A stretch of DNA of 44,115 bases, taken from Candidatus Hydrogenedentota bacterium (GTDB taxonomy: Bacteria; Hydrogenedentota; Hydrogenedentia; Hydrogenedentales; SLHB01). The notes under the pieces are model-generated. The model did no database searches. It worked only from the letters and a program-made list of their open reading frames with translations, and was not told the DNA's origin. Every line of letters starts with the position of its first letter. Position 1 is the stretch's first letter. The stretch is from contig JADLCA010000395.1 of the NCBI GenBank assembly GCA_020847495.1, forward strand, positions 1-44,115, given 5' to 3'. The translations under genes and the position numbers were made by a program. Below are positions 1-44,115 of the stretch, one piece after another.

Positions 1-162
1 CTCGGGGTGGACGATCATCTGGAACTCTGGGACAAAGACGCGTGGCGCGCGTTCCAGGAATCCAACGATGCTGGATATGAGGATATGGCGGCGCCGTTGT
101 TCTCGATGGGGGGACCACAGGCTGCCACAACGGAGAAAGGCGGGCAACAGGATGAATGTTGA
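1..162 (+). CDS. mraZ: MraZ, C-terminal fragment (5' end outside window)
   Basis: The first reading frame is open from base 1 to a TGA at 160-162 and encodes 53 residues beginning LGVDDHLELWDKDAWRAF. This matches the end of the second SpoVT/AbrB-like repeat of MraZ, where a hydrophobic-GV...LW...W pattern precedes a variable tail. MraZ is a DNA-binding regulator that normally heads the dcw cluster. The position directly upstream of rsmH supports the call. The last 11 bases overlap the start of the next gene (ATG at 152), which suggests translational coupling. The tail after the AbrB-like fold, about 33 residues, is non-descript. The start and promoter lie outside the window, so length and regulation cannot be judged. 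Confidence 0.85.
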   Translation, partial: LGVDDHLELWDKDAWRAFQESNDAGYEDMAAPLFSMGGPQAATTEKGGQQDEC

Positions 163-496
163 GCGGACGGACATGGGCGCGGTGACCGTGCTCAGACTTC
201 AAGGTGACATCGACGAGAATGGGGTGGACGCGCTGCGCACGGCGTTGTACGAGTGCATCAGCGAGAACCGCTTCAAGGTGGTGATGAATCTGAGCGCCAT
301 TCGTTTCATCAGTTATATGGGCGTGGGTGTGCTCGTGGAACGGCTCCGGAAAGTCCGGGCGCTGAACGGCGACATCAAGCTGGTGGGCATCAACCTGTAC
401 ACGCAGCGCCTGTTCCGCATGGTGGGCGTCAGCTCCCTGTTTGACACGTACGACAGCGAGCAGAAGGCCGCCGGCACGTTCCAGGAGGCCGCATAG
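152..496 (+). CDS. STAS-domain protein (anti-sigma factor antagonist-like)
   Basis: Encodes 114 residues that are essentially one STAS domain. The fold signature runs from a beta strand VTVLRLQGDID (about 11-21) to a MNLSAIRFI strand (about 45-53) and the helix after it. Typical anti-anti-sigma factors carry D-S-S-G-L-G with a phosphorylatable serine at the helix start. Here the equivalent is S54-Y-M-G-V-G, so both usual serines are replaced and switch-type control by an anti-sigma kinase at that site looks impossible. The ATG at 152 was chosen because the domain begins there and because AGAAAGG lies at 134-140; an upstream in-frame ATG at 68 would add an unrelated arginine-rich stretch that is really the end of mraZ read in another frame. 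It sits between mraZ and rsmH, which is not the classical order. The partner protein is unknown. Confidence 0.85.
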   Translation: MNVERTDMGAVTVLRLQGDIDENGVDALRTALYECISENRFKVVMNLSAIRFISYMGVGVLVERLRKVRALNGDIKLVGINLYTQRLFRMVGVSSLFDTYDSEQKAAGTFQEAA

Positions 497-522
497 CCGC
501 TCGCGGCTCGAGGGGTGGCGGA

Positions 523-1467
523 GTGAACCAACGGCCGCACACACCAGTCCTGGCCGGACCTGTCCTTGAATGGCTGCGAATCCGGCCGGATGGGACCTAT
601 GTGGATTGTACGGCGGGAGGAGGCGGTCACGCGGAGTTGATCGCCGCGCGTTTGGAAAGCGGATGCTTGATCGCGTTGGACCGGGATCCGTTGGCGGTGC
701 GGCTGGCGGGAGAACGGTTGGCGCGCTTTGCGGGGGTTCGCATCGTGCACGCGAACTATGACCGTTTGCGACAGGTCTTGCAGGAGTGCGGCGTGAGTGC
801 CGCGGATGGAATTCTGCTGGACGCGGGTGTTTCCAGCATGCAGATTGACGACCCCGCCCGCGGATTCTCGCTTCAGGATGACGGTCCTCTCGACATGCGC
901 ATGAATCCCACGGAAGGTCAGACCGCATTGGAGTATTTGAAAAACGTGGACCCGGAAGAATTGACGCGAGTGCTTCGCACGTACGGAGACGTTGGTCCCG
1001 CGGGCCGTGTGGCTCGGGTGCTTTCGAGGCAGGCCCGGGAAGGCGCCTTGCGGACAACGCGCGACTTGGTCCGGGCGGTTCAGGAATCATTGTCTTTTGT
1101 ACGCGGGATTCCCGAGGAAGTACGTACCGTGTTTCAGGCCATTCGTATAGCGGTGAACAACGAACTGGGCTCCCTGGAAGAAGGGCTTTCCCAGGCGATC
1201 GCCTGTCTTTCGCCGGCCGGGCGCCTGGCGGTGATTTCGTTTCATTCCGGTGAAGACCGGATCGTGAAGAATGCATTCAACGCCGCGGCGCGGCCCCGGC
1301 GGGAGTTTCACGCGGACGGGCGCATCAAAGCGACCCAGGAACCGCTCATTCGGGTGCTCACACGCAAGCCGGTGTTGCCCGAGCAGGATGAGATCCGGGC
1401 GAACCCGAGGTCGCACAGTGCGAAGCTGCGCGTGGCGGAGCGCCTCGCGGCAGTGGAGGGTGCGTGA
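523..1467 (+). CDS. rsmH: 16S rRNA (cytosine(1402)-N(4))-methyltransferase RsmH
   Basis: A 314-residue protein of the MraW/RsmH family, which methylates N4 of C1402 in 16S rRNA using S-adenosylmethionine. Visible family motifs are HTPVL near the N-terminus, the SAM-binding TAGGGGH (30-36), the acidic strand end ALDRD (51-55), LDAGVSSMQ (99-107) and DGPLDMRM (120-127). The C-terminus has the expected ISFHSGEDRIVK and NPRSHSAKLRVAER segments. Length is normal. The start is a GTG at 523 with GAGGGG at 510-515. The stop TGA shares its last base with the ATG of ftsL. It is a conserved dcw member, so its presence here anchors identification of the cluster. Confidence 0.97.
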   Translation: MNQRPHTPVLAGPVLEWLRIRPDGTYVDCTAGGGGHAELIAARLESGCLIALDRDPLAVRLAGERLARFAGVRIVHANYDRLRQVLQECGVSAADGILLDAGVSSMQIDDPARGFSLQDDGPLDMRMNPTEGQTALEYLKNVDPEELTRVLRTYGDVGPAGRVARVLSRQAREGALRTTRDLVRAVQESLSFVRGIPEEVRTVFQAIRIAVNNELGSLEEGLSQAIACLSPAGRLAVISFHSGEDRIVKNAFNAAARPRREFHADGRIKATQEPLIRVLTRKPVLPEQDEIRANPRSHSAKLRVAERLAAVEGA

Positions 1468-1871
1468 TGCGAAATCCCTACGCGAGGTCCGCGCGCGGAG
1501 TGCTTCTTGGAACCATCAAATGGGTGCCGGTGCTGGCCATCCCGTTCAGCGCGTTCTTCGCGGAGACGTGGCTCCAGCTCCAGATCTTCCGCAGGGACTA
1601 CGAAGCCGCCGAACTCAGCCGTCAGATCAAGGAAACCGGCTCACGTATTGAGGCCTTGGAAGAACAGGCCGACGAATTGATGACCCTCGAACGGATCGCG
1701 GCGCAGGCACCGGACCTGGGCCTCGTGCAACCCGAGCCCAGCCAAATCGAGATCGTCCGCCTGGGGAACGAAGAGCCGCTTCAGAGCTTCATCGTGCCGT
1801 ATGAAATGGCGCAATTGCCCGCCGCGCAGAATGCGGCGCCGTCCGTGGCCACCGAGCCCGGCGGACGATAA
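1467..1871 (+). CDS. ftsL: Cell division protein FtsL
   Basis: A 134-residue small bitopic protein: a short basic cytoplasmic tail, one membrane segment (about 17-37), then a coiled-coil-like stretch (about 43-75, RQIKETGSRIEALEEQADEL). This is followed by LERIAAQAPDLGLVQPEP, the usual FtsL pattern of a helix end and a 'G-x-x-x-P' turn. FtsL links FtsB/FtsQ to the FtsW-FtsI synthase at the septum. The call rests on topology plus the conserved place between rsmH and ftsI, because FtsL sequences diverge strongly. The ATG at 1467 overlaps the rsmH stop (TGATG) and is preceded by GGAGGG at 1455-1460; a GTG one codon upstream is possible. The tail after about residue 100 is Ala/Pro-rich. Confidence 0.85.
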   Translation: MRNPYARSARGVLLGTIKWVPVLAIPFSAFFAETWLQLQIFRRDYEAAELSRQIKETGSRIEALEEQADELMTLERIAAQAPDLGLVQPEPSQIEIVRLGNEEPLQSFIVPYEMAQLPAAQNAAPSVATEPGGR

Positions 1872-1883
1872 GGCGGCCGCGCC

Positions 1884-4049
1884 ATGCTGTACACCCAATC
1901 TCAACCGTTGCCCGCGGACTCGGACCTCCCGCCCTCTCTTGGCCATCGTGTACGCATACGCTTCGTCTTCTGGGGATTCCTCGCGGTCTTCTTTATTCTG
2001 GCCATCCACATCACCAGATTGCAGATCTGGCCCGATAAGAAGTTCTTGGAGAATGACGGCACACACGTGGGGGAAGTCCCGCTGACGATACCGCGAGGGC
2101 GTATCTACGACCGCGAGGGGCGCATCCTCGCGCGGGATCGCCAGGCACCGTCGATCTGGGCAAATCCGCAGTACATTGAGGACCCGTACGACGCCGCGCA
2201 ACGGCTTAGCGTGCGCCTCAACCTCGGCGAGGACCAGGTGCTGGAGCGCCTTACGCGCCGGACACCCGACGGCGAGAAGCTCGTCGATGTGCCGATCAAA
2301 CGCTACCTTACCGAGTCCGAATTCGCGGCGCTGGGCGACCTGAATGCCTTCGTGGGCGGCGGTTTGCGCATCAAGCGCGAGCCGGTGAGGTACTACCCGG
2401 AAGAAGGGCTGGCCGCGCACGTGTTGGGTTACGTCAATCGCGAACACGAGGGCACGGAAGGCATCGAAGGCCTCTACGACCGCTACATGCGCAACATCCA
2501 GGGGTGGCACAAATCCCGTGTAGACGCGCGCCGCAACCTCCTGTCTTCGCTCACGCTCGAATACGTACCACCGGCGGGCGGGGACGATGTGTACCTTACG
2601 ATCGACAAGCCGATCCAGCACGCGCTCGAACGGGAACTGCTGGCGGTCATGGAGCGTTGCCAGGCGGCGCGGGCGACGGGGATGCTGATGGATCCCAAGA
2701 CAGGAGCGATCCTGGCGCTGGCGTGCATGCCCGCGTTCGACCCGAACGTGTATTGGGAGTATACCCCCGAGCAACGCAAGAACCGGGCAGTGATCGACGT
2801 GTTCGAGCCGGGGTCGGCGTTCAAGATTGTGACGGCCTCCGCAGCCCTGGAACACGGCCTCATCACGCCGGATACACTCATCAATTGCGAAGGCGGCCGC
2901 TGGAGCGCATTCGGCCGCAGGGTGATCTCGGATGTGCACAAGATGCAGACCGTGCCGTTCCGGGAAGCCTTCGCCGAATCCAGCAACATCGGCATCATCA
3001 AAGTGGCCGACAAGGTTATCAAGTTCGGCGGGAATGCGCTCCTGGACGAATGGATTCAGCGATTCGGGTTCGGACAGAAAACGAGCCGGGACTTTCTGAT
3101 GGAGAGCCCTGGTATCTATCGTCCCGCGAAGCACTGGTCCAAACTGAGCGTCATCTCGCTGCCCATGGGGCAGGAAGTCGCGGTCACCATGCCGCAATTG
3201 GCGCGGGCGTTCGCCGTGATCGCGAACGGAGGTTTTCTGGTGGAACCTCATTTGGTCGAATCCGCCAAGAACCGCGATGGACAGGAAACGTACCGCTTCG
3301 TACCGAAGCAGGCGCCACGTGTGCTCTCGGAGCAGACGGCGTCCGTCATGCGCGAACTCTGCTACGAAGTCATCGCGCATGGCACGGGCACCCGGGCCGC
3401 GATTCCCGAGTATCGCGCGGGGGGCAAGACGGGTACCGCCCAGGTGGCACGTGCCGCCGGCCGGGGATATTACGAAGACCAGCACACGGCGGTGCTGGCG
3501 GGGTTTGCGCCCATTTCCGACCCACGTGTGGTGGCGGTGATTGTGGTTCACAATCCGCAGAGCAAGCCCTACTGGGGCGGCTACGTGTGCGGTCCCGTGT
3601 TCAAGGAAGTGGTGCGTGAAGCCCTCATCCGCCTCGAATGCCCTGAAGATCCGATGGAAGGCGTCGAGGAACCCGGGCTTGAAGACGAAGATGCGGACAT
3701 GCTGGTCGCGCGCGAAGGGGAGCCCGGGGCGTACTCGCAAGCGTACGTTGTACCAAGCTTGTTGTCGCTTCTGGATTCCGGCGCGGAACTTCTCCCCACG
3801 CTTGCGGATCTACCTAGCGCGGCGCCGCGGCTACCCAGTTTTCAAGGCATGACGAAGCGCGAGGCGCGCGAGGCCTTGATCGCGCTCGGGGTCGCGTGGG
3901 ACGTCCAGGGCAGCGGCTGGGTGGTGGCGCAAGAGCCCCCGCCCGGGACCCTCCTGAACGAAGTGAGCGAATGCCGCCTCGTGTTTTCCAACAACCGGCG
4001 GACAGAGACCCAACATGACCCTGCAGGACTTGCTGAAACTGCTACCTAG
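1884..4049 (+). CDS. ftsI: Peptidoglycan D,D-transpeptidase FtsI (PBP3) with C-terminal PASTA domain
   Basis: A 721-residue class B penicillin-binding protein that cross-links septal peptidoglycan. Order: cytoplasmic tail, one membrane anchor (about 25-46), PBP dimerisation domain beginning RGRIYDREGRILARD (71-85), transpeptidase domain, an acidic linker (about 585-645), and one PASTA domain (about 650-702). The active-site motifs are S311-AFK (family SxxK, nucleophile Ser311), S366-S-N (SxN) and K515-TG. The PASTA domain and long linker make it longer than E. coli FtsI (588 residues) and closer to the SpoVD/PBP2x layout. The stop lies 35 bases inside murE, an unusually long but plausible overlap. 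It follows ftsL by 12 bases and should act with FtsW, encoded downstream. Confidence 0.95.
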   Translation: MLYTQSQPLPADSDLPPSLGHRVRIRFVFWGFLAVFFILAIHITRLQIWPDKKFLENDGTHVGEVPLTIPRGRIYDREGRILARDRQAPSIWANPQYIEDPYDAAQRLSVRLNLGEDQVLERLTRRTPDGEKLVDVPIKRYLTESEFAALGDLNAFVGGGLRIKREPVRYYPEEGLAAHVLGYVNREHEGTEGIEGLYDRYMRNIQGWHKSRVDARRNLLSSLTLEYVPPAGGDDVYLTIDKPIQHALERELLAVMERCQAARATGMLMDPKTGAILALACMPAFDPNVYWEYTPEQRKNRAVIDVFEPGSAFKIVTASAALEHGLITPDTLINCEGGRWSAFGRRVISDVHKMQTVPFREAFAESSNIGIIKVADKVIKFGGNALLDEWIQRFGFGQKTSRDFLMESPGIYRPAKHWSKLSVISLPMGQEVAVTMPQLARAFAVIANGGFLVEPHLVESAKNRDGQETYRFVPKQAPRVLSEQTASVMRELCYEVIAHGTGTRAAIPEYRAGGKTGTAQVARAAGRGYYEDQHTAVLAGFAPISDPRVVAVIVVHNPQSKPYWGGYVCGPVFKEVVREALIRLECPEDPMEGVEEPGLEDEDADMLVAREGEPGAYSQAYVVPSLLSLLDSGAELLPTLADLPSAAPRLPSFQGMTKREAREALIALGVAWDVQGSGWVVAQEPPPGTLLNEVSECRLVFSNNRRTETQHDPAGLAETAT

Positions 4050-5478
4050 CGCGCCACGCGATGCGGGCGACGCACGAGTCCTTGGTGTGACCGAGGACTC
4101 CCGTCGTGTGAAGTCGGGGATGGTCTTTGTCGCAACGCCGGGCGATCGCCATGACGGGCACGAGTTCGCAGGCAAGGCCGTCGAGGCGGGCGCGATCGCC
4201 GTGCTGGGCAACAAAGCGGGCCTCACGGAGTGGAACGGCGTCCCGTACGTTCAGGTGGAGCATCCGCGGTGGTCCCTGGGCGTGGTGGCCCATGCACTGG
4301 CCGGCAACCCGTCCTGTCATCTCACCGTCATCGGCGTCACGGGCACAAACGGGAAATCCAGCACGGTTCTGATGATTCAACGCATCCTGCAATTCGCGGG
4401 GTATGGCGCGGCGTGTTTCGGAACGCTCGGGTATGACATTGCGGGTGAACACATTCCCGCGCCCCACACGACGCCTTTCGGCGAAGACCTCGCCGCCATG
4501 CTGCAGCGCGCCCGCGAAGCGGGAGAGTCACACGTGGTGATGGAGGTCAGTTCCCATTCCCTTGAACAAGAACGGGTGGCGGGGATTCACTTCACGGTAG
4601 GAGCGTTTACGAACCTGACCCAGGACCACCTGGATTTTCACAAGGACATGGAAAGCTACCGCCGGGCCAAGCTGCGCTTGTTCGAGCGCATTGAAGGAGA
4701 GGGCTGCTTCACGGTGGTGAACCAGGAGGATCTCAGCGCTACGGCGTTTATCGAGGCTTCGCGCGTTCCTTGCCACACCTACGGCGCGGGAGGCGGCTGC
4801 CGCGCGGACGGCGTTTCCATGGATGGGCGAAGGACCGCCTTCACGATGCGAACGCCCTGGGGGGACGCCGCATGTACGATGCGGTTGCTGGGGCATCATA
4901 ACGTGAGCAATGCGCTGTGTGCGGTGGCGGTATGCGGCGGCCTGGGAATCCCGGTGCCGCGGGTCGCGGAAGGGCTTGCAAGTCTCGAACGCGTTCGCGG
5001 GCGCTTCGAGCACGTGGAGAATGACCATGGGTTCCAGGTCGTCATTGACTACGCCCACACTGACGACGGACTCCGCAACGTCTTGAAAGCCGCGCGGGGT
5101 ATCTGCAAAGGCAAGGTCATCGTGGTGTTTGGTTGCGGCGGCGACCGCGACAAGGGCAAACGGCCGAAGATGGGCGCCGTGGCCGCAGAATTGGCGGACT
5201 ACGCGTTCGTTACTTCAGACAACCCGCGGACTGAGGACCCGGATCGCATCATTCTGGACATCGAAGTGGGCCTGCAACACGCAGGGCAGCGCAAGTATGA
5301 CGACTATCAGTTGATTACGGATCGCACCGAAGCAATCCGTGCCGCCGTTCGCATGGCGAAGCCAAGCGATCTCGTTCTGATCGCCGGGAAAGGTCACGAG
5401 GACTATCAAATCCTCGGCACCACACGAATCCACTACGACGATCGCGAGGTCGCCCAGCAGATTCTCGAGGAGATCTGA
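4015..5478 (+). CDS. murE: UDP-N-acetylmuramoyl-L-alanyl-D-glutamate--2,6-diaminopimelate ligase MurE
   Basis: A 487-residue Mur ligase that adds the third amino acid of the stem peptide in the cytoplasm. The ATP loop is GVTGTNGKSS (107-116); the central domain carries the MEVSSHSL and FTNLTQDHLDFH segments and a lysine (about K219) in the position that is carbamylated in the family. The C-terminal domain has DNPR at 402-405. In this family DNPR is the signature for meso-diaminopimelate rather than L-lysine, so the wall is predicted to be DAP-type. Length is typical. The ATG at 4015 lies inside the 3' end of ftsI. MurF starts 5 bases after the stop, so the genes are almost certainly co-translated. 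Confidence 0.96.
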   Translation: MTLQDLLKLLPSAPRDAGDARVLGVTEDSRRVKSGMVFVATPGDRHDGHEFAGKAVEAGAIAVLGNKAGLTEWNGVPYVQVEHPRWSLGVVAHALAGNPSCHLTVIGVTGTNGKSSTVLMIQRILQFAGYGAACFGTLGYDIAGEHIPAPHTTPFGEDLAAMLQRAREAGESHVVMEVSSHSLEQERVAGIHFTVGAFTNLTQDHLDFHKDMESYRRAKLRLFERIEGEGCFTVVNQEDLSATAFIEASRVPCHTYGAGGGCRADGVSMDGRRTAFTMRTPWGDAACTMRLLGHHNVSNALCAVAVCGGLGIPVPRVAEGLASLERVRGRFEHVENDHGFQVVIDYAHTDDGLRNVLKAARGICKGKVIVVFGCGGDRDKGKRPKMGAVAAELADYAFVTSDNPRTEDPDRIILDIEVGLQHAGQRKYDDYQLITDRTEAIRAAVRMAKPSDLVLIAGKGHEDYQILGTTRIHYDDREVAQQILEEI

Positions 5479-5483
5479 CGCGC

Positions 5484-6830
5484 ATGCCCTGGAGCTACAC
5501 ACTCGACGACTTGGGGCGCATTCTCGGCGCGCCGCACACCGGAGCGGGCGAGATAGGCTTCCAGTCGGTCTCCACGGACACGCGCACCTTGGCTCCGGGG
5601 CAGGTGTTCTTCGCGCTGTCCGGCGAGAAGTTCGACGGCGGCCAGTTTGTGGGCGAGGCCTTCGCGAAGGGGGCCGCTGCCGCGGTTACCACGCACGCGC
5701 ACGACGGGGGACCTTGCGTCGTTGTGCCGGACGCGTTACAGGCCCTGCAACGCTTTGCCGCGTATCACCGCAGTCAGTACCGGCCGCTGGTCCTGGCGAT
5801 CACCGGTTCCTGCGGGAAGACGACCTCGAAGGACTTTGTCGCGGCTGTGCTGGGGTCGCGCATGAAGACCATGAAGACGCAGGGCAACCTGAACAACGAA
5901 ATCGGGTGTCCGCTGTCGCTGCTTCAGATAGATGATGCAACCGAGGCTGCCGTTATCGAGATGGGCGCGGCGAAGGTGGGCAACATCCGCGAACTGTGTG
6001 AACTTGCCAGACCCGCCGAGTCGGCCATAACCTTGGTCGCGCCTTCGCACCTCGCCGGTTTCGGAAGCATCGAGAACGTCGCCGCGACCAAGGCGGAGAT
6101 CGCCGAGACGCTGCCGCCGGACGGCGTGTTTTACGTGAACACCGACGATCCTTGGTGCATGCGGGCCGCGGAACGGTTCTCGGGCGATAAAGTGCGGTTC
6201 GGAAGCGTGGGTGAAGTCAGGCTGGAATCCTGCACTTTTGCATCGAACGGTGAGATGACGCTGAACGTCAATCCAGTCGGCGAGCTTCGACTGCCGCTGG
6301 CGTGCCGCGCGCACGCCACGAATGTTCTCCTGGCGATTGCGGTGGGATTGCGGCACGATATCACGGATTTCGAGGGTCCGCTGCGCGAGGCGGCGGCCAA
6401 TCGCGTGCGTTTCAAGATCCGGCGCGTGGGCGCGATCGAGGTGATCGACGACACGTACAATGCGAGTCCGGTCAGCATGGCGGCCTCATTGGAAGGCTTG
6501 GCGGAGCGCCCGGCGCCGGGCCGGAAGATTGCGGCGCTCGGTGAAATGCTGGAGCTGGGGCCGGACGCTGAGCGGCTGCATCACGACGTGGGTGAACTAG
6601 CGGGGCGGCTCGGCGTGAGCGCCGTGTTTGCGCGGGGTGACCATGCGTCTGCTATGATCGATGCGGCGCGCCGGAATGGCGTGCCCCACGCGGAAGTCAT
6701 CCAAGACCCCCAATCCATGGCGGCGGCCATCCACGGAATCACCGGCCCGGGCGACGTATTGCTGGTCAAGGGTTCTCGCGGCATGCGCATGGAGCGCGTG
6801 ATTGAGGCGTTGGCGGCGATGGACCACTAA
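5484..6830 (+). CDS. murF: UDP-N-acetylmuramoyl-tripeptide--D-alanyl-D-alanine ligase MurF
   Basis: A 448-residue Mur ligase that attaches D-Ala-D-Ala to UDP-MurNAc-tripeptide, completing the pentapeptide. The N-terminal domain has the STDTRTL...GQVFFALSGEKFDG pattern of MurF. The ATP loop is GSCGKTT (108-114). The central and C-terminal domains show NLNNEIG and IDDTYNASPVSM, both typical of MurF. The position between murE and mraY is canonical. The ATG at 5484 is the only reasonable start; it lies 5 bases after the murE stop and 9 bases separate its stop from mraY. Nothing looks truncated. Confidence 0.96.
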   Translation: MPWSYTLDDLGRILGAPHTGAGEIGFQSVSTDTRTLAPGQVFFALSGEKFDGGQFVGEAFAKGAAAAVTTHAHDGGPCVVVPDALQALQRFAAYHRSQYRPLVLAITGSCGKTTSKDFVAAVLGSRMKTMKTQGNLNNEIGCPLSLLQIDDATEAAVIEMGAAKVGNIRELCELARPAESAITLVAPSHLAGFGSIENVAATKAEIAETLPPDGVFYVNTDDPWCMRAAERFSGDKVRFGSVGEVRLESCTFASNGEMTLNVNPVGELRLPLACRAHATNVLLAIAVGLRHDITDFEGPLREAAANRVRFKIRRVGAIEVIDDTYNASPVSMAASLEGLAERPAPGRKIAALGEMLELGPDAERLHHDVGELAGRLGVSAVFARGDHASAMIDAARRNGVPHAEVIQDPQSMAAAIHGITGPGDVLLVKGSRGMRMERVIEALAAMDH

Positions 6831-6839
6831 GGGATTTTC

Positions 6840-8324
6840 ATGCTCTACTATTTTGGACTGCTTCTGCGGTCCGACATTTCGTTTCTCAACGTGCTGACGT
6901 ACCACACGGTACGCGCCGGCGGCGCGGCCGTGACCGCGTTTCTCATCTCTCTGATCATCGGCCCCACCGTGATCCGGCTGCTGCGCTCCCTGAAGATCGG
7001 CCAGTACATCCGCAAGGAGCACGTGGCCGACTTGCACGCGCTTCACAAAAGCAAGGCCGGCACCCCGACGATGGGGGGAGCGTTAATCATCCTGGCTGCG
7101 TTGTCGTCGCTCGCGCTTTGGGGACGCTTCACAAACCGCCTGCTGCTCGTGGCGATCGGCGCGATGGTGCTGCTGAGCGCCGTGGGTTTCCTCGATGATT
7201 ACACCAAGCTGCGCCGCAAGCACAACCAGGGACTGAGCGCGAAAGCGAAGTTCGCGGGACAAATCCTCGTGGGGCTGTTCATGGGCGCCTATCTCCTTTA
7301 CAACCCCATCGCCGTGAGTGCCACCTACATCGCCTCCCATGACATCCTGGATTGGCCCGCATTCGCCGCAGCGCTGCGGCATGCACCCTCCGGCGAAGCG
7401 CCCAAGCCCGCAAGCCGTGTCGCGAGTCTACTTCCCGAGTCCACGCGCAACCTCTTGGCCGAGAACGCGGATAGCGCCACTTGGGACGCCGAACGGAAGG
7501 CGGAGCTCCTGCAAGGCATGGAAGCGGTGCTGCGCCGCCCGGACTTGTACGACGGCGCCTTGTGGGTAGACCTGCCGCTTACGGATGACGGCCGCGGTCT
7601 GCTGGGCCATGGAGCGGCAAACCTGACAGAGCGGGAAGTCTTACGTCTGAATCGTCTCCTGCTGGAAGCGGCGTTTCCCGGTGTAATTGAGCAGACCCCG
7701 CCCAACATGCACACGAAGATCGAAATCCCGGGGCTGAAGATGGCGCTGATCCCGTTGGGCATCCTGTACGTGTTCTTTGTTCTGCTCATCATCGTTGGCT
7801 CCTCCAACGCCGTGAATCTGACCGATGGCCTGGACGGACTCGCCATCGGCGCGTCCATCGTCTCGTTGCTCGCGTACACGGGGATTGCCTATGTGGTGAG
7901 CCGGGCGGATTGGTCTTCCTATCTGTATCTCATCCACGTTCCCGAAGCGAGCGAATTGACTGTGTTCGGGGCGGCCTTGCTTGGAGCGGGCCTTGGTTTC
8001 TTGTGGTTCAATTCGCACCCGGCGGAAGTGTTCATGGGCGACACGGGATCGCTCGCGCTGGGCGGTGCGTTGGGCACGATGGCTATTCTCACGAAGCAAG
8101 AACTCCTTCTAATCGTAGTCGGCGGCCTGTTCGTGCTTGAGGCGGGGAGTGTCATCATTCAAGTTCTGTCCTTCAAATTGCGCGGCAAGCGCGTGTTCAA
8201 GATGGCGCCCTTGCATCATCACTTCGAGTTGCTGGGCTGGTCAGAGAGCAAGGTCACGGTCCGTTTCTGGATCATTGCGATTATCTTCGCACTGATGAGC
8301 CTGGCCACACTGAAGTTGAGGTGA
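6840..8324 (+). CDS. mraY: Phospho-N-acetylmuramoyl-pentapeptide-transferase MraY, with a large loop insertion
   Basis: Transfers phospho-MurNAc-pentapeptide from UDP to undecaprenyl phosphate, making lipid I at the inner membrane. Family motifs present: FLDDYTK (118-124, catalytic Asp pair at 119-120), NLTDGLDGLA (326-335), FMGDTGS (398-404) and PLHHHFE (457-463). At 494 residues it is about 130 longer than most MraY proteins. The excess lies between the fourth membrane segment (ending about residue 154) and TKIEIPGLK (292-300). It is hydrophilic, rich in charged residues and Leu, and read as continuous sequence without a frameshift. By homology to solved MraY topology this is the periplasmic loop between TM4 and TM5. 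All catalytic residues remain, so the protein should be active. It lies 9 bases after murF. Confidence 0.96.
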   Translation: MLYYFGLLLRSDISFLNVLTYHTVRAGGAAVTAFLISLIIGPTVIRLLRSLKIGQYIRKEHVADLHALHKSKAGTPTMGGALIILAALSSLALWGRFTNRLLLVAIGAMVLLSAVGFLDDYTKLRRKHNQGLSAKAKFAGQILVGLFMGAYLLYNPIAVSATYIASHDILDWPAFAAALRHAPSGEAPKPASRVASLLPESTRNLLAENADSATWDAERKAELLQGMEAVLRRPDLYDGALWVDLPLTDDGRGLLGHGAANLTEREVLRLNRLLLEAAFPGVIEQTPPNMHTKIEIPGLKMALIPLGILYVFFVLLIIVGSSNAVNLTDGLDGLAIGASIVSLLAYTGIAYVVSRADWSSYLYLIHVPEASELTVFGAALLGAGLGFLWFNSHPAEVFMGDTGSLALGGALGTMAILTKQELLLIVVGGLFVLEAGSVIIQVLSFKLRGKRVFKMAPLHHHFELLGWSESKVTVRFWIIAIIFALMSLATLKLR

Positions 8325-8327
8325 CGG

Positions 8328-9680
8328 ATGGATCTGCGCAACCGAAAAGTCACCCTGGTCGGCATGGGGAAAACCACCTTGGCCGCGGTGCGCCTGCTTC
8401 TGCGCGAGCACGCCGAACCGTTCGTGACCGAAAAGGCCCCCCGCGAGAATGTGCTGGAAGCGGCGGAGGATCTGGAGTCGCTGGGCGTATCGTACGAGTG
8501 CGGAGGGCACACCGATCGCGCCTTCTCCGGCGCGGAGTATGTCATCCCGAGCCCCGGGGTCGATCCCCGCATGGGGCCCATCGCGGAAGCAACGCGAAAC
8601 GGCGCGCGCATCCTCTGCGAGATGGAATTGGCTAGCCGGTACAACCGCTCCAGGGTTCTTGCTGTGACCGGCACAAACGGCAAAACGACCACCACGGAAC
8701 TGCTTCGCGCCTTGGTGGAATCGTGCGGGCACCGCGTCTTGCTCGCAGGAAACAATGAACTGCCCTTCTCCGCGGCGGTCCTCGCGGACCCGGCGCCGGA
8801 ATTCATCGTGCTGGAAGTGAGCAGCTACCAGGCGGAACTGAATCAGACGTTTCGTCCGTGGCTGGCTGCCGTGTTGAATGTCACGCCGGATCATCTCGCC
8901 CGCCACGAAAGCATGGTGGGGTACGCGGAGGCAAAGGGCCGTCTGCTCGCGCTGCAGCGGGAAAGCGATTTCGCGGTGCTGAACGCCGATGACCCCATGG
9001 TGGAGGCCATGGCCGCGTTGACGAAGGCGTCTTGCAGACGGTTCAGTCTCGCGCGGAGGGTCACGCAGGGGCTTTGGACTGATGGCGAAGGGATCTATGA
9101 GGGGGACCTGCAGGTCGCGTCATCCTCAGATACTCGGCTGAAGGGCCGCCACAACCTCGCGAACGTCCTCTCGGCGCTCGCGATGATGCGCGCCGGCGCG
9201 TTCGATTGGGGGCGCACTCTGGAAGGCCTTCGGCAATTCCGGGGCGTGGAGCACCGCATCGAATTCGTGGCCCGCATCAACGGCGTGGATTATTACAACG
9301 ACTCGAAGTCGACGAACATCGAAAGCCTTCGGGTCGCGCTCGAGAGTTTTGATGTCCCGGTCATTCTCATTGCGGGCGGACGCGGCAAGGGGGCGGACTA
9401 TCGTGTCCTTAATGACCTCGTCACACGGCGGGTCAAACGGATGATCACGCTCGGAGAGGATGCGCCCTTGCTGGAGCAGGCTTTCGAGAGCCGCGTATGC
9501 ACGGAGCGTGCCGGCGATCTGGCTTATGCCGTGCGCCGCGCGGCATCCATTGCCAAACCAGGAGACATCGTGTTGTTGTCGCCCGCGTGTGCCAGTTTCG
9601 ACATGTTCACCGGTTTCGAGCACCGGGGCCGGGTGTTCAAGGATTGCGTACGGAGTCTTGAAGGAGGGGCCTCCCGGTGA
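8328..9680 (+). CDS. murD: UDP-N-acetylmuramoylalanine--D-glutamate ligase MurD
   Basis: A 450-residue Mur ligase adding D-glutamate to UDP-MurNAc-L-Ala. The N-terminal Rossmann-like segment begins VTLVGMGKTT (8-17). The ATP loop is GTNGKTTT (115-122). It is followed by LEVSSYQAE and NVTPDHLARH of the central domain, and by YYNDSKSTN and the IAGGRGKGADY segment, which are characteristic of MurD. Length is normal. The start is 3 bases after the mraY stop. The stop overlaps the GTG of ftsW by 4 bases (GTGA), a classic coupling arrangement. Gene order mraY-murD-ftsW-murG is as in many bacteria. Confidence 0.96.
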   Translation: MDLRNRKVTLVGMGKTTLAAVRLLLREHAEPFVTEKAPRENVLEAAEDLESLGVSYECGGHTDRAFSGAEYVIPSPGVDPRMGPIAEATRNGARILCEMELASRYNRSRVLAVTGTNGKTTTTELLRALVESCGHRVLLAGNNELPFSAAVLADPAPEFIVLEVSSYQAELNQTFRPWLAAVLNVTPDHLARHESMVGYAEAKGRLLALQRESDFAVLNADDPMVEAMAALTKASCRRFSLARRVTQGLWTDGEGIYEGDLQVASSSDTRLKGRHNLANVLSALAMMRAGAFDWGRTLEGLRQFRGVEHRIEFVARINGVDYYNDSKSTNIESLRVALESFDVPVILIAGGRGKGADYRVLNDLVTRRVKRMITLGEDAPLLEQAFESRVCTERAGDLAYAVRRAASIAKPGDIVLLSPACASFDMFTGFEHRGRVFKDCVRSLEGGASR

Positions 9681-10810
9681 AGAGGGAAACGATCTTCGCA
9701 TTCAACATCGTGATGGGCCTGGTGCTGATTGGCCTGCTCATGGTGTACAGCGCGAGCGCGGTGCGCACCTACAGCGCAGGTTCGGTGGGACACCCTGCAG
9801 GCATTCCGCTGTTGTGGAAGCAACTCATCTACATCGGCATCGGCATGGCATGCCTTATCGTCATGGCGCGCTTCGACTATCATCATTTGCGCAACCGGGC
9901 GCTCTTGTGGCCTCTGTTTCTCGTCACGCTCGCAGTTCTCGTAGCTGTTCTCTACCTGGGAGACGAACGGCGGGGCGGACAGCGCTGGATCGAAGTGCTC
10001 GGTTTCACGTTTCAACCGTCGGAATTGGGCAAGATGACGCTGGTCATCTTTCTCGCGGCGAAGTTGTCGGAGAATCAACAGTACATGCACCGGTTCTGGC
10101 GCGGATTCGTGCCGCCCCTGCTCCTGACAGGCCTCGTGGCAGGTCTGGTGCTTCTCGAGCGGGACCTGGGCACACCTGTCGTCATGATGGCCGTGGCCAT
10201 GCTCATGATCGTGATGGCGGGCGGGCGATTCGCGCATGTGCTTCCCACGTGCCTGCCCGCCGCCGTGGTCGTCTACAAACTGATCGAGGGCAGCGGCTAC
10301 CGCTCCGAGCGCATCGACGCGTGGCTTGATCCCTGGAAATACCGCTCCGACAAAGGCCTGCAGTTGATCGAGTCGCTCGCCGGATTTGCCCGCGGCGGAT
10401 TCTGGGGCCAAGGCCTTGGCGCAGGCGAGCAGAAACTGCGCTACCTGCCGGATGCGCATTCGGATTTCATCTTCGCCGTATGGGCCGAGGAAATGGGACT
10501 GCTGGGCAGCTTGGGTCTCGTCGCCTTGTTCCTGCTGTTCCTTATCGTGGCAGTCCGGATAGCGGTGTGCGCGCGTGATCTCTTTGGCGCGATCCTCGCC
10601 TCGGGGATAGTCGCCCTGATCGGTATCCAGGCCTGCTTCAATATGGCGGTGACGACCGGACTGCTGCCCACGAAGGGTCTGGCGTTGCCGTTTATCAGCG
10701 CCGGAGGCAGCGCGCTTATCGTGAACCTCACCCTCGTGGGCATCCTGTTGAATATCGGCGCGCAGGCGGTCGAGTTGGAGGAAGCGCCGCCTCTGGCGGT
10801 TGCGAAGTAG
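9677..10810 (+). CDS. ftsW: SEDS peptidoglycan glycosyltransferase FtsW
   Basis: A 377-residue polytopic membrane protein of the SEDS family, which polymerises lipid II at the septum together with FtsI. About ten hydrophobic segments are visible. The conserved LPDAHSDFIFAVWAEEMG stretch (257-274) contains the acidic residue implicated in catalysis in SEDS proteins, and TKGLALPFISAGGS near the end is the usual C-terminal signature. It is assigned as FtsW rather than RodA because of its place between murD and murG in the dcw cluster and because ftsI is in the same operon. The GTG start at 9677 overlaps the murD stop. A 48-base gap follows before murG. Confidence 0.94.
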   Translation: MKRETIFAFNIVMGLVLIGLLMVYSASAVRTYSAGSVGHPAGIPLLWKQLIYIGIGMACLIVMARFDYHHLRNRALLWPLFLVTLAVLVAVLYLGDERRGGQRWIEVLGFTFQPSELGKMTLVIFLAAKLSENQQYMHRFWRGFVPPLLLTGLVAGLVLLERDLGTPVVMMAVAMLMIVMAGGRFAHVLPTCLPAAVVVYKLIEGSGYRSERIDAWLDPWKYRSDKGLQLIESLAGFARGGFWGQGLGAGEQKLRYLPDAHSDFIFAVWAEEMGLLGSLGLVALFLLFLIVAVRIAVCARDLFGAILASGIVALIGIQACFNMAVTTGLLPTKGLALPFISAGGSALIVNLTLVGILLNIGAQAVELEEAPPLAVAK

Positions 10811-10858
10811 CGCGAGTCGTCCGCCGTTGCGGCGCGCCGGTTCGCGGGAAAAGAGAGC

Positions 10859-11965
10859 ATGCGAATTCTTGTAACAGGGGGCGGTACGGGCGGGCACACG
10901 TCCCCGGCCACCGCAATCATCGAGGAACTGCAGCGTCGCGATCCGCGCCTCGCCGTGCTGTGGGTGGGCCGTACTGGCGCCATCGAATCCCGTGTGGCCG
11001 CCTCCCTGACGATTCCATTCCGAGGGTTGGCGGTGGAAGGCTGGCCGCGGCGGCGAACGCCGCGCCGCGCATGGGTGGCACTCAAACTGCTCTGGGCCGG
11101 GGCGAAGTCCTGGCTCTATATCCGCAAATTCAAGCCGCAGGCCGTTCTGGGCGTGGGGGGCTACGTGTCGCTTCCTGTCATGTGGGTGGCCCAGCGAATG
11201 GGTATCCCCACGGTGTTGCACGAACAGAACCGGCTTCTCGGTGTGACGAACCGTATTCTCGCGCAGAAGGCCACGCGCATCTTCCTCAGCTTCGCCGAGA
11301 CCCAGGGCGAATACCCAAAAGACCGGGCCCGCGTCGTGGGCAATCCCGTTCGCGCGGCGTTTGCCAGCCCGCGCAGCCAGGCCGAAGCCCGAGAGGCATT
11401 CGGGCTGGATCCCTCCATCCCCGTCGTGCTCGTCAGCGGGGGCAGCCAGGGCGCCCACAGCATCAACGCGGCCATGGCGCAGGTCGTGAGGGGCTTCCGG
11501 GCGGATGAGGCGCAGTTCATCTGGATGACAGGCGCCTCGGGCGCCGCCGCCGCACACGAGGCCTCGAGCGCGGCCGCCGCAACGGTCAAGGTGTTCCCGT
11601 TCATCGACGACATGGCGGGCGCATGCGCCGCGGCGGACGTCATCGTCAGCCGCGCGGGCGCATCCAGCACCGCGGAAATCGCCATGATGCACAAGCCGTC
11701 CATTCTGATCCCCTATCCACATGCCACGGATCGCCACCAGGACCACAACGCGAAAGCCTTCGATGAGGCCGGGGCGGCCGTGGTCCTGCCCGACGAGGAG
11801 TGCACCGGTGAGCGTTTGGAGTCCTGCCTGCGCTCGCTGCTGGGCGATCGGGAGTATCTGAATGCCATGGCCGCCGCGGCAGCGTCCCTCGCCAGGCCCG
11901 CTGCGGCGGAAAACGTGGCGGAGGAGATACTGGGTATAGTCTTCGAAAGAACTCCCCCGCTTTGA
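10859..11965 (+). CDS. murG: UDP-N-acetylglucosamine--N-acetylmuramyl-(pentapeptide) pyrophosphoryl-undecaprenol GlcNAc transferase MurG
   Basis: A 368-residue GT28 glycosyltransferase that converts lipid I to lipid II on the cytoplasmic face of the membrane. The N-terminal glycine-rich loop is GGGTGGH (7-13), followed by GVGGY (98-102) and HEQN (121-124). The C-terminal donor site has VSGGSQGAHS, SRAGASSTAEI and PYPHATDRHQDHNA, all close to the family pattern. Start ATG at 10859 follows AAGAGAG. It is the last recognisable dcw gene here. No Mur or Fts gene follows within the window; a new promoter and HD-GYP genes begin about 55 bases later. Confidence 0.96.
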   Translation: MRILVTGGGTGGHTSPATAIIEELQRRDPRLAVLWVGRTGAIESRVAASLTIPFRGLAVEGWPRRRTPRRAWVALKLLWAGAKSWLYIRKFKPQAVLGVGGYVSLPVMWVAQRMGIPTVLHEQNRLLGVTNRILAQKATRIFLSFAETQGEYPKDRARVVGNPVRAAFASPRSQAEAREAFGLDPSIPVVLVSGGSQGAHSINAAMAQVVRGFRADEAQFIWMTGASGAAAAHEASSAAAATVKVFPFIDDMAGACAAADVIVSRAGASSTAEIAMMHKPSILIPYPHATDRHQDHNAKAFDEAGAAVVLPDEECTGERLESCLRSLLGDREYLNAMAAAAASLARPAAAENVAEEILGIVFERTPPL

Positions 11966-12020
11966 GCAATACCAGACCACCCGGATCCCGGCGACCGTTC
12001 TCAACCAAGGCAAACGCGCT

Positions 12021-12049
12021 TTGACTCTCTGTTCGTTCCTTGTTATATT
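12021..12049 (+). promoter_or_regulatory. Sigma-70-type promoter of first HD-GYP gene
   Basis: TTGACT at 12021-12026 and TATATT at 12044-12049 are separated by exactly 17 bases, and TG precedes the -10 box by one base (extended -10). Predicted transcription starts near 12056, about 30 bases before the chosen ATG. It separates the HD-GYP genes from the dcw cluster. Untested. Confidence 0.6.
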
Positions 12050-12085
12050 CCCATTTGTGGGGGTGTGACGTTCGATCGAGGTAAC

Positions 12086-13084
12086 ATGGACCGTTTGGTG
12101 CGACAAGGCAGTACCTTGGCGTGGGGTGGTAGTGCGCCATTCCGCCGTATTCCCATTGCCAGTCTGCGGAAGGATACCGTTCCGCCGTTCGATCTGTATC
12201 TCCAGACCATCGAAGAGCAACCGCCGATCCTGTACCGGGAAAAGGACCTTCCCGTAACCGCCTCCGTGCTGGAGGCCTTGACAGAGCAGCATCACGAGTA
12301 CGTGTATCTCTCCACAAGTCAGGATTCGGATTACCTGCGGTATGTCGAAGACAACCTGGATTCGGTTCTGTCGGATGAAGGCGTTCCGGTCACGAAGCGC
12401 TCACAGGTGTTATATAGCTGCGCACAGGGACTGGTCTCCCAGGTTCTGGATGAGCCTCGCTCGCGGGAACTTATCGAGCGCAGCCGGGAACTCGTCGCCA
12501 CCACTACGAAGTTTCTGTCGGGCGAACAAAGCGCATTTCAACACCTCCTCAAGCTCGGTTCCTACGATTACTACACCTACACCCACAGCGTGAACGTCTA
12601 CGTGTTCAGCGTGACGTTGGCTCAACGCGTGGGATTCTCGGACCCCCAGTTGCTGCGGGAATTCGGAGAAGGCGTGCTGCTTCATGACATCGGCAAGAGC
12701 ATGATTGACCCTTCAATCACCAACTGTACCGGAAAACTCTCGGACGAGCAGTGGAAGTCCATGAAGATGCACCCTGTGTACGGGTACGAGATCCTGACCG
12801 AGCACGGCACGCTTACCGATATGGCGCTCGACGTGGTCCGGCATCATCACGAGAAGATTCGCGGCGGCGGCTACCCCGACAATCTCAAGGGGAAGCAAAT
12901 CACGCCCTTGGTGCGCATCTCCACCATCGCCGACATCTTCGACGCATTGACCACCCGGCGCTCCTGCAAGAGCGCCCTGCCGACCTTCGATGCGTTGCGC
13001 ATCATGCGCGACGAGATTTCGAAAGACCTGGACAGCGATTACTTCCGGGCCTTCGTGTCCATGATGGGCAACCCGGAAGGCTGA
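12086..13084 (+). CDS. HD-GYP domain protein, paralogue 1 (probable cyclic-di-GMP phosphodiesterase)
   Basis: A 332-residue protein. Residues about 20-105 form an N-terminal domain shared with the next gene (IPIASLRKDT...PPILYREKDLPVT) that I cannot assign to a named family with certainty. The rest is an HD-GYP domain: THSVNV (about 166-171), H200-D201 in LLHDIGK, HHHEK (253-257) and GGGYP (260-264), then ISTIADIFDALTT. HD-GYP proteins usually hydrolyse cyclic di-GMP; all metal-binding motifs are present, so activity is plausible but substrate is inferred. No membrane segment or signal peptide. The ATG at 12086 was preferred to a GTG at 12065 because GAGG at 12077-12080 sits 5 bases upstream of it. 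Confidence 0.88.
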   Translation: MDRLVRQGSTLAWGGSAPFRRIPIASLRKDTVPPFDLYLQTIEEQPPILYREKDLPVTASVLEALTEQHHEYVYLSTSQDSDYLRYVEDNLDSVLSDEGVPVTKRSQVLYSCAQGLVSQVLDEPRSRELIERSRELVATTTKFLSGEQSAFQHLLKLGSYDYYTYTHSVNVYVFSVTLAQRVGFSDPQLLREFGEGVLLHDIGKSMIDPSITNCTGKLSDEQWKSMKMHPVYGYEILTEHGTLTDMALDVVRHHHEKIRGGGYPDNLKGKQITPLVRISTIADIFDALTTRRSCKSALPTFDALRIMRDEISKDLDSDYFRAFVSMMGNPEG

Positions 13085-13120
13085 ACCGGATTCCGCCCCG
13101 CACAACCGCTCACCGTGGTA

Positions 13121-13149
13121 TTGACGCGCAGAGGCCCCTGCGATATTCT
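13121..13149 (+). promoter_or_regulatory. Sigma-70-type promoter of second HD-GYP gene
   Basis: TTGACG at 13121-13126 and TATTCT at 13144-13149, spaced by exactly 17 bases, lie in the 107-base gap between the two HD-GYP genes. The second paralogue therefore probably has its own transcript rather than depending on read-through. Untested. Confidence 0.55.
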
Positions 13150-13191
13150 GGTGACGGGTGGAAGCTACGGCGAAGGAAATGGTGGTAGGCC

Positions 13192-14163
13192 ATGTCTGTC
13201 GCAGACCCCATACGCGGATTCCGCGAAGTGCCCTTGGCGAGTATTCGGGTGGATTCCATCACGGAATTCGACATCCACATCCAGACCCGCAGGGACCGGC
13301 CCCCCATCTTGTTCCGCGAGAAGAGCCTCCCGGTGACTTCCGCGGTCCTGGGCATGCTTGTCGATCAGCGCCATAACCACATCTACATCCCCGCGGCCCA
13401 GACGTTTGAATACCGGCGGTACGTCGGGAAGTACATCGAAGATATCCTGTCCGACAGACGCCTGCCTGTGGACGCGAAATGCGAGGTCTTGTATGACTCC
13501 GCCCAAGGGCTGATGGCGGACATCCTCGAGCAGCCGCGGTCGAAGGAGCTGGTCCAGTGCGGCCAGAACGTGGTGGCGGGAACAGTGCGGTTCATGATGC
13601 AGGAGCGGGCGGCGCTTTCCTACCTGTTGCAGCTCGTCTCGTACGACTACTACACGTACACGCACAGCGTGAATGTTTGCGTCTTCAGCCTAGCGCTGGC
13701 CCAGCGGTCCGGCATCACCGACTTCGAAACCTTGAGGCTGCTTGGCGAAGGCGCGCTGCTCCATGACGTCGGAAAGAGCCTCATCGACCCGAGCGTGACC
13801 AAATGCAAGAAGGGGCTCACCGAGGAACAGTGGGACATCATGCGCAAGCACCCGGTCTACGGGTATCAGCTGCTGACGGAGCACGGGATGCTGCACGGCG
13901 CATCGCTCGACATTGTGCGCCACCACCACGAGAAGGTGAACGGGACAGGATACCCGGACGGGCTGCGGGGCAAGACGATCGCGCCTCTGGTGCGCATCAG
14001 CACGATTGCCGACGTTTTTGACGCCCTGACCACCCGGCGTACATACCGGGATGCGATGGCATCATTCCATGCGCTGAGCCTGATGAAGAGCGAGATGGGC
14101 AGGCAGTTGGACCAAGACCTCTTCCGCACCTTCGTGGAGATGATGGGCAATCCGGCAATATAG
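13192..14163 (+). CDS. HD-GYP domain protein, paralogue 2 (probable cyclic-di-GMP phosphodiesterase)
   Basis: A 323-residue tandem paralogue of the preceding gene, similar over its whole length: the N-terminal segment VPLASIRVDSITEFDIHIQT matches the equivalent part of paralogue 1, and so does the HD-GYP domain. Motifs: THSVNV (about 157-162), H191-D192 in LLHDVGK, HHHEK (244-248), NGTGYPDGLRG (250-260) and ISTIADVFDALTT. GYP here reads G-T-G-Y-P, nearer the family consensus than paralogue 1. Likely cytoplasmic. It converges on deoC with only 8 bases between stop codons. Roles of the pair are unknown; duplication with separate promoters suggests different conditions of expression. Confidence 0.88.
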   Translation: MSVADPIRGFREVPLASIRVDSITEFDIHIQTRRDRPPILFREKSLPVTSAVLGMLVDQRHNHIYIPAAQTFEYRRYVGKYIEDILSDRRLPVDAKCEVLYDSAQGLMADILEQPRSKELVQCGQNVVAGTVRFMMQERAALSYLLQLVSYDYYTYTHSVNVCVFSLALAQRSGITDFETLRLLGEGALLHDVGKSLIDPSVTKCKKGLTEEQWDIMRKHPVYGYQLLTEHGMLHGASLDIVRHHHEKVNGTGYPDGLRGKTIAPLVRISTIADVFDALTTRRTYRDAMASFHALSLMKSEMGRQLDQDLFRTFVEMMGNPAI

Positions 14164-14171
14164 CCACGGGG

Positions 14172-14840
14172 TCAGCGCGGCTCGGGAGGCATCTCTTTGA
14201 GGATGGACACGCCCGTGCTTGTGCCGATTCGCGTGGCCCCGGCCGTAATCATGGCCATGGCGTCCGCATACGAGCGAATCCCGCCCGCCGCCTTGATGCC
14301 CATCGAACCGCCAACCACCTGACGCATCAGAGCGACATCTTCCGTCGTGGCGCCTGCCCGCCCGAACCCCGTCGAAGTCTTGACAAAGGCCGCGCCCGCC
14401 CGGCGCGCCATCTCGCACGCGGCGATCTTCTCCTCGGTGGTCAAGTAGCTGGTCTCCAGAATCACCTTGACCGCGACCTGTCCTACGGCCTTCACGACGG
14501 CGGCAATCTCCCGCTCGACAAAACTGGGAAAGCCCGACTTCAGCGCGCCGATATTCATGACCATGTCGACTTCGGTGGCGCCGTTCTTCACGGCTTCGAG
14601 TGCTTCTTCCACCTTGATGCGGGCGGTGTTCGCCCCCAGGGGAAAGCCAATGGTCGGGTTGACCCCGATCCCTGTGCCGGCGAGCTTCTTCGCGCAGAAG
14701 GCCGTCCAAACCGGATTGATCGAAACGCTTGCGAAGCCGCACTGGAAGGCCACCTCGCACAACTCGGTGATGTCGTTTTGCGTCGCCGAAGCCCGAACCT
14801 GCGTGTGGTCGATCATCTGCGCCAGTTGTACTCGCGTCAA
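14172..14840 (-). CDS. deoC: Deoxyribose-phosphate aldolase DeoC
   Basis: Cleaves 2-deoxy-D-ribose 5-phosphate to glyceraldehyde 3-phosphate and acetaldehyde. The TIM-barrel motifs are clear: MIDHT near the N-terminus, EVDMVMNIGAL, and AAFVKTSTGFG, whose lysine (K154 in this numbering) is the Schiff-base residue. A second active-site lysine lies in GIKAAGGIRS (K183), and GATRIGTSTG closes the phosphate site. I chose a TTG at 14840 (222 residues, the normal family length) because GGGAG precedes it by about 7 bases. A GTG at 14927 gives 251 residues but adds a basic, unconserved extension without a visible ribosome site. It is not next to other nucleoside catabolism genes. Confidence 0.93.
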   Translation of the reverse strand: MTRVQLAQMIDHTQVRASATQNDITELCEVAFQCGFASVSINPVWTAFCAKKLAGTGIGVNPTIGFPLGANTARIKVEEALEAVKNGATEVDMVMNIGALKSGFPSFVEREIAAVVKAVGQVAVKVILETSYLTTEEKIAACEMARRAGAAFVKTSTGFGRAGATTEDVALMRQVVGGSMGIKAAGGIRSYADAMAMITAGATRIGTSTGVSILKEMPPEPR

Positions 14841-15225
14841 CGGTCTGTTCTCCCAATCGCGTTTGCGAATTCGCCGGGGTATCCATTTCAGCTGGGTGGC
14901 CGGATGGTCCTTCCCCCCGCCGCACACAACCCGGCCATAGTTTGGCCCATCGGGACCCCCGTTTCCAAATCGGGGTCAGCCGGGCGGCGCCAAGGCCTGT
15001 GTCTTGGGGGCGCGGCGCACGACGCTCCCGCACCGTCTTCCTCTACAGGCACCGCGGCATGCCGCACTCTGAATGTCTATTCTCGTGAAGGCACAAGAGA
15101 GAACTCATCAGAGGTCTGAGAGCTCAAATTGGAGATCTCAGATTTGAGATTCCGGAGTTCAGATCGTATGCCCCCGGGCCGGTATGAAGTCCCGGGCTGT
15201 GCGTCACTACCCCCAGGCGGCCTCG
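14841..15225. other. Intergenic region upstream of deoC
   Basis: No convincing gene. It holds the possible deoC leader or N-terminal extension, a GACCCC...GGGGTC stem at about 14954-14977, and the short AT-rich inverted repeat described separately near 15121-15150. I see no clear terminator for the acylase gene and no consensus promoter for deoC. Confidence 0.5.
15121..15150. repeat. Short nested inverted repeat
   Basis: CTCAAAT and ATTTGAG face each other around a GAGATCTC core, and ATCTCA...TGAGAT forms a second nested hairpin. The block is locally AT-rich compared with its surroundings and lies between a minus-strand gene end and the deoC upstream region. It could be a decayed dispersed repeat or a weak stem-loop. 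Position may be off by one base. Confidence 0.4.
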
Positions 15226-17415
15226 TCACGGCGCCAGCACTTCCCTCGATTCGATATGTTCGGCGAGTTCCTTGGGCGTCCACCACGTGTCTTTGAGTTG
15301 GCGCGGGCTGAATGCCTTCTCCGCCTGGTCCCGGTAGTGGGGCGACTCAGGCCGGTCGCTTTGGCCCACCGGCGCAAAGGTCCAACTCTGGATAGGTTTG
15401 GTCAGCACGATGAGTTGGGTGGATGTCTGGCCGCTATTGCCCCAGCGGGTGTGGTCAATTCTTTCGCGCTCAAACCCCACATTGCGGAGCGTAGCCATCC
15501 CCTTATTCTTGTCACCACCGCCTTCGACCGGCCAGGAGGCATCGTCCCGTCCGACCCGGAACACATCGCCATAGGTCCTGTCCAGCGAACCGAGGTCGGT
15601 CTTGAGCTTCTTCATGGCATTGGCCAGCGACGTGGCCGCGGCTGCCAGTTCCTCGCCGCTTGGGTTCAGGGGAGGAGTGGGCTTTCCCACGGGTTCCAGG
15701 TAGTTGTCGATGCGGCGCGAGGCTTCGTCCATCACATCCGCGCCATGGTCGTCGATCATCTGCTTGCGCCAGTAGTAGTACTTCAATGCGCCCGTGGAAT
15801 CGGCGGAAAGCTGTTGGTCCCATTTCAAGAGGCCGTCGATTCCCGCCGCGTAGTCCGGATCCGCGCGAAAGCCGCCACCCAGTCTTTCGTCGGCCATGCG
15901 CAGGACGTCGATCCACCGTTCGCACCCGTAGGGGTGGATGTCCACGGCATAGGCAAGTGCCTCTTCGATAGTGACTGAGTCATCAGCAGCAAGTAGTTGG
16001 ACGGCTCTTGCGCCCCGCTGGTTGCCCCATCCCGAACGCTGGGGATTGTGGCTCACGTCTGCCCAAAGGTAAGGAATAGCCTTTTCCAACAGGAAGGGAG
16101 AGTCCGGCATCATTGCGTCCGGAGGGATGTTGCAGTTCTGCATGAATCCTTGGGGCGGGTTCAGGGCCTGCAGGTGATCGGAAGAAGGATGGAATCCATC
16201 CCATTCGGTCGCGGACGTCGATCCGTTTACGGGGCGCGTCCAGTCAAACTGCGGCGCGCGCTTGGGCACGCGCCCGGTGCGCTGGTAATAGATGTTGCCG
16301 GATGTATCCGCCACCATCACGTTCTGCGGGAAGAACTGAAGCGTCGCCATCGCTGCTTCCGCGCCCCGGTAATCCTCTGCCGTGCACAGTCCGAACCACG
16401 CTTCGCTGGCCTTCACAGCGTCCGCGTAGGCGGATTTGATCGCGTAGCCTTTTCCATTGCGCACGGCGACCACGGGTCCGTAGTGGCAGTCAAGAAACGT
16501 CAGGACACGCGGACTCTCGCCTTTCACCGCAACGGTGACTTCGCGCGTGGTAATGTCCCGCCATGTTCCATCATACAGGTATTGCATCGGGTTGGTTTCA
16601 TTCAGGGTCAGTTCGTACACATCCGCTGTGTCGGGTCCGCCCGTAGTCATCGCCCAGGCCACATTTTCGTTGTGGCCCAAGCCGATGAACGGTTGTCCCG
16701 CAAGGGAGAATCCGCTACCGGCCCAGGCGCCCGCGTGGACGCGGTACTCCCAGAACCGCGACGAGCCAAACCATCCCAGGTGCGGATCTACGTACAGTAT
16801 GGCCGCACCCGATGCGCTGCGTTTCGGGCTTACGGCCCACTGGTTGGAGCCGCGCGATACCCGGTCGAAGCCTCGCTCAATACCGCCCCGCTTCAAATCG
16901 TCGAAGCCGTCATCGTAGGACCAGTTCTCCAGGAAGAGGCGCCCAAACGCCATGACCATGAACTCGTCGGCCTGCCGGTCTCCCCACCACTCCGGCACAT
17001 CTCCGGGGTGGGCCTTGTAGTAGGCATTGACTCCGCGCGCGTACGCCTGGGTTTGTGCGCGAATCGCGGGATTCAACTGGTCTGCCACGGCTTTGGATTT
17101 CTCATACAGATTCCACGTGAGGGCAATCTGGTCCGAATCGATGCCGTCCGGTCCCTCCACGCTGGCCAATTCGCCTAGCCCGCGCAACAAATTCTTCAAC
17201 AGCTCGACCGGCCGGTCCTCCGCCTGTGCCCAACCCATGGCATAGAACCCGTCATCCACCGTGGGCGCGTAAATGTGTGGGACGCCCCATGTGTCCCGGT
17301 AGATGACAATCTTGCCGGTGTCTTCGCCTGCTCCCGGTAATCCGGAGGACGCGGCGCCGGCGAGAGTTGACAAGAGCGCCGCGAAGAACGCGTGCGTGAG
17401 AAGACACTTCGTCAT
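15226..17415 (-). CDS. Secreted penicillin acylase family protein (Ntn hydrolase, S45)
   Basis: A 729-residue precursor. The first 25 or so residues (MTKCLLTHAFFAALLSTLAG) form a signal peptide, which is why the ATG at 17415 was chosen; the frame stays open upstream to 17646 but that part is unlike the family. VIYRDTWGVPHIYA opens the alpha chain. RGSNQWAVSP contains the predicted nucleophile Ser190, which becomes the N-terminus of the beta chain after autoproteolysis. HNENVAWAMTTGGPDTADVY and the C-terminal HTRWGNSGQTSTQL are typical of the family. Members hydrolyse amides such as beta-lactam side chains or acyl-homoserine lactones; the substrate cannot be read from sequence. It is divergent from the propeller sensor gene. 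Confidence 0.9.
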   Translation of the reverse strand: MTKCLLTHAFFAALLSTLAGAASSGLPGAGEDTGKIVIYRDTWGVPHIYAPTVDDGFYAMGWAQAEDRPVELLKNLLRGLGELASVEGPDGIDSDQIALTWNLYEKSKAVADQLNPAIRAQTQAYARGVNAYYKAHPGDVPEWWGDRQADEFMVMAFGRLFLENWSYDDGFDDLKRGGIERGFDRVSRGSNQWAVSPKRSASGAAILYVDPHLGWFGSSRFWEYRVHAGAWAGSGFSLAGQPFIGLGHNENVAWAMTTGGPDTADVYELTLNETNPMQYLYDGTWRDITTREVTVAVKGESPRVLTFLDCHYGPVVAVRNGKGYAIKSAYADAVKASEAWFGLCTAEDYRGAEAAMATLQFFPQNVMVADTSGNIYYQRTGRVPKRAPQFDWTRPVNGSTSATEWDGFHPSSDHLQALNPPQGFMQNCNIPPDAMMPDSPFLLEKAIPYLWADVSHNPQRSGWGNQRGARAVQLLAADDSVTIEEALAYAVDIHPYGCERWIDVLRMADERLGGGFRADPDYAAGIDGLLKWDQQLSADSTGALKYYYWRKQMIDDHGADVMDEASRRIDNYLEPVGKPTPPLNPSGEELAAAATSLANAMKKLKTDLGSLDRTYGDVFRVGRDDASWPVEGGGDKNKGMATLRNVGFERERIDHTRWGNSGQTSTQLIVLTKPIQSWTFAPVGQSDRPESPHYRDQAEKAFSPRQLKDTWWTPKELAEHIESREVLAP

Positions 17416-17481
17416 GATGTGGGTAGCTCCCGAATTGCCCAAAAAGTTGTGCCGTTCCAACGGATACGGCCTCGTATCCCC

Positions 17482-17510
17482 ATCGTACTGGTTGACGTTC
17501 TGGAAGGCAA
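17482..17510 (-). promoter_or_regulatory. Candidate promoter of the acylase gene
   Basis: On the minus strand TTGCCT (17510-17505) and TACGAT (17487-17482) are 17 bases apart, about 67 bases upstream of the acylase ATG. It interleaves with the plus-strand promoter at 17492-17520. The hexamers are weaker than that one. Untested. Confidence 0.35.
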
Positions 17511-17520
17511 TGCCTAGAAT
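17492..17520 (+). promoter_or_regulatory. Sigma-70-type promoter of the propeller sensor gene
   Basis: TTGACG at 17492-17497 and TAGAAT at 17515-17520 with a 17-base spacer. Predicted start of transcription is near 17527, giving a leader of about 110 bases before the ATG at 17638. This supports the later start codon for the sensor, since a GTG at 17524 would sit on the transcription start. Untested. Confidence 0.55.
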
Positions 17521-17557
17521 GGCGTGGACCCACGCAACGTAACGGACTTTCGCGTAA

Positions 17558-17579
17558 GTTGCGCAACGCGCATATGCGC
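17558..17579. promoter_or_regulatory. Adjacent twin palindromes, possible operator
   Basis: GTTGCGCAAC (17558-17567) is directly followed by GCGCATATGCGC (17568-17579); both are perfect palindromes. They lie just downstream of the predicted transcription start of the sensor gene and upstream of the divergent acylase promoter. Such placement fits a repressor or dimeric regulator site, but no regulator is known. Confidence 0.35.
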
Positions 17580-17637
17580 CGCGGCATGGGGAGGCGATGA
17601 GCTGCCCCCGCTCGCCGGGCAAGGGAATCTTATCAGA

Positions 17638-20529
17638 ATGCCACATGCGATGCGGCTAGGACGGCTGCTCCTTGTACTCCACGTTTTGGTTTGCTGGCAC
17701 GCACATGGGGGCGACGCCTATTCCTTTCGTCCCTATCATGCCCCGCCTTCCATCAGCGACGACCGTATCTCGGACCTGTATGAAGCCGGCGACGGCACGC
17801 TTTGGGTGGGGGTGTGGGGCGGAGGGGTGTGCCGCGTGCGCGGCGCCGAGACACGCACCTTCACCAAGGCGGATGGGTTGCCCAGCGACTGGGTCCGCTG
17901 TTTGGCGATGGATACCGAAGGCAATGTCTGGATCGGCACTGCCGACGGGATTACCCGGATCAGCGCGGACAATCTGACTACGTTCACCACCGACAACACG
18001 CCGGAGATGCCGCAGAACTCCGTGCGGTGCGTTACCCTTGTATCCAGTGGAACACTCTGCTTCGGCATGTCGAATGGAGGTATCTTGTGCCGCGGCCCCA
18101 GTCCTTTCTCCGCGGCAGTGGTCACCCCTGATGCCGCCGCGGATTCGGAGTGGTTCTTCGACGACCGGCCGGAACTCATGGAGGGACGCGGCGTCCGTGA
18201 CATCCTGGAGACCTCGGACAAGTCTCTGTGGATCGCGCTGCACGATGGTTCGGTTACGCAATACGCGGGTGGCGCTTGGCGGCACTACGGGCCCGGCGAG
18301 GGGATTACCGAAGGAGTTTTCCGCCTATTCGAGGATTCCTCAGGAACGATGTGGGGTTCCGGTGGGAAGTTCTTGTACCGGTTTGACGGTACCGAATGGA
18401 AAGCAGTGCCCGAGGCAGGAAACGTCCCGAACGCCGTCGCCGAGTCTCCTCATGGCGAGTTGTTTGTTGGGACGCGGAACGGGATTGTCGTCAGCCGCCC
18501 ATCTGGATGGTCAAGCCTTTCTATGGGAGCGGAAGTGGGGTCTCCCGAGATCACCTGCCTGCTCTTCGGACGGACTGGCGCACCCTGGGTGGGGACGTTG
18601 GAAGGTGTTATTCGCGGTTCCCGGCCCCTCTGGAATCCTTTCGTAACCACCGAGTCAGGAATCCCACTGCGCGAGGGGATTCTGTTTGCGGACACAAACC
18701 CTTACAGCGTGGATGTCGAAGGGAACATAGTCGCGTTCGACGGCATGGCCTGGAAGTCTATCGCTCATGTCGACGATCCTCGCTTCACTCCGCTGTACAT
18801 CACGCCCCCGCGGGAAGGCAATGTATGGGCGCTTTGCGAACAGTTTGCCCTTCGCATCGCGGTGAATTCATGGACCGTCCAGGAAGCGGTGACGGTGTCC
18901 GAGGACCTGAATCCGTGGCGGCTGGCGTGGGGTCTCGAAGGTAATCTGTGGCTACTGGGAAGCCGGGGCGCGTATGAGTTGAAGGAAGGGCAATGGTCTC
19001 CGCTTCCCACACATCCCGAAACGAAGCCCTCGTGGGCCTATGATGTTGATATCGCGGCGGACGGTTCGGTCTACGTGTGCTATGCGGGAGGGGTCGAGTA
19101 CTGGGAAAACGGCCGTATCCAGGCGATGCGCGAGGTGGATCCCGCGTTTCGTGACGGCCACTACGCTTCGGTGTGCCGCATGAAGGATGGGTCCCTTTGG
19201 GTGGGGACTTACGGGACCGGCATCCTCGTGTACAGCGGGCACGATGTCACGCAGATCACGCGTCAGGACGGACTGCTCAGCGATCACGTGTCCGATATCA
19301 CGCAAGCTCCCGATGGCACAATCTGGGTCGCCTTCCGCCGGAAGGGCGTCGCCTCGTTCCGGAATGGAAAGTGGGTGAATTTCGGGCACCGTCACGGTCT
19401 TCCCAACGCTTCTCCCACGTGCCTGGCCGCCCTCCCGGACAACTCCCTGTGGCTGGCCACCTCGTCTCAGGGGTGCTGCCGGTACTTTCCGGATTCGGAA
19501 GGTCCCGAGACCACGATCGTGGCGGCAACGGACACGATCGCCGCGCGCGGAACGGGCGTGTTCTCGTTCTCGGGTGTCGACTCATGGCAGCGGACGCTGC
19601 CGCAGGACCTGACGTACTCCTGGCGTATGCGCCCCACGGTTCAACCCGCCAGCGCGGCCGGATGGAGTGACTTCTCACACAACACGACAGCGGTCGTATC
19701 CGGGCTGGCGGCAGGCAATTATGTTTTCGAGGTGAGAACGATGGACGAGGATCGCAACGTGGACGCCACGGCCTCGCTGATTCCCGTCATCATCGAGCCC
19801 CCGTTCTGGGGCCGGCCCGGATTTGTGGTTCCGCTCGGCGCCTTCGCAGCCTTGGCACTGCTGTCGCTGGTGTTCGTCTATTCCAAGCACTTGCGCCTGG
19901 TGTATTCGGAAGCCAACCTCCGCAGAAGCGAGAAGAGTCTTGCCGAAGCCCAGCGCATCGCGCACGTCGGCAGTTGGGAATGGGATGTGGCCAGCAACAC
20001 GATTCTGTGCAGTCCGGAGAGTTTCCGGCTGCTCGGCATCGCGCCGGTGCCCAAGGGCATCTCCATGGAGCAGTATCGTGAGGCGGTTCATCCGGAGGAC
20101 CGCGCCTTGTTTCAGGCCGCCGTCCAGAGTGCGATTTCACAGTGGGCGCCGCTGGAAATCGACCATCGGATTCTGCGCCCGCACGGCGAAGTGCGGCACG
20201 TGTACCAGCGCGGTGAAGTGATCGAAGTGCCCGGCACGCACCAGATCCGGCTGGTGGCGATTTCGCACGATATTACCGAACGGAAGCGGTCCGAGGCGCT
20301 TCGCGAACAGCTTATCCGGGATTTGCAGAGCGCGCTGGCGCGGATCAAGACGCTGAGCGGACTCATCCCCATCTGCTCGTCGTGCAAGCGAATCCGCGAC
20401 GACAGCGGCTTCTGGAATCAGATCGAGTCCTACATCAAGGAACACTCCGACGCGGAATTTTCCCATGGAATCTGCCCGGAATGCGCCAAGAAGCTCTATG
20501 GGGTCGAAGACCTCATGCGCGATGCCTGA
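17638..20529 (+). CDS. Membrane sensor: beta-propeller, Y_Y_Y, PAS and C-terminal Cys4 domain, no kinase
   Basis: A 963-residue protein. An N-terminal signal or anchor (MPHAMRLGRLLLVLHVLVCW) fixes the start at 17638. The next 600 or so residues are 'two-component regulator propeller' repeats, seen as recurring GTLWVGVWGGGV, GNVWIGTADGI, SLWIALHDGS and GTIWVAFRRKGV units. A Y_Y_Y-type beta-sandwich (TYSWRMRP...YVFEVRTMDEDRN) precedes one membrane segment (about 729-751). A PAS domain (about 776-880, AHVGSWEWD...ISHDITERK) is followed by a C-terminal module, LSGLIPICSSCKRIRDD...FSHGICPECAKKLY, with Cys 913, 916, 946 and 949. This module occurs after PAS or receiver domains in many bacteria; its role is not known to me. 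No HisKA or HATPase domain is present, unlike classic hybrid propeller sensors. Confidence 0.85.
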   Translation: MPHAMRLGRLLLVLHVLVCWHAHGGDAYSFRPYHAPPSISDDRISDLYEAGDGTLWVGVWGGGVCRVRGAETRTFTKADGLPSDWVRCLAMDTEGNVWIGTADGITRISADNLTTFTTDNTPEMPQNSVRCVTLVSSGTLCFGMSNGGILCRGPSPFSAAVVTPDAAADSEWFFDDRPELMEGRGVRDILETSDKSLWIALHDGSVTQYAGGAWRHYGPGEGITEGVFRLFEDSSGTMWGSGGKFLYRFDGTEWKAVPEAGNVPNAVAESPHGELFVGTRNGIVVSRPSGWSSLSMGAEVGSPEITCLLFGRTGAPWVGTLEGVIRGSRPLWNPFVTTESGIPLREGILFADTNPYSVDVEGNIVAFDGMAWKSIAHVDDPRFTPLYITPPREGNVWALCEQFALRIAVNSWTVQEAVTVSEDLNPWRLAWGLEGNLWLLGSRGAYELKEGQWSPLPTHPETKPSWAYDVDIAADGSVYVCYAGGVEYWENGRIQAMREVDPAFRDGHYASVCRMKDGSLWVGTYGTGILVYSGHDVTQITRQDGLLSDHVSDITQAPDGTIWVAFRRKGVASFRNGKWVNFGHRHGLPNASPTCLAALPDNSLWLATSSQGCCRYFPDSEGPETTIVAATDTIAARGTGVFSFSGVDSWQRTLPQDLTYSWRMRPTVQPASAAGWSDFSHNTTAVVSGLAAGNYVFEVRTMDEDRNVDATASLIPVIIEPPFWGRPGFVVPLGAFAALALLSLVFVYSKHLRLVYSEANLRRSEKSLAEAQRIAHVGSWEWDVASNTILCSPESFRLLGIAPVPKGISMEQYREAVHPEDRALFQAAVQSAISQWAPLEIDHRILRPHGEVRHVYQRGEVIEVPGTHQIRLVAISHDITERKRSEALREQLIRDLQSALARIKTLSGLIPICSSCKRIRDDSGFWNQIESYIKEHSDAEFSHGICPECAKKLYGVEDLMRDA

Positions 20530-20535
20530 CCGTCG

Positions 20536-21933
20536 CTACTCCGGTGAGGCCGCCGGCGCTTGCGCGGGAATTGTCTTGACCTGCAGGGTGATGTTCGACG
20601 CACCGGGCCCTAGTTTCATCCCATTGCCCTCGGGCCCGTGCACGGTGATTGAACCGGAAATGTCGCGTACGGACGTGTCGGTCTGGTCGTCGTAGAAGGC
20701 AATGGCCGGCCGCGGCGCCGTGTCGTAGACGTGGCAATCCACAAACTCGATCCCGCCCATGTCCTGCGTGATGGAGGGCCGCCGCAGATGCACGTAGACG
20801 GGTACACGCAAACCGCCGTACTCGCGAAACGATGACACCCAGGGCTGTTTCCAACTGCAATTGACAAACCGCACCACGGCGCTCTTCGCGGACTTGTCGT
20901 AGATCTTCGCACCCTCCTTGCCGGTGTTCTCCGTGGTGCAGTTGATGAATTCGATGGTCCCCTTGGGGCCGTTGTCGCCGATGGCCCCAATACTCATTCC
21001 CGCCCAGCCCTTTTGTCCCATATCTGTGAAGTCGTCGAGCGTCATGCCCGGCGAACCCATGCGCGCATGGCAGTTCTCGAAGCGAATGGAGACCGGCTCA
21101 CTTTCACTGGTCATGGGCTTCAAGTAGACGAGCATTGCGTGGCCGCTGTTGTTCTCGAAAACGCAATTGCGAATCACGCAATTGACAAAACGCTCATCAG
21201 CGCTGTCGCACTCGAGATCGATGCCGGCCTCCGGCGGCGTTCCGCTGGTGCCCGAAAAAACGCAGTTCTCCACGAGGAGGTTCACCGCGCTGATCACACT
21301 CAAGCCCTGCCGGTGGTTGTCATGGCTGACGCAATTGCGGATGGTCACATCCTCGCACCAGCGGGTTGCTCCCCCGGAGCCCACATAGAACCCGTCGCCG
21401 CCCGTGCTTTCGACCCGCACACCTTCCACCAGAACGCGCTTGCACCCCGAGAAGCTGATGCCCATGCGCCATTCGGCGCGTTGGTAGTCCGCACTCTGAT
21501 AATCCTTCTTCCTCATGCGCAAGGTGGCGCCATAACCTCGGATAGTGATATCGGTCATTTCCACCGCGCGAAACAGCGAGTCTCCCCCACCCTTGAATTC
21601 GCCCTTCTTTGCGAGGATCAGCACGCCCGGCTCGAAGATCAGCTCGAGATTGCTGCGCAACGTGATAGGGCGGACGATCCACGGGGCGCCCATGTACGGC
21701 ACGACCACGGTCTTTGCCTTGGAGTTGATGGCCGCCTGCAACGCATCGGTCGAGTCCTCGGCGTTAAAACCCCACCACGCGGCATTCGCGACGGCCCGGG
21801 TGCCTGCCTCCACTTCCGCGATAGCGGCCGGGTCTCCAATGTGGGCAGGTAGTGTTTCCTGGGCCGAAATAAGATGTCCAGCCAACATCGCCACAATGAA
21901 AAGGCCCAAACGCGCGTAAACCGTTCCGAACAT
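20536..21933 (-). CDS. Secreted right-handed parallel beta-helix protein
   Basis: A 465-residue protein with a signal peptide (MFGTVYARLGLFIVAMLAGHLISA). It opens with a pectate-lyase-like entry segment (DALQAAINSKAKTVVVP...SNLELIFEPGVLILA), then has repeated beta-helix coils such as VLVEGVRVESTGGDGFYV, VTIRNCVSHDNHRQGLSV, LLVENCVFSG and IRFENCHARM. This fold occurs in polysaccharide lyases, hydrolases and tail-spike-like proteins; no catalytic set can be assigned, so function is open beyond probable carbohydrate binding or cleavage. The ATG has GAGGAG 7 bases upstream. It lies 77 bases downstream of the esterase gene on the same strand and may share its transcript. It converges on the sensor gene with 6 bases between them. 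Confidence 0.82.
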   Translation of the reverse strand: MFGTVYARLGLFIVAMLAGHLISAQETLPAHIGDPAAIAEVEAGTRAVANAAWWGFNAEDSTDALQAAINSKAKTVVVPYMGAPWIVRPITLRSNLELIFEPGVLILAKKGEFKGGGDSLFRAVEMTDITIRGYGATLRMRKKDYQSADYQRAEWRMGISFSGCKRVLVEGVRVESTGGDGFYVGSGGATRWCEDVTIRNCVSHDNHRQGLSVISAVNLLVENCVFSGTSGTPPEAGIDLECDSADERFVNCVIRNCVFENNSGHAMLVYLKPMTSESEPVSIRFENCHARMGSPGMTLDDFTDMGQKGWAGMSIGAIGDNGPKGTIEFINCTTENTGKEGAKIYDKSAKSAVVRFVNCSWKQPWVSSFREYGGLRVPVYVHLRRPSITQDMGGIEFVDCHVYDTAPRPAIAFYDDQTDTSVRDISGSITVHGPEGNGMKLGPGASNITLQVKTIPAQAPAASPE

Positions 21934-22010
21934 GTTTCATCTCCTCTGCCATCCGGCAATCAGGGCCAGTTCGCAGGGTCCCTCACAAACTCGCATTCCA
22001 GGCTCCCTCC

Positions 22011-23906
22011 TCAGTCTCCTCGGAACGCAGGACTCAGGGATCTCAGATCGGCAATGTCGAAGAGTCCAAGCAATCCGAAACAGAAGAGAGAGGGCGAATC
22101 ATCGTAATGAATACCTTCCCCAAGCACGTCTTTCAAGCTAGACAATCCACTCTCCACATGCAGCTCGTCCATGGCATCCGGTGCCAGGGCGCCTGCCACC
22201 AGCGCCGCGAGACCGCACACTCGCCCTCGCGCGCGGAGGTGAATGGGCCCGGCCCCGAATTGCCCCCGGATCCAGAATAGCGCTGATGATACTTGGGAGG
22301 CCTGTTCCCCGAGCAGCGTGGCGCCGGTCGTGTTGATGAGCATCGCAAACTGCGCGGGCTTTCTTGGGGCGACCGTGCACTCGCCCACATACAGTGGGTC
22401 CATCAAGACCACGCGCCAGCCTTCTACAACCAGTTCCTTCGCTTCGGATTCCAGCGAGACCTTGCCTTCGTCCGCGATCAACAGCGTGGTGCCCTTAGTA
22501 TCCGAGGACGCCTTCTCAAGCACCAGTACGGGAATGGACCAGTCTTCGGTCTTGAGAATCGTGGAGTGGGCGCTCAAGGGCGGAATAGCGGTGGGGTTGC
22601 TCTCACTCGCCGTGAGGGTCTCGGCACGCCATCCTGTGAGGTCTGCGAGCAGCCGGCGGCGTTTCTTGGCAGAACCCGGAACCTGTTCGGGCAGCCTGGC
22701 CATTGCCTCTTTCGCCAGTGAGATGAACGTCGCGTTGGAGCTTGGAATGCCAGCCTTCAACTCATCCTTCGTGCAGATCTCGCCTTCAAACGGCAGTTCT
22801 TCATCTGTCCAGCCGAGTCCCCATTGCGCGCTTACAAAGCGGTAGAACGCCAGGCGGTTGTCAAGATCATAGTTGTGCGTTCCCGGTTCCTCGTTGTTGT
22901 GACTCTGGAACGCCGCCGCTGCATTGCAGAGCCGGTAGAAAGGAACAATGGGATCATAAACACTTGGCCAGGCGCGTGCGGACTGGAAGCAACAATCATC
23001 CTGCGCGTTGTAGATCAACAGGGCTGGCCGGGGGGCGAGCATCGCGGTGAGATGCGTATAGTCCGCCACCGTCATCATGGCGGGAGGGATCTGCTCAAGG
23101 TCGCCGATATCCCCAGGATTGTGCACGCGGACGCCCATACCAATGTAGCCCGCATTGGGTGCGCACAAGGTAATCCGCGTGTCGAGCGAACTCAGCAGTA
23201 TGGTCTGCCACCCACCGCCCGAGAGGCCGGTCATACCGATGCGCTCCATATCGATATTCGGGTGCCCGGCGAGGACGTCCAGCCCGCGTTTCATGGCGAG
23301 ATAGAACACGGACACCCCGCTGACGCCGCAGAGGTCGAGATACGCCGAGTCGTTGTGACGCCACTCGTCGCTCTCCAGTTCACCGAATTTGAGCCACTCA
23401 GGGTGAAGCGCCAGTACGCCGCGCTTCGCCAAGTTGATGCAGCGGATTTGCTCGTATTCGATGGACTTCCCCGGCGGACCCACATGGCCGTTCACATTGA
23501 GAATCCCGGGCATGCGCGCGGCTGATTCGGCCGGTTCGTACAGCAGCGCGGGGATCCAGAGGCTGGGCAATGCCTCATAGCGCAGTTTGCGGATGCGGTA
23601 TCCGTGGCCGGAATCGATTGTATCGGCCCACTCGACGCGGACGTCTCCGCTGCGCCACTCTCCCGGCACGCCGCGGAACACGATCTCGTCGAGCATGCGC
23701 TTGCGCAACCGCTTCGTATCGCGCTGCCAATCGCGAGACGACGCAGGCAGAGTCAGCGCGGGCACACGGCGGAGCACAAACGCCTCCACTTCATCCAGGG
23801 TGGTGCCCGGTTTCAGCACGGGGTGCGACAAGGGCGTGGATGGGCTGGCCGTATCGGTCACCGGTTGCGCGAAAGCCAAGGCCAAGCAAAACAACAGGGT
23901 ACTCAT
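22011..23906 (-). CDS. Secreted alpha/beta-hydrolase, acetyl xylan esterase-like, with second hydrolase-like half
   Basis: A 631-residue precursor; MSTLLFCLALAFAQ is a signal peptide and GGAGGG lies 8 bases upstream of the ATG at 23906, so this start is preferred to one 11 codons earlier. The first half is an alpha/beta-hydrolase: oxyanion region GILNVNGHVGPPG, nucleophile elbow GLSGGGWQT (Ser229), then an acid candidate in IYNAQDDCCF and a His candidate in PGTHNYD. This resembles CE7-like or dienelactone-hydrolase-like esterases that deacylate plant polymers. The second half (from about residue 430, SIPVLVLEKAS...) repeats a hydrolase-like strand pattern but shows no GxSxG. Substrate is unknown. 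The beta-helix gene follows on the same strand. Confidence 0.8.
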   Translation of the reverse strand: MSTLLFCLALAFAQPVTDTASPSTPLSHPVLKPGTTLDEVEAFVLRRVPALTLPASSRDWQRDTKRLRKRMLDEIVFRGVPGEWRSGDVRVEWADTIDSGHGYRIRKLRYEALPSLWIPALLYEPAESAARMPGILNVNGHVGPPGKSIEYEQIRCINLAKRGVLALHPEWLKFGELESDEWRHNDSAYLDLCGVSGVSVFYLAMKRGLDVLAGHPNIDMERIGMTGLSGGGWQTILLSSLDTRITLCAPNAGYIGMGVRVHNPGDIGDLEQIPPAMMTVADYTHLTAMLAPRPALLIYNAQDDCCFQSARAWPSVYDPIVPFYRLCNAAAAFQSHNNEEPGTHNYDLDNRLAFYRFVSAQWGLGWTDEELPFEGEICTKDELKAGIPSSNATFISLAKEAMARLPEQVPGSAKKRRRLLADLTGWRAETLTASESNPTAIPPLSAHSTILKTEDWSIPVLVLEKASSDTKGTTLLIADEGKVSLESEAKELVVEGWRVVLMDPLYVGECTVAPRKPAQFAMLINTTGATLLGEQASQVSSALFWIRGQFGAGPIHLRARGRVCGLAALVAGALAPDAMDELHVESGLSSLKDVLGEGIHYDDSPSLFCFGLLGLFDIADLRSLSPAFRGD

Positions 23907-24407
23907 AAGACAAACCCTCCGGATTGCCAATGGACACACTATACCCTATGAGCGCGCCTGCGTAGGGCGGGAATTGTTCCCGCCCTCTTATCCACCCATT
24001 GATTCAATGTAAGCCAATTGGGGAGGTGCGAGTACGCGATGCGCTTCCAGGAGCGCCGGCATCCCTGCCGGCTCTTGAACAAGCCGAAGACAGTACCCGC
24101 CCCCCCATGGAAGGCGGGAACTAATTCCGCCCTAACCCAAACGATCTGCTTCATTGGTCTGTCCCGGTCGAAGCCAATGCCTGCCAGGGATGCATGCCCT
24201 GGGCGGACTCCGCGCCGGGTGTGGTACGATACGGTGCGATGCGCGCGGAGGGAAGATCAGAACCCTATCGACGCCGGTCCGCGCTTCCTGTGGACGGGGA
24301 TAGGAGTGGATTGGCGATGGATCTTGAATCTCACCCCATGCGTTTGTCTGGGGTTGGCGTTCCTCGCCGTGTCATCGAAATAGTCGTTTCACGTTCAGGA
24401 GGGATGT
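23907..24407. other. Repeat-rich intergenic region between divergent esterase and ceramidase-like genes
   Basis: No gene seen in about 500 bases. It holds a TATAGT on the minus strand (23943-23938) that could be the -10 box of the esterase gene, with a poor -35, then the MITE-like element 23963-24134, and about 270 bases upstream of the ceramidase-like gene in which I find no consensus promoter. Short open frames here have no ribosome site or recognisable product. Confidence 0.5.
23963..24134. mobile_element. MITE-like palindromic element, TA-bounded, about 172 bp
   Basis: The left end TAGGGCGGGAATTGTTCCCG and the reverse complement of the right end, TAGGGCGGAATTAGTTCCCG, match over about 22 bases with a one-base shift, forming terminal inverted repeats. 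Each end is itself a hairpin (left arms AGGGCGGGAA/TTCCCGCCCT at 23964-23973 and 23977-23986). A third hairpin, GCCGGC-ATCCCT-GCCGGC, lies inside at 24055-24072. TA at both borders would fit the target duplication of IS630/Tc1-type elements. No transposase is encoded. Copy number in the genome is unknown. Confidence 0.45.
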
Positions 24408-25784
24408 ATGAGCAAGAATGTTGTTTCACGGCTGTGCGCGCTTTTCGCGGCTATGGCCGCCGCTAGCGGTGTTCCCATGGCACATGCGCTCGAGATGTCA
24501 AGCTTCTCCGCCGAAGTCACCGCACCCATTGGACATGCCATGATGGCCGGTGGTATCGCACCCGCGAAATCCGTTGTGGATCCCTTGTACGTGAATGGTC
24601 TCGTGCTGCTGGGCGCGGGCGACCCCGTCGTCATGGTGGCGATTGACTGGTGCGAGATTCGCAACGACGCGTATGACGCCTTCCGTGACGCGTTGGCGGA
24701 GGCCGCCGGCACCACGCGCGAGAAGGTTTTGCTCACCAGCGTCCATCAGCACGATACACCGGTTGCGGATTTCACAGCGCAACGCCTGCTCGATGAGCAC
24801 GGACTGCCCGAGGCCCTCTGCGAAGTTCCGTTCGTGAAGGACTGCATCGCACGCACGGCGCGCGCCTTGAAGGATTCCCTCGACGATGCGGTTCCGGTAA
24901 CGCACTATGGCATTGGCCAGGCCGCCGTGGAAGGCGTGGCCTCGAACCGGCGCGTGGTCGCCGCGGACGGAACCGTTTCCTTCCCCCGCAACAGCGCGAC
25001 GGGCGACCCGGCCATTCGCGAGGCGCCCATCGGCGAACATGATCCCATGCTCAAAACGCTCAGTTTTTGGAATGGCGACCAGGCGCTCGCGGCGCTCAAC
25101 TTCTATTCCGTGCATCCGATGAGCTACTACGGGAAGGGCGGCGTGTCCGCGGATTTCGTGGGGATGGCGCGCCGCAAACGGCAGGAAGACGATCCCGCGA
25201 TTCATCAATTCTACTTCACGGGATGCAGCGGAGACACCACAGCGGGCAAGTATAACGACGGTGCCATCGCGAACCGGCCCGTGCTCGCAGACCGCATCTA
25301 CCAGGCCATGGTCGCCGCGTGGAACGCCACGGAAAAGCATGAGGTAGGCGACGTGACGGTGCGTGTCGCGAAAATGACTCTCGAACCGAAGAGCACCGCG
25401 GGGTACACGGAAGAGGACATGAAAGCCACTTTGGCGGACGCCAACGCGAAGACCTTTACGCGCATTCTCGCGGCCATGGGATTGAGTTTCCTGATGCGGC
25501 TGGATCAGCCGATCGACGTGCCGGCCGTGGATTTCGGCAAGGCGCAGTTTCTGGTGATGCCCGCCGAGAGTTTCGTGGGGTATCAGCTCATGGCGCAGCA
25601 ACTGCGGCCCGACAGCTTCGTTGTGACGGCGGGATTCGGGGAGTGCGCGCCCGGTTATATACCCACCGCGCAGACATCCGCGGAAGGATTCAACGACGCG
25701 CACGACTGGTGCTGGGTCGCGCCGGGCGCCGAAGAACGCATGCGCGCCGCCATGGCGGAAGCGCTGGGCGCGCCGAAGCCATAG
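24408..25784 (+). CDS. Secreted neutral/alkaline ceramidase-like protein (N-terminal domain family)
   Basis: A 458-residue protein with a signal peptide (MSKNVVSRLCALFAAMAAASGVPMAHA). It matches the pattern of the neutral/alkaline non-lysosomal ceramidase N-terminal domain: AEVTAPIGHAMMAGG, DPLYVNGLVLLGAGDPVVMVAIDWCEI, LLTSVHQHDTP, LNFYSVHPMSYYG, and FTGCSGDTTAGKY. Many bacterial proteins of this group are much shorter than true ceramidase and lack its C-terminal immunoglobulin-like domain, as here, so ceramide hydrolysis is not assured. The family HxH-type metal site is partly visible in SVHQHDTP. AGGAGGG (24397-24403) lies 4 bases before the ATG. A hairpin with a T-rich tail follows the stop. 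Confidence 0.8.
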   Translation: MSKNVVSRLCALFAAMAAASGVPMAHALEMSSFSAEVTAPIGHAMMAGGIAPAKSVVDPLYVNGLVLLGAGDPVVMVAIDWCEIRNDAYDAFRDALAEAAGTTREKVLLTSVHQHDTPVADFTAQRLLDEHGLPEALCEVPFVKDCIARTARALKDSLDDAVPVTHYGIGQAAVEGVASNRRVVAADGTVSFPRNSATGDPAIREAPIGEHDPMLKTLSFWNGDQALAALNFYSVHPMSYYGKGGVSADFVGMARRKRQEDDPAIHQFYFTGCSGDTTAGKYNDGAIANRPVLADRIYQAMVAAWNATEKHEVGDVTVRVAKMTLEPKSTAGYTEEDMKATLADANAKTFTRILAAMGLSFLMRLDQPIDVPAVDFGKAQFLVMPAESFVGYQLMAQQLRPDSFVVTAGFGECAPGYIPTAQTSAEGFNDAHDWCWVAPGAEERMRAAMAEALGAPKP

Positions 25785-25823
25785 GGGACTGATTGCGGAG
25801 AGAAGAGCGGCGTGGACGCCCCC

Positions 25824-25870
25824 ACATGTCCGATCGGACCGATCCGACGGATCGGTCCGATCGGACATGT
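25824..25870. repeat. Perfect 47-bp palindrome
   Basis: A 23-base arm (25824-25846) is followed by one base (A, 25847) and its exact reverse complement (25848-25870). The arm is built from the unit CGATCGGACCGATCCG. The symmetry extends outwards through GGACGCC (25814-25820) and GGCGTCC (25874-25880) with two mismatches. It lies between convergent genes. There is no T-run directly after it. A related degenerate copy is at 28156-28193. Confidence 0.85.
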
Positions 25871-25897
25871 GCAGGCGTCCCGCCTGCTTCTTGTTCA
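25871..25897 (+). terminator. Candidate intrinsic terminator of the ceramidase-like gene
   Basis: GCAGGCG-TCC-CGCCTGC (25871-25887) is a perfect 7-bp stem followed by TTCTTGTTC. It lies 87 bases after the ceramidase-like stop and one base from the stop of the convergent SDR gene. The T-tract is imperfect, and the left arm also takes part in the outer symmetry of the 47-bp palindrome. Confidence 0.4.
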
Positions 25898-25898
25898 A

Positions 25899-26657
25899 TT
25901 ACATCGCGAGGAAGCCCCCGTCGACCACCATTTCCGCGCCGGTCATCCAACTCGATTCGTCCGAGGCCAGGAATAGCGCGGCATTGGCGATATCGCGCGC
26001 AGTGCCCAGCCGCCGGATTGGAATTTCCGCGGAGATGGCCTTGCGTTTGTCATCGTTCAAATACGGAGCTTGGAGCGGGGTGTCGATGAAACCGGGGTGA
26101 ATGATGTTGCAGCGAATCTGCTCCGGCGCAAACTGGATCGCCAGCGACTTGCACAGCGAAATCAGTGCGCCCTTCGCGCAGGTGTAGGAGTCCTGGGCGA
26201 GCGTGAAACCCGCGAGCGCCGAGATGGATCCCACGAGAATGACGCTGCCGCCGCCCGCCTTGCGCAACTCGGGAATGCCGTGCTTGGTCAAGAAGAACGG
26301 GCCCTTCAAGTTGATAGCCTGCACGATGTCCCAGTTCTCTTCCGTCGTTTCAATCACGGACTTGTCGCGGTCTTTCCACAACACGCCCGCGTTCGCATAA
26401 AGGATGTGCAACGCACCGAAGGCCTTCACGCCTTCCGAGATGGCTTTCTGGACGTCGGCTTCCTTGCTGACATCGCCCTGGACGAACAGCGCCTTGCCCC
26501 CCGCGGCCTCGACAAGACGGACGGTTTCCTTGCCCGCGTCTGCGTTCAAATCAAACACGATGACCTTCGCGCCTTCTCGTGCGAAGACCACCGACGCTTC
26601 GCGGCCCATGCCCAGGCCCGCGCCCGTGATGATGGCCACTTTGTCTTTCAGTCTCAT
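25899..26657 (-). CDS. Short-chain dehydrogenase/reductase (SDR)
   Basis: A 252-residue classical SDR. Cofactor loop TGAGLGMG (11-18), the acidic VIVFDLNADAG end of strand 2 (favouring NAD(H)), ANAG, and the catalytic Ser in VGSISALAG with Y-T-C-A-K as YxxxK. C-terminal PGFIDTPL and SSWMTGAEMVVDGGF are standard. The ATG at 26657 has GGAGAA 8 bases upstream and begins exactly at the fold, so it is preferred to an ATG 19 codons earlier. It is 57 bases downstream of the glutamine-synthetase-family gene on the same strand and probably in its operon. Substrate unknown; a role oxidising an alcohol or amine-derived product of the neighbour is only a guess. Confidence 0.88.
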   Translation of the reverse strand: MRLKDKVAIITGAGLGMGREASVVFAREGAKVIVFDLNADAGKETVRLVEAAGGKALFVQGDVSKEADVQKAISEGVKAFGALHILYANAGVLWKDRDKSVIETTEENWDIVQAINLKGPFFLTKHGIPELRKAGGGSVILVGSISALAGFTLAQDSYTCAKGALISLCKSLAIQFAPEQIRCNIIHPGFIDTPLQAPYLNDDKRKAISAEIPIRRLGTARDIANAALFLASDESSWMTGAEMVVDGGFLAM

Positions 26658-26714
26658 ACCGTAGATTCTCCTACTGCTTTCCGGGTCTCGCAAAGAGCCC
26701 CCGTCTTCCGCCAT

Positions 26715-28058
26715 TTAGACCAGTTCAAAATACCGCCGGCGTTCCCAGTCGGTCACGTACTTCTCGAATTCCTTCTCTTCCCACCGTGCGACACCCGTGT
26801 AGTGATTGACCACGTCGTCGCCTAACAGCGCGCGGGCCGTCTTGCTCGCTTCGAACGCGTCGGTCGCCTGCGTGAGGTTTCGATGCAGAGACGGCGGGTT
26901 CTCCAGCTCGTACGCGTTGGCCTCGATGAATGGCCCGACGGGTTCCAACTCGTTCTCGATGCCGTGGAGGCCGGACGCGATCATTGCCGCATAGATCAGG
27001 TGCGCATTGGCATCCGAACCCGGAATCCGATTCTCGATACGCATTGATTTTCCGTGGCCCGCGACGCGAAACGAAGTAGTCCGGTTGTCGCCGCCCCAAG
27101 TGACGTTGCTGGGCGCGAAGGAGAGGTCCTCGATCCGTTTGTAGGAGTTGACCGTCGGCATGTAGAAGAGCTGGAGATCCTTGCACAGCGCCATCATGCC
27201 GCCCATGAAATGGCGCATGGTCTGGGACATGCCGTGTTCGCCCGCATCGTTGGGGAACGCCGGCTGATCGCCTTTCCACAGGCTCATGTGGACATGCGAG
27301 CCGTTGCCGGAATGCTTGGAATCCCATTTCGCCATGAAGGTGGCCTGGATTCCGTTGAGCGCGGCCATCTCACGGATGCAGTTCTTGAAGATGACGTGCC
27401 GGTCGGCGATCTCGAGCACGTCGTTGTACACGAGGTTGAGCTCGAATTGGCCATGACCCCACTCGGCCTTGTTGCATTCGATCTCGATGCCCGCCTCCGC
27501 CAGGGCCCGCCGGATGGGCCCGATAATCCACTCGTCCATCGATGTGCGGAAGATGGAATAGTCCCCAATGTAGCGGGACATGGGCTGGAGGTCGCGGTAG
27601 TCCTTTTCACGCGATCCTTCGAGCGTTTCGCGGAAGAGAAAGAACTCAATCTCCGGCGCGGCCTTGACGTCAAACCCCATGGCCTTGGCCTTCTCCACCT
27701 GCTTGCGGAGGATGGACCGTGGTGCGACGTTGACCAGCTTGCCGTGGTGATCATAGGTGTCGCAGATGACCAGGGCAGTCTTCTCGAACCATGCATACAT
27801 GCGCAGCGTGGACCAGTCCGGGATCGCCGTCATGTCGCCGTAACCCTTGTGCCAACCGGTGAAATCCAGGCCCGGAATGAGCATGCGCTCGATATCCCAC
27901 CCGAAATTGCAGTCGCAGGTATGCACACCCTGGGCGAGATCGCGGATGAAGGGAATCGCCGCACAGCGTTTCCCGTAGAGCCTTCCCTGCAAATCGATGC
28001 CCGCGACGATTACCGTGTCGACGATTCCATCGTTGATCCACTTCTCGAGTCGCTTCAC
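26715..28058 (-). CDS. Glutamine synthetase family protein (possible gamma-glutamyl-amine ligase)
   Basis: About 447 residues from the preferred start. The beta-Grasp part has the VDTVIVAGIDLQGRLYGKR segment; the catalytic domain shows PEIEFFLF, EWGHGQFELNL, NGSHVHMSLW, RTTSFRVAGHGKSMRIENRIPGSDANAHL and a C-terminal DWERRRYFELV. The catalytic glutamates and the NRIPG segment are retained. Residue pattern and length are closer to PuuA-type ligases, which join glutamate to amines, than to GlnA, but substrate is not fixed by sequence. A GTG at 28058 is preceded by GGAGG at 8 bases, a much better site than for the ATG at 28115, whose upstream and first codons look non-coding; I therefore prefer 28058. 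Followed by an SDR gene. Confidence 0.85.
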   Translation of the reverse strand: MKRLEKWINDGIVDTVIVAGIDLQGRLYGKRCAAIPFIRDLAQGVHTCDCNFGWDIERMLIPGLDFTGWHKGYGDMTAIPDWSTLRMYAWFEKTALVICDTYDHHGKLVNVAPRSILRKQVEKAKAMGFDVKAAPEIEFFLFRETLEGSREKDYRDLQPMSRYIGDYSIFRTSMDEWIIGPIRRALAEAGIEIECNKAEWGHGQFELNLVYNDVLEIADRHVIFKNCIREMAALNGIQATFMAKWDSKHSGNGSHVHMSLWKGDQPAFPNDAGEHGMSQTMRHFMGGMMALCKDLQLFYMPTVNSYKRIEDLSFAPSNVTWGGDNRTTSFRVAGHGKSMRIENRIPGSDANAHLIYAAMIASGLHGIENELEPVGPFIEANAYELENPPSLHRNLTQATDAFEASKTARALLGDDVVNHYTGVARWEEKEFEKYVTDWERRRYFELV

Positions 28059-28155
28059 TTCCACATCCTCCGCTTGCCCGGCCAAGGCTCCCCAAAATTC
28101 CGCTGAGTATCTCATAGAAAAGGCAAAACACGCAAAGAATCCTCAGCTTTTCCCA

Positions 28156-28193
28156 ATCGGACGGGTCGGACCGATAAGTCGGATCCGTCCGAT
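28156..28193. repeat. Degenerate relative of the 47-bp palindrome
   Basis: Outer arms ATCGGACGG (28156-28164) and CCGTCCGAT (28185-28193) are perfect complements. The interior, GTCGGACCGATAAGTCGGAT, carries the same GGACCGAT/ATCCG vocabulary as the palindrome at 25824-25870 but is imperfect. It lies between divergent genes. Confidence 0.55.
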
Positions 28194-28266
28194 GCTCCTT
28201 CTTGTACTGTATAGTTGAGCGAGCGCACTTATGGGAACCGAGATTACACAAACGGGGGAATAGAGT

Positions 28267-29703
28267 ATGATCAATGCACCGGCAACGGTTATCTTTCTGG
28301 CTTGCGCCTGTGTGCTGCCCTTTATGGCACATGGGACCGAATACTACGTTTCCAACAACGGTCTCGACACCAACTTCGGCACCACTCCCGAAGCGCCGTG
28401 GCAGACCCTTGAGCGCGTCAACGCGGGACCCTTTGCGCCGGGCGACCGGGTCCTCTTTAGCCGGGGCGGCATGTGGCGGGGAAAGCTGGTGCCGTATTCG
28501 GGTAACAAAACGGCACCGATCTACTACGGCGCCTATGGCGAGGGAGAGAAGCCGCTTCTGTTGGGTTCCATTGAAGCAAATCGCCCTGAAGACTGGGTGG
28601 ATACCGGCGGGAACATCTGGAAGACGAGCGGCGCCGTTCCGTTGCCGTGCGACGTGGGCAACATCATCTTCGACGGCGAGAAGACCTGCGGCGTCAAGGT
28701 GTGGGAAGCCGTGGACCTCGATGCCGAAGGCGAGTATTGGTTTGACGAGGCCGCCCACACGGTCAGCCTGTTTTCCTCGGAAAACCCTGCGAGGCTGCAT
28801 ACAGATATCGAATGTGCATTGCGCGACCACATCATTGATCAGGGAGGGCGCAGTTACGTCACCTACGAGAACCTCGCTTTGAAGTACGGCGCCGCGCACG
28901 GCATTGGGGGAGGCGGCACACACCACATCGTGGTGCGCGATTGCGATTTCGGATACATCGGCGGCGGCGATCAGATGGGCGGCGACCGCACCGTCCGCTT
29001 TGGCAATGGCGTGGAGTTCTGGGCAGGCGCACACGATTGCCTGGTGGAGCGTTGCCGTCTGTGGGAGATCTACGATGCCGCCCTTACCAACCAAAGCAAC
29101 GCTCCCGGTACCCAGCAGTACAACATCATCTACCGCAACAACATCATCTGGAACTGCGAGTACTCGTTTGAATACTGGAACCGCCCCGAAGACTCGATCA
29201 CCCACGACATCTACTTCGTCAACAACACCTGCGTGAACGCGGGGCAAGGATGGGGACACGGCCAGCGCCCGGACCCCAGCGGCCGCCAACTGTGTTTCTA
29301 CTCCAACTCGGCCCAGGTCAGGGACTTCGTCGTGCGCAACAATATCTTCTTCGAAGCCAAGGCCAATGCGCTTTTCCTGATGGGGTGGACCGCGGAGGCG
29401 GTGGCAGAACTCGATCTGGACCATAACTGCTGGTATCAGGAGACAGGCGACTTTGTGCTGCTGAACGATGCGCGGTACTCAATGGCGCTGTTCGCCGCAT
29501 ATCAGACCGCCACAGGCAAGGACGTGCACTCGATCGCGGCCCTTCCGCAGTTTCTGGATGCGGCTGGTGGCAATTTCAGTTTAGGTAAGGGCTCGCCTTG
29601 TATCGATGCGGGTGCTGACACCGGGATTGCCTTGGACAACGCTGCGCCGCCCGCATTCCACGGCACGGCGCGCGACATCGGTGCCATCGAGTTTCGCGAG
29701 TAG
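28267..29703 (+). CDS. Secreted right-handed parallel beta-helix protein (second)
   Basis: A 478-residue protein with a signal peptide (MINAPATVIFLACACVLPFMAHG). The opening YYVSNNGLDTNFGTTPEAPWQTLERVN is the usual start of secreted beta-helix proteins that act on polysaccharides (DUF1565-like entry), followed by APGDRVLFSRGGMWRGKL. Later coils include HIVVRDCDFGYIGGG, CLVERCRLWEIYDAAL, YNIIYRNNIIWNCEYSFEYW and DFVVRNNIFFEAKANALF. The end, GSPCIDAGADTG...ARDIGAIEF, is a common terminal motif of these proteins. No lyase catalytic set is evident. GGGGAA lies 6 bases upstream of the ATG. It is unrelated in sequence detail to the beta-helix gene at 20536. It converges on the membrane protein gene. 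Confidence 0.85.
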   Translation: MINAPATVIFLACACVLPFMAHGTEYYVSNNGLDTNFGTTPEAPWQTLERVNAGPFAPGDRVLFSRGGMWRGKLVPYSGNKTAPIYYGAYGEGEKPLLLGSIEANRPEDWVDTGGNIWKTSGAVPLPCDVGNIIFDGEKTCGVKVWEAVDLDAEGEYWFDEAAHTVSLFSSENPARLHTDIECALRDHIIDQGGRSYVTYENLALKYGAAHGIGGGGTHHIVVRDCDFGYIGGGDQMGGDRTVRFGNGVEFWAGAHDCLVERCRLWEIYDAALTNQSNAPGTQQYNIIYRNNIIWNCEYSFEYWNRPEDSITHDIYFVNNTCVNAGQGWGHGQRPDPSGRQLCFYSNSAQVRDFVVRNNIFFEAKANALFLMGWTAEAVAELDLDHNCWYQETGDFVLLNDARYSMALFAAYQTATGKDVHSIAALPQFLDAAGGNFSLGKGSPCIDAGADTGIALDNAAPPAFHGTARDIGAIEFRE

Positions 29704-29773
29704 TCATCGCGGCGCGGGACAGACACCGTGCTTCGTGCCGCAAAAGCCGAGTAAGAACCGGCGTCATTCCCTA

Positions 29774-30928
29774 TCAATTGCGCTGGTCTTCGAGTTCCCG
29801 GTCCACCGCGTGGCTGTACCAACGGTTGAACACCGTCACCCAGAGGATCAGCAACACCCATGCCGCGGGCGCGTAGGCCACGTTGTCCAGCGAAAACGCG
29901 TCGCCAAAGGCGGCGACCGCGCGGCCGGTGACCGCACTTACGGCAAGGCCCCACAAACTGACCACGATAACTCCCAGGAGCATCTGCGCGGTGACCTTCG
30001 CCTCGAAGTACGCGGGACGCCGGCGCAGCACCAACGTCACCGCCGACGCCACGCACACGATCGACAACGCGCCAAACGCGGCGAGGTCCGGCGTCCATTC
30101 GTGGGGGGTCATCAGCGCTTGCAGGTTGAAGTGCCCCCCGGCCGCCATCAACGCCACAGCATAGGCACCGAAGATAACGCCCGCGATGAGGTCGAAGAGC
30201 GCAATACGGCGAACCACCTGCGATTCGACCGGGAGCAGCGCGGCCTGTTTGTCACGTATTGCCCGTGCGGCGCGTAGCATCTGGTTGGGTCCCAGCATGG
30301 ACAGTTGGTGAATCCCCCAGACAATCAGAAGAATCCCTACCGCGACGGGAATCAGTGCCGGGTCGAAGAAGCCGCCATCGCGCGGGACCCGCATGAATGA
30401 AGAGGCGACGAGGTCGCCGAGTCCCGCGACCAGCATCAGGGCGCCGTTGGATCCATACATGCCCCGCTTGGGTGCGCACACGCCCGAAATCCCAAGGGCC
30501 AGCAGGGCAAGACCCCAGCCAACCCACACATTCTCGGACAGGAGCACGTGCAGGAATCCGAAGAGCACCACGCCGATGCCGGAAACCCGCACCTCGTTTT
30601 CAATCTCCGAATGTTCCTTGTGCGGCATCCAGGTGACGAGCTTCTGCATCTGGAGTTTGGTGCACGGGAACGAATAACTCTTAAGCCCTTCGATTACGTG
30701 GAAGGTCAGAATCCTGCCGCGCGTCAGGTCGTACGAGAACTTGAGGTACCGGGCCGCTTCGTCGCGGTGTAAATGGAGTACGGCCTTGTCGCCCGGCATG
30801 AGCAGGGTCAGGATATCCGCGTCGAGTTTCACGGTCCAAATATCGCGCCCTTTTCCGTCCGTTGGACGGAACTGAATGAAGAAGGGCGCGGCCGCATACG
30901 GACGCACTGGTGTTGGCACAGCGTTCAT
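29774..30928 (-). CDS. Polytopic membrane protein of unknown function
   Basis: A 384-residue protein I do not recognise. Roughly the first 125 residues are soluble and beta-rich (PFFIQFRPTDGKGRDIWTVKL...), with an HxHRDE segment. The rest has about seven to eight hydrophobic segments, for example VSGIGVVLFGFLHVLLS, WVGWGLALLALGISGV, ALIPVAVGILLIVWGI and AAWVLLILWVTVF. No transport or enzyme motif is visible. The ATG at 30928 has GGAGGT 10 bases upstream. Although the frame is open to 31027, that region contains the terminator of the upstream operon, which rules out the longer start. It may be transcribed from a promoter after that terminator; TAATAT on the minus strand near 30978 is a possible -10 box. 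Confidence 0.7.
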   Translation of the reverse strand: MNAVPTPVRPYAAAPFFIQFRPTDGKGRDIWTVKLDADILTLLMPGDKAVLHLHRDEAARYLKFSYDLTRGRILTFHVIEGLKSYSFPCTKLQMQKLVTWMPHKEHSEIENEVRVSGIGVVLFGFLHVLLSENVWVGWGLALLALGISGVCAPKRGMYGSNGALMLVAGLGDLVASSFMRVPRDGGFFDPALIPVAVGILLIVWGIHQLSMLGPNQMLRAARAIRDKQAALLPVESQVVRRIALFDLIAGVIFGAYAVALMAAGGHFNLQALMTPHEWTPDLAAFGALSIVCVASAVTLVLRRRPAYFEAKVTAQMLLGVIVVSLWGLAVSAVTGRAVAAFGDAFSLDNVAYAPAAWVLLILWVTVFNRWYSHAVDRELEDQRN

Positions 30929-30985
30929 CGGCTTCGTGACCTCCATGTTGTCACTGCAAGCCGGTCCCAGCACCAATATTACCAC

Positions 30986-31017
30986 AAAAAAGCGGAACTT
31001 GCATCCGCAAGTTCCGC
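30986..31017 (-). terminator. Intrinsic terminator of the aldolase-dehydrogenase-SDR operon
   Basis: On the minus strand GCGGAACTTGC, a GGAT loop and GCAAGTTCCGC form a perfect 11-bp stem (31017-30992), followed by TTTTTT (30991-30986). It begins 43 bases after the SDR stop. This is the clearest intrinsic terminator in the window. Confidence 0.85.
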
Positions 31018-31060
31018 ATGAATCCATAAATTATCTGATTTGAGTCGTTTATGGCACTCG

Positions 31061-31849
31061 CTAACGCATCTCTTGGCCACCGGTCACGTTGATGGCTTGC
31101 CCCGTCATGTACGAGGAATCGGGCGAGGCCAGAAACACCACCACGTTGGTAACATCCTCGTAGGTGCAGCCCCGCTTCATGGGCACCTGATCCACATACT
31201 TCTGACGAACCTCCGCCTCGCTGATACCCTGGTTAGTGGCGTACTGCTTGAAAAGGCTGTTCACCCACAGGGGCGAATCCAGGAGGTTCCCGGGGCAAAT
31301 CGAGTTGACCCGGATGTTACGCTCGGCGAATTCCAGGGCCAGGCTTTGCGTCACCCCGATGCCCCCGAATTTCGAGGCGGCGTAGGCGCTATTCCGGAAG
31401 CTGCCCTTCTTGCCGGACTTGGAGTTGATCTGGATGATGGATCCGCCCCCGCCGGGAATCATGACCCGTGCCGCCTCGCGGGCCGTGAGGAAATAGCCGG
31501 TGAGATTCACATCGATGACCTTGCGCCACTTTCCGGCGTCGAACTCGATCGAATCGCCGGAGATGAGTATGCCTGCGTTGGACACGAGGATGTCGATGCC
31601 GCCGAGGGCTTTCGCCGCATCGTCCATGGCACACTTGATGGCGTCCGCGTCGCAGACATCGACGGCCGCGGCGGAGACCTTTCGGCCTGTATCCTTGGCC
31701 ACCTGAGCCGCCGTGGCGGACACACTGTCGAGGTTGATATCCCATGCGACGAGGTCGCACCCTTCGCGGGCAAGCCGCTCCACGATGGCCGCGCCGAGAC
31801 CTTGCGCCGCCCCGGTGACAACGGCCCGCTTGTTCTCCAATCTGCCCAT
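31061..31849 (-). CDS. SDR dehydrogenase, sorbitol-6-phosphate 2-dehydrogenase (SrlD)-like
   Basis: A 262-residue SDR. Cofactor loop TGAAQGLG (12-19), VAWDIN after strand 2 (NAD preference), SNAG, and QINSKSGKKGSFRNSAYAASK with catalytic Ser, Tyr and Lys. The stretch from INSKSGK through FGGIGVTQSLALEFAE, LLDSPLW and the C-terminal TGQAINVTGGQ closely follows SrlD of enteric bacteria, which interconverts sorbitol 6-phosphate and fructose 6-phosphate. Its start ATG shares a base with the stop of the zinc dehydrogenase gene (TAATG), so translation is coupled. Together with the aldolase gene it also recalls the C-terminal half of fused rhamnulose-phosphate aldolase/lactaldehyde dehydrogenases. 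The true substrate, a phosphorylated or free polyol or aldehyde, is unresolved. Confidence 0.85.
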   Translation of the reverse strand: MGRLENKRAVVTGAAQGLGAAIVERLAREGCDLVAWDINLDSVSATAAQVAKDTGRKVSAAAVDVCDADAIKCAMDDAAKALGGIDILVSNAGILISGDSIEFDAGKWRKVIDVNLTGYFLTAREAARVMIPGGGGSIIQINSKSGKKGSFRNSAYAASKFGGIGVTQSLALEFAERNIRVNSICPGNLLDSPLWVNSLFKQYATNQGISEAEVRQKYVDQVPMKRGCTYEDVTNVVVFLASPDSSYMTGQAINVTGGQEMR

Positions 31850-33471
31850 TAGACGTACTTCTCCAAGAGGGCTTCTTCGGCTTCCTTGGTCCAGGCGGCC
31901 TGCGGCCCGAGTTTGCCCTTGAGTTCGGGCACCTTCTCCTCCACTTCTTCCACGCTCATCAGAGGCAGATCCGGAATCTGCGGATAGATCACGGTCTTGC
32001 CGGGGTACCGCGCGACATTGACGCCCTCTAAACCTTCCCGGGCGCAATTGAGGCCACCGATGGCCGCGACGCTGAGATTCGTATTCAGCTCGCCGGATTC
32101 GACCATGGAGAGTACCTTGCGCAGATCGCTGATGCGCGATCCGCTCGAACCGATCATCTTGATGCCACGGCAGAGGTGCTTGATTTCGATGTCCGCGCAA
32201 CTCCCCAGGCCCACGCCCGAAAAGATGTTCAGAAGGGCCTTGTCCGCGGCATACTCCATCGCGGCCGGCACGAGGCGCGCCACGGGCGCCATCACAATCA
32301 CATCGCTGTAGCCGCCCGGCGCGAGCGAGTGAATCTGCGCGTCCATGGCTTCCTGCGAGGCGAACTGGCTTGGAGCCAAGGTTACCAGCTTCACACCGCG
32401 CTGCTTCGCAAGATCACCGAAGCGCCGCTCGATGTGGTCGAGGCGGGCGCGATCCAAATCGGTGACCACGACGAGGCTGGGCCCGTGCTGGATTTCGATG
32501 GCGCGCTGCACGTGCATCTGCCCCATGGGGCCGCCCGCGCCCAGGAAGAGCGAGCTGCCGCCCGGCAGCAGGTCGTACCGTCTGTTGGTTTCCTGGATGG
32601 ACGCCAGATCGCTGCCCCCACCGTAGTAGCGGACGCCCTGGTAGTGGACGCGGCCGATATCCAGCGAGGCGGTGCCCTCCGGCGAGGGGGTGCCCGGCAG
32701 ATACATCACGCCATTCGCCTTGATGCGGGGCGCCAGCGTGTTGACCAGTTCCGGGGAAGGATTCGGGATAATGATGTCATCCCACTCGGCCTTCTCGTCG
32801 AGGCCCGCCAGCGAGCGCGGCACGATCACCGCGTGGGGAAAGCGTTCGAGGCATTTCTCGGTGCAGGATTCTGAGACGATCAGGAGCGTGCCGCCTTCGA
32901 TCGGACTCATGCGTTCCTTCAGGTTGTACGACATCTCGACGCAGGCCCACGGCTCCGACAAGGCGGCCTGGCTGTAGCCGGTTTCAGGCCGCACAGGCAG
33001 CAGGTAGCACCCCTCGTCGCCGTCCAACGCGCGCTCGTCGAGGTAGCAGTATTGGCCCAGCCCCCCGGGAATCAGGTACCCGAAGGCGAAGCCCAGACCC
33101 TTGTAATAGATGTCGGCCTGCACGATGTAGCGCTCGCCAACTTTGAATTTGTCTTTCCATTGGGCGCCAATCTGCACCACCGTTGCCGCGCATTCATGCC
33201 CGAGCACGGTCGGCTCTTTGGACAGGTCGCGCCCGCGCAGGCGCGCATGCTTGCTCCCTTGGTTGATGATCTTGATGTCCGACTGGCAGAGGCCGAGCGC
33301 ATCGACCCGCAGCAGGATCTCGTTGTCCTTGGGAGGGCGCAGCTCGCGGGTGACGGGTCTACCGTCCTTGCCCACGTTTTCGAGTCCAGCGCCGTATATT
33401 TCCCAGGCGTCGTATGAAGCAGGCAGCGGAGCATCCGCCTTGCGATACTGGTCCAGAGTAGACACGTTCAT
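31849..33471 (-). CDS. Zinc-binding alcohol dehydrogenase family protein with an extra Rossmann-like unit
   Basis: A 540-residue medium-chain dehydrogenase, much longer than the usual 340-410. The GroES-like catalytic domain has zinc-ligand candidates Cys62 (LGLCQSD), His92-Glu93 (GHE) and Glu173 (SEPWACV). The last is the pattern of sorbitol/threonine dehydrogenases and of SorE-type sorbose-phosphate reductases. Residues about 193-292 look like a nucleotide-binding unit without a glycine loop; a second unit at about 304-453 has the loop GAGGPMGQ (311-318). Both end in a similar strand-turn pattern (LDIGRVHYQGVRYYGG and ADIEIKHLCRGIKMIGSSG). The ATG has AAGGAG directly against it; a GTG two codons later gives better spacing and may be the real start. 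Middle gene of a three-gene operon. Confidence 0.85.
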   Translation of the reverse strand: MNVSTLDQYRKADAPLPASYDAWEIYGAGLENVGKDGRPVTRELRPPKDNEILLRVDALGLCQSDIKIINQGSKHARLRGRDLSKEPTVLGHECAATVVQIGAQWKDKFKVGERYIVQADIYYKGLGFAFGYLIPGGLGQYCYLDERALDGDEGCYLLPVRPETGYSQAALSEPWACVEMSYNLKERMSPIEGGTLLIVSESCTEKCLERFPHAVIVPRSLAGLDEKAEWDDIIIPNPSPELVNTLAPRIKANGVMYLPGTPSPEGTASLDIGRVHYQGVRYYGGGSDLASIQETNRRYDLLPGGSSLFLGAGGPMGQMHVQRAIEIQHGPSLVVVTDLDRARLDHIERRFGDLAKQRGVKLVTLAPSQFASQEAMDAQIHSLAPGGYSDVIVMAPVARLVPAAMEYAADKALLNIFSGVGLGSCADIEIKHLCRGIKMIGSSGSRISDLRKVLSMVESGELNTNLSVAAIGGLNCAREGLEGVNVARYPGKTVIYPQIPDLPLMSVEEVEEKVPELKGKLGPQAAWTKEAEEALLEKYV

Positions 33472-33502
33472 CTCCTTCTTGGTTACGTTTGCGGGCCGCT
33501 TG

Positions 33503-34270
33503 CTAGGACTTGCGTCCCGCGATGCTATTCAGGCGGTAGTGCTCGTCGGGCCGGGTGAAGATCCGGTCCACGTCCTGGGGCGACATGAAGCGGGGACCGC
33601 CCACCGCATAGGCGTTCACGAGAACCCGGGACGCCTTCTCGCTCATGTCGGTGCAGCTCGTCACGGCCTTTGGGGACGCGCCCATCGTTATCAGGCCGTG
33701 GTTCTGCATGAGGATCGCGGAAGGCAACACGCCCTCCTCCTCGACGAAACGCTCGAAACGCGACTTCACTTCCCGCGCGAGGACCAAGCCCGGATCAACG
33801 TAAGGGATCCAGACTGACTTGTGCTTCATGGACACGACCTGATCCGGGAAGAGGCGGCCCGAGACGGCCTCCTCGGCGACGTTAGAGCAGAGGATCGCGT
33901 TCGTGTAGACGGGGTGCGTGTGGCCGATGAACTTGTATTCCGGCACGCGCAGGAGGATGGCGTGCAACATGGCCTCCACGGAAGGACGCCGCTTCTCGGC
34001 GGGGTCCAAAAGGGCCTCCTGGAACACCCGGGTCACATCCTCATCTCCCGCTCTCGGGTCATCGATAATGGCGGTCACCTTCGATATCGACACGGCGACA
34101 AAACCCGATTCGTCGATGTTCGACATTGTCGTGCCGGAAGCCTTGACGTAAAACGAATCCTCGTCGATCCGGGCCGAGGAATTGCCTTCGCCCAAAATGG
34201 CATATCCATTCGCCGGGTCGCCGAGGTAACGCGACATTTCGATTAACTGCTGTAAGACACTGTTTGACAT
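33503..34270 (-). CDS. Class II aldolase/adducin family protein
   Basis: A 255-residue class II sugar-phosphate aldolase of the fuculose/rhamnulose-phosphate type. Visible: phosphate-binding LGEGNSSARI (26-35) and ASGTTMSNI (44-52), catalytic glutamate candidate Glu99 in PSVEAMLH, and zinc ligands His117 and His119 (GHTHP) with His191 (QNHGLI). Products in the family are dihydroxyacetone phosphate and an aldehyde. The downstream zinc dehydrogenase (31 bases away) and SDR are suited to reduce or oxidise sugar-phosphate or aldehyde partners, so the three probably form one catabolic route. The exact sugar is not identifiable. A promoter lies 46 bases upstream. Confidence 0.88.
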   Translation of the reverse strand: MSNSVLQQLIEMSRYLGDPANGYAILGEGNSSARIDEDSFYVKASGTTMSNIDESGFVAVSISKVTAIIDDPRAGDEDVTRVFQEALLDPAEKRRPSVEAMLHAILLRVPEYKFIGHTHPVYTNAILCSNVAEEAVSGRLFPDQVVSMKHKSVWIPYVDPGLVLAREVKSRFERFVEEEGVLPSAILMQNHGLITMGASPKAVTSCTDMSEKASRVLVNAYAVGGPRFMSPQDVDRIFTRPDEHYRLNSIAGRKS

Positions 34271-34316
34271 GGCTGAAGCTCATTTCCTAGTAGGTGAAGA
34301 AACACAGACGGCAAAC

Positions 34317-34346
34317 AGTATAGCAAGAAACCGGGGGCGGTTTGAA
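34317..34346 (-). promoter_or_regulatory. Candidate promoter of the aldolase-dehydrogenase-SDR operon
   Basis: On the minus strand TTCAAA (34346-34341) and TATACT (34322-34317) are 18 bases apart. TG stands one base before the -10 box, giving an extended -10. The -10 box ends 46 bases upstream of the aldolase ATG. The -35 matches consensus at four of six positions. Untested. Confidence 0.5.
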
Positions 34347-34486
34347 TTGCCGGTGCTGTACCCGCATGGCACACGCCCAGCGTAGACGGAGTGGTCCACC
34401 GATTGCACCGATTTCGCCGAATCAAGTAAGGCACACCCGAGGTGGCATGGGCATCTCTGCGCATGGTCTTCCTCTTCTCTCCGTAG

Positions 34487-34508
34487 CGCCCGGCTTCCAC
34501 GCCGGGCG
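34487..34508. repeat. Hairpin repeat CGCCCGGC-TTCCAC-GCCGGGCG
   Basis: Perfect 8-bp arms at 34487-34494 and 34501-34508 around a six-base loop. No T-run follows. The style (GC-rich arms around a CATCCC- or TTCCAC-like loop) resembles the inner hairpin of the element at 23963-24134 and suggests a dispersed repeat. Confidence 0.6.
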
Positions 34509-34663
34509 GACTTGGAGCGGCAGTCCGCGTGAGGCGCCCGACGCGTCATCACGGCGGTGGCTGCGCAAGTGAATTGTTCCGAAATATGGGGAACGGGTCA
34601 GGGCTTGAGGAACTTGGTAGTATCCAGACTCCATCTGAAGCCGTAGCATGTTATGTCGTGAGG

Positions 34664-34692
34664 TTGAATCGGCATTGTGCTGGCGATACACT
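34664..34692 (+). promoter_or_regulatory. Candidate promoter of the TIGR04255 cassette
   Basis: TTGAAT (34664-34669) and TACACT (34687-34692) with a 17-base spacer, 69 bases before the first ATG. A short inverted repeat GTAAG-N7-CTTAC lies between it and the gene and could be an operator. Untested. Confidence 0.4.
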
Positions 34693-34761
34693 CAAACGCG
34701 CATGAAGTCCAGGTAAGCAGTAGACTTACAAGAATGATCCTTAATCTGGGATTTCGACCCT

Positions 34762-35583
34762 ATGCCTTCTGACCTCCTTCCGAGATTTGAGCGCCCGCCA
34801 GTGATTGAGACTGTGTTGGGCGTGCAGTTCAGTCCATTGCAGAGGTTTGGAAATGCGCATCTTGGTGCCTTTTGGAAGCGCCTCGGACCCGAATGGCCCA
34901 ACATATGCGATGCTCCTCCGTTGCCGCCTCAGTTCGAGAAGTTTGAGGGAGAACGTTGGATTGAGCCGGGCCTGAGATTCACGCTCAAACAAGAAGTGAA
35001 TGTGCGCATCCAGATTCGCAATGAGGGCGGCGATAGGATGGTCCAGGTGCAGAACGGGAGATTCCACTACAATTGGCTGGGAGAAGGGGGTTGCCAATAT
35101 CCGAGATACAATACTGTTCGGCCTGAATTCGACAATCTCTTGGAGCAGTTCAGAAGTTTCGTATCCGAAGAGGGCTTGGGCTCAATCACGGAAGATCAAT
35201 GGGAAGTGACTTACGTGAACCACATTCCCAAGGGTTCGATCTGGAATACGATAGGTGAGTGGGCCGAAGTCTTTCGCCCAGTGGCTGCGCTACCGTTGCG
35301 CGCAGGCAGTGCTCGTCTGATGAATTGTGGCGGCGAGTGGAGTTACGACATAGAGCCGAAGTTAGGGCGATTGCATGTGCGACTCCAACGAGGTCGCGCG
35401 ACAGTGACTGAAGGACCGGAATTGATGATTGTCACCTTGACGGCAAGAGGCCCTTTGGGCAACCCTGAGTCCGGTGCCCGGACGCTGGCGGACGGCTTAG
35501 ACCTCGGGCGTGAGGCCATCGTGAAGGCTTTTTATGACCTCACAACGGAAAAAGCCCACAGGCATTGGGGAGAGTCATCATGA
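34762..35583 (+). CDS. TIGR04255 family protein (sporadically distributed, function unknown)
   Basis: A 273-residue protein that fits the TIGR04255 pattern: an N-terminal FERPPVIETVLGVQFSPL, a mid-protein MVQVQNGRFHYNWLGEG...YPRYNTVRPEFDNLL, and WEVTYVNHIP. The family is spread patchily across bacteria and has no established biochemical role that I know. There is no signal peptide or membrane segment, so it is probably cytoplasmic. Its base composition is more AT-rich than the genes around it (the line 35101-35160 has 27 G/C in 60, against 36 in 60 for 39061-39120), consistent with acquisition by transfer. The stop overlaps the next start (ATGA), so it is translationally coupled to the second cassette gene. 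Confidence 0.75.
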   Translation: MPSDLLPRFERPPVIETVLGVQFSPLQRFGNAHLGAFWKRLGPEWPNICDAPPLPPQFEKFEGERWIEPGLRFTLKQEVNVRIQIRNEGGDRMVQVQNGRFHYNWLGEGGCQYPRYNTVRPEFDNLLEQFRSFVSEEGLGSITEDQWEVTYVNHIPKGSIWNTIGEWAEVFRPVAALPLRAGSARLMNCGGEWSYDIEPKLGRLHVRLQRGRATVTEGPELMIVTLTARGPLGNPESGARTLADGLDLGREAIVKAFYDLTTEKAHRHWGESS

Positions 35584-36050
35584 CCAGTTGTGCCTTGGAT
35601 ACTACGGCATCCGCGGCTGTGACTGAACCAGCAGATCTAAACGCATGGAATACGGTCATGACGCGCCTTCGGGCGTGGTACGAGAATCCCGACCAGTTGG
35701 TGGACGAAAACATTGTGCCGCCGTCGAGCGAGACAATCTACAAGGCCTATCGCCTAGCGTTGGCGATGCGCGACAGTCGCTCGCCTGGACCCTTGCGCGT
35801 TGTGCCCGATGGAGAAGGCGGCAGTGTGTTTGAGCGGCAAGAAGGTTCTGTGTTCGAAACCATCTGCATCGAAGCAACGGGCCGCGTCGAAGTCATGCTG
35901 TTCGAAGGTTCGCGCTTGTGTGCCCGCAGGCCGGTTACCCTACCGCAAACGCACGCAGGCGATTCACCGTATGATGCTTCTGAGAGCGAGCCTTCCTCCT
36001 CGCTGTCAGGAAGTATCTTCCTGAGTGTGCGGCGCATGCACATCGAATGA
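35580..36050 (+). CDS. Hypothetical protein, second gene of the TIGR04255 cassette
   Basis: 156 residues, no named family recognised. The N-terminal half is helical (LNAWNTVMTRLRAWYENPDQLVDENIVPPSSETIYKAYRLALAMRD). The middle is beta-rich with RVVPDGEGGSVFERQEGSVFETICIEATGRVEVMLFEG, which looks like a compact antiparallel sheet. The tail from about residue 120 is Ser-rich and poorly conserved in appearance. No catalytic motif, signal peptide or DNA-binding motif is evident. The ATG at 35580 overlaps the previous stop and has GGGGAG about 7 bases upstream; a TTG at 35565 is less likely. Its tight coupling to both neighbours suggests a shared function, possibly as parts of one complex. Confidence 0.65.
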   Translation: MTSCALDTTASAAVTEPADLNAWNTVMTRLRAWYENPDQLVDENIVPPSSETIYKAYRLALAMRDSRSPGPLRVVPDGEGGSVFERQEGSVFETICIEATGRVEVMLFEGSRLCARRPVTLPQTHAGDSPYDASESEPSSSLSGSIFLSVRRMHIE

Positions 36051-36051
36051 C

Positions 36052-36459
36052 ATGCGCTCAGCAGGCGGGTCAGAGACTATCGACGACAACGAATTACTGT
36101 ATCGTCGAATCCCCGCAAGCATGAATTGGTACGATCCGGCGGTAGACCCACGCCCATCCCCGCGGGCATTCAATCCTCGCGAAGACGACTTAACCGGTTT
36201 GTCCCTTTATCGGGCGAAGTACAAATCCCTCGAGGAGGTAGCGAGGGGCCTGCCGGGCAAACGATACTACGTTGCGGTCTTGAGGGCAGGCGACCTCCGA
36301 GCCGCCGCAATCGAAGTCGTGCAGCGACCACCTGACGATCCCAGCCACTGCGAGATCAGTAACCTCACGTACGCCAATCGGAAAGAGAACACTCCTCTAG
36401 AAATCCAGGTGCGCTTGGCGCACGAGTTGTGCTTACGCGTCGAGGGCCCATTCGGCTGA
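36052..36459 (+). CDS. Hypothetical protein, third gene of the TIGR04255 cassette
   Basis: 135 residues, family not recognised. Features seen: an N-terminal DDNELLYRRIPASMNWYDP, then AFNPREDDLTGLSLYRAKYKSLEEVARG, AVLRAGDLRAAAIEVVQRPPDDPSHCEISNLTY and a C-terminal LAHELCLRVEGPFG. The 'YRRI...F.P...D..GLS.YRA...S' layout is seen in small proteins that accompany toxin or defence genes, but I cannot tie it to a named domain. The ATG at 36052 begins one base after the preceding stop, without a ribosome site, so it should rely on coupling; a GTG at 36025 overlapping the second gene is an alternative start. Likely cytoplasmic. Confidence 0.6.
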   Translation: MRSAGGSETIDDNELLYRRIPASMNWYDPAVDPRPSPRAFNPREDDLTGLSLYRAKYKSLEEVARGLPGKRYYVAVLRAGDLRAAAIEVVQRPPDDPSHCEISNLTYANRKENTPLEIQVRLAHELCLRVEGPFG

Positions 36460-36606
36460 CCACACGTCTTCGGTCTCCGAGTGTCGTTCCTGGCAAGCAA
36501 AGCCTGCCAAAACCGGGTACCTTATTGGATTCTCGTCACGTGATGGCAATGTGTGACAATATGGTCCAGGTTCCTCTATGAGCCACGGTGGCCAACCCCG
36601 AATGGG

Positions 36607-36630
36607 CTATGAATTGCCCTATGAATTGCC
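36607..36630 (+). promoter_or_regulatory. Tandem 12-bp direct repeat, possible regulator site
   Basis: CTATGAATTGCC occurs twice without spacing (36607-36618 and 36619-36630), ending three bases before the -35 box of the sugar kinase promoter. The position suits an activator or repressor site, but this is inference from placement. Confidence 0.45.
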
Positions 36631-36633
36631 CGA

Positions 36634-36662
36634 TTGAAAAACCACCTGCGGCGGCCTACAAT
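36634..36662 (+). promoter_or_regulatory. Sigma-70-type promoter of the kinase-SIS-mannosidase operon
   Basis: TTGAAA (36634-36639) and TACAAT (36657-36662), spacer 17. The predicted transcript starts near 36669, about 67 bases before the kinase ATG. A longer open frame begins on this -35 box itself and is therefore not a start codon. Untested. Confidence 0.6.
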
Positions 36663-36735
36663 TCGGCGCGTTTCAGTGTGCGGGTGGGGTTTATGTCCGC
36701 CGTTTCATTCCACCGGCGAGGATGCGTGGCCTCCC

Positions 36736-37653
36736 ATGAGTGATTTGCTGCTTGCCTTTGAGGGCGGGGGTACCAAGACGCGCATGCTCTTGGCGGATGC
36801 GTCCGGGCAGGTGCTCGCCGCGGAGACGGGCGGCTCTTCGAGCGCGCTCTACATCCATCCCCGAGACTACGCGCGATCCACACGGGTGCTCTTGAAGCGT
36901 CTGTACAAGGCGGCGCAATGCGCGCATGGCCAGGTGCGCTTGGCCGGCTTGGCCGCGCCGATGAACGCGGTCCTGGTGGAGTCGCTGATTCGCGAGGTCT
37001 TCGGCGAGGTCACCTTCCTCCACACCTGCGAGGCGGAGATCGCCCTCGCGCTGTACGATTTGCGGTGGGGCGTCTCGCTGGTCGCGGGGACCGGCTCCAG
37101 TTGCCGCTATCTTTCGCGGACCGGCGCGCGTGTCGTCTGCGGAGGATTGGGTCCGCAGTTCGGTGATGAAGGCAGCGGGTACTGGATTGGCAAAGAGGCC
37201 ATCGCTGCCGCGATGCGCGCGGAAAAGGGGCAGGGTCCACACACGGCATTGCTCGAGCAGCTTTGCGCGTTCTATGAAGTTGCGGACATGTGGGGTATTC
37301 TGAATCTGTGCGACCGGAGCGGACATGTGCCGGGACCACGCGTCGCGGCGAGCGTGCCTATCGTGTTTGAAACGGCGCGCCAAGGCGATCCCGTGGCGAA
37401 AGATGTGCTCGCCCGCGCGGGCAAGGCACTCGGCAATTTGGTCCTCGACACGGTAGGCAAGGCGCGTGTTCGCAAGGGCCCCGTCCCGCTGGTCATGACG
37501 GGCGGCGTGTTTCGCGCCGGTCAACTGGTCACCGGACCGCTGAGGCGGACGCTTCGCCGCGGACCGGCCGTTTTCGAGTTCTATCCTGAAGCCGCGGAAC
37601 CGGCGTTGGGTATTATCCGGGTGCTGATGCGCACCCAACGGGAAGGCAGGTAG
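36736..37653 (+). CDS. BadF/BadG/BcrA/BcrD ATPase family protein, probable N-acetylglucosamine-type kinase
   Basis: A 305-residue ASKHA-fold protein. Phosphate-binding loop FEGGGTKT (8-15), second phosphate loop AGTGSS (117-122), CGGLGPQFGDEGSGYWIG with GDEGSG at 143-148, and MTGGVFRAG near the end. This set is shared by mammalian-type GlcNAc kinase and BadF ATPases. The absence of the CoA-dehydratase activase cysteine motif and the neighbours (SIS protein, alpha-mannosidase) favour a sugar kinase acting on an amino sugar or similar. The ATG at 36736 is chosen because the fold starts there and the promoter excludes upstream starts; its ribosome site is weak. It is the first gene of a tight operon; the SIS gene starts 2 bases after the stop. 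Confidence 0.85.
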   Translation: MSDLLLAFEGGGTKTRMLLADASGQVLAAETGGSSSALYIHPRDYARSTRVLLKRLYKAAQCAHGQVRLAGLAAPMNAVLVESLIREVFGEVTFLHTCEAEIALALYDLRWGVSLVAGTGSSCRYLSRTGARVVCGGLGPQFGDEGSGYWIGKEAIAAAMRAEKGQGPHTALLEQLCAFYEVADMWGILNLCDRSGHVPGPRVAASVPIVFETARQGDPVAKDVLARAGKALGNLVLDTVGKARVRKGPVPLVMTGGVFRAGQLVTGPLRRTLRRGPAVFEFYPEAAEPALGIIRVLMRTQREGR

Positions 37654-37655
37654 CC

Positions 37656-38390
37656 GTGTATCTGGAGTCGTATTTCGAGAGTGTGAACCATTCGTTCGCC
37701 GCCATCCGGTCCACGCAACTGGGTGCGATCCGCAAGGCCGCGGAAGCGGTGGCAAACAGCCTCGCGTGTGGCGGCGCGTGGCTGGTGATGGATACCGGCC
37801 ACATGTTGCGCCATGAGTCCTACTTCCGCGCGGGCGGCCTGATGGCAATCGCGCCGTTCTCCTACGAGATGAAACTGGACAACCCCATCGATCAACGCAC
37901 TGTCGAGCGCACGGCTGACGAAACGTTCTCATTGGAGAAACGCACCGCCGAACTCGCGCTCGATCAAAGCAAGATGAAACGCGGCGACGTGCTGACGATT
38001 AATTCCAACTCCGGGCGCACCTCAAACGTGATCGAGATTGCGCTGCAATGCAAGGGCCGCGGGATTACCACTATTGGCATTTCGTCACGCGAACAGATGC
38101 GCCGCTGCGATGCGGCCCATCCGAGCGGCAAGAAGCTGTTTGACGTGACGGACATCTGCATCGACAGTTGCGGGCCGTTCGGCGATGCCGCGGTGCCGGT
38201 GCGCGACAACGAGCCCATGTGCCCCATGAGCGGCCTTGCGGCCACGTACATCTTCTGGGCGATCCAGGCGGACGTGGTGGAGCGATTGCAGGAAAAGGGT
38301 GTGAACCCCACTATCTTCCGAAGTGTCCATGTGAGTGGGATGCCCTTCATCGAGGAGCAGCGCAAGAAGTTTCTGGAACGCGGCATCTGA
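37656..38390 (+). CDS. SIS-domain protein, probable phosphosugar isomerase or binding protein
   Basis: A 244-residue single SIS-domain protein. The N-terminal helix pair (AIRKAAEAVANSLACGGAWLVMDTGH) leads to the first strand, and TINSNSGRTSNVIEIALQCKGRGITTIGISS carries the Ser-rich phosphosugar loop. MSGLAATYIFWAIQADVVERLQEKG is the C-terminal helix typical of the UPF0309/DUF2529-like subgroup. Members bind or isomerise aldose/ketose phosphates; the residues do not show which. The GTG start at 37656 is two bases after the kinase stop and follows GGGAAGGCAGG. Acting after the kinase is the simplest reading: phosphorylate the sugar, then isomerise or sense the product. Cytoplasmic. Confidence 0.8.
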   Translation: MYLESYFESVNHSFAAIRSTQLGAIRKAAEAVANSLACGGAWLVMDTGHMLRHESYFRAGGLMAIAPFSYEMKLDNPIDQRTVERTADETFSLEKRTAELALDQSKMKRGDVLTINSNSGRTSNVIEIALQCKGRGITTIGISSREQMRRCDAAHPSGKKLFDVTDICIDSCGPFGDAAVPVRDNEPMCPMSGLAATYIFWAIQADVVERLQEKGVNPTIFRSVHVSGMPFIEEQRKKFLERGI

Positions 38391-38538
38391 GAGGGCAATT
38401 AAGAGAAGAGTCCCATGGATAAGGCACAGGAGAACGATCCAGATGGGCCTTATCTGATTACTTCGACCTCTTGGTCTGATCGGTCCGGTAGGGCAAGCGC
38501 GTGTGGGACTGGCGCCCTCGCCTGTCATCCCATCGGGA

Positions 38539-41007
38539 ATGAGAAAGGTATTCGCATTGTCCAAGCGCAATGACATCACCGTGCACATGATCGGGCATGG
38601 CCACATCGACCCAACCTGGTTGTGGCGGTGGACAGAAGGATACGAAGAAGTCCGCGCGACGTTTCGCAGCGCGCTTGATCGCATGAACGAGACGCCGGAA
38701 TTCCGTTTTACAGCGAGCAGCACGTGCTTCTATGCGTGGGTGAAAGCTTGCGATCCGGCCTTGTTTGAAGAGATCCGCGCGCGTGTGGCGGAAGGGCGTT
38801 GGGAACTCGCGGGCGGCTGGTGGATTGAGCCGGACTGCAACATCCCCTGCGGCGAATCGCTTGTACGCCAAGGCTTGTATGCACAGCGCTTCTTCGAGCG
38901 CGAATTTGGAATGCGTGCCTCGGTGGGATTCAATCCCGACAGCTTCGGACACGCCGGCACGTTCCCGCAGCTCTACTCCAAACTCGGCATTCACTATTAC
39001 GTCTACATGCGGCCGATGCCCGTCCACGAGAGGCACTATCCCGACGGTACGACCTTCTATTGGGTCGCGAACGACGGGTCTCGCGTGCTCACGTGCAATC
39101 TGCAGGAAGAATACAACGCGGACGCGAACACGGCGGAGCGTATCCGCACCCTGGCCGCGCACCCGCAGCTCAATCCTGGACAGCGCCACGTGCTCGGTTT
39201 CTTTGGCGTGGGGAATCATGGTGGCGGGCCGACGAAAAGGGCCATCCAACAGATCCTCGACTTGCGCAAAGACGCGCGGGGTCCGCGAGCCGAGTTCTCG
39301 ACCCTCCGCGGCTATTTCGATGCGTTTCTGTCTCATCATGAGGTTGCGGTCATCCCGGAGATTCGCAGCGACCTGCAACATCACGCACAGGGGTGCTACA
39401 CCAGCCACGCCGAGATCAAACGCTTGAACCGCCACACCGAGCACGCCCTGATGAGTGCCGAGCGCTGGGCCGCGGCGGCGTGGTTGAGTTTCGGGCACCC
39501 CTATCCGCAGGAGGCCTTGGAACACGCGTGGAAGGACCTCCTCTACAACCAGTTCCACGACATCCTGGCGGGGACCAGTATCGAGTCCTCCTACGAAGAC
39601 AGCCGCGATCAGATCGGCGGCGCGAAACACGCCGCCCACACCATTGAGAATGAATCTGTGCAGGTCATCGCGCGCCACATCGACACGACGCCCGAAGGCA
39701 ACACCATTGCCGTATTCAACCCGCTGCCATGGCCGGTGCGCCAGACCGTGACCGCGCCGCCCGCCGTGACACGCACGCTGGACGCGCCTATCCACATCGT
39801 GGAGAGCGAGGGCAAAGTTGTGCCCAGTCAACGTGTACTTGACGAACGCGTCGGAAGTCACCGCTATGCCTTCACGGCCGACGTGCCAGCGATGGGGTAT
39901 CGCTGCTACCACGCGCGCAGCGGCACGAAAACGGTCAAGACCCCCGGGCACCTCAAAGGCGGGCGTGACTTTCTCGAAAACGATTGGTGGCGCATCGAGT
40001 TTGATCCGTACGATGGCCACCTGTGCCGCCTCCATGACCGCCAGAATGACATCGAACTGCTGGAAAAGGGCAATGTGCTGGCGGCAGTTGTGGATCCATC
40101 GGACACTTGGGGGCACGGCTATGCCGAGTATCGAAGCGAAGCCGGGAGGTTTGGCCACGCCCGCCTCAAGCTGATCGAGCACGGACCCGTGCGCGCGGCG
40201 ATGCGCGTGCAGTCCTCGTTCCGCAATTCGCAGGCGGACCAGTTGGTCACGATTTATCGCGCCTCCGATACCATCGATTGCGTGTTCCGCATCAACTGGC
40301 AAGAGCGATACACGATGCTGAAGCTCGCTTACGAGACGCACGTCGTGAACGGCACGGCCATCTACGACACCGCTTACGGATGCCAGGAAAGAAACACGGC
40401 GGGCACGGAAGAACCCGGACAGATGTGGTTCGATCTCACCGGAACGGTCGAAGGCACGCCATACGGACTGGCGGTGCTGAACGACTGCAAGTACGGGTTC
40501 GACGTGCTGAACGGCACCATGCGCGTGACCCTGCTGCGCAGCCCCGCTTACGCGCACCACGACCCCAGCCGCTACGACGCGTCGCAACCATTCCACATCA
40601 TGGACCAGGGATGGCACACGATTCGGATTCGTCTTGCGCCACATGCCGGGGCGTGGACAGCGGCATCGATCGCACGCAAGGCATGGGAGTTGAACGAGCC
40701 CGCGGTGGTGCACCTGGAGTCGGCGCATGCCGGTTCCCTGCCGGGATGCCAATCATTCCTCGAGGCCGGACCAGACAATATCGCGGTCTCCGTGCTCAAG
40801 AAGAGCGAAGACGGCGACTCGCTGGTTGTCCGCGGTTACGAAACCGCTGGCGCCGGGACCGAGGCGGTGCTGCGCCTGCCTCTTGCGGGCATCGAAGCAA
40901 ACTGCACTTTCGCACCGCACGAGATCAAAACCTTGAGGATTGACCGCCAAACGGGGATGATAGACGAGGTCAATCTGCTGGAAGAGCCCGGGGAGGAACG
41001 GCCATGA
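38539..41007 (+). CDS. Alpha-mannosidase, glycoside hydrolase family 38
   Basis: An 822-residue GH38 enzyme that removes alpha-mannosyl residues with retention. The zinc site and nucleophile are visible: HGHIDPTW (His20, His22, Asp24) and GFNPDSFGHAG (nucleophile candidate Asp134), plus YNQFHDILAGTSIESSYED in the helical middle domain, which supplies another zinc ligand. The C-terminal beta domain (from about residue 440, DFLENDWWRIEFDP...) is the usual GH38 half. There is no signal peptide, so the enzyme is probably cytoplasmic and acts on imported oligosaccharides or glycans. The start is uncertain: ATG 38539 or GTG 38503, neither with a strong ribosome site. It overlaps the next gene by 4 bases (ATGA). 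A gap of about 150 bases separates it from the SIS gene. Confidence 0.92.
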   Translation: MRKVFALSKRNDITVHMIGHGHIDPTWLWRWTEGYEEVRATFRSALDRMNETPEFRFTASSTCFYAWVKACDPALFEEIRARVAEGRWELAGGWWIEPDCNIPCGESLVRQGLYAQRFFEREFGMRASVGFNPDSFGHAGTFPQLYSKLGIHYYVYMRPMPVHERHYPDGTTFYWVANDGSRVLTCNLQEEYNADANTAERIRTLAAHPQLNPGQRHVLGFFGVGNHGGGPTKRAIQQILDLRKDARGPRAEFSTLRGYFDAFLSHHEVAVIPEIRSDLQHHAQGCYTSHAEIKRLNRHTEHALMSAERWAAAAWLSFGHPYPQEALEHAWKDLLYNQFHDILAGTSIESSYEDSRDQIGGAKHAAHTIENESVQVIARHIDTTPEGNTIAVFNPLPWPVRQTVTAPPAVTRTLDAPIHIVESEGKVVPSQRVLDERVGSHRYAFTADVPAMGYRCYHARSGTKTVKTPGHLKGGRDFLENDWWRIEFDPYDGHLCRLHDRQNDIELLEKGNVLAAVVDPSDTWGHGYAEYRSEAGRFGHARLKLIEHGPVRAAMRVQSSFRNSQADQLVTIYRASDTIDCVFRINWQERYTMLKLAYETHVVNGTAIYDTAYGCQERNTAGTEEPGQMWFDLTGTVEGTPYGLAVLNDCKYGFDVLNGTMRVTLLRSPAYAHHDPSRYDASQPFHIMDQGWHTIRIRLAPHAGAWTAASIARKAWELNEPAVVHLESAHAGSLPGCQSFLEAGPDNIAVSVLKKSEDGDSLVVRGYETAGAGTEAVLRLPLAGIEANCTFAPHEIKTLRIDRQTGMIDEVNLLEEPGEERP

Positions 41008-41450
41008 ACCTGGAAGCAATTGAGCAGAAGTGCCTGCACTACCTCATGCAGGTATCGCGCCCTCTGGTGCCCGTGGAGCAGTTGCTGCGCCATCTGCAGC
41101 GAGAACCGGAATTCCAGAGTCTTTCGGAGCATGACCTTCTCGCGTTTCTCCGCGAGCACGAGTTGTTCGTGGTGCTGGACCCGATTGGGATGGCGGGCGA
41201 TCCGGACGGCCGCGCCGCACTGGCCGAAGCCGGTATTTCCACCAGCCCTTCGGTGATCCTCGAGACGCGCATTCCTCCCCAGCGCGAACTCTCGGAACAA
41301 ATGATCGCGCAGCTGGAAACGCTGATGGATTCGCTGGATACCGCGCGCCGGGAAGCCTATAAGACGCGCGATGCAAAGAGAGTCTCGTTCATCGACGCCC
41401 TATTGGAACGCGCTTCGGCGCTGCTCGATCGCCTCAAGAATCTCGGCTGA
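41004..41450 (+). CDS. Hypothetical protein, last gene of the mannosidase operon
   Basis: 148 residues, no family recognised. Predicted mostly helical. Residues 1-60 (IEQKCLHYLMQVSRPLVPVEQLLRHL...LSEHDLLAFLREHELFVVLDP) have the helix-helix-helix-strand layout of a winged-helix fold. The rest ends in a long helix (about 92-147), with heptad-like spacing, that could mediate dimerisation. DNA binding is therefore possible but unproven. GGGGAGGA precedes the ATG by about 6 bases, and the start overlaps the mannosidase stop, so the protein should be made together with the enzyme. It converges on the phosphodiesterase gene with 7 bases between. Confidence 0.7.
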   Translation: MNLEAIEQKCLHYLMQVSRPLVPVEQLLRHLQREPEFQSLSEHDLLAFLREHELFVVLDPIGMAGDPDGRAALAEAGISTSPSVILETRIPPQRELSEQMIAQLETLMDSLDTARREAYKTRDAKRVSFIDALLERASALLDRLKNLG

Positions 41451-41457
41451 CGCGCGC

Positions 41458-43539
41458 CTATTCGCCCAGCAAGTCGGTCCCTTCAAAGTTCGCGGGCACC
41501 TCGTTGCCGAGATACTTCAAGGCCGTTACGCCCAAGTCCACGATGCGCGGATCCTTGTCCCCAATGCTTTGATTCGAGAAGAAGATTCCCGGCGTGAGCG
41601 CCACATCCGAACTGGCATGTTCGCCGCTCCACTTGTCCGTGTTCGGTTCGAAGAGGGCCTCCGGCGCGCTGCCTTTCACCGTGTCTTTCGTGGATTGGTA
41701 TCCTTCCGCGTACCCAAGCTGCAAGTCCGGCGCGTCAGCCGCCGAAACCCCCTTGAACTCATCGCGCGTGTAGATCGCGCTTAACACCTTCTCCCCGGTC
41801 GCGGGGTCCGTCACCTCCAGCAACTTCGCGCGAATCTCCTGAATAAGAGCATCCGCCTCCGCAGGGTCCACGATGCCCTGACCCTCCCGCCCCTTGAGAT
41901 TCAGAAAGATGCTGCCGAGTCCCAGGCTGTAAGCCTTCGAGCGCGGCCAGTCGTACCCCTGGAGGTACGCCTCGTTGTTGGACGCCGTGGCTGCGTCGGT
42001 CTGTCCCTCCACCGCGAGGTAGCCGTTGCGGATCAGCCATGTGTTGACGTTCAGTCCTGTCCGGAAGCTGTGGAAACCGTGGTCAGACATGATCATCAGC
42101 AGGTCGCCTTCCTGAAGCCGTTCCATCACCTTGCCCACGATTTGATCCATGCGGACGTAGGTATTCTCCACCGCGCGACCGTATTTCTTCGCGCCTTCCT
42201 CCGTGTACAGGGGGTGCTGCGGATCGCGGAACCGCCAGAACAGGTGAGCGACACGGTCCGTCGCCGTCCACGCGGCGATCAACAGGTCGAAATTGCCGCG
42301 GTCCAACTCATCCAGAGCCAACTTCTCCCTCCAGGACATCGTCTTCTCAACATCATCCAGAAAGATATCTTCCGTCACGGCATCTTGGCGCAGCGCGTGC
42401 GTGTCGTAGATCCAGCCAATCGTCTTGTACAGTCCATACCGCTCGGCAAGCTCGCCCGAATACTTTTCAGGGGTGCTCATACGAATGTAGGGATTCCGGG
42501 GGTCGTACTGCAGGCAGGCCATGTAGATGCGGACATGCTCGCCCGCTTCGAGCACCAGGAACCTGCTGATGGCGTGCACCTTGAATTTCGGTGTGACGTC
42601 AAAACTCCACTCGATCCACTTCGTCCAATCGCCCTCTTTCACGGTGAGCGTTTCGGTGGGCAGTTTGATGGCGACCGTGCGTGCCGCCCGATCGACCGTG
42701 AATTCCAACGGCACTTCGACATATGCGCCGGGCTCGCTCGATTTGCGCACCTGTGGATTGCGGGCGCCCGGGATGGTCAGGCTGGCCTTATCTCCCTGAA
42801 AGGCTAAGGGGAACTGAATACCGCCCGAAACACTTTCCTGCTTCGCATACTCGTCCGAGAAGGCGTAGTACGTGCTCGTGGTCCCGCGAATATCCGGCAC
42901 ACCGAGCCCGCACAGCATGCAGCCCTGCGCCAGATCATCGGCGGGGTACGCGAAAGGTACCACGAGAATCTTGCAGCGGGCCCCTTGCCGATCGGCTTCC
43001 GACCAAAAGGAATCCCCTTTGCGAATGCTCTCGAACTGCGCCGGCTGCGCGACGGAGCCATCGGCCTTCAGAGTGGCATGCTGGGCCGTGCCGAATCCCA
43101 CGCCAGGCAAGTAGTTCGCGGGGGTCCGGCGCAGGAAATCATACACTCCATGATTCCCCGCATACGTGCAGGTTGTGAAGGACGACCACGCGGTCGGTGA
43201 CTGAGGCGGGTTCGCGGTGTTGAGCGGCTTGTAGGCTCCCTTCTCGCGAAGCGTGGCGAGGTTGGGCAACTCGCCCGCATCCATCATCTTCTCCGCGATG
43301 CTCGGTTCGACACCATCGAAACCGAGGATGACCACTCGGCCCTTGCCCGCCGGTCTTGCCGCTTGTACGGCGGGGGCCACTGGCTGGGCCGCGGCAAGTG
43401 CGACGGGGGCGTCGGCAGCGCCGGCCCCGTCCTGGCGGGTCGGCGCCGCAGGTACTTTTGCGCCGCATCCGGCGCACAGGACTAATCCCACGGTCACGGT
43501 TATGGTGGCGGCGCGCGCCGCGAACAAACGAGCTTTCAT
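41458..43539 (-). CDS. Alkaline phosphatase superfamily lipoprotein (nucleotide pyrophosphatase/phosphodiesterase type)
   Basis: A 693-residue precursor. MKARLFAARAATITVTVGLVLCAGC carries a lipoprotein-type signal ending at Cys25, which fixes the start at 43539 (AGAGGATC about 10 bases upstream) rather than 12 codons earlier. An Ala/Pro/Gln-rich linker follows. The catalytic domain has metal ligand Asp75 in LGFDGVEP, nucleophile candidate Thr116 in SPTAWSSF, NHGVYDFL, ATDRVAHLFWRF and MSDHGFHSF, matching type I phosphodiesterase/nucleotide pyrophosphatases. Members cleave phosphodiester or phosphonate bonds; the substrate is not evident. It is expected in the periplasm, membrane-anchored. The gene is divergent from the truncated NTF2-like lipoprotein. 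Confidence 0.88.
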   Translation of the reverse strand: MKARLFAARAATITVTVGLVLCAGCGAKVPAAPTRQDGAGAADAPVALAAAQPVAPAVQAARPAGKGRVVILGFDGVEPSIAEKMMDAGELPNLATLREKGAYKPLNTANPPQSPTAWSSFTTCTYAGNHGVYDFLRRTPANYLPGVGFGTAQHATLKADGSVAQPAQFESIRKGDSFWSEADRQGARCKILVVPFAYPADDLAQGCMLCGLGVPDIRGTTSTYYAFSDEYAKQESVSGGIQFPLAFQGDKASLTIPGARNPQVRKSSEPGAYVEVPLEFTVDRAARTVAIKLPTETLTVKEGDWTKWIEWSFDVTPKFKVHAISRFLVLEAGEHVRIYMACLQYDPRNPYIRMSTPEKYSGELAERYGLYKTIGWIYDTHALRQDAVTEDIFLDDVEKTMSWREKLALDELDRGNFDLLIAAWTATDRVAHLFWRFRDPQHPLYTEEGAKKYGRAVENTYVRMDQIVGKVMERLQEGDLLMIMSDHGFHSFRTGLNVNTWLIRNGYLAVEGQTDAATASNNEAYLQGYDWPRSKAYSLGLGSIFLNLKGREGQGIVDPAEADALIQEIRAKLLEVTDPATGEKVLSAIYTRDEFKGVSAADAPDLQLGYAEGYQSTKDTVKGSAPEALFEPNTDKWSGEHASSDVALTPGIFFSNQSIGDKDPRIVDLGVTALKYLGNEVPANFEGTDLLGE

Positions 43540-43588
43540 GCTGTTGCGATCCTCTGGGGTTGGAAGATTTCGCATGGAAACGAAGCGA

Positions 43589-43619
43589 AGTATAGCACGC
43601 TACCGCACGGACGCCTCAA
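43589..43619 (-). promoter_or_regulatory. Candidate promoter of the phosphodiesterase gene
   Basis: Minus-strand TATACT (43594-43589) with TG one base upstream, and TTGAGG (43619-43614) at 19 bases. The long spacer makes the -35 doubtful; the extended -10 is the stronger element. Untested. Confidence 0.4.
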
Positions 43620-43636
43620 GACGCGAAAAGATCCGA

Positions 43637-43665
43637 TTGACGCCAACGCGCGCGGACTCTATCAT
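43637..43665 (+). promoter_or_regulatory. Sigma-70-type promoter of the terminal lipoprotein gene
   Basis: TTGACG (43637-43642) and TATCAT (43660-43665) with a 17-base spacer, about 65 bases before the GTG. It lies back to back with the phosphodiesterase promoter. Untested. Confidence 0.55.
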
Positions 43666-43730
43666 CCTGTGCGTGGCACGGTGGCCCGCCTTACGCGGGT
43701 GCGCCAACCAAATTCGGAAAGGGGCAAGCC

Positions 43731-44115
43731 GTGGATAGGAAGCAATTCGTTTTGAGTGGAGCGTTTGTGCTCCTGGCCGCAGCGATGGTGTCGGGCTGCG
43801 CCACGGGGGCCAAAGGGCCGGATGACCGGACTCTCATTATGAACACCATGAACGGGTGGAAGGCAGGCATTCTCGATAAGGACATCGAAGCGGTCATGGC
43901 GGCATACTCGGAGAGTTTCCGCGATCAGGAAGGGCGAGGGAAGGCAGAAGTCCGCGACTTCATCCAAGGCGCGATCACGGAAGGCTACCTCGACGGCATC
44001 ACCATCGATCTGGACGTCGCCCAAGTGACCATCAACGGTGCCGAGGCGACCGTCAGCCCGATCCCTGTGACAGGCGGCCGGGGTAGCGTTTCACTCCTCA
44101 TGTTGCTTAATAAAG
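43731..44115 (+). CDS. NTF2-like (SnoaL-type) lipoprotein, 3' end outside window
   Basis: An open frame from GTG 43731 to the window edge, 128 residues so far. The start MDRKQFVLSGAFVLLAAAMVSGC is a lipoprotein signal with lipobox MVSGC. AAAGGGG (43719-43724 region) precedes the GTG at good distance. The mature part, IMNTMNGWKAGILDKDIEAVMAAYSESFRDQEGRGKAEVRDFIQGAIT..., is the opening of an NTF2/SnoaL-like cone fold: two helices, then a bent helix, then strands (ITIDLDVAQVTINGAEATV). Such domains bind small ligands or hydrolyse them; nothing specific can be said. The reading frame is open at the right edge, so the gene is incomplete. Confidence 0.75.
   Translation, partial: MDRKQFVLSGAFVLLAAAMVSGCATGAKGPDDRTLIMNTMNGWKAGILDKDIEAVMAAYSESFRDQEGRGKAEVRDFIQGAITEGYLDGITIDLDVAQVTINGAEATVSPIPVTGGRGSVSLLMLLNK

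What the first reader, a model, noticed from the sequence alone, without database searches (positions are those of the whole stretch)
25824..25870. Perfect 47-bp palindrome between convergent genes
A 23-base exact inverted repeat with a one-base centre, extended outwards to about 33 bases per arm with two mismatches, is far beyond chance. It is built from the unit CGATCGGACCGATCCG. It lacks a T-run, so it is not a standard terminator; it could be a dispersed repeat, protein-binding site or RNA stem.
Basis: seen in the sequence. Interest (0 to 1): 0.5.

Follow-up and report, generated by a model that had tools for sequence, protein, structure and literature searches.

The report
Dispersed hairpin repeat built from nine-mers
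The perfect palindrome is real and is one copy of a scattered family of hairpin-forming repeats, made of a self-complementary nine-letter unit, that sits mostly just after genes in some environmental bacteria; it behaves like known extragenic palindromes but its tandem nine-letter build is unusual.

Summary
Confirmed: window 25823-25871 is a perfect 49-bp palindrome (24-nt arms, one centre base), extending to 33-nt arms with two mismatches. Its core, 25829-25864, is four copies of a self-complementary 9-mer, WCSGATCSG. It is not unique. The genome (phylum Hydrogenedentota) has 99/102 near-matches against 3/1 for the reversed control. A two-unit pattern occurs in 24 of 68 genomes of the phylum, control zero in all, and a three-unit pattern in many other phyla. 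Outside the array the arms are REP-like hairpins; the right one is terminator-like with a T-rich tail. In two congeneric genomes the elements are mostly intergenic, and in co-directional spacers 28 of 31 lie nearer the upstream stop codon. In one congener the orthologous site holds a different inverted repeat, in another only a small hairpin. No RAYT transposase, Dam-type methylase or mirror covariation explains them. Best reading: a REP-like dispersed element, probably an RNA hairpin at the ends of both convergent transcripts. It lacks the tags and transposase link of known REPs: a new variant of a known kind. Interest is moderate.

The parts
25823..25871 (.). perfect palindrome, 24-nt arms, centre base 25847
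   Evidence: inverted-repeat search
25829..25864 (.). tandem array of four self-complementary 9-mers (WCSGATCSG)
   Evidence: sequence
25814..25880 (.). extended inverted repeat, 33-nt arms, 94% complementary
25809..25820 (-). left outer arm: small REP-like hairpin GGCGT-GG-ACGCC, followed on the - strand by a pyrimidine-rich stretch
   Evidence: sequence; fold
25871..25897 (+). right outer arm: terminator-like hairpin GCAGGCG-TCC-CGCCTGC and T-rich tail TTCTTGTTCA
   Evidence: 1 found in 25700-26000, 0.1 expected
24408..25784 (+). left convergent gene, 458 aa, no Pfam match
   Evidence: my gene caller starts it at 24453
25899..26657 (-). right convergent gene, short-chain dehydrogenase
   Evidence: PF13561, E 4e-63
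28152..28196 (.). second, degenerate array of the same 9-mer, in a divergent spacer
   Evidence: (I8)

Best explanation
It is one copy of a dispersed, REP-like extragenic hairpin element. The core is a short tandem array of a self-complementary 9-mer, so that an array can fold back on itself; here it does so perfectly and is enclosed by REP-like outer arms. Most likely it is transcribed from both convergent genes, and the long stem with its outward-facing terminator-like arm ends or protects the 3' ends of both mRNAs. The family multiplies and is exchanged within intergenic slots downstream of genes. SHOWN: the palindrome, the array, genome-wide dispersal, patchy occurrence, position next to stop codons, and different content of the orthologous slot in congeners. 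INFERRED: transcription, termination or protection of RNA, and active mobility. NOT KNOWN: the enzyme or process that spreads the units. The confidence is for the RNA 3'-end role; that it is a dispersed REP-like repeat I hold at about 0.9.
For: Dispersal: 99/102 near-matches against control 3/1 in the own genome; 24 of 68 genomes of the phylum, control 0. Position: 17 of 18 co-directional elements of G001 and 11 of 13 of the own genome are nearer the upstream stop (28 of 31, p=5e-6), while nine other inverted-repeat families of the same G001 sample pool to 32:24 (Fisher p=0.004 for G001). 18 of 61 intergenic elements of both genomes are convergent against 78 of 535 spacers (p=0.003). Sense strand more stable in 22 of 31 (p=0.03). 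Terminator-like right arm. REP-like arms near 7 of 37 (G001) and 11 of 35 (own) arrays against 5.8%. Outside the genus, co-directional elements split 23:8. At 3 of 8 aligned orthologous sites the array is replaced by another inverted repeat in G001.
Against: No mirror covariation: contiguous arrays are no more mirror-complementary than random assemblies of units. No T-run after the arrays (T 0.26 in the first 10 nt). Spacers with arrays have as many canonical terminators (8 of 32) as spacers without listed elements (58 of 359), so arrays do not replace them. Convergent enrichment in the unbiased G001 sample alone is not significant (9 of 34, p=0.08). 12 of 61 elements are in divergent spacers, close to expectation. 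The strand-stability result is one of eight tests. No transcript data.
Confidence: 0.5

Rival explanations
1. Selfish or neutral repeat: the arrays arise by slippage and template switching or by an unknown mobile element and are merely tolerated downstream of genes; the perfect palindrome is a recent fold-back copy without function.
For: Patchy numbers within genera (89 against 0 in G048/G054; 65 against 0 in G034/G026); no covariation; in G048 the array is a one-directional part of a longer conserved repeat (13 copies); unit open in all six frames and arrays in frame inside genes of other phyla.
Against: The 3'-end preference is not shared by nine other inverted-repeat families in the same sample, so plain tolerance does not explain it, although targeting could.
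Confidence: 0.33
2. RAYT-mobilised REPIN: the palindrome is a REP doublet moved by one of the genome's Y1 transposases.
For: Y1 transposases in 54 of 68 genomes, 12 in this one; one is flanked on both sides by its own REPIN (L255); raw correlation of array and Y1 numbers rho 0.39.
Against: No strict array beside any of the 20 RAYT genes examined (9 of 12 in G000, 8 of 10 in G001, 3 elsewhere; partial hits with 3 mismatches in L259, L261 and L262, the last about 0.5 kb away). Correlation vanishes with genome size removed (rho 0.08, p=0.5). G048 has 89 pattern matches and a single weak Y1 match.
Confidence: 0.07
3. DNA-level binding array, for example for a GATC methylase, a nucleoid protein or a segregation factor.
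For: Each unit is a palindrome with GATC at 9-bp spacing; GATC is frequent in the window (239 against 155 expected from base composition).
Against: 4 of 13 genomes with at least 10 pattern matches have no PF02086 match (G048, G033, G066, G056). Position at 3' ends rather than at promoters does not suggest regulation of initiation.
Confidence: 0.1

Closest known systems
Repetitive extragenic palindromes (REPs), GTAG- and CGTC-tagged superfamilies (PMC3733652, abstract and passages read)
   Same: Dispersed, intergenic, hairpin-forming; between unidirectional and convergent genes, close to 3' ends; some copies inside genes; composite inverted dimers.
   Different: No terminal GTAG or CGTC tag; core is a tandem array of 9-mers rather than one 5-13 bp stem.
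REPINs with RAYT transposases (PMC3116915, abstract and passages read)
   Same: Some copies are two inverted halves with a spacer of about 50-120 nt; outer arms are REP-like.
   Different: No RAYT beside the arrays; spacer often absent; many copies are single arrays.
Rickettsia palindromic elements (RPE; search listing and mention in PMC3733652; details recalled)
   Same: Palindromic repeats that can lie in frame inside genes (here in other phyla).
   Different: In the window's genus almost all copies are intergenic; the sequence is a 9-mer array.
Intrinsic (hairpin plus T-run) terminator
   Same: GC-rich hairpin after a stop codon; the right outer arm and its T-rich tail meet a consensus scan.
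   Different: The array core has no T-run and is symmetrical and much longer.

Membership tests
GTAG/CGTC REP superfamilies | unpaired GTAG or CGTC at one end of the stem | tested here: not met
   No GTAG in 25814-25880; on the - strand CGTC occurs in the middle of the array and in the GGCGTCC of the arm, not as an unpaired end (sequence)
GTAG/CGTC REP superfamilies | dispersed, mostly intergenic, next to 3' ends of genes | tested here: met
REPIN/RAYT system | repeat lies beside a RAYT gene | tested here: not met
   20 RAYT genes examined in 19 stretches
REPIN/RAYT system | two inverted REPs with a spacer | tested here: inconclusive
   met in copies such as L026, L031, L035, L040, L042; not in the window's copy
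Rickettsia palindromic elements (in-frame) | in-frame insertion in coding genes | tested here: inconclusive
   in-frame arrays in L097, L145, L148 lie in variable loops of known folds; array-free close orthologues not compared; not so for the window's copy
Intrinsic terminator | GC-rich hairpin followed at once by a T-run | tested here: inconclusive
   not met by the core, met by the right outer arm on the + strand
Intrinsic terminator | transcripts end there | not testable with these tools
   no RNA data held
Rfam RNA families | match to a described family | tested here: not met
   0 matches in the window at gathering thresholds

The most novel reading that the evidence does not exclude
A widespread class, not found described in the library searched, of dispersed palindromic DNA made of tandem, self-complementary 9-mers that are open in all six reading frames. 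It occurs patchily in Hydrogenedentota, Planctomycetota, Lentisphaerae, Verrucomicrobia, Myxococcota, Acidobacteria and others, spreads without a RAYT, settles at 3' ends of genes as RNA hairpins and, in some taxa, in frame inside conserved genes.
Probability: 0.3. Interest if true: 0.6.

Novelty: new variant of a known kind. Interest (0 to 1): 0.4.

Why it matters
Extragenic palindromes are usually tied to a tag sequence and often to a transposase. A class that does without both, yet reaches many phyla and prefers the 3' ends of genes, would point to another way of spreading (replication fold-back, or an unknown enzyme) and to a common RNA 3'-end device in poorly studied bacteria. The exchange of unrelated inverted repeats in the same convergent slot between sister species is a testable case of mobile hairpins replacing each other.

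Tried and rejected
RAYT link: the correlation over 68 genomes disappears with genome size, and 19 stretches with 20 RAYT genes show no strict array beside them. Dam-type methylation: rejected as a requirement. Mirror covariation: tested twice, negative. A third design stopped with an error after one group (11 of 36 G000 arrays had an inverted repeat; 9 tested, within-element 0.87 against cross 0.66) and was dropped as circular, because the finder selects complementary arms. Array as substitute for canonical terminators: no deficit of terminators. Empty-site analysis in a second genus (G048 against G054): no flank matched in the 200 kb of G054 held, and no more could be fetched. Rfam: no match. 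Literature: no paper in the library holds any of five strings of the repeat or its encoded SDR peptide; the listings showed nothing on such repeats. Figures are not held, so a consensus shown only in a figure would be missed.

Limits: gene calls are from my own simple caller; starts are uncertain. The G000 elements were found through similarity to the window's palindrome and are not an unbiased sample; the G001 sample is (100 stretches chosen without regard to arrays, 6 of them all N, 16,471 bases). One search used 64 of the 119 loci plus 23 loci from the genomes, three of which (L066-L068) are from the window's genus; searches used 80 of the 119. The comparison families were named by me and some may be related to each other.

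Full report
WHAT IS THERE. The finding is confirmed. The window carries a perfect palindrome of 24-nt arms around one centre base (25823-25871), with 33-nt arms at 94% from 25814 to 25880. Twenty shuffles of the window gave longest perfect arms of 8-13 nt. The middle, 25829-25864, reads as four units in strict 9-bp register, each WCSGATCSG and thus self-complementary. It lies between two convergent genes, an ORF without Pfam match (24408-25784, +) and a short-chain dehydrogenase (25899-26657, -). The predicted fold of the spacer is a single very long hairpin (-81 kcal/mol for 127 nt). A second, degenerate array lies at 28152-28196 in a divergent spacer.

OUTER ARMS. Beyond the array the arms are themselves small REP-like hairpins: GGCGT-GG-ACGCC on the left, GCAGGCG-TCC-CGCCTGC on the right. 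The right one is followed by TTCTTGTTCA and is the only terminator-like site found in 25700-26000 (0.1 expected). So the statement that there is no T-run is true of the palindrome but not of the composite. REP-like arms lie within 90 bp of 7 of 37 arrays in G001 and 11 of 35 in the window's genome, against 5.8% of random intergenic positions in G001; the second set was found with queries made from this palindrome, one of which included the arms, so it may be biased.

FAMILY. In the window's own genome (6.9 Mb, 800 contigs, 81% complete) a 15-nt piece with up to two mismatches occurs 99/102 times (forward/reverse) against 3/1 for the pattern read backwards; a search with the whole palindrome gave 77 matches counted on both strands. 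From the loci held I count 35 distinct array elements. A two-unit pattern is found in 20 of 60 genomes of the relatives search and 24 of all 68 genomes of the phylum search (the own genome is counted in both), the control being zero in each; numbers vary sharply within genera (89 against 0; 65 against 0). The phylum is Hydrogenedentota: a locus of G014, in the window's family, shares its sequence with a record titled Candidatus Hydrogenedentota (L070 and L113). Some of these (for example in Streptomyces genes, and arrays of over 20 units) may be unrelated coding or satellite repeats.

POSITION. I took 100 stretches (1.60 Mb, 16 kb of it N) of the congener G001 without regard to arrays. Of 37 elements, 18 are in co-directional, 9 in convergent and 7 in divergent spacers, and 3 in called genes, although 84% of the sequence is genic. 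In co-directional spacers 17 of 18 are nearer the upstream gene's stop (median 48 nt) than the next gene's start. In the window's genome it is 11 of 13 (besides 9 convergent, 5 divergent, 4 in called genes, 4 at contig edges). Together 28 of 31 (p=5e-6). Another family, CACAGGCG..., behaves alike (with its variant 27 of 31), whereas nine other inverted-repeat families in the same sample pool to 32:24. Convergent enrichment is significant only when the two genomes are pooled (18 of 61, p=0.003; G001 alone p=0.08). In loci of other genomes, 31 co-directional elements split 23:8, with rough gene calls and three loci from the genus included. Published REPs are described in the same terms: mostly between unidirectional and convergent ORFs, close to 3' ends (PMC3733652, passages read).

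RNA OR DNA. In co-directional copies the sense strand folds more stably in 22 of 31 (p=0.03; the only one of eight families below 0.05, not corrected). Against an RNA-stem rule, arrays are not more mirror-complementary than random assemblies of their units, and at some positions less so, no T-run follows, and canonical terminators are as frequent in spacers with arrays (8 of 32) as in spacers without listed elements (58 of 359). The window's copy, with its perfect symmetry, is thus exceptional within the family.

TURNOVER. At the orthologous convergent spacer, G001 (92% identical neighbour protein) has a different inverted-repeat element (CACAGGCG type), and G002 (76%) has a short gap with a small hairpin next to a run of A. 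Of eight orthologous sites aligned between the window's genome and G001, five keep the array (one shortened) and three, the window's included, hold another inverted repeat instead. Two further site groups with flank matches on both sides (L009 and L251 at 4633) were not aligned.

WHAT SPREADS IT. Y1 transposases are common (54 of 68 genomes), and one in this genome is flanked on both sides by its own REPIN (L255), but none of 20 RAYT genes examined has a strict array beside it, and array numbers do not follow Y1 numbers once genome size is removed. Dam-type methylases are missing in 4 of 13 genomes with at least 10 matches. In G048 (another family) the array is a one-directional part of a longer conserved repeat (13 copies aligned), so the 9-mer array seems to live in different larger elements. 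The unit is open in all six frames (0 of 384 frames with a stop), and in other phyla arrays lie in frame in an NRPS (three modules), a ClpB-like and an aminotransferase gene, in variable loops; this is suggestive, not proof, of insertion.

VERDICT. A REP-like dispersed hairpin element, probably working at the 3' ends of transcripts. It fails the tag test for the known REP superfamilies and the RAYT test for REPINs, so I do not file it as a member; it works like them. The literature searches did not show this repeat described.

Noticed in passing
window 23962-24134: An inverted pair of GTAGGGCGGGAATTGTTCCCGCCCTC-type repeats about 120 nt apart; the left one carries the GTAG tag of a known REP superfamily, so it looks like an ordinary GTAG REPIN. 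Similar pairs recur in G001.
   Followed up: partly
L255 444-612 and 1353-1521 (G000 contig C322): Two nearly identical inverted-repeat pairs (GTACTGCC...) flank a Y1 transposase gene, the classic RAYT/REPIN arrangement.
   Followed up: partly
G001 stretches, e.g. L282 14617-14780, L227 11946-12094: CACAGGCGAGGGCGCCTGTGCCACACG inverted pairs with spacers of about 95 nt, strongly convergent- and 3'-biased (17 of 41 intergenic copies convergent) and T-rich just outside: they look like mobile bidirectional terminators.
   Followed up: partly
G001 stretches, e.g. L229 14946-15103, L235 18515-18623, L244 15015-15097, L284 2514-2576: Other inverted repeats whose arms are tandem arrays of 8-10 bp units (ATGGGAAGT, CGCGAAGA, ATTCGCGTTC): arms built of short tandem units are not confined to the GATC family.
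   Followed up: no
G048 loci L265, L347-L356: The 9-mer array sits inside an oriented repeat with conserved flanks on both sides (left AAGAGACTTGAAGGGATCAG..GTCTCCGGGGA, right GGATGTGGGAGGGGCG) and variable unit number.
   Followed up: partly
L097 94-138, 3435-3470, 6636-6680: Arrays of the same unit lie in frame at the same loop of three NRPS adenylation domains of an Acidobacteria MAG.
   Followed up: partly
window 1-44115: GATC is frequent in the window as a whole: 239 against 155 expected from base composition.
   Followed up: no
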